Of a stretch of DNA of 35,925 nucleotides, positions 1 through 35,925 are shown piece after piece. How positions within the stretch are numbered: position 1 is the stretch's first letter; every line of letters starts with the position of its first letter. Below the pieces are notes generated by a model that saw only the letters and a list, made by a program, of their open reading frames with translations, was not told where the DNA came from and did no database searches. Origin of the DNA: a virus; IMG/VR virus record IMGVR_UViG_3300047450_000086, positions 1 to 35,925 of that record. One strand, written 5' to 3'. A program made the translations under genes and the position numbers.

Positions 1-2928
1 ACCACAGGTAATTCCTACTATGTCAAAGTACTTAATGCCAACAGATTTGCCCTTAAGTCTACCATCGGTCAAAGCGAGGGCGATGACATCACTGATAGTG
101 GAACTGGTCTTCAGTCGTTTGAAAATGCTACTGCTTCTTTCGGTACAACTGATGGTTCTTACACATCAACAATTGCTGTTGGTGAGAAGAAACTCGAAGT
201 TACTGTACCATTTAAGATTCCTCCCGCACTGAAAGGTTTCGATGCAAACTCTGCTGTCAATACTTCTAGAGATGACATCACTATCAATAATCACTTCTTC
301 GCAAATGGCGTAAGAGTAATTTATGATGCTCAAGGTGGAACTGCAATTGGTGGTCTTACTGATGGTAAGGACTATTATGTCATTGTTGTTGATAACAACA
401 TCTTCCAACTTGCTGAAACTCTTGCTGATGCCCAGAACGGTACTGAAATCACACTTACATCAGCACCTGGATCTTCTGAAACTCATCAGTTGATTAGTGC
501 TTCTATGTCTGGTCAGGTTTCTGGTACTGGTACAGTTACTGTTGTCAGTGGTTCTAGACAAGTCGTAGGTTCTAGTGCTGCTTTCCAGAGATTCTATAAG
601 ATTGGTGATACTCTGAGAGTTGTCAATCCTGCAACTACACCAGGAACAATTGTCGAGAAGAGAATTACTGCTATTACTGATGATGATAACCTTCTGGTTG
701 ACACCGACTTTGATTTCAGTGCTAGTAGTTTGACATATCTGATTCCTTCGTTCATCTATGTGCGTCCTGATGGATTCTTCCTCCACAGACCATTTGATGG
801 TGGTATGGAAATCGGTACTTCTAAGTCACCCAATTCCAGAATTTCTAGACAGACTCGTAAGTACTTCCGTTATCAGTCAGGTAAGGGTATCCAGACTTCA
901 TTCGCTATCAACTTCATTCCTCAGATCCCTGCATTATCTGTTTCATATACTCCTTCTGGTGCTGATAGTACAGTTGCTGCTACTGGAGATCTTGATGGAA
1001 ACGTCCTCACAATCGCTGATACTACTGGTCTTCTGGTTGAGATGGATGTTACTGGTAACTCTTCTCTTGGTGCTGGAACTAGAGTTAAGAGAATTCTTAG
1101 TGCAACACAAGTTGAAATTGCACCAGCACTTGATTCTGCACTTACTGGAGACGTTACATTTGAACAACTGAAACTTGCAACAATCACAACTGCGAAACCA
1201 CACAATTTAACTAATGAATTAGAAGTTCGCGTTAAGGATTGTTCAATTGTTGAATATAACACCACTGGATTGATTCATAGCGTACCTGATGAATTTACCT
1301 TCAGATATGTTCTGCCAACGATTCCAACAAATACTGTTGGTGGTGGATTCACAACCGTATCCGTTGTTTCTTGGTCTGGATGTAGTGTTCGTGCTGGTAT
1401 GTTTGATGATCAAAACGGATTCTTCTTTGAATTCGATGGCAATACACTCAACTGTGTAAGAAGATCTTCTGTTCAACAGCTTCCTGGAACTATTTCAGTT
1501 ACGAACGCATCACAGATTATTGATGGTACTAATACGAGATTTGTTTCTCAAATTTCTCCTGGTGATAATATCGTTATTCGTGGAATGACTCATCAGGTTA
1601 TCAAGGTACATGACAATAATCGCCTGACTGTACAACCTTCATACAGAGGTCTTACTGCAACTGATGTTATCTGCACGAAGACAATTGACACCCGTGCTGC
1701 TCAAAGTGAGTGGAATATTGATAAAGCAGATGGTAATGGTCCTTCTGGTTATATTCTGAATCTTGATAAGATTCAGATGTGCTACATGGACTTCTCTTGG
1801 TATGGTGCTGGTAAGATCCGTTTCGGATTTAAGGATCAGAATGGTCACGTCAAGTACGTCCATGAATTCAAGCACAACAACCGCTTGACTGAATCTTACT
1901 TCCGTTCAGGTAACCTGCCTGCGCGTTATGAAGTTGTTAATGGTCCCAACCCATCATATGTTGGAACTCTGTTCCACTGGGGTACTTCAGTTATCATGGA
2001 TGGTACATTCCAGGATGACGAAGCGTACCTGTTCACGGCATCTGGCAACGTTCAGAAGTTTACGAACGCTACCTCACAGAGTGCTAGCACATCACAGAAC
2101 TCGTTCCTCAGAAGCGATTACACTGGATCATGGTGGAATAGAACTTGGTATGTCGTGGTTAGATTCAGCACTTCTGATGCATCTAAGTTCTCAGTTGGTA
2201 CTCTGGTTTATCATGCAAGTACTGCTAATAACTACTTCTTAGAAGGTAGACCTGTTGACTTTAGATCTCGTACTACAAGTAGCTACTATGAAGCATACTT
2301 CCAGTACTTTGAGGGAACTCAATCAGTATTCCCATATAACTACTCAAGTAGAATCAACAGCAACTTAGGAAATCCTGCTGTTTCAAGTGGAACAACTATG
2401 AGCATCGGTGCTCCAGCTGGAGTTGATAACATTATTCCTAGTAACATTCCTCTGATTTCAATCAGACTCGCACCTTCAGTAGACTCTTCTATTACAGGTT
2501 CCTTGGGTCAAAGAGAAATCATTAACAGAATGGCACTTAAACTTGACTCTGTTGGTATTCTTACTACACACGAAACTGAGATTACTCTGATTCTGAACCC
2601 ACAACTTTCTACTGATGAATTCCAGAATGTTGATGATCCTTCACTCTGTCAGTTAGTACAGCATAAAGGTGATGACATTATTACTGGTGGTGCTAAGATT
2701 CTGTCCTTCAGAGCATCTGGTTCTGGTAACGGTCAAACTGCAAGCACCGAATATGATCTGAGTAAACTGAGTGATCTTGGCAACTCAATTCTCGGTGGCG
2801 ATGGTATCTATCCTAACGGACCTGACTTACTTACCGTCATTGCGAACATCGTTGACTCTACCGACGTTAGCATCAGCAACCCATATTCAGTATCTGCCCG
2901 TGTAACCTGGCAGGAATCACAAGCATAA
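1..2928 (+). CDS. Large virion structural protein (tail/baseplate type), 5' end cut by window
   Basis: The frame is open from base 1 to the TAA at 2926-2928, giving 975 residues of C-terminal sequence; the true start lies outside the window. It is rich in Thr, Ser, Gly, Asn and Asp with short beta-strand-like segments and no membrane segment or enzymatic motif. One beta-rich unit appears twice (about 525-715 and 1483-1650), each starting GT(V/I)(T/S)V and including a GD(T/N) turn and a D(D/N)(D/N)xLxV strand. Its place just before the neck genes is where T4-like cyanophages carry large tail or baseplate-associated structural proteins. I do not recognise a specific T4 gene. An internal TTG at 490 and ATG at 508 are not needed as starts because the frame is open upstream. 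Being a virion protein is well supported; the exact role (fibre, spike or wedge) is inference. Confidence 0.75.
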   Translation, partial: TTGNSYYVKVLNANRFALKSTIGQSEGDDITDSGTGLQSFENATASFGTTDGSYTSTIAVGEKKLEVTVPFKIPPALKGFDANSAVNTSRDDITINNHFFANGVRVIYDAQGGTAIGGLTDGKDYYVIVVDNNIFQLAETLADAQNGTEITLTSAPGSSETHQLISASMSGQVSGTGTVTVVSGSRQVVGSSAAFQRFYKIGDTLRVVNPATTPGTIVEKRITAITDDDNLLVDTDFDFSASSLTYLIPSFIYVRPDGFFLHRPFDGGMEIGTSKSPNSRISRQTRKYFRYQSGKGIQTSFAINFIPQIPALSVSYTPSGADSTVAATGDLDGNVLTIADTTGLLVEMDVTGNSSLGAGTRVKRILSATQVEIAPALDSALTGDVTFEQLKLATITTAKPHNLTNELEVRVKDCSIVEYNTTGLIHSVPDEFTFRYVLPTIPTNTVGGGFTTVSVVSWSGCSVRAGMFDDQNGFFFEFDGNTLNCVRRSSVQQLPGTISVTNASQIIDGTNTRFVSQISPGDNIVIRGMTHQVIKVHDNNRLTVQPSYRGLTATDVICTKTIDTRAAQSEWNIDKADGNGPSGYILNLDKIQMCYMDFSWYGAGKIRFGFKDQNGHVKYVHEFKHNNRLTESYFRSGNLPARYEVVNGPNPSYVGTLFHWGTSVIMDGTFQDDEAYLFTASGNVQKFTNATSQSASTSQNSFLRSDYTGSWWNRTWYVVVRFSTSDASKFSVGTLVYHASTANNYFLEGRPVDFRSRTTSSYYEAYFQYFEGTQSVFPYNYSSRINSNLGNPAVSSGTTMSIGAPAGVDNIIPSNIPLISIRLAPSVDSSITGSLGQREIINRMALKLDSVGILTTHETEITLILNPQLSTDEFQNVDDPSLCQLVQHKGDDIITGGAKILSFRASGSGNGQTASTEYDLSKLSDLGNSILGGDGIYPNGPDLLTVIANIVDSTDVSISNPYSVSARVTWQESQA

Positions 2929-2946
2929 TCAAGGAGGAACATTTAA

Positions 2947-3213
2947 ATGAACTTAGACTATTCAATCTCTGGAACAGACGCAACAATGGAAGATCTTGAG
3001 ACCGCCCTTGCGGCGGTCCAATGGGACTTCCACGAAACAGAAGATGCTGATGCTATTGCATCATACAAACTTGCTAGAAAACTTCAAGGTAAATTGAAGA
3101 ATCAACATAATGATAAATTTCATAAAGATGCTGCAGCATTAGAAAAAGTAGACGAGCTCTGGAACAAATATGCACCTCGTCAATTCAAAGAAGCAGCAAG
3201 AACTGTAATTTGA
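2947..3213 (+). CDS. Small hypothetical protein, 88 aa, downstream of structural gene
   Basis: The ATG is preceded by a strong Shine-Dalgarno AAGGAGG at 2931-2937. The gene follows the structural protein by 18 bases and ends 21 bases before a terminator, so it is the last gene of the tail operon. The product is charged and probably helical: an acidic N-terminal third (MEDLETAL, HETEDAD) followed by a Lys-rich part (ARKLQGKLKNQHNDKFHKDA). There are no cysteines and no recognised domain. Its place suggests a late, virion- or assembly-related protein, but I do not recognise the family and assign no function. Confidence 0.75.
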   Translation: MNLDYSISGTDATMEDLETALAAVQWDFHETEDADAIASYKLARKLQGKLKNQHNDKFHKDAAALEKVDELWNKYAPRQFKEAARTVI

Positions 3214-3234
3214 AGCATTAAAAAACATTAAAAA

Positions 3235-3260
3235 GGGGGTCTTACGACCCCCATTTTTTT
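3235..3260. terminator. Bidirectional intrinsic terminator between convergent genes
   Basis: A perfect 7-bp stem (GGGGGTC, loop TTAC, GACCCCC) is followed by seven T on the plus strand and flanked by five A on its left side, which becomes a T run for reverse-strand transcripts. It lies exactly between the forward tail operon (ending 3213) and the convergent reverse operon (ending 3259), so it can end both. Confidence 0.9.
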
Positions 3261-4029
3261 AATTAATTACACCAACTAAAGAATATCTAGTTTTCGTTTC
3301 ATTTTCAGCATCATAACCAGCTGAGTGCCATCTATTTCCTCTATACACTGTTGCACAATTATATTCAGCAGGAATTCTATGGTATCTTTTATAGATTTCA
3401 TTTTCCTCAAAGACTTTCCACTTACTAAAACTTTCTTCTCGATCTAATCTATGCACTAGATCATCATAATGTTCTTTTGGATGCCTATATAATTCTGATG
3501 TTTGATATACATAAGTATCTTTAATCTTCATTTTAAAGAAATCTGTGTAGGTATCTTCAACATCAGTCAAGAAAAGATTAAGTGCATATGTAAACGGATC
3601 TACATGAGGTAAATAATTTGTTTTATATGCAGGCATTTTAGGGTAGAAGCAATTCGTATAATACATAAATGTACAACGTTTTTCATCATATTTAATCATA
3701 TTATTCTGCTTCAAAACTGCATAAAAAGCATGACTAATACCCGTACTAAAAAATTTTGTAGGAATTGGTTGCTGAAATCCAGGTGCTTTACTTCCAGTAA
3801 TAAGATGCTCTTCACCTGCTTCAAGACTCATAGTCCTATCTTCACAAGGAAATTTTAATAAAAACTCCTTCAATTCTTCTGGATACTTAAGAAAATTTTT
3901 GATCTTAAGATATTCTAAACCCTCAACAACATTATGTTCGACTTCAAAGTCAAGATTAACTTCCATAATTCTAGCAATTTCGCTAGAATTATATCTAGGA
4001 ACCTGGGTAATATCAACATCCTTAATCAT
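3259..4029 (-). CDS. Oxygenase-like protein (2OG-Fe(II)/cupin type), 256 aa
   Basis: The protein has the residue pattern of an iron/2-oxoglutarate double-stranded beta helix: HVD at H142/D144 in NYLPHVDPFTYALNL, a distal His at H235 in YRGNRWHSAG, and Arg 248 about 13 residues later. An N-terminal segment (LKIKNFLKYPEELKEF) and a C-terminal segment (YHRIPAEYNCATVYRG) recur in the reverse-strand gene at 33059 and, more weakly, in the neighbour at 4026. Family is judged from these motifs; it resembles the DUF6445-type proteins common in cyanophages, but that name is uncertain. The substrate is unknown. The ATG at 4029 overlaps the upstream stop (ATGA), so translation is probably coupled. It is last in a three-gene operon and ends at the shared terminator. 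Confidence 0.8.
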   Translation of the reverse strand: MIKDVDITQVPRYNSSEIARIMEVNLDFEVEHNVVEGLEYLKIKNFLKYPEELKEFLLKFPCEDRTMSLEAGEEHLITGSKAPGFQQPIPTKFFSTGISHAFYAVLKQNNMIKYDEKRCTFMYYTNCFYPKMPAYKTNYLPHVDPFTYALNLFLTDVEDTYTDFFKMKIKDTYVYQTSELYRHPKEHYDDLVHRLDREESFSKWKVFEENEIYKRYHRIPAEYNCATVYRGNRWHSAGYDAENETKTRYSLVGVIN

Positions 4030-4913
4030 ACAACTGGTGCTCCCTGCATCATTGCATCTAAACCTTCTGAGTTTAACATTCCATCATCGTTTTTAAACTC
4101 AGGAGGAATATTGATAGATCCATCGATAGTATATCGTGCAGATTTATTATCGTAATTTTGCTGAGAGAAAGTATCTCCAGAAAAAAGAATCAATCTATTA
4201 TAAACCGCAGGAATATTAACTAATTTTTTGTAGTAGTTATCTCCCTGCCAATCAGAAAATTTTTCTATATTACTAGTTGGTTGATATTTGTATTGCAAAA
4301 GATCTTGAAACTCTAGTCTGAGATCTGGATCCTCAACACTATTTAAAATGTCTGTAATACCCCAGTATACTTCATCTTCATATTCCATATTATAAAAACT
4401 CATTCCATTTTCATCACCTTCTGCATCGCCAAGAAAAATAGTAAAATTAAAATCAGCTTGCCGTGGATGACATTTCACATTATTACAATTGACTGTCATG
4501 TCTGGATAATATAAACTGCCGTCATATCTGACAGAGTTCATCATTCTACTAATCGACGCAACATCTTTTTCTTTATTATCATCCATAGGGATGTAATTAA
4601 AATCTTTCATCATCTCAATGATAGTCCAAGTCCATTGTTGAGTTAGATTGGAACTAATCAATTGATTATGACCCATGGGTTTCATGAATTTACATTCTTC
4701 TCCTTTCTCCATAATACCGTCCAACAGTTGTTGTCCTGTATCAAAAGGAATAGTTAGAAGATTATCACGAACATTATCTGGATCTTTAAAGAAATTATCG
4801 ACGACTACATAGGAAAGTTTGCCGTATCTAGATTCATTTGCATTGAAAGTATGACCCGACTCAAAGCAAAAGTTATCAAAAAACTTAGTTTTGTCTTTAG
4901 GAAATTCACTCAT
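4026..4913 (-). CDS. Paralogue of the oxygenase-like family with degraded metal site, 295 aa
   Basis: It shares the family layout of its neighbours: N-terminal LSYVVVDNFFKDPDNVRDNL, a central strand region and a C-terminal PAVYNRLILFSGD segment. The iron ligands look broken: where relatives read HxD there is CHPRQAD (H149, D154), and where the distal His should be the sequence is DTFSQQNY, with Gln in place of His. Arg 260 is kept. It may therefore be a non-catalytic partner or have a different fold use; this is inference. The start is the ATG at 4911-4913, five bases beyond the stop of the upstream gene; a TTG at 4919 in the same frame is less likely. It overlaps the next gene by ATGA. Confidence 0.75.
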   Translation of the reverse strand: MSEFPKDKTKFFDNFCFESGHTFNANESRYGKLSYVVVDNFFKDPDNVRDNLLTIPFDTGQQLLDGIMEKGEECKFMKPMGHNQLISSNLTQQWTWTIIEMMKDFNYIPMDDNKEKDVASISRMMNSVRYDGSLYYPDMTVNCNNVKCHPRQADFNFTIFLGDAEGDENGMSFYNMEYEDEVYWGITDILNSVEDPDLRLEFQDLLQYKYQPTSNIEKFSDWQGDNYYKKLVNIPAVYNRLILFSGDTFSQQNYDNKSARYTIDGSINIPPEFKNDDGMLNSEGLDAMMQGAPVV

Positions 4914-4915
4914 GA

Positions 4916-5365
4916 TCAAACTTTAGCTCCTCCATCAGGCAAGAATTGATTTTGGAATTTTTGACTATCCTCCTCAGACAGTTCAGTTGAATTAACTAGG
5001 AAACTTCCTTCAAGAGACACTTCATTTGTCTTATGCTCATCAATAAATTTTTTAAGAATTCCTAGATATGATTCCACAAGTTCTGGATGGGGTTCATACA
5101 CCACATCAATAAATTCGTGTGAAACATTAAATCCCCTATCATTTGACAATGGAAATAATCTGTGAAATTCAACTCGGCATTCTCCAGTTTCCAATGGTTC
5201 ATCATCTTGAGATGATACTTCAACTCGACCAACTCCAACTTGAGTTACTTTAAATGGGTCACTCATAAAATATCCTACACTTTCATTTCCTTCGGGGTCG
5301 ATCATCTCCCTCAAATCGCAAATTGCAGTTTCTGAATTCTTCAGCAAACAAAGTTTAATACTCAT
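4916..5365 (-). CDS. Sm-like (LSm-fold) small protein, copy A, 149 aa
   Basis: The first gene of the reverse operon, with AGGAAAG upstream of its ATG and a sigma-70-type promoter close by. The N terminus (IKLCLLKNSETAICDLREM) matches the start of four other genes in this window (23064, 30130, 35279, 35586), followed by a shared FMSDPFKV strand, a hydrophobic FHRLFPLS segment and a C-terminal strand and helix (FIDVVYEPHPELVESYLGIL). Sm-like proteins of probable cyanophage origin have been structurally characterised and form rings; membership here is judged from this pattern and not from a search. Role unknown; RNA or protein binding is an inference. The C terminus (about 110-149) is an extra, acidic extension absent from the shorter copies. 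Confidence 0.7.
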   Translation of the reverse strand: MSIKLCLLKNSETAICDLREMIDPEGNESVGYFMSDPFKVTQVGVGRVEVSSQDDEPLETGECRVEFHRLFPLSNDRGFNVSHEFIDVVYEPHPELVESYLGILKKFIDEHKTNEVSLEGSFLVNSTELSEEDSQKFQNQFLPDGGAKV

Positions 5366-5386
5366 TTCTTTCCTGTGTGTGATATA

Positions 5387-5415
5387 ATTATAGTATAGAA
5401 TTTATGTCGCGTCAA
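5387..5415 (-). promoter_or_regulatory. Strong sigma-70-type (early) promoter for the reverse operon
   Basis: On the minus strand, TTGACG (5415-5410) and TATAAT (5392-5387) are separated by exactly 17 bases, about 20 bases before the start of the Sm-like gene at 5365. This is close to the bacterial consensus and unlike the NATAAATA late motif of the flanking genes, so the reverse operon is probably transcribed early by host RNA polymerase. Confidence 0.85.
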
Positions 5416-5422
5416 CAAGCTA

Positions 5423-5430
5423 AATAAATT
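5423..5430 (+). promoter_or_regulatory. Possible late promoter, AATAAATT (7 of 8)
   Basis: AATAAATT lies 30 bases before the forward gene at 5461 and differs from NATAAATA at the last base. It is the only candidate I see for the two forward genes of this island. The intergenic stretch is AT-rich, so a chance match is quite possible. Confidence 0.3.
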
Positions 5431-5460
5431 CAGTTACTCACATATTTATAGTTACTGAAA

Positions 5461-5781
5461 ATGACTACAGTTTCGGATATCCCCCTATATGATATAATCA
5501 AAGAGATTGAAGGTGTTCATGGGGAAAATAAACATATGTCAATTGAAATTATTTCAAATGACAATGAAGACGATGATCAACCACATCCACTAGTTAGAGG
5601 TGAGGATGTTGATCGACCAAATGGATGGGAACTAAACGATGGATTTTTATTCTGGTGTGAATTTGAAAATCAGGTTGCTGTTTTTGATACAGTAGCAGCA
5701 ATGCGAAATTGGTTTTTAGTAGATTGCGTCAGAGATAACCCCGAAGATAATACTGATTTCTTAGTACAACAAAATTTTTAG
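5461..5781 (+). CDS. Hypothetical acidic protein, 106 aa
   Basis: An uninterrupted ORF beginning ATGACTACAG with no clear Shine-Dalgarno. The product is strongly acidic (NDNEDDDQ, RGEDVDRP, DNPEDNTD) and has a central aromatic segment (GWELNDGFLFWCEFENQVAV). No domain is recognised. It is followed after one base by the oxygenase gene at 5783, so the two form a unit, and it is divergent from the Sm-like gene at 4916-5365. The start is not well fixed by a ribosome binding site. Confidence 0.65.
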   Translation: MTTVSDIPLYDIIKEIEGVHGENKHMSIEIISNDNEDDDQPHPLVRGEDVDRPNGWELNDGFLFWCEFENQVAVFDTVAAMRNWFLVDCVRDNPEDNTDFLVQQNF

Positions 5782-5782
5782 T

Positions 5783-6370
5783 ATGAAAATAAATAAATTT
5801 TTCCCAAAGGTGGTTGGAGAATTTTCAAACGTATTTGGGACTGATGCCGTTAATAATATGGTTTCTGAAGTAGAAGAATTATCTAAACATGGTACATGGA
5901 GAAATGGATCTCTGAATGTAGAATCTTCACATCAAACAATCCAGACCATACATAGATTGCCAGCGTTTAAACCACTAACAAAAAAAATATTAGAGAACTC
6001 ATCTGAGTTTTTAAAAGCATGTGGATATCATGAGTTTTTAACAAATACTCTTCGTGTTACTAACATGTGGTTTAATGTCTCTGGGAAGGGAGATTATTTG
6101 TTTCCCCACACTCACCCTGGATCAATTTGTTCTGGTGCATATTACATAGATTCTGATGAGTCTCATAAAATTTCATTTTATGATCCATACAAAAATATCA
6201 TAGAGCATCCTCAAGAAATAAATGATATAAGTCTTGACGTAGTTTCAATGCCCTGTAGTATTGATACCATGTATCTTTTCTCTTCGGATTTTCATCACGG
6301 TGTAACTCAACAAAAGTCTGATGCTAGAAAAATTGTAATATCATTCAATTTATGTTTTGCTAGCTGCTAA
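5783..6370 (+). CDS. Putative 2OG-Fe(II) oxygenase, 195 aa
   Basis: The sequence carries the expected metal ligands: H109-T-H111 in YLFPHTHPGS, His 171/172 in FSSDFHHGV, and Arg 182 ten residues later in DARKIVISFN. The strand pattern (VTNMWFNVSGKGDYLFPHTH, then SGAYYIDS) is like the small oxygenases (TIGR02466 type) frequent in T4-like cyanophages. Such enzymes use 2-oxoglutarate and O2 to hydroxylate a substrate; the substrate here is unknown. The start ATG follows the stop of the preceding gene by one base. It lies in the accessory island, 13 bases before the terminator at 6384. A different beta-helix fold without iron remains possible. Confidence 0.75.
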   Translation: MKINKFFPKVVGEFSNVFGTDAVNNMVSEVEELSKHGTWRNGSLNVESSHQTIQTIHRLPAFKPLTKKILENSSEFLKACGYHEFLTNTLRVTNMWFNVSGKGDYLFPHTHPGSICSGAYYIDSDESHKISFYDPYKNIIEHPQEINDISLDVVSMPCSIDTMYLFSSDFHHGVTQQKSDARKIVISFNLCFASC

Positions 6371-6379
6371 TATAGGATT

Positions 6380-6387
6380 TATAAATA
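6380..6387 (+). promoter_or_regulatory. Late promoter TATAAATA upstream of gene 13
   Basis: An exact match to the T4 late consensus TATAAATA, 32 bases before the gp13 start, in position to drive the 13-14-15-16 operon. It would be used by RNA polymerase carrying gp55 (encoded at 24135). It overlaps the left arm of the terminator hairpin at 6384. Confidence 0.85.
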
Positions 6388-6414
6388 CCTCTAGGAAACT
6401 AGGGGTATTTTTTT
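6384..6414 (+). terminator. Intrinsic terminator closing the accessory island
   Basis: An 11-bp stem (AATACCTCTAG / CTAGGGGTATT, one T-G pair) with a GAAA tetraloop is followed by five T. It would end transcripts of the genes at 5461-6370. Because the late promoter lies on its left arm, transcripts started there (expected near 6393) lack that arm and would not form the hairpin. Confidence 0.85.
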
Positions 6415-6418
6415 ATTC

Positions 6419-7213
6419 ATGGCACGACCCTCAACACGCCAGGAGCTAATTGATTACTGCTTAAGGAAATTAGGTTTTCCCGTCCTAGAGATTAACGTAG
6501 ATGATGATCAGATTGAGGATCTTGTGGATGATGCTATTCAATTCTTCCAAGAGCGTCATTTTGATGGAAGCATCAAAACATTTTTAAAACTAGAAGTTAC
6601 TGAGCAGATGATTACTGACGCGAAAGCGAACAGTACAATTTCTGGTACAGATTTTAAGGAGCAGAACAACTATGTTACTGTCCCTGAGCATGTTCTCGGA
6701 GTAACTCAGGTATATGCTTATGACAATAGTTCATCAGCAGTATCAGGAAACATCTTCAGCATGAAGTATCAGTTGTTCCTGAATGATTTCTATAACTTTG
6801 GTTCAATGGAAATCCTGAACTATTATATGGTAAAGCAATATCTTGAAACTCTTGATTTTGTTATTGGTAACTTTAAACCAGTAAGATTTAATAAGAGAGA
6901 AAATAGATTATATATTGATACTGACTGGGATAACATCACACCTGGACAGCATTTGATTCTTGACTGCTATAGGATGATTGATCCTACCAATGCATCAGAA
7001 GTTTATAATGACAAATGGTTGAAGAGATATCTCACCGCTCTGATTAAACGTCAGTGGGGTCAGAACTTGATTAAGTTTAAAAACGTAGCACTTCCTGGTG
7101 GAACAACTCTAAACGGTAGAGAGTTCTATGAGGATGCTCAACGTGAGATTCAAATGATCATGGATGACTTCAAGTTAGAATACGAGTTACCACCACTAGA
7201 CATGATCGGATAA
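6419..7213 (+). CDS. 13: Neck protein gp13
   Basis: First gene of the neck operon. The 264-residue product begins MARPSTRQELIDYCLRKLG and continues with the acidic VDDDQIEDLVDDAIQFFQER helix that I recognise as typical of cyanophage gp13 (T4 gp13 is 309 residues, so this form is shorter). With gp14 it completes the filled head and makes the neck to which the tail joins. The order 13-14-15-16-17 downstream is the T4 order. The start is fixed by the N-terminal motif and by the late promoter 32 bases upstream; it has no strong Shine-Dalgarno. gp14 follows after one base. Confidence 0.93.
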   Translation: MARPSTRQELIDYCLRKLGFPVLEINVDDDQIEDLVDDAIQFFQERHFDGSIKTFLKLEVTEQMITDAKANSTISGTDFKEQNNYVTVPEHVLGVTQVYAYDNSSSAVSGNIFSMKYQLFLNDFYNFGSMEILNYYMVKQYLETLDFVIGNFKPVRFNKRENRLYIDTDWDNITPGQHLILDCYRMIDPTNASEVYNDKWLKRYLTALIKRQWGQNLIKFKNVALPGGTTLNGREFYEDAQREIQMIMDDFKLEYELPPLDMIG

Positions 7214-7214
7214 G

Positions 7215-8372
7215 ATGAAGAATTTATACTTCACACAAGGAACAAAAGGTGAACAAGGATTAGTCCAGGATCTTGTAGACGAACAGATCAAAATGTATGG
7301 TCTGGAATGCTACTACATTCCTCGTCAAATCCATGAGGATAAATTATGGAATGACATCTACTACTCACAGTTTAAAGATAGTTATCTCATTGAGATGTAT
7401 CTTGAAAACTTTGAGCAGTTTGGTGGCAATGGAGACATGCTATCGAAATTTGGTCTCCGTGTAACTGATGAGATTCAACTCACAGTTTCTAGAAGAAGGT
7501 GGAAAGATTTTGTTGATGTTCAGACTAATAAAATTGTTAGCGGAAGACCCAACGATGGCGACCTTATCTGGTTCCCATTAAATGAAACTGTATTTGAAAT
7601 CAAGTATGTAGAGAACCAAAAACCTTTCTATCAATTAGGAAGTCTATATACATATACCATGACATGTGAAGTCTTTGAGTATGGAGACAGTATCTTTGAT
7701 ACTGGTATTCCTGCCGTTGACAACACTGAAATGGAATCTGGTGTATATCCAATCATTCTCAGTGTTGGAGGATCTGGTACTTTTGTTCAAGACGAAAGGA
7801 TTGATGGTACTAGATATACAGCAACTGCAACTGGTACTACTACTGGAACTCAAGGAGTTCTCGGTACTATTACGATCACAAATGCTGGCGAAAGATACAC
7901 TACGCCTCCAGTTTCATATTTCTATGGACCAAACGGTCAACTGATTGGACAAGGATCTACTACTTTAGTTGATGGAAAAGTTGATAGTGTTATTCCACCA
8001 TCAACTCCATACATATATGCAGATGTAACATATGATCAAATTGGTCAGGTAGATACCATTACACCATGGCCAGCAAATTATCCTGTGGTTAAAATAGAAA
8101 GTTCTCCAGGAAATGTAGTTGCAAAAGTTGCTGAATGGGATGAAGATACCAGAACTCTGAGTGTTGCATATGCTAACGGCACTTTTGATATTAACGAACT
8201 GATTTGTGGTTATGACTCTGGTGCTAAATGGAATGTTGGTTCTTTTGATACTCTTGATATGACAGACTCATTCTCTGAGAATAGACAACTAGAAGATGAA
8301 GCGGATGATATTCTTGACTTCACTGAAATAAATCCGTTCGGAGAATTTGGTAATTTTACAGGTAGCTTTTAA
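7215..8372 (+). CDS. 14: Neck protein gp14 with a beta-rich insertion
   Basis: N-terminal residues 1-165 (TQGTKGEQGLVQDLVDEQIK, YYIPRQIHEDKLWND, RRRWKDFV) and the last 30 residues (QLEDEADDILDFTEINPFGE) have the form of gp14, the second head-completion/neck protein. T4 gp14 has 256 residues; this one has 385. The extra length falls at about residues 173-354 (bases 7731-8276), rich in Thr and Gly with a TITITNAGERYTTPP element typical of phage beta-sandwich decoration segments. It lies between gp13 and gp15, and its TAA overlaps the gp15 start. Confidence 0.92.
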   Translation: MKNLYFTQGTKGEQGLVQDLVDEQIKMYGLECYYIPRQIHEDKLWNDIYYSQFKDSYLIEMYLENFEQFGGNGDMLSKFGLRVTDEIQLTVSRRRWKDFVDVQTNKIVSGRPNDGDLIWFPLNETVFEIKYVENQKPFYQLGSLYTYTMTCEVFEYGDSIFDTGIPAVDNTEMESGVYPIILSVGGSGTFVQDERIDGTRYTATATGTTTGTQGVLGTITITNAGERYTTPPVSYFYGPNGQLIGQGSTTLVDGKVDSVIPPSTPYIYADVTYDQIGQVDTITPWPANYPVVKIESSPGNVVAKVAEWDEDTRTLSVAYANGTFDINELICGYDSGAKWNVGSFDTLDMTDSFSENRQLEDEADDILDFTEINPFGEFGNFTGSF

Positions 8373-9178
8373 TGTTAGGAAATTATTTTTATCACAAAAT
8401 TATTAGAAAGACTGTTACCACATTTGGTACACTTTTTAATAACATTCAATTAAAAACTTTGGATGCTAATGGCGGGAACGTCATGGAGCAAAAAGTTCCA
8501 TTGGCATATGGTCCTATTCAAAAGTTTTTAGCGAGACTTGATGCAGCACCAAATCTCGACAAGAAGGTAACGATTACCGTACCTAGATTGTCGTTTGAGA
8601 TGACTGGTATCACATATGATTCTGGAAGAAAGGTTCCACCTATTCAGAGAAATAGAGCTGTTGGAGATGGTAAGACTACAACAACAAAAGTACAGTATCT
8701 TCCTGTACCATATAATATTGGGTTTGAGTTAAATGTAATTGCAAAGTCTCAGGACGATGCATTGCAAATTCTTGAGCAAATTCTTCCATTCTTTCAACCA
8801 CAGTTTAGTATGACTGTGGACCTTATTCCTGAAATGAACGAGAAGAGAGATATTCCTATCATCTTAGAAAGTATTGATTTTACAGATGATTATGAAGGTG
8901 ACTATTCTACCAGAAGATATATCTACTATACACTAAGATTCTCAGTTAAGACTTACATGTATGGTCCCGTTGCTGCCAACGATATTATCAGAAAGTCCAT
9001 TGCTACTACACTCATTGGTGATAAAAATACTAATGCTAGAGCCATGGAATACAATGTCACGCCGAAGGCATTAGAAGATAAAAATAACGATGGTGTTATT
9101 AATGCTGCTGATGACGCTCTGTTACAACCAGATGATGACTTTGGATTTAATGAAGGTATAACATATCATGGACAATAA
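8372..9178 (+). CDS. 15: Tail sheath stabilizer / tail terminator gp15
   Basis: 268 residues against 272 in T4. The core aligns by eye with T4 gp15: FGTLFNNIQLKTLD near the N terminus, VPLAYGP, then QILEQILPFFQPQFSMTVD and a RRYIYYTLRFSVKTYMYGP segment. gp15 caps the head-proximal end of the tail tube and sheath and connects it to the neck. The C terminus carries DKNNDGVINAADD (residues 236-248), a calcium-loop (EF-hand/dockerin-like) pattern with D236, N238, D240, G241, N244 and D247. The gene starts at the last base of gp14 and overlaps gp16 by 11 bases, so translation of 13-16 is probably coupled. Confidence 0.93.
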   Translation: MLGNYFYHKIIRKTVTTFGTLFNNIQLKTLDANGGNVMEQKVPLAYGPIQKFLARLDAAPNLDKKVTITVPRLSFEMTGITYDSGRKVPPIQRNRAVGDGKTTTTKVQYLPVPYNIGFELNVIAKSQDDALQILEQILPFFQPQFSMTVDLIPEMNEKRDIPIILESIDFTDDYEGDYSTRRYIYYTLRFSVKTYMYGPVAANDIIRKSIATTLIGDKNTNARAMEYNVTPKALEDKNNDGVINAADDALLQPDDDFGFNEGITYHGQ

Positions 9179-9584
9179 ATTTCAGAAGAACATGGAGGAT
9201 GTTTTTGACATCACTCCTATGGATGAGGTAGAGCAACCCAAACCTGAGAAGGTGGAAGTTGATGCTGCTGATGTAGAGACAGATTATAAGTATGCCCGTG
9301 GAGAGTTGTATGAACTCATCCAGAAGGGTCAGGTTGCCATTGAGGAGTTGCTAGACGTTGCTAGGAGCAGCAACCACCCAAGGGCATATGAAGTCGCCTT
9401 CCAGGGCATTAAGAACGTTGCTGACATCACTGATAAGTTAGCAGACCTTCAAAAGAAAATGAAAGATTTAGGTCAAGAAGAAAAGAAAGGACCATCTACC
9501 GTAAACAATACTATGTTCGTAGGTTCTACTGCTGATCTTGCTAAGATGCTTAAGCAGGCAAAAAACAATCTGGAAGATAAATAA
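9168..9584 (+). CDS. 16: Terminase small subunit gp16
   Basis: 138 residues (T4 164). An acidic N terminus (EDVFDITPMDEVEQPKPE) is followed by helices (YARGELYELIQKGQVAIEEL, RAYEVAFQGIKNVADITDKL) and a C-terminal NNTMFVGSTADLAKML stretch, matching the pattern of cyanophage gp16. The protein forms rings that recognise DNA and regulate the gp17 motor during packaging. It overlaps the gp15 end and is the last gene of the 13-16 unit; two small genes separate it from gp17, which are adjacent in T4. Confidence 0.9.
   Translation: MDNKFQKNMEDVFDITPMDEVEQPKPEKVEVDAADVETDYKYARGELYELIQKGQVAIEELLDVARSSNHPRAYEVAFQGIKNVADITDKLADLQKKMKDLGQEEKKGPSTVNNTMFVGSTADLAKMLKQAKNNLEDK
9576..9583 (+). promoter_or_regulatory. 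Late promoter GATAAATA
   Basis: Matches NATAAATA and overlaps the end of gene 16; it lies 18 bases before the start of the small gene at 9602. Short spacing means a very short leader. Confidence 0.6.
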
Positions 9585-9601
9585 CTAAAAAGTATAGACA
9601 A

Positions 9602-9862
9602 ATGATTATTAAACCACTCTCTTCTGCAGAAGATATTCAGGCAGCTGCATTAGCTGATGCTACTGCTTTAGCAGGAACACTTCTTTGGGTAGTAAATACA
9701 AACAATGCTGCTGCAAAAGTTACTGTTGCTAATGCTTCAGCAGTCACAGTTTACATTCCTGCTGGTGAAGGGATGGCAATCAGAAAAGATCCTGGTGCTG
9801 TAGTAGATGCTAGTACTGCCAGTGGTTCTGTGTGGGCATCAGCAATTGCATACCAAAATTGA
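9602..9862 (+). CDS. Small hypothetical protein, 86 aa, probably late/structural
   Basis: An Ala-, Val- and Thr-rich product with alternating hydrophobic strands (LLWVVNTNNAAAKVTVANAS, AVTVYIPAGEGMAIRKDPGA), suggesting a single small beta domain. There are no cysteines and no membrane segment of convincing length. The composition is typical of small virion or decoration proteins, but this is inference. It lies between the two terminase genes with its own late promoter motif in front and another overlapping its stop. No Shine-Dalgarno is evident. Confidence 0.7.
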   Translation: MIIKPLSSAEDIQAAALADATALAGTLLWVVNTNNAAAKVTVANASAVTVYIPAGEGMAIRKDPGAVVDASTASGSVWASAIAYQN

Positions 9863-9869
9863 ATAAATA
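9862..9869 (+). promoter_or_regulatory. Late promoter AATAAATA
   Basis: A full NATAAATA match starting at the last base of the preceding stop codon and 24 bases before the start at 9893. It probably serves the 9893 gene and gp17. Confidence 0.7.
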
Positions 9870-9892
9870 AACTAGTAAACCCCCGTCGTTAC

Positions 9893-10321
9893 ATGAAGTC
9901 ATTTAAAGAATTTAGAGAGCTTTCAGAAGCGAAACGTGGACTTTATGCCAACATCCATGCTAAAAGAAAGCGTGGTGAATCCCCTGCTAAATCAGGAGAT
10001 AAGGATTATCCTGCGAAGGATGCCTTTAAAAAAGCGGCGCGGACTGCTAAAGAAGAAGTTGAACTCACACAAGAAGGCGCAGCCTGGACAAAAAAATCAG
10101 GAAAAAGTAAGTCTGGAGGACTTAACGCTAAAGGACGTAGATCTTATGAAAAGGAAAATCCAGGATCTGACCTTAAAGCACCAAGCAAAAAAGTTGGAAA
10201 TCCCAGGAGGGCATCCTTCTGCGCTAGAATGAAGGGTATGAAGAAAAAGTTAACCTCTAAGAAAACTGCTAGAGACCCTGATTCTAGAATTAATAAATCA
10301 CTGAGAGCTTGGAACTGTTGA
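9893..10321 (+). CDS. Basic conserved cyanophage protein (DUF6321-like), 142 aa
   Basis: A very Lys/Arg-rich product. The N terminus (MKSFKEFRELSEAKRGLYAN) is like that of many T4-like phage proteins; the C-terminal half (KSKSGGLNAKGRRSYEKENP, then RRASFCARMKGMKKK and DPDSRINKSLRAWNC) is a conserved block I associate with DUF6321. The charge and the paired Cys positions suggest nucleic-acid contact, but no activity is known. It sits four bases before the terminase large-subunit gene and probably shares its late promoter, so a role in packaging or the virion is plausible but unproven. Confidence 0.75.
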   Translation: MKSFKEFRELSEAKRGLYANIHAKRKRGESPAKSGDKDYPAKDAFKKAARTAKEEVELTQEGAAWTKKSGKSKSGGLNAKGRRSYEKENPGSDLKAPSKKVGNPRRASFCARMKGMKKKLTSKKTARDPDSRINKSLRAWNC

Positions 10322-10324
10322 TAA

Positions 10325-11989
10325 ATGGCTGATAAAGTTTATAAAGGTTCGCCTAATCTAAAAGCGGCGAACGTGGAAATGAGTTTCACTCCTGATCAAG
10401 TTCAGGAATGGTTGAAATGTGCTGACGATCCCGTCTACTTTACTAGAAATTATATCAAGATTGTTTCTCTGGACGAAGGTCTTGTTCCATTTAAAATGTG
10501 GGACTTTCAGGAGGACATGATTAATAGGTTCCATACGAACCGATTTAACATTGCTAAACTACCACGACAGACAGGTAAGTCCACTACGGTGGTATCTTAT
10601 CTGTTGCATTATTGTATCTTTAATGATAATGTCAACATCGGTATCCTAGCAAACAAATTAAGCACATCCAGAGAACTTCTTGGCAGGTTGCAACTTGCTT
10701 ATGAGAACCTTCCTAAGTGGATGCAGCAAGGTATTGTGTCATGGAACAAAGGATCTCTAGAACTGGAGAATGGTTCTAAGATTATGGCAGCATCTACCTC
10801 CAGTTCTGCTGTCCGAGGTATGTCATTCAACATCATCTTCTTGGACGAATTTGCTTTTGTCCCTACCCATATAGCGGAACAGTTTTTTAGTTCTGTATAC
10901 CCCACCATTTCGTCTGGTAAGAGTACAAAAGTAATTATCATCTCCACGCCGAATGGTATGAATATGTTCTACAAACTCTGGCATGATGCTGAGAGGGGTA
11001 AGAACGAATATGTTACTACAGAAGTTCACTGGAGTCAAGTCCCTGGAAGGGATGCTAAGTGGAAAGAACAAACTATTGCGAACACTTCGCAGAGACAGTT
11101 TACACAAGAATTTGAGTGTGAGTTCCTGGGATCTGTAGATACGTTAATTGCTGCGAGTAAATTGCGTACAATGGTGTATGATGACCCTATTACTAATAAC
11201 AACAAAGGTCTCGTAGTATATGAAAATCCCCAAAAAGAACATGATTATATTGTTACTGTTGACGTTGCCCGTGGTGTGGGCAGTGATTATAGTGCGTTTT
11301 TGGTATTTGACATTACAAAGTTCCCTTACAGGCTTGTAGCACGATACAGAAACAATGAGATCAAGGCAATAATGTTCCCAACAATTATTGTTGATATTGC
11401 CAGAGGATATAATAGAGCATACATTTTAACTGAAGTTAATGATATTGGAGATCAGGTAGCATCCATGATGCATTATGATCTGGAGTATGATCATATTCTT
11501 ATGTGTGCCATGAGGGGGCGTGCTGGACAGATCGTCGGCACAGGATTCTCTGGAAAGAAAACACAACTAGGTGTCAAGATGTCTAAGACCGTAAAAAAAG
11601 TCGGATGTTTAAATTTAAAAACTTTTATTGAAGATGATAAACTTGTTATCCCAGACTATGAGACTATTGCAGAATTAACCACATTTATTTCTAAACGAGA
11701 ATCGTTTGAAGCAGAAGAAGGATGTCATGATGACCTTGCAATGTGTCTTGTAATTTTCTGCTGGTTAGCAGTACAAGATTACTTTAAGGAAATGACGGAT
11801 AATGATGTCCGCCAAAGAATCTACGATGAGCAAAAGAATCAAATTGAACAGGACATGGCACCATTTGGTTTCATCTCTGATGGTCTAGAAGATCAGGAAA
11901 GTTTTGTAGATGAGTCAGGTGATCGTTGGTTCTTGGATGAATATGGTGATGTATCTTCAGAGTTCACTTACATGGGGTCTTATCTATAA
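10325..11989 (+). CDS. 17: Terminase large subunit gp17 (packaging ATPase-nuclease)
   Basis: 554 residues (T4 610). ATPase domain: Walker A-like RQTGKST at 81-87, Walker B IIFLDEF with D174/E175, coupling motif IISTPNG near 205. Nuclease domain of RNase H fold: D313 in VTVDVARGVGSDYSAF, E370 in ILTEVNDIGDQ, and D469/D470 in GCHDDLAM, corresponding to the three acidic residues of T4 gp17. The protein drives DNA through portal gp20 and cuts concatemers at headful. No intein or frame break is seen. The TAA overlaps the ATG of the next small gene by one base. Confidence 0.96.
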   Translation: MADKVYKGSPNLKAANVEMSFTPDQVQEWLKCADDPVYFTRNYIKIVSLDEGLVPFKMWDFQEDMINRFHTNRFNIAKLPRQTGKSTTVVSYLLHYCIFNDNVNIGILANKLSTSRELLGRLQLAYENLPKWMQQGIVSWNKGSLELENGSKIMAASTSSSAVRGMSFNIIFLDEFAFVPTHIAEQFFSSVYPTISSGKSTKVIIISTPNGMNMFYKLWHDAERGKNEYVTTEVHWSQVPGRDAKWKEQTIANTSQRQFTQEFECEFLGSVDTLIAASKLRTMVYDDPITNNNKGLVVYENPQKEHDYIVTVDVARGVGSDYSAFLVFDITKFPYRLVARYRNNEIKAIMFPTIIVDIARGYNRAYILTEVNDIGDQVASMMHYDLEYDHILMCAMRGRAGQIVGTGFSGKKTQLGVKMSKTVKKVGCLNLKTFIEDDKLVIPDYETIAELTTFISKRESFEAEEGCHDDLAMCLVIFCWLAVQDYFKEMTDNDVRQRIYDEQKNQIEQDMAPFGFISDGLEDQESFVDESGDRWFLDEYGDVSSEFTYMGSYL

Positions 11990-12174
11990 TGTCTTCTAAA
12001 GAAGGTCACATATCTATTGAATTAGATATTAATGGTGTGAGAGTAATTCATGCTGGTCTTAAACAAGCATGTGACAAATGGGCGGGTGGAGATCCTCATG
12101 AGCAAGCAGATCTGCTGGCAATGAGAGATAACTTTTATCGGCTCATTTTGGAGCATCAATTAAATGGATTTTGA
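11989..12174 (+). CDS. Small hypothetical protein, 61 aa, paralogue of the 31981 gene
   Basis: Starts on the last base of gp17 (TAATG). The sequence ISIELDINGVRVIHAGLKQA plus LLAMRDNFYRLILEHQLN aligns throughout with the product at 31981-32178 (VELELDIEDCRQILTSVKYR, LNALNDFFYRVILEYNFK): same length, same ELDI start, same (R/D)-(N/F)-FYR(L/V)ILE end. A compact helical protein is likely. Function unknown. It overlaps the next gene by 11 bases. Confidence 0.7.
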   Translation: MSSKEGHISIELDINGVRVIHAGLKQACDKWAGGDPHEQADLLAMRDNFYRLILEHQLNGF

Positions 12175-12388
12175 ACAGGAATTTGAACTAGAGCATTTGC
12201 TCTTTAAACAGAGACGCTGCAGATCTTGTGGTGTCGTAAAAGATTTAGTGACAGATTTTTATAGAACTAGAAAGGGTAGAGCAACACCATCAGCTTATGC
12301 ATATGAGTGTAAAGAATGCACCGTAGATAGAGTTATAAAAAATAGAAAACGTAGTGACAGTCATACTTGGTCATATCCAGACTGGTAG
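12164..12388 (+). CDS. Small zinc-ribbon-like protein, 74 aa
   Basis: Four cysteines in two CxxC pairs (CRSCG and CKEC, about 25 residues apart), followed by a basic tail (RVIKNRKRSDSHTW). This spacing is typical of a small zinc ribbon of the kind seen at the N terminus of HNH/endonuclease VII-type proteins, but no nuclease residues follow, so it may be a stand-alone DNA-, RNA- or protein-binding finger. It overlaps the upstream gene by 11 bases and ends 79 bases before gp18. Function unknown. Confidence 0.7.
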   Translation: MDFEQEFELEHLLFKQRRCRSCGVVKDLVTDFYRTRKGRATPSAYAYECKECTVDRVIKNRKRSDSHTWSYPDW

Positions 12389-12424
12389 TTCATGCAGTGT
12401 TTCCCCTCTTAAAACATAGCTTTT

Positions 12425-12432
12425 AATAAATA
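12425..12432 (+). promoter_or_regulatory. Late promoter AATAAATA of gene 18
   Basis: A full NATAAATA match 35 bases before the sheath start. The leader contains a small CAGAA/TTCTG hairpin and an AGGGGT element before the ATG. Confidence 0.8.
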
Positions 12433-12467
12433 ATCACAGAACAAATTTCTGAACTTTAGGGGTAAAC

Positions 12468-14408
12468 ATGGCAACACAAGTATCGCCAGGAATTGTTGTT
12501 CAGGAGCGCGATTTTACTAACTCACGTCTCCAGGAAACAATTACTAATATCGGTGCTATCGCAGGACCTTTCTTGAAAGGTGATGTTGGCGTAGCAGAAT
12601 TAATTACAAGCGAAAAAGAATTAGTAGAAAAATTCGGAAAACCTACCGCAGATAACTACGAGTATTGGTATACTGCTTCCGAGTTCCTTAACTACGGTGG
12701 TAACCTCCAGGTAGCAAGAATTGCTGATTCTTCTGGAACTAATCTTACCAATGCTAACTCAGCAGCGGTTGCTACTGTAAAAATTAACAACCGTGCAGCA
12801 TATGAAGCAAACATTGAGGGTAGTGCTCAAACTTATGATTTCGTTGCAAGAACTCCAGGAACTCATGGCAACGCACTTGAGGTCGTATCTATTGACCGTG
12901 GTGCTGATCAAATCCTCAGTCTTGGTGGTGGTGTAGCAGTCTCTCAAGGTGATGCAGTTACTGATGGTACTGCTACTGGAGTTGCATATGAAGACAACAC
13001 TGGAGACACTACAAAGATCTCTGTTGTTCTTGATGCTGGTTCTGCTAAGTTTGCACAAAATGGAACCGTAGGCGGAGAGAATGTTGATTCAGTCGCTGAC
13101 TGGTATAATGAGCAGTATGCTGTTGCAGGTCAAATCAAGTGGAATGCACTTGCTCCTCGTCCTGGTACTTCACCTTATGCTGCAGCACGCGGTGGTGCTA
13201 ATGATGAAATTCACGTTGTAGTTCTCGACAAAACAGGTGGCATTACTGGAACAGCAAACTCTGTTCTGGAAAAAATGCTTTATCTCTCGAAAGCTGTTGG
13301 CGCTAGAACTAGTGAAGGTGAAGCAAACCATTATAAGGATGTAATCAAGGGTCGTTCTAAGTATGTTTTCCTCGGAGCTTACGAAGACGGTACTGATGTT
13401 TTCACCTACAGTGGTTCTGAGGCAATTACAGTTTCTGGAACTCCTGCTTCTTCATTCCATCTGTATGGTCCTCGTTCATATACATTATCTGCTGGTACTG
13501 ATTACGCTAACTACAACGTTGGTAACGAGACTCAAACATATCTTGATGCTTTCTCCGATACAGAGACCATCACAATTGACTACATTCTTTGCGGTCCTTC
13601 AAATCTTGCCAAAGCAAATTCACTGATCAATCTTGCCAACCAAAGAAAGGATTGTATTGCTTTCATCTCCCCACAGAGATCTGACGTTGTTGGAGCAAAT
13701 GCTTCTACAGCAGCTGACCAAGCAAAGAACGTAACTGAGTTCTTTGAAGCAATTAGCGATAGTTCTTCTTACGCTGTATTTGATAACAACTACAAGTATA
13801 TCTACGACAGATTTAACGATCAATATCGTTACATCCCAACTAATGCTGACATGGCAGGTCTTTGTGTTAACACAACTGCTGTTTCGGAAGCATGGTATTC
13901 CCCTGCTGGTTTCAACAGAGGTAACCTGAGAAATGCAATTAAGATTGCATTCAACCCAAATAAGGCACAGAGAGATGATCTCTATTCTAATCGTGTCAAT
14001 CCAATCGTTTCATTCCCTGGTCAGGGCATCGTTCTGTTCGGTGACAAGACTGCTCTCCGTAGTCCTTCCGCCTTCGACAGAATCAACGTTCGTCGTCTGT
14101 TCCTCATCCTTGAGAGAACAGTCAAGAACTTCTCAAAAAATGTTCTGTTTGAATTAAATGATGATACTACTCGTTTGAATTTCTCCACGCAGGTTAACAA
14201 CTACATGCGTGACATTCAGGCAAGAAGAGGCATGACTGACTTCCTCGTAGTCGCGGATACTACTAATAACACTCCAGATGTTATTGATCGTAATGAATTT
14301 GTTGCTGACATCTACATCAAGCCTTCTCGCTCCATTAACTTCATCACTCTGACATTCGTTGCTACCCGCACGGGCGTCTCCTTCGACGAAGTTATCGGCA
14401 GAGTTTGA
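12468..14408 (+). CDS. 18: Contractile tail sheath gp18
   Basis: 646 residues (T4 659). Begins MATQVSPGIVVQERDFTNSR, the characteristic N terminus of sheath proteins, and ends SINFITLTFVATRTGVSFDE, the conserved C-terminal strand that joins neighbouring subunits. The middle part is the variable, surface-exposed domain; the C-terminal half (WYSPAGFNRGNLRNAIKIAF, VNPIVSFPGQGIVLFGDKTA) is the conserved core. The protein forms the contractile cylinder around the gp19 tube. Codons and composition are those of a highly expressed late gene. It is preceded by its own late promoter and followed by the gp19 promoter. Confidence 0.96.
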   Translation: MATQVSPGIVVQERDFTNSRLQETITNIGAIAGPFLKGDVGVAELITSEKELVEKFGKPTADNYEYWYTASEFLNYGGNLQVARIADSSGTNLTNANSAAVATVKINNRAAYEANIEGSAQTYDFVARTPGTHGNALEVVSIDRGADQILSLGGGVAVSQGDAVTDGTATGVAYEDNTGDTTKISVVLDAGSAKFAQNGTVGGENVDSVADWYNEQYAVAGQIKWNALAPRPGTSPYAAARGGANDEIHVVVLDKTGGITGTANSVLEKMLYLSKAVGARTSEGEANHYKDVIKGRSKYVFLGAYEDGTDVFTYSGSEAITVSGTPASSFHLYGPRSYTLSAGTDYANYNVGNETQTYLDAFSDTETITIDYILCGPSNLAKANSLINLANQRKDCIAFISPQRSDVVGANASTAADQAKNVTEFFEAISDSSSYAVFDNNYKYIYDRFNDQYRYIPTNADMAGLCVNTTAVSEAWYSPAGFNRGNLRNAIKIAFNPNKAQRDDLYSNRVNPIVSFPGQGIVLFGDKTALRSPSAFDRINVRRLFLILERTVKNFSKNVLFELNDDTTRLNFSTQVNNYMRDIQARRGMTDFLVVADTTNNTPDVIDRNEFVADIYIKPSRSINFITLTFVATRTGVSFDEVIGRV

Positions 14409-14414
14409 TTAGAA

Positions 14415-14422
14415 AATAAATA
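14415..14422 (+). promoter_or_regulatory. Late promoter AATAAATA of gene 19
   Basis: A full match 22 bases before the tube start, with AAGGAG at 14428-14433 as ribosome binding site. Confidence 0.75.
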
Positions 14423-14444
14423 CACTTAAGGAGATAATCAAACA

Positions 14445-15041
14445 ATGGCAAACTTAACTTCATTTAAATCTAAAATTGGTTATGGTATCCGTCCTAATCT
14501 ATTCATGGTGAGTGTAACCTCACTTGGAGATAATCTGGATGAAGATTCTGGTGTGAAAGGAACAGACGCCGATTTTACATTCCTCTGCCGTTCCGCTGGT
14601 ATTCCTGCCAGCACAATTGGAACGGTAGAAGTTCCTTTTAGAGGCAGAGTCATCAAACTTCCTGGTGATCGCACCTTTGAATCCTGGACTGTCACAGTTA
14701 TGGCTGATGAGACCATGGATGTCAGAGCGTACTTTGAGAAGTGGATGAATAAACTGAACAAGCATGAGAACGGTGCAGGTTATACAGATGAGTATTCTGC
14801 AACATTGAGAGTTTCTCAACTGGAGCGTGGAATCAGCACTGGTACAGCACTGAAGGATCCACATAAAATCGTAAGATCCTATGATTTCATTCATGCTTTC
14901 CCAACTAACATTGCTCAGATTGATTTGTCATATGACAACAACAATACTATTGCTGAGTACACTGTTGAATTCCAGTATGACTGGTGGGAAGCTAAAAAGA
15001 AAGATGATGCTGTTGACATCGGAGCAACTTCCGCTATTTGA
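14445..15041 (+). CDS. 19: Tail tube protein gp19
   Basis: 198 residues (T4 163). Starts MANLTSFKSKIGYGIRPNLF and contains the tube-protein signature FLCRSAGIPASTIGTVEVPF followed by GRVIKLPGDRTFESWTVTVM, and ends with a strand TIAEYTVEFQYDWWEA. It polymerises on the baseplate to make the inner tube. The same fold and some of these motifs (AANIPG, PFRDIPIAG) recur in the gp3 gene at 20652. It has a clear Shine-Dalgarno and its own late promoter. Confidence 0.95.
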   Translation: MANLTSFKSKIGYGIRPNLFMVSVTSLGDNLDEDSGVKGTDADFTFLCRSAGIPASTIGTVEVPFRGRVIKLPGDRTFESWTVTVMADETMDVRAYFEKWMNKLNKHENGAGYTDEYSATLRVSQLERGISTGTALKDPHKIVRSYDFIHAFPTNIAQIDLSYDNNNTIAEYTVEFQYDWWEAKKKDDAVDIGATSAI

Positions 15042-15046
15042 TTCTG

Positions 15047-15054
15047 AATAAATA
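15047..15054 (+). promoter_or_regulatory. Late promoter AATAAATA of gene 20
   Basis: A full match 30 bases before the portal start. The leader between them includes an imperfect inverted repeat (CTACAG TAAACGTAG) and lacks a strong Shine-Dalgarno. Confidence 0.75.
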
Positions 15055-15083
15055 ACTACAGTAAACGTAGTTAACCTTATACA

Positions 15084-16718
15084 ATGGCGGAGTTATTTGG
15101 GTTTTCCCTTGATAAAGGAGACCAAAAGAAAAAGAAGCAGCAGGGGTTAATCTCCCCTGTTGCTCCTAATAATGACGACGGGACCGTAACAATCTCCGCT
15201 GGAGGTTATTACGGTCAATATGTTGATATGGAGGGTGTCTCCAGAAATGAGTTTGAGCAGATCCGAAAGTATCGCGAAGTCTCATTACACCCTGAAGTTG
15301 ACTCCGCAATTGATGAAGTAGTCAACGAAGCAATCGTTGCAGATGGTGATGACTCACCAGTAGAAATCGAACTCTCTAATCTTGAGCAGAGCGAGTCAAT
15401 CAAGAAGAGAATCAGAGAAGAATTTAACGAGATCAAACGCTTGCTGCAGTTTGATAAAAAGTGCTACCATATTTTCAGACGTTGGTATATTGACGGAAGA
15501 CTTTATTATCATAAAGTAATTGATGTAACAAAACCCACTGAGGGTATCAAAGAACTTCGCTACATTGATCCACTGAAGGTCAAGAAAATGCGTGAGGTTA
15601 AAAAGAAACCTGCGGCAGGTGGTGGAGATAAAGCAAAAGTTTTAAACTACGGTGATGTAAACGAATACTATCTCTACAATCCCAAAGGAGTATTCAACCA
15701 TAAAGCAGCGGTTAGTCTTGCAGGGAACGATCAACTTGGTGTGAAGATTGCACCCGATGCGATCACGTTCTGCACGTCAGGACTGATGGACATGAATCAA
15801 AATCTGCCATTGTCCTATCTGCATAAGGCACTGAAAGCAGTTAACCAACTGAGAATGATTGAAGATTCTCTGGTTATCTACAGAATGTCCCGCGCACCAG
15901 AACGTAGAATTTTCTACATTGACGTTGGTAATCTTCCAAAGGTCAAGGCAGAACAATATCTGCGTGAAGTTATGTCTCGCTATAGAAATAAACTGGTATA
16001 TGATGCCAGCACTGGTGAGATTCGTGACGACAAAAAGTTCATGAGTATGCTGGAAGACTTCTGGTTACCTCGCCGCGAAGGTGGTAGAGGTACAGAGATT
16101 ACTACACTTCCTGGTGCTCAGAATCTTGGAGAACTGAAGGACGTTGAATACTTCCTGAAGAAACTCTACAAATCGCTAAACCTCCCACCATCTCGCGTGG
16201 GCGAGGAAAAGGGATTTAGTCTTGGACGCTCTAATGAGATCCTGCGCGATGAACTTAAGTTCATCAAGTTTGTCGGTAGACTCCGCAAGCAATTCTCACA
16301 TCTCTTCAATGATATGTTGAAGACTCAGTTGATCCTCAAAGGTGTTATCACTGTGGATGACTGGGAATTGATGGAACAGCATATTCAATATGACTATCTG
16401 TTTGATAACCATTTCACAGAACTCAAAGAGATTGAGATGATCGGTGAGAGATTAAACCTCGTAGAAAGAATGCAACCTTTCATGGGTGTTTATTACTCCA
16501 ATGATCATATCAAGCGTCAGATCCTACAGCAAAAAGAATCCGAGATTGAAGAGATCCGCATTCAAATTGAGAAGGAGAAGAAGTCTGGTGAACTTATGGA
16601 TACTCCAGTCATGCCAGTGGAAGATCCTAATGCTGCTGCTCCACCAGCAGGCGGTCCAGTTGATACATCAACAAAACCTCCTATGAAAGCACAGACTTCT
16701 AAAGAAGTTGAAAACTAA
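15084..16718 (+). CDS. 20: Portal vertex protein gp20
   Basis: 544 residues (T4 524). Recognisable gp20 blocks: YRE(V)SLHPEVDSAIDEVVNE, RRWYIDGRLYYHKVIDV, LRMIEDSLVIYRMSRAPERR, FYIDVGNLPKVKAEQYLREV and the SRVGEEKGFSLGRSNEILRD stretch widely used as a cyanophage marker gene. Twelve copies form the ring at one capsid vertex through which gp17 packages DNA and to which the neck attaches. The C-terminal tail is rich in Pro, Ala and Thr (APPAGGPVDTSTKPP). Confidence 0.97.
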   Translation: MAELFGFSLDKGDQKKKKQQGLISPVAPNNDDGTVTISAGGYYGQYVDMEGVSRNEFEQIRKYREVSLHPEVDSAIDEVVNEAIVADGDDSPVEIELSNLEQSESIKKRIREEFNEIKRLLQFDKKCYHIFRRWYIDGRLYYHKVIDVTKPTEGIKELRYIDPLKVKKMREVKKKPAAGGGDKAKVLNYGDVNEYYLYNPKGVFNHKAAVSLAGNDQLGVKIAPDAITFCTSGLMDMNQNLPLSYLHKALKAVNQLRMIEDSLVIYRMSRAPERRIFYIDVGNLPKVKAEQYLREVMSRYRNKLVYDASTGEIRDDKKFMSMLEDFWLPRREGGRGTEITTLPGAQNLGELKDVEYFLKKLYKSLNLPPSRVGEEKGFSLGRSNEILRDELKFIKFVGRLRKQFSHLFNDMLKTQLILKGVITVDDWELMEQHIQYDYLFDNHFTELKEIEMIGERLNLVERMQPFMGVYYSNDHIKRQILQQKESEIEEIRIQIEKEKKSGELMDTPVMPVEDPNAAAPPAGGPVDTSTKPPMKAQTSKEVEN

Positions 16719-16725
16719 ATAACTT

Positions 16726-16733
16726 TATAAATT
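16726..16733 (+). promoter_or_regulatory. Weak late promoter candidate TATAAATT
   Basis: Seven of eight bases match TATAAATA, 11 bases before the gp67-like gene. Spacing would give an almost leaderless mRNA, and the sequence is AT-rich, so this may be a chance match. Confidence 0.3.
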
Positions 16734-16744
16734 AATTTACAATT

Positions 16745-17014
16745 ATGACTGTTACTAAAGAATTGATTGACAAAATTGTTAACGGAGAGAACTCTGTTGC
16801 ATCTGATGAGGTGATTGATCTTCTGTATGCTAAGGCATCTGAAGCATTAGATTCTTATAAAAAAGAATATGCTGGTCAACTCATGAATCCAACCGAAGGA
16901 GAACCTGAAGTTGGTGAAGGTGATCCTAACATTGATGCTCCGCAACCAGAAGGATCCGCAGAACAGGAGATTGAAGAACCTACCACCGAAACCGAACCCG
17001 AAGAAGAACAATGA
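16745..17014 (+). CDS. 67: Prohead core protein, gp67-like
   Basis: 89 residues placed exactly where T4 has genes 67 and 68 between portal and protease. The N-terminal third is helical (TKELIDKIVNGENSVASDEV), and the C-terminal half is almost purely acidic and Pro-rich (EGEPEVGEGDPNIDAPQPEG then EIEEPTTETEPEEEQ), as in T4 gp67, an 80-residue internal core protein with an acidic tail. T4 gp67 helps form the prohead core and is cut by the gp21 protease. Assignment rests on position and composition, not on strong residue identity. It overlaps gp21 by ATGA. Confidence 0.7.
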   Translation: MTVTKELIDKIVNGENSVASDEVIDLLYAKASEALDSYKKEYAGQLMNPTEGEPEVGEGDPNIDAPQPEGSAEQEIEEPTTETEPEEEQ

Positions 17015-17655
17015 AACTAATCGTAGAGCACATTGAAGATATTGAACTTCTCACTGAAGAGAAGGATGGAAAAGAGTATACATATATTCAGGGAGTATTT
17101 TTACAGGGCGATATCAAAAATCGCAATGGGAGAGTATATCCGATGCCTGTTCTTCAGCGCGAAGTAACTAACTACAACGAAAATTTCGTTCAAAAGTCCC
17201 GTGCTCTAGGTGAACTCGGTCATCCTGATGGTCCTACCATCAACCTTGATCGTGTTTCACATAAGATTGTAGAACTCTATCAAGATGGTGCAAACTATAT
17301 TGGTAAGGCAAAATTACTTGAAACTCCTATGGGATCAATTGCCAAGAATCTCCTTAGAGAAGGTGTTCAACTTGGAGTTTCTTCCAGAGGTGTAGGAAGT
17401 CTTGAATCCAAAGGTGGATCAAATTATGTCAGGGATGACTTTATGCTTACAACTGCTGCTGATATTGTTGCTGATCCTTCTGCCCCAGATGCATTCGTCA
17501 ACGGAATCATGGAAGGAAAAGAATGGGTCTGGAACAATGGGGCATTTAAAGAAGCAGAACTCCAGCAAGTAAAAGAAGATTTAGAGAGAGTATCACGCGG
17601 AGCACTTGAGGGTAAAATCCTTGAGAGCTTTGAGAAACTGCTCTCTAACTTATAA
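17011..17655 (+). CDS. 21: Prohead core protease gp21
   Basis: 214 residues (T4 212). It aligns well by eye with T4 gp21: YIQGVFLQGDIKNRNGRVYP near the N terminus, RALGELGHPDGPTINLDRVS with the presumed catalytic His, LGVSSRGVGSLES with the catalytic Ser, and LTTAADIVADPSAPDAFVNG. The protease cleaves scaffold, core and capsid proteins during head maturation; its T4 consensus (I/L)XE occurs in gp23 here at LTE (residues 49-51). The start overlaps the gp67-like stop, so the two are probably translationally coupled. Confidence 0.95.
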   Translation: MKLIVEHIEDIELLTEEKDGKEYTYIQGVFLQGDIKNRNGRVYPMPVLQREVTNYNENFVQKSRALGELGHPDGPTINLDRVSHKIVELYQDGANYIGKAKLLETPMGSIAKNLLREGVQLGVSSRGVGSLESKGGSNYVRDDFMLTTAADIVADPSAPDAFVNGIMEGKEWVWNNGAFKEAELQQVKEDLERVSRGALEGKILESFEKLLSNL

Positions 17656-17659
17656 ATTT

Positions 17660-17667
17660 AATAAATA
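17660..17667 (+). promoter_or_regulatory. Late promoter AATAAATA of gene 22
   Basis: A full match 39 bases before the scaffold start; a TATAAATT (7 of 8) lies nine bases further upstream at 17651. Confidence 0.75.
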
Positions 17668-17706
17668 AGTAATAGAAAAACTAAGGTCCTTTAGGGGTTA
17701 TTTTAA

Positions 17707-18792
17707 ATGGCTAATTCGTTAAACGAGAAATTTGAGGATTTCGTATCAGAAAACGTCGATGCGGAGACTGTTACAGAAATGAACAACGCTGTCACTGCTG
17801 GTGCTGCTCCAGCTGAAGGTTCACATCTTCCTGCCGCTACTGGTTCTGATGTTGCTGTTGCCAATGTTGAACCAATGGCTGCAGGATCATCCGCCGAGTA
17901 CTCAGGTAAGTTTGAGAACTCTGGTGCTAAGGCTGCTGCTCCAGTTAAAAAGTCTAAGACTGCAGTTAACTCGGGCGAAGGCAAGCAAGATCCTATGCCT
18001 AAATTAGAAGGTGGCAAGGATATGGCTGGCAAGAAAGTTAGCCGTGGTGGCGGGGACGCAATGCCTAAACTTGCTAAGGAAGAAATTGATGTTACTGATG
18101 ACATCAATGCTCTCGTTAATGGCGAGGATCTTTCTGAAGAGTTTAAGGAAAAGGCAACAACAATTTTCAGCGCCGCTGTTTCTTCTAGAATTGATGAAGA
18201 AACCAAGCGTCTGGAAGAAAGCTATGCTGCTCAGTTGAATGAGCAAATTGACGTGATCAAGGAGGAAATGTCATCTAAGGTTGACTCCTTCTTGAATTAT
18301 ATTGTAGAACAATGGATTAATGATAACAAGCTCGCAATCAACGAAGGTATTCGCACCGAGATTGCTGAGTCCTTTATGTCTGCTCTTAAGGGAGTGTTCA
18401 CCGAACACTACATGGATATTCCAGAAGAGAAGTACGATATGGTTGAGGGGATGAGCGAAAAACTAGATGAAATGGAGTCAAAACTCAACGAACAAATTGA
18501 CAAGAATGTTGAATTAAATTCTGCTCTGGGAGAATTCGTCAAAGAATCTATCGTTGCCGAAGTATCTCAGGGTCTCGCTGATACTCAGAAAGAAAAACTT
18601 TCCTCCCTTGCTGAGGGTGTAGAGTTTGTTTCCGAAGAGTCATTCAAAGAGAAGATTGAAACTATCAAGGAAAACTATTTCCCCAAGACTTCAATCAATG
18701 AGAGCGTAGAAGAATCTGAGCCTGTTGCCGAGAAGGCAATCCCTGCAGGCATGGAGAGATATGTTTCCGCAATCTCACGCTACAATAAGTGA
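17707..18792 (+). CDS. 22: Prohead scaffold protein gp22
   Basis: 361 residues, longer than T4 gp22 (269). Located between protease and major capsid genes as in T4. The N-terminal half is of low complexity, rich in Ala, Gly and Lys (SGAKAAAPVKKSKTAVNSGE). The C-terminal half is strongly helical and acidic (EETKRLEESYAAQLNEQIDV, DEMESKLNEQIDKNVELNSA), as expected for a coiled-coil scaffold, and ends AIPAGMERYVSAISRYNK, a form I recognise from cyanophage gp22. The protein makes the internal core around which gp23 assembles and is then degraded by gp21. Several LxE sites suitable for gp21 are visible. Confidence 0.9.
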   Translation: MANSLNEKFEDFVSENVDAETVTEMNNAVTAGAAPAEGSHLPAATGSDVAVANVEPMAAGSSAEYSGKFENSGAKAAAPVKKSKTAVNSGEGKQDPMPKLEGGKDMAGKKVSRGGGDAMPKLAKEEIDVTDDINALVNGEDLSEEFKEKATTIFSAAVSSRIDEETKRLEESYAAQLNEQIDVIKEEMSSKVDSFLNYIVEQWINDNKLAINEGIRTEIAESFMSALKGVFTEHYMDIPEEKYDMVEGMSEKLDEMESKLNEQIDKNVELNSALGEFVKESIVAEVSQGLADTQKEKLSSLAEGVEFVSEESFKEKIETIKENYFPKTSINESVEESEPVAEKAIPAGMERYVSAISRYNK

Positions 18793-18799
18793 TCTAAAT

Positions 18800-18807
18800 T
18801 ATAAATA
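18800..18807 (+). promoter_or_regulatory. Late promoter TATAAATA of gene 23
   Basis: A perfect T4-type late consensus 43 bases before the major capsid start, with a strong AAGGAG (18838-18843) ribosome binding site. Probably the strongest late unit in the window. Confidence 0.88.
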
Positions 18808-18849
18808 AGTTATAGTTCACAAACATTAAATTTTTCCAAGGAGAACAAA

Positions 18850-20202
18850 ATGTTCAATACCGAACAACTCCAGGAGAAGTGGGCACCTGTTCTGACTCAC
18901 GGCGATCTCCCCGAGATCAAAGATAGTTACAAGAAGGCTGTTACCACTCAACTTCTGGAAAACCAAGAGAAATTCCTCCGTGAGGAGAGAATGCTGACCG
19001 AAGCGCCTACTAACGCTGGTCCTATCAATACACCTACCACAGGTAGTGGAAACGTAGCAGGTTTCGACCCCGTACTGATCTCCCTGATCCGTCGCTCGAT
19101 GCCTAACCTGATCGCCTATGATATTTGTGGCGTTCAACCAATGAACGGTCCTACTGGACTGATCTTCGCGATGCGTTCACGCACCGAATCTCAGACTGGT
19201 GACGAGACCTTCTATAACGAAGTTAACTCTGCTTTCTCTGGTACTGCTTACGACAGTGGTAACTCTGCTGGTGGTACTGCTCCTACTGGAACCAACCCTG
19301 CTGTTCTTAACGACAGCGGCACCTATGGTTCTGCTGGCGCAATGGCAACAGGAACTGCTGAAGCTCTGGGCGAAGCCGCTGCTAGCGTATTCCCTGAAAT
19401 GGCATTCAGCATCGAGAAGATTGCCGTTACTGCTAAGTCACGCGCTCTGAAAGCTGAGTACAGCATCGAACTCGCACAAGACCTGAAGGCAATTCATGGT
19501 CTGGATGCCGAGACTGAACTCGCTAACATCCTCTCTGCTGAGATCCTCACCGAAATCAACAGAGAAGTCGTTCGTACCGTATTCCGCTCCGCTAAGCCTG
19601 GTGCTCAGCAGAACGTTGCTACTCAAGGTACATTCGACATGGACGTTGATTCCAACGGACGTTGGAGCGTTGAGAAGTTCAAGGGTCTCCTCTTCCAGAT
19701 TGAGCGTGAAATGAACGCCATCGCAAAAGAGACTCGTAGAGGGAAGGGCAACATGCTCGTCTGTTCTTCAGACGTTGCTTCCGCCCTGTCAATGGCTGGT
19801 GTCCTTGACTACAACCCTGCTCTTAACACAGGTCTGAACGTTGATGACACTGGCAGCACCTTCGTTGGTACGCTGAACGGTCGCATCCGCGTTTACATTG
19901 ATCCTTATTCTGCACTGCCTACTGAGGGCGCTAACGCTGCTCAGTTCTTCATTGCTGGTTATAAGGGTACTTCACCTTATGACGCTGGTCTGTTCTATTG
20001 CCCATATGTACCTCTGCAGATGGTACGTGCAATCGGACCTGACACCTTCCAGCCCAAGATCGGATTCAAGACTCGCTACGGCATGGTCCTCAACCCATTT
20101 GCTAAAGGCGAAACTGCTCTTTCCAACTCCGATCCCGTCAACGCTGGTAACCTCAGCACTAACGTCTACTACAGACGTGTCCGTGTTACCAACCTCATGT
20201 GA
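18850..20202 (+). CDS. 23: Major capsid protein gp23
   Basis: 450 residues (T4 521), typical cyanophage length. Blocks: FDPVLISLIRRSMPNLIAYD, CGVQPMNGPTGLIFAMRSRT, ALKAEYSIELAQDLKAIHGL, ANILSAEILTEINREVVRTV and FIAGYKGTSPYDAGLFYCPY, all characteristic of gp23. A likely gp21 cleavage site is LTE/A at residues 49-52, which would remove a charged N-terminal peptide. Codon choice shifts to C-ending codons compared with accessory genes, as expected for the most abundant protein. It is followed 22 bases later by a strong terminator. Confidence 0.97.
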   Translation: MFNTEQLQEKWAPVLTHGDLPEIKDSYKKAVTTQLLENQEKFLREERMLTEAPTNAGPINTPTTGSGNVAGFDPVLISLIRRSMPNLIAYDICGVQPMNGPTGLIFAMRSRTESQTGDETFYNEVNSAFSGTAYDSGNSAGGTAPTGTNPAVLNDSGTYGSAGAMATGTAEALGEAAASVFPEMAFSIEKIAVTAKSRALKAEYSIELAQDLKAIHGLDAETELANILSAEILTEINREVVRTVFRSAKPGAQQNVATQGTFDMDVDSNGRWSVEKFKGLLFQIEREMNAIAKETRRGKGNMLVCSSDVASALSMAGVLDYNPALNTGLNVDDTGSTFVGTLNGRIRVYIDPYSALPTEGANAAQFFIAGYKGTSPYDAGLFYCPYVPLQMVRAIGPDTFQPKIGFKTRYGMVLNPFAKGETALSNSDPVNAGNLSTNVYYRRVRVTNLM

Positions 20203-20224
20203 TTCATCTCACATAGGACCTTAC

Positions 20225-20251
20225 AGACCCCTCACAGAGGGGTCTTTTTTT
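20225..20251 (+). terminator. Strong terminator after the major capsid gene
   Basis: A 9-bp stem (AGACCCCTC / GAGGGGTCT) with loop ACA is followed by a T run (20245-20251). It ends the late block. Confidence 0.93.
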
Positions 20252-20420
20252 ATGCTCATATGTGTAGATATTTTTAGATACATTGAGACTATGTAAAAAA
20301 GTAATAAATGTATATTACGATACACAAAGTTGGCTAGATAGTAGTAGAGTTATGCGAGGTGATCAAATGATTCAAACTTCCTCCCTATAGTATGAGTTAA
20401 ATTTGTATGGAGGTGACCAG
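20252..20420 (+). other. Intergenic stretch with weak promoter-like and duplicated start-like sequence
   Basis: No gene of convincing length. It holds AATAAATG (20303-20310; 7 of 8 to the late motif). A short ORF at 20352 (12 codons, MRGDQMIQTSSL) has a first 19 bases that closely resemble the region just before the next gene at 20406-20424 (ATGCGAGGTGATCAAATG versus TATGGAGGTGACCAGATG). This could be a decayed duplicate of that gene's start or a leader. No structure of tRNA type was seen. Confidence 0.5.
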
Positions 20421-20594
20421 ATGCACAATCTATTATCAAGGGCTCAATTAGATGAGTGGCGACATTTTGAAGACACTGTTGATGATTTACAAATAGAAAA
20501 TCAGAAATTAAATGATTACTACGAATGTCTAATTGAATGTGATTCCTTGGATCAACACCAATGTAAACGTATATGCCGAAGAATACTAATGTAG
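20421..20594 (+). CDS. Tiny hypothetical protein, 57 aa
   Basis: The ATG at 20421 has a good Shine-Dalgarno GGAGGTG at 20409-20415; a TTG at 20403 in frame is less likely. The product is polar, mainly helical and probably coiled-coil (LDEWRHFEDTVDDLQIENQK), with four cysteines in the C-terminal half (ECLIECDSLDQHQCKRICRR) whose spacing could bind a metal or form a hairpin. It sits alone between two terminators, immediately followed by the one at 20601. No family is recognised. Confidence 0.65.
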   Translation: MHNLLSRAQLDEWRHFEDTVDDLQIENQKLNDYYECLIECDSLDQHQCKRICRRILM

Positions 20595-20600
20595 TTGCAT

Positions 20601-20623
20601 GACCCCGAAAGGGGTCTTTTTTT
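20601..20623 (+). terminator. Intrinsic terminator GACCCC-GAAA-GGGGTC
   Basis: A 6-bp perfect stem with GAAA tetraloop followed by seven T (20617-20623). It separates the tiny gene from the gene 3-uvsY-uvsW operon. Confidence 0.9.
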
Positions 20624-20651
20624 ATCTAAATATCTAAAAAGTATTATAACG

Positions 20652-21167
20652 ATGACCCAAGCAAATTGGTTGGAAGATAAAATTGATAATCTGAATTACC
20701 TAGCACCACAGGGTTTTAAATTATCAATTGAACAATTTCCTAAAGTAGCATTCCTATGTCAGGCAGCAAACATTCCTGGTGTAAGAATTCCTGATATCAA
20801 TGTTGCAACTCCCTTCAGAGATATTCCTATTGCAGGGACAGAAACTGAATATGATGATCTTGTCGTCAAATTTTTAATTGATGAGGACATGACAAATTAT
20901 GTGTCAATACATAAGTGGATTGCAAAGACTGGTCTTGCAGAAAGATTTGATACTGATAAAGATCCAATAGAGGGAGATATTTCCTTAGAAATTTTAAATA
21001 GTAACTTTAATTCTAATATTCAAATTGAATTTGAGAATGCATGGCCTACTGCATTAACACCAGTTGCATTTGATGCGACGGAGCAAGGAGTTCAGTACCT
21101 TACCGCAACTGCCATCTTTAAATATACCATATATAGAATTAAGTATGATGGAGAAGTGATTAGTTAA
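20652..21167 (+). CDS. 3: Tail completion and sheath stabilizer gp3
   Basis: 171 residues from the ATG at 20652 (T4 gp3 176). A longer reading from 20595 would run through the terminator and is rejected. It shares the tube-protein fold with gp19: VAFLCQAANIPGVRIPDINV and ATPFRDIPIAGTETEYDDLV correspond to the gp19 CRSAGIPAST and PFRGRVIKLPGD elements. gp3 terminates the tail tube at the head-proximal end. Its position between 23 and uvsY is the usual cyanophage location. The stop overlaps the uvsY start (TAATG), placing a structural gene at the head of a recombination operon. Confidence 0.88.
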   Translation: MTQANWLEDKIDNLNYLAPQGFKLSIEQFPKVAFLCQAANIPGVRIPDINVATPFRDIPIAGTETEYDDLVVKFLIDEDMTNYVSIHKWIAKTGLAERFDTDKDPIEGDISLEILNSNFNSNIQIEFENAWPTALTPVAFDATEQGVQYLTATAIFKYTIYRIKYDGEVIS

Positions 21168-21595
21168 TGACATTTGAAGAGATTCAGGCGATGTGGGAAC
21201 AGGATTCAAAGATTGATCCTGTTGAACTTGATACCGCTGCACTTAGCATTCCCACACTACACTCAAAATATTTAAAAATCTTTTCGGACTACAAATTTAA
21301 AAGGAAACTAGCAGTACTAGACCTCAAACAACTCAACAGACGCAAGTTTGAATACTATGCGGGACGAGGATCTGTAGAAGAATACAAGGAAGAACCGTTT
21401 GATCTCAAGGTTCTTAAATCAGATCTGCCAATGTATATTGAGTCTGACTCTCAGGTTAAAGAACTGCAGATAAAGATTGATATGTATGAAATCATCATTG
21501 AATACCTGGAAAGTGTAATCAGGATGATCAACAATCGCTCATACCAGATCAAGAATGCGATTGAATGGAAATCATTTATTGAAGGAATTAAGTAA
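21167..21595 (+). CDS. uvsY: Recombination mediator UvsY
   Basis: 142 residues (T4 137). Contains the conserved block PTLHSKYLKIFSDYKFKRKL followed by RKFEYYAGRG, typical of cyanophage UvsY, and a helical C terminus (IIIEYLESVIRMINNRSYQI). UvsY loads UvsX recombinase onto gp32-coated single-stranded DNA. It lies between gp3 and uvsW, the T4-like uvsY-uvsW pair, with one-base overlaps on both sides (TAATG). Confidence 0.93.
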   Translation: MTFEEIQAMWEQDSKIDPVELDTAALSIPTLHSKYLKIFSDYKFKRKLAVLDLKQLNRRKFEYYAGRGSVEEYKEEPFDLKVLKSDLPMYIESDSQVKELQIKIDMYEIIIEYLESVIRMINNRSYQIKNAIEWKSFIEGIK

Positions 21596-23067
21596 TGTCT
21601 GACATTATCATTAGAAAGAAGAACGAAGTATATCTACTAATTGATTGTGAACCACATATCAAATATGAACTATCAGAGTACTTTACTTTTGAAGTACCTG
21701 ATGCAAAGTTTATGCCCCAGTACAAGAAGAAGTTCTGGGACGGTAAAATCAGATTGTTCTCTCCTGCTAATGGTGAACTGTACATCGGTCTGCTGCACTA
21801 TCTGATTGAGTGGGCGGAGGAACGAGACTATACTTATTCTTATGAGGAGAATGAGTTCTATGGCAAGGTTGTGGAAAAAGATCCTTACATTTTGCCAGCG
21901 ACTGTAAAAGAATATCTGGACTACCTTACTGAGGGTAGTCAAATTAAACCCAGAGATTATCAGTACAATGCCGTATACAAAGCACTGAAGAACTACAGAA
22001 AGATTATCTTGTCACCTACAGGGTCTGGCAAATCTTTCATGATCTATTCTCTGGTCAGATACTTTACTGCTGCACAACTTAAAACACTGATCATTGTTCC
22101 TAGTATTTCACTAGTGACACAGTTGTTTAAAGATTTCCAAGACTATGGTTGGAACGCAGAAGACTATTGTCACCAGATCTATCAAGGTGAAGCAAAGGTC
22201 TCTGATGCTCCTGTAGTCATCACAACCTGGCAGTCAATCTACAAACTGCCCAAAAAGTATTTTGATTCTTACACTGCGGTGATCGGAGACGAGTGCCATA
22301 CGTTTAAGGCAAAGTCTTTAACAAGTATTATGACGAAACTCCATGAAGCAAAATATCGCATCGGATTCACAGGTACACTGGACGGAACGAAAACTCACCG
22401 TCTGGTTCTGGAAGGTTTGTTCGGATTATCTGATCGGGTTACTAGCACTGCTGATCTTATGAAGCGAGATCAACTCTCGCAACTCAAAATTAAAATTCTT
22501 GCTCTCAGACACGAATCGTGTAAGTTTGCGACATATCAAGATGAGATGGAATACATTGTGACGCATGACAAACGCAATGTGTTCATTAAAAATCTTGTTC
22601 GTGATTTAAGTGGTAACACTCTGGTTCTATTCAATTATGTGGAGAAGCATGGGGAACCACTTTTTGATATGATAAATAAAAATATCGGTGATACCAAAAA
22701 GGTATTCTTTGTTCATGGCGGTGTAGCAGCATCTGAACGAGAAGAGATAAGAAAATTAGCAGAGGTAAATGATAACTGCGTTATCATTGCTTCCTACGGA
22801 ACCTTTTCCACAGGTATCAACATTAAAAATCTCCACAATATTATCTTTGCTTCACCCAGTAAGTCAAGGATCAGGAATCTACAATCTATTGGTAGGGTCC
22901 TTCGGAAGGGAGATAACAAGGCTCAAGCAGTGCTATATGACATTGCTGATGATTTTTCTAGGGGAAGTTATATTAACTACACACTTAATCACCTCAAAGA
23001 ACGAATCAAAGTTTACAACGAAGAGCAATTTAATTATGAAATTATCCCAGTAAACATCAAAAAATGA
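21595..23067 (+). CDS. uvsW: Recombination and repair helicase UvsW
   Basis: 490 residues (T4 503). Superfamily 2 helicase motifs are visible: motif I SPTGSGKSFM (140-149), motif II GDECH (231-235), motif III GFTGTL (258-263), a motif IV-like LVLFNYVEKH, and motif VI QSIGRVLRKG. The N-terminal KKFWDGKIRLFSPANGELYI block is the T4 UvsW-type substrate-recognition domain. UvsW unwinds branched intermediates and R-loops, and in T4 shuts off origin replication late. Its stop overlaps the following Sm-like gene. Confidence 0.95.
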   Translation: MSDIIIRKKNEVYLLIDCEPHIKYELSEYFTFEVPDAKFMPQYKKKFWDGKIRLFSPANGELYIGLLHYLIEWAEERDYTYSYEENEFYGKVVEKDPYILPATVKEYLDYLTEGSQIKPRDYQYNAVYKALKNYRKIILSPTGSGKSFMIYSLVRYFTAAQLKTLIIVPSISLVTQLFKDFQDYGWNAEDYCHQIYQGEAKVSDAPVVITTWQSIYKLPKKYFDSYTAVIGDECHTFKAKSLTSIMTKLHEAKYRIGFTGTLDGTKTHRLVLEGLFGLSDRVTSTADLMKRDQLSQLKIKILALRHESCKFATYQDEMEYIVTHDKRNVFIKNLVRDLSGNTLVLFNYVEKHGEPLFDMINKNIGDTKKVFFVHGGVAASEREEIRKLAEVNDNCVIIASYGTFSTGINIKNLHNIIFASPSKSRIRNLQSIGRVLRKGDNKAQAVLYDIADDFSRGSYINYTLNHLKERIKVYNEEQFNYEIIPVNIKK

Positions 23068-23480
23068 ACGATAAATTCTTCGGCACAATAAAATTAATGA
23101 CTGGAGAAGAAATTGTTGGTTTAGTTGAAGTCCATGAACAAGGGTTACTAATACAGGACCCATTAATATTAGAGGACATGAGTGATTTACACGATCTGTT
23201 AGGCGACAATATTAAAATATCTGGATTAAGATTATCTAAATGGATTAAATCATCAACAGACAATATCTTCTTTATAACTGATGCTAAAATAGTAACAGTT
23301 AACGAACTATTAGAACCAGGACTAACTCATTATAAAAAAGCAGTTGTTCAAATTAATGAAACTGCTAAAGAAAAACTCTCCGAAATAAGTAGGAGAGCAA
23401 ACAAGAAAAAATACAAAGGATACAGAGCATCTGTAGATCAAGCAAGAATCTTCTTTGAAGAACTTTTTAATAATTATTAA
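23064..23480 (+). CDS. Sm-like (LSm-fold) small protein, copy B, 138 aa
   Basis: Starts in the uvsW stop (ATGA). The N terminus FFGTIKLMTGEEIVGLVEV matches the (V/I)KL...(S/T)GE..(I/L) opening of the other copies, then LLIQDPLIL, a second strand set (GLRLSKWIKSSTDNIFFITD) and a strand and helix (AKIVTVNELLEPGLTHYKKA). The C terminus is extended and basic (RRANKKKYKGYRASVDQA), unlike the other copies, suggesting nucleic-acid contact. Family assignment is by pattern; function unknown. Confidence 0.65.
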   Translation: MNDKFFGTIKLMTGEEIVGLVEVHEQGLLIQDPLILEDMSDLHDLLGDNIKISGLRLSKWIKSSTDNIFFITDAKIVTVNELLEPGLTHYKKAVVQINETAKEKLSEISRRANKKKYKGYRASVDQARIFFEELFNNY

Positions 23481-23544
23481 AGCTATTGTCTCTCTTGAAC
23501 CCTTACAGAGTTATTCTACTGATAAAACTAAACCTTGTCAAGCC

Positions 23545-24090
23545 ATGAAAAGAAAAAAATCTATTTTTGAAATTCCAATATTTGAAATCGATATTGATTT
23601 GAATAGGATTGATGTTCCTGATGGTTTGTATAAGCGCATGTGGGAAAGTAAAGTAAAATCTAATATTGATTCTTGTGTTCAACCATCCAAGGAAACACTT
23701 AAATATCTTATTGATAAGATGACTGAGTGTTTCAGTGAATTGCATGATAAAATTGATGCAATAGAATTTTGTCAGATCTGGAGAAATAAATATGAGCAGT
23801 CAGATTTTCAGGGGTATCATACACACTCTGTAACTAATTGGAGTTTTATCATCTATGAAGATGTTGAGATTTCTAAGACAGAATTTATAAATCCAAACAT
23901 GTCTGATATATTAAATCAGTGTCATATGCCTGATTCTAAGGATTTTCCAGTAAAGTATGTACCCAATTTGGAATCAGGAAAAATGATTTTATTTCCTTCC
24001 TGGTTACCACATCAAGTTCTGAATGGAAATGTTGGATCTACTATATCAGGAAATATAAAGTGTCATGTAAAGGGATTGACATTTAAATAA
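23545..24090 (+). CDS. Putative 2OG-Fe(II) oxygenase, 181 aa
   Basis: Metal ligands are visible: H92-T-H94 in SDFQGYHTHSVTNWSFIIYE and distal H156 in MILFPSWLPHQVLNG. The FPSWxxH element is typical of TIGR02466-like oxygenases of cyanophages. The usual Arg that binds 2-oxoglutarate about ten residues later is not evident (GSTISGNIK), so cosubstrate use is uncertain. The start is the ATG at 23545; an in-frame TTG at 23455 would overlap the previous gene by 26 bases and is rejected. It sits alone between copy B and gp55 with a possible promoter at its 3' end. Confidence 0.72.
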   Translation: MKRKKSIFEIPIFEIDIDLNRIDVPDGLYKRMWESKVKSNIDSCVQPSKETLKYLIDKMTECFSELHDKIDAIEFCQIWRNKYEQSDFQGYHTHSVTNWSFIIYEDVEISKTEFINPNMSDILNQCHMPDSKDFPVKYVPNLESGKMILFPSWLPHQVLNGNVGSTISGNIKCHVKGLTFK

Positions 24091-24101
24091 TATGTTATAA
24101 T
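24076..24101 (+). promoter_or_regulatory. Possible sigma-70-type promoter upstream of gene 55
   Basis: TTGACA (24076-24081) and TATAAT (24096-24101) are both consensus boxes, but the spacing is only 14 bases; using TATAAG five bases further gives 19. It lies at the end of the oxygenase gene, 34 bases before gp55, and would fit early or middle expression of gp55. Spacing keeps confidence modest. Confidence 0.5.
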
Positions 24102-24134
24102 ATAAGTACAATTATCCCAGGAAGATGAATCAAA

Positions 24135-24611
24135 ATGAGATCCAAAAAGAAACCAGAGCATTATGTAGACAATAAAGAGTTTCTAGCAGCACTGTCTGAG
24201 TACAAAAAAAGTGTGCAAGATGCCTTGACAGAAGAAGCACCTCGTCCTAGAATACCTAATTATATCGGTGAGTGCTTCTTGAAGATCGCACAGCATCTAT
24301 CCTACCGTCCTAACTTCATCAACTATCCTTTTCGTGAGGACATGATCAGTGATGGTATTGAAAACTGTGTTCAGTACATTGACAACTTTGATCCTGATCG
24401 TGGCAACCCATTTGCATACTTCACTCAGATCATTTACTATGCATTCCTGAGAAGAATCCAAAAAGAAAAGAAGCAACTAGAAATTAAGAGCAAAATTCTT
24501 GAACGTTCTGGGTATGATGAAGTCCTTTACGCTGACAAGAATGAACTGAACTTCTCCTCCTCCGACTATAACAGTATTAAACAAAACATTGAGCAGAAGA
24601 CTAGAAAATGA
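24135..24611 (+). CDS. 55: Late-transcription sigma factor gp55
   Basis: 158 residues (T4 185). The sigma region 2-like core is present: YIGECFLKIAQHLSYRPNFI, MISDGIENCVQYIDNFDPDR, GNPFAYFTQIIYYAFLRRIQ, matching gp55 of cyanophages. It directs RNA polymerase to TATAAATA-type late promoters, which are frequent in this window, and acts with the sliding clamp gp45 encoded downstream. AGGAAG upstream serves as ribosome binding site. The stop overlaps the gp47 ATG (ATGA). Confidence 0.95.
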   Translation: MRSKKKPEHYVDNKEFLAALSEYKKSVQDALTEEAPRPRIPNYIGECFLKIAQHLSYRPNFINYPFREDMISDGIENCVQYIDNFDPDRGNPFAYFTQIIYYAFLRRIQKEKKQLEIKSKILERSGYDEVLYADKNELNFSSSDYNSIKQNIEQKTRK

Positions 24612-25654
24612 AAGTTGCCCTGATTACTGACACACATTATGGATTCAAAAAAGGCAATCAAGATTATCATGATTATTTCCTGAAGTTCTACAACGAAGTA
24701 TTCTTCCCCACATTAAAGAAGAAGAAAATTAAGCACGTCATCCACTTGGGCGATGTGTTTGATATTCGTCGTAACATTGACTTTTGGAGTCTTGACTGGG
24801 CACGGAAGAACATCTTCACTCCTTTGCAGGACATGGGTGTTACAGTTGACATGATGGTCGGTAATCACGATTCATTTTATAAGAACACTCTGGAGATCAA
24901 TTCTTTGGAGTGTTTGCTGCAGGAATATGCTAACCTCCGTGTCTACACTGGACCCTCTGAGGTTACTGTTGGTGGTCGTAAGATGGTTTATCTTCCTTGG
25001 ATCTGCGATCAGAATGAAGAACAAACAGTAAACCTTCTGAAGGGAACAGACTCTGAGGTTGTTCTGGGACACCTGGAGATGGAAGGATTCAAGACTAATC
25101 CTACCTACGTTGCTAATCATGGTAGGCAGACATCTGAGTTTGCTAAGTTTGAGTTGGTGATGTCAGGTCACTATCATACGAAGAGTAAGAAGAGTAACTT
25201 CCAATATCTTGGTAATCCATATCAGATGTATTGGAATGATTATGGAGACGAGCGTGGATTCCATATCTGGGACACTGAAACTCTGAAGTTAGACTGGATC
25301 AAGAATCCATATAAGATGTTCCATAAGATCTTTTATGATGATACTAAGAATGAGTATTGCACTCTAGACTTCGATGACTATAAAGATACGGTTGTCAAAC
25401 TAGTTGTAGAAAACAAAACAGACTACACTATGTTCGATTACATTGTCAATAGTCTTCAAGATGTTGTGTTGGATCTTAAGATCATTGAGGACTTCTCTAC
25501 AGAGAATGATGAGGATGTTGATATGGAATTAGAACATGAAGACACTCTTACTATTTTGGAGAAGTATGTTGACGAACTTAATACCAATCTAGATAGTCAT
25601 AAGTTAAAGGAGATTATGAAGTCTCTTTACGTCGAGGCACTAGAGGTGGTATAA
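24608..25654 (+). CDS. 47: Recombination endonuclease subunit gp47 (Mre11/SbcD-like)
   Basis: 348 residues (T4 339). Calcineurin-like phosphoesterase motifs: DTHYG with D8/H10, HLGDVFD, VGNHDSF and SGHYHTKS. With gp46 it forms the Mre11-Rad50-type nuclease that resects double-strand ends for recombination-dependent replication and helps to degrade host DNA in T4. It overlaps gp55 at its start and the small DUF3110-like gene at its end by one base. Confidence 0.96.
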   Translation: MKVALITDTHYGFKKGNQDYHDYFLKFYNEVFFPTLKKKKIKHVIHLGDVFDIRRNIDFWSLDWARKNIFTPLQDMGVTVDMMVGNHDSFYKNTLEINSLECLLQEYANLRVYTGPSEVTVGGRKMVYLPWICDQNEEQTVNLLKGTDSEVVLGHLEMEGFKTNPTYVANHGRQTSEFAKFELVMSGHYHTKSKKSNFQYLGNPYQMYWNDYGDERGFHIWDTETLKLDWIKNPYKMFHKIFYDDTKNEYCTLDFDDYKDTVVKLVVENKTDYTMFDYIVNSLQDVVLDLKIIEDFSTENDEDVDMELEHEDTLTILEKYVDELNTNLDSHKLKEIMKSLYVEALEVV

Positions 25655-25914
25655 TGTTCATACTGTGCTTAAATGGGAAGGAGAATGAAGGAGCATATGC
25701 AATTCAGGACCCTGAAAATAACAGAACTCTGCTATTATTTCTTGAGTTAGAGGATGCTCAACGATTTGCTGGACTCCTTGAGGCAGATGACTTTCCACCA
25801 ATGACTACCGTTGAGGTTGACAGTGAGTCAATGATTGAAATGTGCGAGAGCACAGGGTATAATTACACTATTGTAGAACCCGATGAACTAATGATCCCAC
25901 CATCACACACATGA
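25654..25914 (+). CDS. DUF3110-like protein, 86 aa (cyanobacterial family)
   Basis: The product begins MFILCLNGKENEGAYAIQDP and continues TLLLFLELEDAQRFAGLLEA, ending with a PDELMIPPSH motif. This is the pattern of DUF3110, a family otherwise known mainly from cyanobacteria and plastids: NEG near the N terminus, an acidic (E/D)DAxRFAxxLEAxDFP block and a C-terminal PP. Function is not known. It lies in the middle of the gp47-gp46 pair, starting on the last base of gp47. It is probably of host origin. Confidence 0.75.
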   Translation: MFILCLNGKENEGAYAIQDPENNRTLLLFLELEDAQRFAGLLEADDFPPMTTVEVDSESMIEMCESTGYNYTIVEPDELMIPPSHT

Positions 25915-25920
25915 TTACAC

Positions 25921-27648
25921 ATGATTATCTTTGAAACCATTCGTTATAAAAACTTTTTATCTAGTGGCAATAATTTTACAGAAATTAAACTTAATTCACA
26001 TGGTAACAATGTAATCATTGGTAAGAATGGTGCAGGTAAGAGTACAATTTTAGATGCTCTTACTTTTGTTCTGTTTAACAAACCTTTTCGTAAGATCAAC
26101 AAACCTCAACTTGTCAATACCATCAATGGCAAAGATTGCTGTGTTGAGGTTGAGTTTTCTGTCGGGAAAAAATCTTATAAGATTATTCGTAGCATGAAAC
26201 CTAATAAGTTTGAGGTTTATGTTGACGGTGAGATGATGAATCAAGATGCTGCAGCAGCAGATCAACAGAAGTTCATAGAGCAAACAATTCTCAAACTGAA
26301 CTATAAGTCATTTACGCAGATTGTTGTTCTGGGATCTTCTACGTTCGTTCCCTTTATGCAGTTGCCTCTGGCATCACGTCGTGACATCATCGAGGATCTT
26401 CTGGATATTCAGGTGTTCTCTACGATGAACTCTAATCTTAAGGACCGAATGAAACAGGTCAATGATGACATTCGTTTCAAAGACAAAGATCTTGAGTTGG
26501 TAAAGCATCGCATTGAGTCGCAGGAAGATCTGATTAGAGAACTCGAAACACAGAGTGACAATCTTATTAAGCATAAGCGCGATAAGATTGGTAAGTTACT
26601 ATCTCAAAGTGAAGATATCACATTACAGAATCACAAAATCACAGAGTATATTGAAACTAGAAAGAGTGATTTATTTGACGGTGATAAACTCTCTAAAAAG
26701 TATGATAGTTTAAAAGAGTTTAAGATAAAGTTTAAGACAAAACTTTCTAACTTAAATAAAGAACTCTTATTTTATACTAACAATGATACTTGTCCCACAT
26801 GTAAGCAAACACTAGACTCTGACTTTAAGCAAACTAAGGTAAATAAAAATAAGAAGTCTATCACTGAAACAGAAAAAGCATGGAGCGTTCTTGACGAACA
26901 GATTAGTGATGTAAAGACACAGATTAATGAGTATAAAGAAATCTCTAATGATATCAGAGATAATTATTCTGCCATTGATAAGAACAATGGAATCATTAAT
27001 CATATCAATCGTCAGATTAAAGATCTTGAGAATGAGATCGGGTCTATCATTGACAGTAAGAACAACTCTAGTAAAGAACAGGAGCAGTTAAGTGAACTAC
27101 AAGAGCAAAAAGTAAAGCATGAACAAGTATTGTTCTTACACAAGGAGAACAAAGATTACTTCAGTGTTGCTGCTAACCTGCTGAAGGACACTGGTATCAA
27201 GACCAGGATTATCAAACGATACCTGCCAGTGATGAACAAACTCATCAACCAGTACCTGCAGCAGATGGATTTCTTTGTGAACTTCACGCTGAGTGAGAGT
27301 TTTGAGGAAACCATTAAGTCTCGTTATAGAGATGATTTCAGTTACTCATCATTCTCTGAGGGTGAGAAGTCTCGCATTGACATCGCTCTTATGCTAACCT
27401 GGAGGTCAGTTGCAAAACTGAAGAACAGCGTTGACACCAACCTCCTTATCCTTGACGAGATCTTTGACAGTTCACTTGACAGTACGGGCACTGATGAGTT
27501 ATCATATATCTTGAGAAACTTTACCAACGACCTCAATCTGTTTATTATCTCGCACCGAGAGCACATGGTTGAAAAGTTTGACCGTGTTCTCAAATTTGAT
27601 AAAGTGAAAAATTTTAGTAAAATGGAGGAATTGACCAATGGCGACTGA
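25921..27648 (+). CDS. 46: Recombination endonuclease subunit gp46 (Rad50/SbcC-like)
   Basis: 575 residues (T4 560). Walker A GKNGAGKST at 34-42; long coiled coils around a zinc-hook CPTC (C291, C294); ABC signature SSFSEGEKSRIDIALML; Walker B NLLILDEIFDSSLD; and a C-terminal SHREHM switch element. It works with gp47 in end resection. The start at 25921 gives the expected MIIFETIRYKNFLSSG N terminus and lies six bases after the DUF3110-like stop. Its end overlaps the next gene by 11 bases. Confidence 0.96.
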   Translation: MIIFETIRYKNFLSSGNNFTEIKLNSHGNNVIIGKNGAGKSTILDALTFVLFNKPFRKINKPQLVNTINGKDCCVEVEFSVGKKSYKIIRSMKPNKFEVYVDGEMMNQDAAAADQQKFIEQTILKLNYKSFTQIVVLGSSTFVPFMQLPLASRRDIIEDLLDIQVFSTMNSNLKDRMKQVNDDIRFKDKDLELVKHRIESQEDLIRELETQSDNLIKHKRDKIGKLLSQSEDITLQNHKITEYIETRKSDLFDGDKLSKKYDSLKEFKIKFKTKLSNLNKELLFYTNNDTCPTCKQTLDSDFKQTKVNKNKKSITETEKAWSVLDEQISDVKTQINEYKEISNDIRDNYSAIDKNNGIINHINRQIKDLENEIGSIIDSKNNSSKEQEQLSELQEQKVKHEQVLFLHKENKDYFSVAANLLKDTGIKTRIIKRYLPVMNKLINQYLQQMDFFVNFTLSESFEETIKSRYRDDFSYSSFSEGEKSRIDIALMLTWRSVAKLKNSVDTNLLILDEIFDSSLDSTGTDELSYILRNFTNDLNLFIISHREHMVEKFDRVLKFDKVKNFSKMEELTNGD

Positions 27649-28000
27649 GGGTAACGCAGACTTTGATCTAGACCTTTCAAGCATCCCGCAAATTAATTTG
27701 GAAGCAAACTACTTCTGGAAGTACGAAGAAGATAAAGTACTGAAAGAAGTTCGTGAGTATCTGTCGGGAACGTATTGTTCTCACTATACTTCTCAAGATT
27801 CTAAAACTCAGACTCTTGATCTAATTGAAAGTATTGGTGACGCAGAAGCATTCTGCCGTTCTAATGCAATTAAATACCTTTCCCGATTCGGTAAGAAAGG
27901 TGGTAAGTCCAAGATGGACATTCTAAAAGCAATTCATTATTGCATTCTTCTTTGCCATTTCTCTGGCGTCCTCAATAGCAAAAGTGATTATCCCCAATGA
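27638..28000 (+). CDS. DUF3310-domain protein, 120 aa
   Basis: The C-terminal half shows the DUF3310 pattern: HY at 49-50, then DLIESIGDAEAFCRSNAIKY and LSRFGKKGGKSKMDILKAIH with the conserved NAIKYLxRxxKK core. This family, common in phages, has been described as kinase- or nucleotide-binding-related, but its activity is not settled. The N-terminal 45 residues are acidic and unassigned. It overlaps gp46 by 11 bases and the clamp region by ATGA, so it belongs to the replication operon. Confidence 0.8.
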   Translation: MATEGNADFDLDLSSIPQINLEANYFWKYEEDKVLKEVREYLSGTYCSHYTSQDSKTQTLDLIESIGDAEAFCRSNAIKYLSRFGKKGGKSKMDILKAIHYCILLCHFSGVLNSKSDYPQ

Positions 28001-28002
28001 GT

Positions 28003-28662
28003 ATGAAACTGTCCAACGATACAATTGAAATTCTGAAGAACTTCTCTCAGATTAATCAGTCCATTGCTGTAGAGGCAGGACATAAATTGCGTACCTTCTC
28101 TATTGCAGAGAACATTCTCGCTGAGGCAAATGTTACGGAAGCATTTCCACAAGACTTTGCCATCTATGATTTGAGTGAGTTTCTTGGTAATATGTCCCTG
28201 ATGGTGGGTGCTGACATGCAGTTCGGTGCTGACCATCATGTGAAGATTACTGACACACGTTCTTCCATGAAGTATTTCTTTGCAGACCCTAGTCTGATTA
28301 AGAAAGCACCAGATGACAATCCCACACTTCCTTCTGAAGATGTGAGTTTTACTTTGACTGATGATGACCGTGCTCGTTTGATTCGTATGGCAGCAGTCAA
28401 CAATCTCCCTGATCTTTCTGTTGTTGGTGATGGTGAGATGATCTCTGTGGTTGTTCGTGATAAGGAGAACGACACTTCAAATACTTACTCCGTAAATGTC
28501 GGTGTTACCGATGATGAGTTTGTACTCAACATGAAGGTTGAGAACCTGAAGATCTTCAAAGGAGATTATAAGGTCACTATGTCCAAGCGCCTGATCAGTT
28601 GCTTCCAGCATGAGAAGATGCCTCTGACCTACTGGATTGCACTTGAACCCGATTCTAACTGA
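28003..28662 (+). CDS. 45: Sliding clamp gp45
   Basis: 219 residues from the ATG at 28003, chosen because T4 gp45 also starts MKLSKDT and this reads MKLSNDTIEILKNFSQINQS; an in-frame ATG six bases upstream (27997, overlapping the previous stop) would add Met-Ser. Other blocks: FPQDFAIYDLSEFLGNMSLM, a central FTLTDDDRARLIRMAAVNNL and C-terminal LISCFQHEKMPLTYWIALEP. The trimeric clamp tethers gp43 to DNA and is also the activator for gp55-dependent late transcription. No clear Shine-Dalgarno, which suggests coupling. Confidence 0.94.
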   Translation: MKLSNDTIEILKNFSQINQSIAVEAGHKLRTFSIAENILAEANVTEAFPQDFAIYDLSEFLGNMSLMVGADMQFGADHHVKITDTRSSMKYFFADPSLIKKAPDDNPTLPSEDVSFTLTDDDRARLIRMAAVNNLPDLSVVGDGEMISVVVRDKENDTSNTYSVNVGVTDDEFVLNMKVENLKIFKGDYKVTMSKRLISCFQHEKMPLTYWIALEPDSN

Positions 28663-28676
28663 AACTTTTTTACATT

Positions 28677-29618
28677 ATGAATGACCAGTATCTGTGGGTG
28701 GAGAAATACCGCCCTCGTAAGATTGACGATTGTATTCTGCCTGACAGTATCAAACGCGATCTAAAGCAACAGGTTGCTGCTGGTGAGTTGAATAACCTTC
28801 TGCTTGCTGGTCCTCCTGGTGTAGGTAAAACCACTGCCGCTAAGGCATTGTGTGAAGAACTTAACCTTTCTTATATTGTTATTAATGGATCCGATGAAGG
28901 ACGATTTCTGGACACGGTACGCAACACAGCAAAAAACTTTGCGACGACCGTCTCTCTTCAAGGCAGCAAGCACAAAGTCATCATCATTGATGAGGCAGAT
29001 AACACAGGCAACGACGTACAACTCCTCCTACGGAGTTCTATTGAGGCATATCATAGCAACTGCCGATTCATCTTCACCTGCAACTACAAAAACAAAATCA
29101 TTGACCCCATCCAATCACGATGTTCAGTCATTGATTTCGCATTCAAAGGAAAAGAAAAGGCAGCTATTGCGGGGCAATTCTTCAACCGTGTCAGGACTAT
29201 ACTTGAGAGTGAGAATGTTGCGTATGATCCTAAGGTTGTTGCGGAACTGATTCAGAATCACTTCCCTGATTGGCGTCGTGTTCTGAATCAACTTCAGAAG
29301 TATGGTAATACTGGTAATATTGATACTGGTATTCTTGCCGAGATTACAGATATTAATCTGAAAGGACTCACTGATGCTTTGAAGAACAAAGAGTTTGGTG
29401 TTGTCCGTAAGTGGGTTGTGGCAAATCTGGATAATGATTTCAACATGGTTATCCATCGCATCTATGAGGCAATGTATGATGTTCTTGTTCCTTCCACTAC
29501 TCCTATGGCAGTCTTGGTAATTGCTAAATATCAGTATCAGGCAGCGTTTGCTGCTGATCAGGAGATCAATCTTCTTGCATGTTTGACCGAAATCATGATG
29601 GAATGTCAGTTCAAATGA
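28677..29618 (+). CDS. 44: Clamp loader large subunit gp44 (AAA+ ATPase)
   Basis: 313 residues (T4 319). WVEKYRPRKIDDCILP at the N terminus, Walker A GPPGVGKTT (45-53), Walker B IIIDEAD (102-108), sensor FTCNYKNKI and the SRC box IQSRC that supplies the arginine finger. It loads gp45 with gp62. The TGA overlaps the ATG of the XhoI-like gene (ATGA), whereas in T4 the next gene is gp62; here gp62 is 2.5 kb further on. Confidence 0.96.
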   Translation: MNDQYLWVEKYRPRKIDDCILPDSIKRDLKQQVAAGELNNLLLAGPPGVGKTTAAKALCEELNLSYIVINGSDEGRFLDTVRNTAKNFATTVSLQGSKHKVIIIDEADNTGNDVQLLLRSSIEAYHSNCRFIFTCNYKNKIIDPIQSRCSVIDFAFKGKEKAAIAGQFFNRVRTILESENVAYDPKVVAELIQNHFPDWRRVLNQLQKYGNTGNIDTGILAEITDINLKGLTDALKNKEFGVVRKWVVANLDNDFNMVIHRIYEAMYDVLVPSTTPMAVLVIAKYQYQAAFAADQEINLLACLTEIMMECQFK

Positions 29619-30133
29619 ACTTAAATTTCTTAGATGAGTATTGGAACATTGTTGGTTCCGAGCAAGGTACGCAAGCAATTCGGCAGAACAAGCATTTTGA
29701 ACCTCTCACCAAGTTGCTGTTGGAAACTAATGACTTGGGTATTCCTGAGGATAAAATTCCAGTCAAATATAGACCTTGGAAAAAATGGGACTTGCATTTT
29801 CCTTCACTAGTTACTGCTCTTGAATACAAAAGCATTACTTCAAAGAGTATTGAAAAATGTAAGTATCTTCGTGTAGAAGAAGCATTGGGTTCTGCGATTG
29901 ATTTAAAAAAGCAAAACAGTAATTATCGTTTGGGATTTTTATTAGTATTTGCTTTTCCGTTTGAAAATGATAGAATAATTAATGCCAGAGATTATATGTT
30001 AGATGCTTTCAATAACATGGTTGATGATGGCATCTATGATTTTTTCTGTCCATTGCAAACTAGTTCCATTGGTAATCATTGTGAACTTTCTAAGACCAAT
30101 ACCTTTCAAAAATTTTTGAGTGAAATTAAATGA
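29615..30133 (+). CDS. XhoI/PaeR7I-like PD-(D/E)XK restriction nuclease, 172 aa
   Basis: Matches the remembered pattern of the XhoI/PaeR7I restriction endonuclease family: YWNIVGSEQGTQA near the N terminus (family FWxxRxxQ), EPLTKLLLETNDLGIPEDKI, then the core RPWKKWDLHFPSLVTALEYK followed by RVEEALGSAIDLKK. In this family the core reads KKWDL...LVAAIEFKS...RxEEAxGxAxD. The catalytic PD-(D/E)XK residues would be the Asp of KWDL and Glu-x-Lys of EYK. At 172 residues it is shorter than PaeR7I (about 246), lacking parts of the loop after EYKS and the C terminus, so activity and specificity are uncertain. The ATG overlaps the gp44 stop; an Sm-like gene follows by ATGA. Confidence 0.75.
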   Translation: MNLNFLDEYWNIVGSEQGTQAIRQNKHFEPLTKLLLETNDLGIPEDKIPVKYRPWKKWDLHFPSLVTALEYKSITSKSIEKCKYLRVEEALGSAIDLKKQNSNYRLGFLLVFAFPFENDRIINARDYMLDAFNNMVDDGIYDFFCPLQTSSIGNHCELSKTNTFQKFLSEIK

Positions 30134-30420
30134 ATGTAAAACTAATTCGTATGTCCTCTGGTGAGGATCTGATTACTGAAGTGGTAGATAGCACTGACAG
30201 TACTATCACTGTGAAGAACGCTATTGTTGGTGTTCCATCCTCTCAAGGAACTCTGACTTTCGTTGCATGGTCTCCAATGCTGAGCAAGGAGGTCACTGAG
30301 ATTGAAGTACAATCTAAGTTTGTGGTTTATATCTCTGAACCTGACCAGCAAATTATTAGTCAGTATGAGCAAATGTATTCGCCAATTGCTACACCCGAAA
30401 AGAAAAAACTTATTCTTTGA
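30130..30420 (+). CDS. Sm-like (LSm-fold) small protein, copy C, 96 aa
   Basis: Nearly the minimal form of the family: VKLIRMSSGEDLITEVVDST, a short VKNAIVGVP strand, FVAWSPMLSKEVTEIEVQSK with the FxxWxP motif also seen in copy D, and FVVYISEPDQQIISQYEQMY. It begins in the stop of the XhoI-like gene and ends one base into the next small gene, so it is translated with the nuclease-methylase set. Function unknown; ring-forming Sm-like proteins generally bind RNA or act as protein hubs. Confidence 0.75.
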   Translation: MNVKLIRMSSGEDLITEVVDSTDSTITVKNAIVGVPSSQGTLTFVAWSPMLSKEVTEIEVQSKFVVYISEPDQQIISQYEQMYSPIATPEKKKLIL

Positions 30421-30602
30421 TGCAAGTAAAGACTAATCCTCAGAACGTACAGGAAGCACACGAAGCACTCTTCTATGCTTCTATGAACCTACCTGCCGCT
30501 GCTGCCCATTGTGGTATGACAGTTAAGCAATTGAAGTTAACATTTTGGGAATACCTTAAATATCATGAACCAAACTATGAAGTCTCTCAAGACGCCGCTT
30601 AG
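30420..30602 (+). CDS. Small helical hypothetical protein, 60 aa
   Basis: Starts at the ATG overlapping the preceding stop by one base (an in-frame TTG three bases earlier is not needed). The product is helical, with a stretch AAAAHCGMTVKQLKLTFWEY that resembles a helix-turn-helix: an Ala-rich helix, a GMT turn and a second helix. It could be a small DNA-binding regulator, but this rests on pattern only. Its end overlaps the methyltransferase start by 38 bases. Confidence 0.6.
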   Translation: MQVKTNPQNVQEAHEALFYASMNLPAAAAHCGMTVKQLKLTFWEYLKYHEPNYEVSQDAA

Positions 30603-31395
30603 ATATCCTGGTGGTAAATCTCGCGCCACCAAATATCTTCTTCCAAGATTTCCTCAGGATATTAAAGAATATCGTGAGACATTCCTTGGTGGTGGTAGCG
30701 TTGCTATCGCATTCAGTAAGGAGAATCCAGATACTCCTGTGTGGGTCAACGATTTGTATGAACCACTGTATAATTTCTGGAGAGTATTGCAGGACGATGG
30801 GTACAAGATGCACAAGCGTCTGCAGGAACTTAAGTCTAGGTATCCAGACCAAGCATCAGCAAAAGGATTATTTTTAGAAGCAAAGGAGCTTGTCAATGAC
30901 TATTCCATTTCCCCTTTATTTCGCGCTTGTAGTTTCTACGTTATTAACAAGTGCTCTTTTTCTGGTCTCACTGAGTCCAGCTCCTTCTCCAAGCAAGCGT
31001 CAGATAGCAATTTCTCGATGCTTGGAATTAGTAAACTCCCTGGATACACTCAAATAATTAGAAACTGGAAGATTACTAACTGGTCATATGAAGGACTGTT
31101 TACTGATGATAAGAGTACTTTCATCTATCATGATCCTCCATATGACATTAAAGATAACCTCTATGGCAAGAAGGGAGATCTTCATAAGCGGTTTGATCAT
31201 GATCAGTTTGCTCTTGACTGCGACCGCTACGTTGCTCGTCAAATGATTTCCTATAACTCCACTCAGATGGTCAAGGATCGCTTTAAAGACTGGTTGGCAT
31301 GTAGTTATGACCTGACGTATACAATGCGCTCTACAGGCGATTATATGAATGAACAGAAAGACCGTGCTGAATTACTACTGACTAATTATGAATAA
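30565..31395 (+). CDS. dam: D12-class (Dam-type) DNA adenine methyltransferase, 276 aa
   Basis: All class motifs of an alpha-type N6-adenine methyltransferase: LRYPGGKSRATKYLLPRFPQ at the N terminus, SAM-binding FLGGGSVAIAF, VNDLYEPLYNFWRVLQDD, and catalytic DPPY in FIYHDPPYDIKDNLYG, in the D12 order (SAM motif before DPPY). Length is near Dam and T4 Dam (about 260-280). Relatives methylate GATC, but the target-recognition region differs between members, so specificity is not certain. An alternative ATG at 30577 would shorten the product by four residues. It lies 430 bases downstream of the XhoI-like nuclease in the same run of overlapping genes. Confidence 0.9.
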   Translation: MNQTMKSLKTPLRYPGGKSRATKYLLPRFPQDIKEYRETFLGGGSVAIAFSKENPDTPVWVNDLYEPLYNFWRVLQDDGYKMHKRLQELKSRYPDQASAKGLFLEAKELVNDYSISPLFRACSFYVINKCSFSGLTESSSFSKQASDSNFSMLGISKLPGYTQIIRNWKITNWSYEGLFTDDKSTFIYHDPPYDIKDNLYGKKGDLHKRFDHDQFALDCDRYVARQMISYNSTQMVKDRFKDWLACSYDLTYTMRSTGDYMNEQKDRAELLLTNYE

Positions 31396-31984
31396 GACTG
31401 ATTTTGAATTACTTAAAATTCCTAATTTTCTGAGTTCGGAACAATCTAATATAATTTACGAAAGAATTTTGAAGCAGGAAAATTATGTAAAATCACTTGG
31501 CGAGAATCGTTTTGATAATCCAGGTATCACGAACGGCAAGGAAAAATTGACGCAAAAAGATTCTTTGACTGGTCGCGATTGGTGCTTCAATTGGTTGAAT
31601 GATGAAGTTGTGGGTAAAATTATTATTCCGAAAATAAGAATTGTTTTTGGTGGTAAAGGTTTTGTTCAGTGTTGGGCAAATACTTTTCGTAAAGGAGAAG
31701 GAATTGCCAAACATAAGCATCGCGATCCTATGGTTTCTTTCAGTACTCCTAAAGATTGGACTTGTGTGAATCTTTTTATTGGAGGTCCCCCTGGTCTCGG
31801 CACATGGTTCGAGGGACAGAAACATGAAAATAATCCAGGAGAATTGATGCTATTTTCTTCTAATGTTTATCACTGGGTTCCTCCTAATAACACTGATGAT
31901 GTTAGAATCTCTATTGCAATGGATGTTCATAGTCGAATGATGTCTGGATTTAATGATGATCAATGGTATACTTTAAAACCATGA
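31388..31984 (+). CDS. Putative 2OG-Fe(II) oxygenase, 198 aa
   Basis: Metal ligands appear as H109-K-H111 (followed by RD) in KGEGIAKHKHRDPMVSFS, distal H162 in LMLFSSNVYHWVPPN, and Arg 173 in DDVRISIAMDVHSR, the expected iron and 2-oxoglutarate set. The N terminus (FELLKIPNFLSSEQSNIIYE) is the common start of such oxygenases. Substrate unknown; a nucleic acid or protein target is possible. It overlaps the methyltransferase by eight bases and the following small gene by ATGA, so it is part of the cargo set between gp44 and gp62. Confidence 0.78.
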   Translation: MNKTDFELLKIPNFLSSEQSNIIYERILKQENYVKSLGENRFDNPGITNGKEKLTQKDSLTGRDWCFNWLNDEVVGKIIIPKIRIVFGGKGFVQCWANTFRKGEGIAKHKHRDPMVSFSTPKDWTCVNLFIGGPPGLGTWFEGQKHENNPGELMLFSSNVYHWVPPNNTDDVRISIAMDVHSRMMSGFNDDQWYTLKP

Positions 31985-32178
31985 ATGAAGATAACATCCC
32001 ATACGTTGAACTAGAACTTGATATTGAAGACTGTCGCCAGATTCTGACATCAGTAAAGTATCGTCTAGAGAACTGGCACTTTGAAGATGAAGATGAAAAG
32101 GTACAACTGAATGCCTTGAATGATTTCTTCTACCGCGTTATCCTTGAGTACAACTTTAAAATTGATGGCGAAGACTGA
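31981..32178 (+). CDS. Small hypothetical protein, 65 aa, paralogue of the 11989 gene
   Basis: Starts at the ATG overlapping the previous stop (an in-frame GTG at 31963 is less likely). The product aligns end to end with the 61-residue protein downstream of gp17 (ELDI start, LxxLxDxFYR(V/L)ILE end). Such paired copies in late and early regions suggest a shared small module. Function unknown. It overlaps gp62 by 14 bases. Confidence 0.72.
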   Translation: MNEDNIPYVELELDIEDCRQILTSVKYRLENWHFEDEDEKVQLNALNDFFYRVILEYNFKIDGED

Positions 32179-32548
32179 ACTAAAACACTGGTTGAATTCT
32201 ATCAATCATGAGAAACAAAATATCATGAGTGATGAGAATAAAAATCAGTATCCTCCTTACATCGTAAACCGTTGTTTGTCTGGTTTTATAGATACTATTA
32301 TGGTGGCGAATGAAATGAATATCAATCACCATCTGTCTAAAAAACTACAATATGAATTTTTACTAAATATTGTCAGACCAAAACGGAGATTCTCTCCGTG
32401 GTTGAAGAAGGAACAAATTGATGATTTGGATGCAGTGAAATCTTACTATGGATATAGTAACGAGAAAGCTAAGTCCGCTCTTAGTATTCTTTCCGATACC
32501 CAACTGAGTTCTATTAAACAAAAATTGACTAAAGGCGGTAAACAATGA
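32165..32548 (+). CDS. 62: Clamp loader small subunit gp62
   Basis: 127 residues from the ATG at 32165 (T4 187; cyanophage forms are shorter). TELKHWLNSINHEKQN, YPPYIVNRCLSGFIDTIMVA and RRFSPWLKKEQIDDLDAVKS are the pattern I associate with the cyanophage gp62 family. Position directly before regA agrees with the T4 order 44-62-regA-43. It forms the loader with gp44. It overlaps the preceding small gene by 14 bases and regA by ATGA. Confidence 0.87.
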   Translation: MAKTELKHWLNSINHEKQNIMSDENKNQYPPYIVNRCLSGFIDTIMVANEMNINHHLSKKLQYEFLLNIVRPKRRFSPWLKKEQIDDLDAVKSYYGYSNEKAKSALSILSDTQLSSIKQKLTKGGKQ

Positions 32549-32985
32549 CTACATCCACTGATATTGAAGTAACTTGGGATCCCCATGATATGGTGGAAGT
32601 TACTTTGAGCGAACCTGATGATTTCCTTAAAGTCCGTGAGACGCTGACCAGAATCGGTGTTGCATCTCGCAAGGAAAAGAAACTGTATCAATCCTGCCAC
32701 ATTCTTCATAAGCAGGGACGATACTATATTGTCCATTTCAAAGAACTGTTTGCCCTTGATGGTAAACGTGCTAACCTCACGTTGAATGATGTTCAGCGTC
32801 GTAATCGTATTACTCAACTTTTGGTTGACTGGGAACTGATTGCTGTAGTTAAACCTGAGGTGATTGTAGATGTATCCCCTCTCAATCAGATTAAGGTTAT
32901 CGCTTACAAGGAGAAGTCTGAATGGACATTGGAAGCAAAGTATAACATCGGTAAAAAGAAAGTAGTTACTACTACCGAGTCATAA
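32545..32985 (+). CDS. regA: Translational repressor RegA
   Basis: 146 residues (T4 122). Contains the conserved VASRKEKKLYQSCHILHKQG and YYIVHFKELFALDGKRANLT blocks of RegA. RegA binds AU-rich translation initiation regions of early phage mRNAs, including those for the clamp and clamp loader in T4, and represses them. The C terminus is longer than in T4 (VIAYKEKSEWTLEAKYNIGK). It is the last gene of the long replication operon. Confidence 0.93.
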   Translation: MTTSTDIEVTWDPHDMVEVTLSEPDDFLKVRETLTRIGVASRKEKKLYQSCHILHKQGRYYIVHFKELFALDGKRANLTLNDVQRRNRITQLLVDWELIAVVKPEVIVDVSPLNQIKVIAYKEKSEWTLEAKYNIGKKKVVTTTES

Positions 32986-32988
32986 ATA
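32981..32988 (+). promoter_or_regulatory. Late-promoter-like CATAAATA at the regA stop
   Basis: Matches NATAAATA and overlaps the regA stop codon. No forward gene follows before the terminator at 33034; if active it would make a short RNA of about 60 bases containing a TGTGC/GCACA hairpin (32993-33012) and the terminator hairpin. Confidence 0.4.
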
Positions 32989-33033
32989 ATTCTGTGCTTT
33001 TCGTGCGGCACACTCTACAATCGGAACACCCGT

Positions 33034-33057
33034 GACCCCGCAAGGGGTCTTTTTTTT
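33034..33057 (+). terminator. Intrinsic terminator GACCCC-GCAA-GGGGTC
   Basis: A 6-bp perfect stem with GCAA tetraloop followed by eight T. It ends the replication operon after regA and lies directly against the end of the convergent reverse gene at 33059. No T run is present for the reverse direction. Confidence 0.9.
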
Positions 33058-33058
33058 C

Positions 33059-33898
33059 TTATTTTTCCCAGTGCTTACTTACTCTAAATCTTTTATATGC
33101 TCTCGCAAACTCATCTGGAGGTAAAAACTGGTAAGTGTATACTTGTGACATTCTTAAAAAATTTTCTTCATAAGATGGAGAAATCGAAGGCATGTGAAAG
33201 AACATTCCAGGATAATAAGTTACAGTATTATATTCTGGTTTAATTGTGTGATACTTATTCCAGACTTCTGGATCTAAATGTTTTTCTGTGTCCCATTCAA
33301 TTTCCGTTGAACGTGTCTCATGATCAGAGTCCAATGATCTGCGGAAAGTAGAGAATTCTCTATTATTAACACTTCTGAATTCACTGATCGTATGAACTGG
33401 CGCATGACCATTCCAACTATAAGTATAGAAATCAGTTCCTTCGGGGATATCTTTAGTGATCCAGCAGTTGAAAGCATAACAAAAATCGTCTGCATGAGGA
33501 ATGATATTTTGTTTCATAGCAGGCATATCTTTCCAGTAAAAATTAAAATAACTTTCCCACATAGGAAGTCCATATTCTTTTGTTGGATTTGTTGGAAAGT
33601 AACGCTTTGCCAAAATGTCATGAAAGTATTTCATGACATGAGATAAATGTTTGTTGAAGTGTATATCGAAATATAATTGTAAACCAGGAGAATTTGATAT
33701 TGGACTACCAAATATGGTAAAGTTTTCCTGGATAAAATTTTTAACTGCGGATGGATCTTTATAGAAGTTTTTAATTATGCCATACTTTAAACCAGCTTTC
33801 TCTACATAATGAACTGATTCTTCCGCTGCTTCTGAGATTTCAAATACTTTTTGAATCGTATCACTATTGACGATTCTATAATCAGATAATAAATTCAT
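33059..33898 (-). CDS. Oxygenase-like protein of the reverse-strand family, 279 aa
   Basis: Shares the layout of the gene at 3259: N-terminal LKYGIIKNFYKDPSAVKNFI, H135-A-D137 in NIIPHADDFCYAFNCWI, distal H235 in YPGMFFHMPS, Arg 249, and the YHTIKPEYNTVTYYPG block. It is therefore a likely iron-binding beta-helix protein of the 2OG-oxygenase type (DUF6445-like, tentative), substrate unknown. The start is the ATG at 33898; an in-frame TTG at 33967 falls on the -35 box of the promoter and is rejected. It is convergent with the replication operon and divergent from hsp20, alone on the reverse strand. Confidence 0.78.
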   Translation of the reverse strand: MNLLSDYRIVNSDTIQKVFEISEAAEESVHYVEKAGLKYGIIKNFYKDPSAVKNFIQENFTIFGSPISNSPGLQLYFDIHFNKHLSHVMKYFHDILAKRYFPTNPTKEYGLPMWESYFNFYWKDMPAMKQNIIPHADDFCYAFNCWITKDIPEGTDFYTYSWNGHAPVHTISEFRSVNNREFSTFRRSLDSDHETRSTEIEWDTEKHLDPEVWNKYHTIKPEYNTVTYYPGMFFHMPSISPSYEENFLRMSQVYTYQFLPPDEFARAYKRFRVSKHWEK

Positions 33899-33938
33899 AC
33901 GGTTATCACTACTGGTAATTTCAGTGTTGGTATTATAA

Positions 33939-33967
33939 ATTATATAGGATGCCTTCGGGGTCCACAA
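33939..33967 (-). promoter_or_regulatory. Sigma-70-type promoter for the reverse gene
   Basis: On the minus strand TTGTGG (33967-33962) and TATAAT (33944-33939) are separated by 17 bases, followed by a second TATAAT shortly after. The arrangement is like that of the reverse operon at 5387, although the -35 box is weaker. Confidence 0.6.
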
Positions 33968-33999
33968 AACGTCACTCGCTTATTTAAGGAGAACTACAG

Positions 34000-34440
34000 A
34001 TGGTCAAGTACAACATCGCGGACATTGATGCGCTATTGAATGATGCGTCAAGGTTTGGTATTGGTATGGATGAATGGATTCGTAGATTTGCCTCAGTGCA
34101 TGAGTCAGATGCAAACTATCCACCTCATAATCTTGTTAAAGAAACTAGCATTGACTTCAGACTAGAACTAGCACTTGCTGGTTATAGTAAAGAAGATATT
34201 AAAGTTGAAACTGAATCTAATAAATTATTCGTACAGTGTACAAAACCTGGAGATTCAGATCCTGATCATGAGTATCTACAGAGAGGAATTGCACGACGCG
34301 CATTTACTTGGAGTAGAACTATTGCTGATGATGTAGAAGTCCAAAGTGTTGACCTTACCAATGGTCTCCTTACGATTAGACTAAGGCGAATTATTCCTGA
34401 CCACCAGAAGAAAAAAACTTACGAGTTGACTGGTGAATAA
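34000..34440 (+). CDS. Small heat-shock protein (Hsp20/alpha-crystallin type), 146 aa
   Basis: The central alpha-crystallin domain runs from about residue 45 to 140: KETSIDFRLELALAGYSKED, KLFVQCTKPGD, RGIARRAFTWSRTIADDVEV and NGLLTIRLRR, the last being the conserved GxLTI motif variant. Hsp20 genes are common in cyanophages and usually lie near regA and gp43 as here. Chaperone activity, perhaps protecting host or virion proteins, is inferred from the family. AAGGAG upstream gives a good ribosome binding site. The gene is divergent from the oxygenase-like gene. Confidence 0.92.
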   Translation: MVKYNIADIDALLNDASRFGIGMDEWIRRFASVHESDANYPPHNLVKETSIDFRLELALAGYSKEDIKVETESNKLFVQCTKPGDSDPDHEYLQRGIARRAFTWSRTIADDVEVQSVDLTNGLLTIRLRRIIPDHQKKKTYELTGE

Positions 34441-34443
34441 ATA
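34436..34443 (+). promoter_or_regulatory. Late-promoter-like AATAAATA at the hsp20 stop
   Basis: A full NATAAATA match overlapping the hsp20 stop codon, but followed by the terminator at 34464 before any gene. Either a chance match around the stop or the start of a very short terminated RNA. Confidence 0.35.
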
Positions 34444-34463
34444 TAATTGAATATCGTCGCCGC

Positions 34464-34500
34464 AGAGGGTCCTGGTCACAGTCAGGATACCCTCTTTTTT
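34464..34500 (+). terminator. Intrinsic terminator after hsp20
   Basis: Arms AGAGGGT-CCTG and CAGG-AT-ACCCTC pair around loop GTCACAGT with a two-base bulge, followed by at least six T. Confidence 0.85.
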
Positions 34501-34506
34501 CTTGTT

Positions 34507-34514
34507 TATAAATA
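34507..34514 (+). promoter_or_regulatory. Late promoter TATAAATA of the nucleotidyltransferase-like gene
   Basis: A perfect late consensus 19 bases before the start at 34533 and just after the terminator at 34500, so the downstream gene is transcribed late on its own. Confidence 0.8.
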
Positions 34515-34532
34515 CAAATAAACTCTGTCCTG

Positions 34533-35243
34533 ATGAAAACATATAGGGATTTAAAACTTACCCTTCGCTATAATACTCAGTTAAATTCTAAGTTCTGGGT
34601 TGGCGAATCAATGAAACCCGAGGTTCGTGAGGGTTTGATTCGTATCGCTGAAGAGTGGGCAGAGTTTGCGAACATTCCATCCCTTGCTATTATTGATGTC
34701 GTTCTGGTAGGTGGAAATGCCAATTACAACTATACTAAGTATTCTGACTTGGACTTGCATCTTATTGTTTCCAAGGAAGATATTGCCGATTGTCCTGATC
34801 TCATTGATGATTACTTACGAGACAAGAAACAATTATGGGCTCTCACCCATGATATTCAGATTTATGGACACGACGTTGAACTCTATGCCCAAGATAGAAG
34901 AGATTCCGCCCCTTCGGGTCAGGGAGTTTTCTCCTTGGTGAATAGTCTGTGGTTGCGTCGTCCTACATATCAGGATGTAAATCTTGTAGATCCTAACATT
35001 GCCAAGAAGGTAATGCACTACATGGAGAAGATTGATTTCCTGATTGATAACAGAGCAGATGATCGTGCTGCATTTGAGAAACTTAAAGATAAACTGCGTG
35101 ACATGAGAGCATCTGCTATCCAACGCGGAGGAGAGTTTGCTGTAGAGAATCTTGTATTCAAGGAACTCCGTAATCGTGGATACCTAGATAAGATGTCTGA
35201 GCACCTGAGGAACCTTAAGGACACCAGCTTGTCAATTGACTGA
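34533..35243 (+). CDS. Nucleotidyltransferase-fold protein, 236 aa
   Basis: The polymerase-beta-like nucleotidyltransferase signature is clear: VLVGGNANYNYTKYSDLDLH with GG (60-61) and the acidic pair D72/D74, and a third acidic position at D114/E116 in GHDVELYAQD. Such proteins transfer nucleotides to RNA, proteins or small molecules; substrate not deducible here. The N terminus MKTYRDLKLTLRY resembles the start of many T4-like phage proteins. A late promoter and terminator isolate it from hsp20, unusual for a gene amid replication genes; this suggests a role late in infection or in the virion. Confidence 0.82.
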   Translation: MKTYRDLKLTLRYNTQLNSKFWVGESMKPEVREGLIRIAEEWAEFANIPSLAIIDVVLVGGNANYNYTKYSDLDLHLIVSKEDIADCPDLIDDYLRDKKQLWALTHDIQIYGHDVELYAQDRRDSAPSGQGVFSLVNSLWLRRPTYQDVNLVDPNIAKKVMHYMEKIDFLIDNRADDRAAFEKLKDKLRDMRASAIQRGGEFAVENLVFKELRNRGYLDKMSEHLRNLKDTSLSID

Positions 35244-35261
35244 CCACATGCTATGATGTGG
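35244..35261. repeat. Short inverted repeat CCACAT...ATGTGG
   Basis: Six-base perfect inverted repeat with a six-base gap (GCTATG), just after the nucleotidyltransferase stop and 18 bases before the next gene. It has no T run, so it is not a standard terminator; it could be an operator or mRNA hairpin. Confidence 0.4.
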
Positions 35262-35278
35262 GTTGAATTATAGGAGTT

Positions 35279-35641
35279 ATGGCAGTACAACTTGTCCTTC
35301 TCAAATCTGGAGAAGAACTGTTGACCGATATTCGTGAGATCGTTGATCGTGACACTCAAGAGTCAATTGCAACAGTCTTTATTAAACCAGTTCGTGTTAC
35401 TGTGGTGGAGCAAGCAGTTTTGTCTGAGGGTTCTAGTCAACCTTCAGACAGTGTTTTGAGTTTTGTTCCTTGGTTGGCAACGTCAAAGTCTGAAGAATAC
35501 CTTGTAAAAGAGGATTGGATTGTCACAGTATGTGAACCACAGGATAATATTAAAGAAAGTTACATTCAAAACGTAGGAGTTCGTGATGACAGTGAAAGTG
35601 TTGTTCTTGAAAACGGGTCAGTACCTGATCTCGGAGATTGA
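35279..35641 (+). CDS. Sm-like (LSm-fold) small protein, copy D, 120 aa
   Basis: Begins VQLVLLKSGEELLTDIREIV, the clearest form of the shared opening; then VFIKPVRVTVVEQ, the FVPWLATSKSEEYLVKEDWI block and VTVCEPQDNIKESYIQNV. Copies A and D are the most alike at the N terminus (LLK.(S)..(L/A)..D(L/I)RE(M/I)). TAGGAG precedes the ATG. It overlaps copy E by 56 bases in another frame, an arrangement consistent with tandem duplication followed by divergence. Function unknown. Confidence 0.78.
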   Translation: MAVQLVLLKSGEELLTDIREIVDRDTQESIATVFIKPVRVTVVEQAVLSEGSSQPSDSVLSFVPWLATSKSEEYLVKEDWIVTVCEPQDNIKESYIQNVGVRDDSESVVLENGSVPDLGD

Positions 35642-35837
35642 TGAACGCCCCGATGAGGATACTGATTGTATTCTTATCAATCCCAAACGCATTCTTGGGT
35701 TTGCACCAGAGTGGAAACTTGAGAACTTTATTCCCATGAGTTATCAGAAACAGATTCCTATTAGATCTTCTGATATTCTGACCATCGTTGATCCGATGGA
35801 TAGTCTGCTACAATTGTATCGTGATGCTACTGCTTGA
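35586..35837 (+). CDS. Sm-like (LSm-fold) small protein, copy E, 83 aa
   Basis: Shortest copy: VKVLFLKTGQYLISEIDERP, CILINPKRILGFAPEWKLEN, FIPMSYQKQIPIRSSDILTI and VDPMDSLLQLYRDAT. The start is the ATG at 35586 with GGAG at 35576-35579 inside copy D; a GTG immediately before is not preferred. It ends one base into the gp43 start, so it is translationally linked to DNA polymerase. Confidence 0.78.
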   Translation: MTVKVLFLKTGQYLISEIDERPDEDTDCILINPKRILGFAPEWKLENFIPMSYQKQIPIRSSDILTIVDPMDSLLQLYRDATA

Positions 35838-35925
35838 TGGATTTTTATACTAATGTTGCCGTTGTCAACGATACTATTTTGTATCGCGGACTTAATGGAG
35901 GTGAGCGAGTTGAACGACGGGAAGA
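35837..35925 (+). CDS. 43: DNA polymerase gp43, N-terminal fragment cut by window
   Basis: Starts on the last base of copy E (TGATG) and runs off the window. The 29 visible residues begin MDFYTNVAVVNDTILYRG followed by LNGGERVERRE, matching the start of T4-like polymerases (a strand, then ERV and a charged segment). Position after regA is the T4 order. Only the first part of the N-terminal domain is present. Confidence 0.85.
   Translation, partial: MDFYTNVAVVNDTILYRGLNGGERVERRE

What the first reader, a model, noticed from the sequence alone, without database searches (positions are those of the whole stretch)
29615..32178. XhoI-like nuclease and Dam-type methylase in a cargo set that splits the clamp-loader genes
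Between gp44 and gp62, normally adjacent in T4, six overlapping genes are inserted: a XhoI/PaeR7I-like PD-(D/E)XK nuclease, an Sm-like protein, a 60-aa possible helix-turn-helix protein, a D12 adenine methyltransferase, a 2OG-oxygenase-like protein and a 65-aa protein. Seen directly: the KWDL...EYK...RVEEALGSAID core, the FLGGGS and DPPY motifs, and the ATGA overlaps. Known: XhoI-family enzymes are type II restriction nucleases paired with adenine methylases, though usually not with a D12 type. Inferred: the pair could act as a phage-borne restriction-modification-like system that protects phage DNA and attacks host or competitor DNA. The extra Sm-like and oxygenase proteins suggest something beyond plain restriction-modification.
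Basis: partly seen in the sequence, partly recalled or inferred. Interest (0 to 1): 0.85.

Follow-up and report, generated by a model that had tools for sequence, protein, structure and literature searches.

The report
XhoI-like mobile nuclease beside gp44
A shortened relative of the restriction enzyme XhoI, without its protective methylase, sits as an optional one-gene insertion at the end of a replication gene in T4-like cyanophages and behaves like a free-standing homing (selfish) endonuclease gene rather than half of a restriction-modification system.

Summary
The six ORFs are real and the XhoI call is right. The 29615-30133 product is a compact (172 aa) full-length relative of the XhoI/PaeR7I restriction nucleases, with the catalytic residues invariant. 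The restriction-modification reading is not supported. The Sm-like, HTH-like, D12 methylase, 2OG-oxygenase and 65-aa genes are ordinary cyanophage genes between gp44 and gp62. Phage L361 carries the whole set at 97-100% protein identity, without the nuclease. The nuclease gene alone is a 515-bp insertion at the gp44 stop codon. It is found in the same slot in diverged phages, and between the window and L007 it is far more similar (dS 0.30) than every flanking gene (dS 1.5 to saturated), so it moves by itself. Among 29 close relatives, that slot is empty (20), or holds the XhoI-like gene (5), an HNH nuclease (3) or a PDDEXK_5 nuclease (1). Several of these insertions end in a copy of the gp44 3' end. 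Other members sit behind psbD, an SbcC-like gene or a methylase-like gene, the last again as presence/absence. Best explanation: a free-standing homing-type endonuclease gene descended from the XhoI fold. Cleavage of the empty allele is inferred, not shown.

The parts
28677..29618 (+). gp44, clamp-loader large subunit; its stop codon (ATGA) is the insertion slot
   Evidence: PHROG clamp loader 2.6e-126
29613..29619 (+). left junction, AAATGAA, repeated at 30128-30134
   Evidence: 7-bp direct repeat; left edge of blastn colinearity with empty-site phage L361
29615..30133 (+). XhoI/PaeR7I-like nuclease, 172 aa, the mobile gene; 515-bp insertion relative to L361
   Evidence: hhalign E=1.9e-12 to PaeR7I family; W58 D59, E70, K72 S73, R86, E88 E89, G92, D96 invariant in 11 sequences; empty site L361
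30128..30134 (+). right junction, AAATGAA; the ATGA start of the next gene is preserved
30130..30420 (+). 96-aa protein, PHROG 527 / DUF6561-like ('Sm-like' not verified); ordinary cyanophage gene
   Evidence: present without the nuclease in S-BM3, L361
30420..30602 (+). 60-aa protein, PHROG 1920, unknown function; ordinary cyanophage gene
30565..31395 (+). D12 (Dam-type) adenine methyltransferase; ordinary cyanophage gene, not part of the mobile unit
   Evidence: Pfam 7.3e-27; 446 phage records with a match
31388..31984 (+). 2OG-Fe(II) oxygenase-like protein
   Evidence: Pfam 9e-9
31981..32178 (+). 65-aa protein, PHROG 628, unknown function
32162..32548 (+). gp62, clamp-loader small subunit (start codon not certain)
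   Evidence: PHROG clamp loader 3.3e-46 for ORF 32120-32548

Best explanation
The XhoI-like gene is a free-standing, homing-type mobile endonuclease gene. A shortened XhoI/PaeR7I nuclease, separated from its methylase, is carried as an optional single gene placed exactly at the stop codon of a conserved gene (here gp44), so that both neighbours keep their ATGA start/stop overlaps. During co-infection the enzyme most likely cuts genomes that lack it at or near this junction; break repair then copies the nuclease gene into them and gives the carrier an advantage over its competitor. Shown here: nuclease ancestry, orphan status, one-gene presence/absence, movement independent of flanking genes, use of the same slot in diverged phages and by unrelated nucleases, and repeats of the gp44 3' end at several insertions. 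Inferred: catalytic activity, the cut site, and gene transfer driven by cleavage.
For: Empty/filled pairs: window vs L361 (flanks 96-97% nt, 515-bp nuclease-only insertion), L009 vs S-BM3 (gp44 96.7% nt, 521 bp, 18-bp repeat GAGTGTGAATTCAAATGA), L258 vs L251/L254 (91-95% nt, about 612 bp at the stop codon of a methylase-like gene). Independent transfer: window-L007 nuclease 93% aa, dS 0.30, while gp44 fragment, gp62, methylase and regA are 55-81% aa with dS 1.5 to saturated (Fisher p 2e-6 to 6e-26 on approximate synonymous counts); the nearly identical block covers only the nuclease gene. Hotspot: 29 loci with gp44 of 88% or more hold 20 empty slots, 5 XhoI-like, 3 HNH, 1 PDDEXK_5. Repeats of the gp44 end follow insertions in L007, L008, L009 (XhoI-like), L349 and L107 (HNH) and L051 (unassigned): 19-22 of 24 positions against 13-15 background. 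Purifying selection (dN/dS about 0.15 window-L007) and invariant catalytic residues. The short phage form is one clade, SH-aLRT 100. Other locations: behind psbD (L011), an SbcC-like gene (L158). This fits the published description of free-standing homing genes as optional genes between two conserved genes (PMC6083498).
Against: No cleavage assay exists. No co-conversion of flanking gp44 sequence is visible between window and L007, so copying would have to work with very short homology, or insertion uses another route. In the window itself the junction repeat is only 7 bp, and the scored gp44-end copy is at background. Nearly all carriers are metagenomic contigs; no isolate phage in the collection has the gene.
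Confidence: 0.8

Rival explanations
1. Phage-borne restriction-modification-like pair: the nuclease attacks host or competitor DNA and the D12 methylase protects phage DNA.
For: Nuclease of a type II restriction family three genes from an adenine methylase; methylase-like genes also lie near three other family members (L158, L160, L161).
Against: Methylase without nuclease in L361, S-BM3 and 24 survey contigs; nuclease without methylase between gp44 and gp62 in L012; different histories; only 2 of 80 loci with the methylase-like gene have the nuclease. True PaeR7I-type genes, also in prophages, sit beside a large N6 methylase.
Confidence: 0.06
2. A competitor-exclusion or host-DNA-degrading nuclease kept for its benefit to the phage, spread by ordinary recombination, without self-driven homing.
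For: Strong purifying selection; location inside an early replication operon; free-standing phage nucleases can be domesticated (PMC10448857).
Against: Repeated use of exactly the same slot by unrelated nucleases, one-gene boundaries and low occupancy fit homing better than retained function.
Confidence: 0.11
3. A passive or decaying insertion without function.
For: Absent from all 50,697 phage records.
Against: Open frame, invariant catalytic residues, low dN/dS.
Confidence: 0.03

Closest known systems
XhoI/PaeR7I family type II restriction endonucleases (Pfam PF04555)
   Same: Same catalytic core, LP..YRP.K.WDL ... A.E.KS ... R.EEA.GSA.D, and a recognisable C-terminal region.
   Different: 171-196 aa instead of about 240-250; lacks an N-terminal stretch and a central segment; no adjacent N6 methylase; separate clade.
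F-CphI, free-standing homing endonuclease next to psbA in cyanophage S-PM2 (PMC6083498)
   Same: Free-standing optional nuclease gene beside a conserved cyanophage gene; one member of our family lies behind psbD.
   Different: F-CphI uses the Endo VII catalytic motif; ours is XhoI-type PD-(D/E)XK. Cleavage has been shown only for F-CphI.
Intron-encoded PD-(D/E)XK homing endonuclease of bacteria (Zhao et al. 2007, cited in PMC10448857; known to me as I-Ssp6803I)
   Same: Restriction-like fold used for homing.
   Different: Intron-encoded, and no sequence relation to our protein found: no relevant PDB match. The PDDEXK_5 gene in L331 is a different nuclease in the same slot.
Restriction-modification genes inserted with long target duplication (topic of the papers)
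   Same: Insertion flanked by a repeat of target sequence.
   Different: Here one nuclease gene without a methylase, in a T4-like phage, at the end of a replication gene.

Membership tests
XhoI/PaeR7I nuclease family (PF04555) | Conserved WD...E.KS...R.EEA.G...D catalytic core | tested here: met
   Invariant in 6 phage and 5 PaeR7I proteins, A90 nearly so
XhoI/PaeR7I nuclease family (PF04555) | Pfam score above curated cut-off | tested here: not met
   21.6 bits against 25; profile-profile comparison is strong, E=1.9e-12
XhoI/PaeR7I nuclease family (PF04555) | Length about 240-250 aa with N-terminal and central segments | tested here: not met
   172 aa; segments missing
XhoI/PaeR7I nuclease family (PF04555) | PD-(D/E)XK fold | tested here: inconclusive
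   Best AlphaFold2 model pLDDT 83.7, pTM 0.81 but the other four are 39-60; Foldseek hits include PD-(D/E)XK nucleases, none at E<0.001
Type II restriction-modification system | Cognate methylase adjacent and co-inherited | tested here: not met
Type II restriction-modification system | Methylation blocks the nuclease | not testable with these tools
   Needs enzyme assay or methylome
Free-standing homing endonuclease gene | Optional gene between two conserved genes, present or absent in close relatives | tested here: met
Free-standing homing endonuclease gene | Same site in diverged phages; history differs from flanks | tested here: met
Free-standing homing endonuclease gene | Site shared with recognised homing-type nucleases | tested here: met
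   HNH and PDDEXK_5 genes in the same slot
Free-standing homing endonuclease gene | Co-conversion of flanking DNA | tested here: inconclusive
   None seen between window and L007; identity rises only near the junction
Free-standing homing endonuclease gene | Cuts the allele that lacks it; gene is inherited preferentially | not testable with these tools
   Needs enzyme and co-infection experiments
[quoted passage not shown]
   Only XhoI matched in Pfam at E up to 1

The most novel reading that the evidence does not exclude
XhoI-type restriction nucleases gave rise to a new, phage-specific subfamily of homing endonucleases, and the gp44 stop codon is a shared landing site where XhoI-like, HNH and PD-(D/E)XK nucleases insert by one process that copies the gp44 3' end, so that gp44 and the next gene both stay intact and translatable.
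Probability: 0.45. Interest if true: 0.72.

Novelty: new variant of a known kind. Interest (0 to 1): 0.62.

Why it matters
It would show that a classic type II restriction nuclease lineage has been turned, without its methylase, into a selfish mobile gene of phages, linking restriction enzymes and homing endonucleases through an uncharacterised family with matched empty and filled sites. Because at least three nuclease families share one slot with repeats of the target gene's end, it also makes testable how free-standing nuclease genes land between overlapping genes without harming them.

Tried and rejected
Restriction-modification pairing with Dam: rejected by empty sites, survey and history. 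Association with the 533-aa methylase-like gene near L158/L160/L161: tested and weak, 2 of 80. 201phi2-1 weak hit (E=4): the match lies antisense to the annotated gene, chance. S-CAM7 'restriction endonuclease' from the fold search: not among the genes around gp44 of S-CAM7. Solved-structure sequence search: no relevant match. CTCGAG count (0 against 1.25 expected) and GATC count (184 against 205) in the window: uninformative. Junction repeats at L011, L012, L158-L161: none convincing. Literature searches found no report of an XhoI-like homing gene; most subscription papers are not covered.

Full report
What is there. The window is a fragment of a T4-like cyanophage with gp47, gp46, gp45, gp44 ... 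gp62 and regA in order (gp45-gp47 named from sequence and from matching positions in annotated cyanophages). The 29615-30133 product matches the XhoI family weakly in Pfam (2.3e-4, below cut-off) and in PADLOC (4.4e-6). An alignment of six phage homologues compared with five PaeR7I-family enzymes from plasmids gives hhalign probability 97.7 and E=1.9e-12 over nearly the whole length. Eighteen columns, including W58 D59, E70, K72 S73, R86, E88 E89, G92 and D96, are invariant in all eleven sequences. The phage protein is shorter (172 against about 245 aa), missing an N-terminal stretch and a central segment. One of five AlphaFold2 models is confident (pLDDT 83.7, pTM 0.81). Foldseek gave no match at E<0.001, though PD-(D/E)XK nucleases are among the weak ones. 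The family assignment therefore rests on sequence.

The neighbours are ordinary. The methylase matches 446 phage records, mostly cyanophages. In S-BM3, S-SSM4, ACG-2014d, S-MS29, Bellamy, S-H38 and S-H9-2 it lies between gp44 and gp62, with the 96-aa and/or 60-aa proteins in several of them. In 80 IMG/VR contigs found with a gp44 C-terminal pattern, none has the XhoI-like gene. Fifty-one carry both gp44 and gp62; only 6 have them adjacent, 24 carry the methylase, and the gap reaches 6.3 kb. The interval is a variable region of cyanophages.

The nuclease is the odd piece. It has no match in 50,697 phage records, while IMG/VR holds eleven close homologues and five more distant ones (L158-L161; L258). 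Ten of the eleven directly follow gp44. L011 follows psbA-psbD; L158 follows an SbcC-like gene with an ATGA overlap; L159 lies near a single-strand-binding protein gene; L160, L161 and L258 lie at a methylase-like gene. L012 has gp44-nuclease-gp62 with no methylase in the 28.5-kb record, which is a fragment. The short phage proteins form one clade (SH-aLRT 100) apart from about 245-aa PaeR7I proteins of bacteria, archaea and prophages. Those examined sit beside a large N6 methylase, except plasmid DL31, whose shown region has none.

It moves alone. Between the window and L007 the nuclease is 93% identical with dS 0.30, while the gp44 fragment (59%), gp62 (55%), methylase (61%) and regA (81%) have dS of 1.5 or saturation. 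Sliding identity is 55-62% in gp44, 97-100% across most of the nuclease gene and 66% at its end. Three empty/filled comparisons fix the unit. Window against L361: flanks 96-97% identical and the rest of the set intact without the nuclease; the insertion is 515 bp with a 7-bp repeat AAATGAA. L009 against S-BM3: 521 bp and an 18-bp exact repeat of the gp44 3' end. L258 against L251/L254: about 612 bp placed at the stop codon of the methylase-like gene. The assemblies come from many separate metagenomes, which makes chimeras unlikely.

The slot is a nuclease hotspot. Among 29 loci with gp44 at least 88% identical to the window's, the gp44 stop is followed directly by the 96-aa gene in 20, by the XhoI-like gene in 5, by an HNH nuclease in 3 (L337, L349, L354) and by a PDDEXK_5 nuclease in one (L331, Pfam 2.5e-7). 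In more distant phages the slot holds another HNH nuclease (L107, 8.3e-8) and an Endonuclease_7-like ORF (L075). Insertions in L007, L008, L009, L349, L107 and L051 end in a copy of the gp44 3' end (19-22 of 24 positions; background 13-15); the L051 product has no Pfam match. In L007 both copies share a codon (AGT) that differs from L008/L009 (GAG), as expected if each copy came from its own gp44. The copy preserves the ribosome-binding region and ATGA start of the next gene; this functional reading is inference.

Interpretation. These are the hallmarks of free-standing homing endonuclease genes as described in PMC6083498 and for phages generally in PMC10448857: optional nuclease genes beside essential genes, with independent history. 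An orphan PaeR7I nuclease need not be lethal: deletion of its methylase gene did not kill cells (PMC3488263), so loss of the methylase is not a bar. Steps not shown are cleavage, its target, and biased inheritance. The lack of visible co-conversion is the main weakness. For a target within gp44's end to be destroyed by insertion, it would have to span the left junction beyond the duplicated segment; this is inference.

Verdict. Observation confirmed; nuclease identity right; restriction-modification interpretation not supported. A new variant of a known kind: a homing-type mobile nuclease built on the XhoI fold.

Noticed in passing
L331:2017-2652: A PDDEXK_5-type nuclease in the identical gp44 slot, with a partial gp44-end copy at its right junction.
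   Followed up: partly
L349:2287-2760; L337 (minus strand) 407-883; L354 (minus strand) 1382-1858: HNH nucleases in the same slot; L349 ends in a 21/24 copy of the gp44 3' end lying after its stop codon, so the copy is not a coding constraint.
   Followed up: partly
L008 about 2595: A second copy of the gp44 3' end (23/24) lies 917 bp after gp44, behind the 96-aa gene, suggesting a tandem or nested insertion.
   Followed up: no
L051 gp44 slot: A 132-aa ORF with GWDY...IQVKR, possibly another PD-(D/E)XK nuclease, with a gp44-end copy (19/24); no Pfam match.
   Followed up: partly
L012:8446-9003 (minus strand): GIY-YIG homing endonuclease gene on the other side of gp44 in a phage that also carries the XhoI-like gene.
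   Followed up: partly
L160 and L161: In two related phages the XhoI-like gene lies on opposite sides of the same 2OG-oxygenase gene; L160 also has a T5orf172 nuclease next door.
   Followed up: partly
L158:1374-2984, L161:1747-3348: A widespread (271 matched stretches) 533-aa DNA-methylase-like phage protein with only a weak match to N6_N4_Mtase.
   Followed up: partly
window 4916-5365 (-), 23064-23480, 35279-35641, 35583-35837: ORFs resembling the 96-aa 'Sm-like' protein by eye; possible paralogues scattered through the window.
   Followed up: no
window 34533-35243: ORF 55% identical to a Synechococcus phage DSL-LC02 gene annotated as aminoglycoside nucleotidyltransferase.
   Followed up: no
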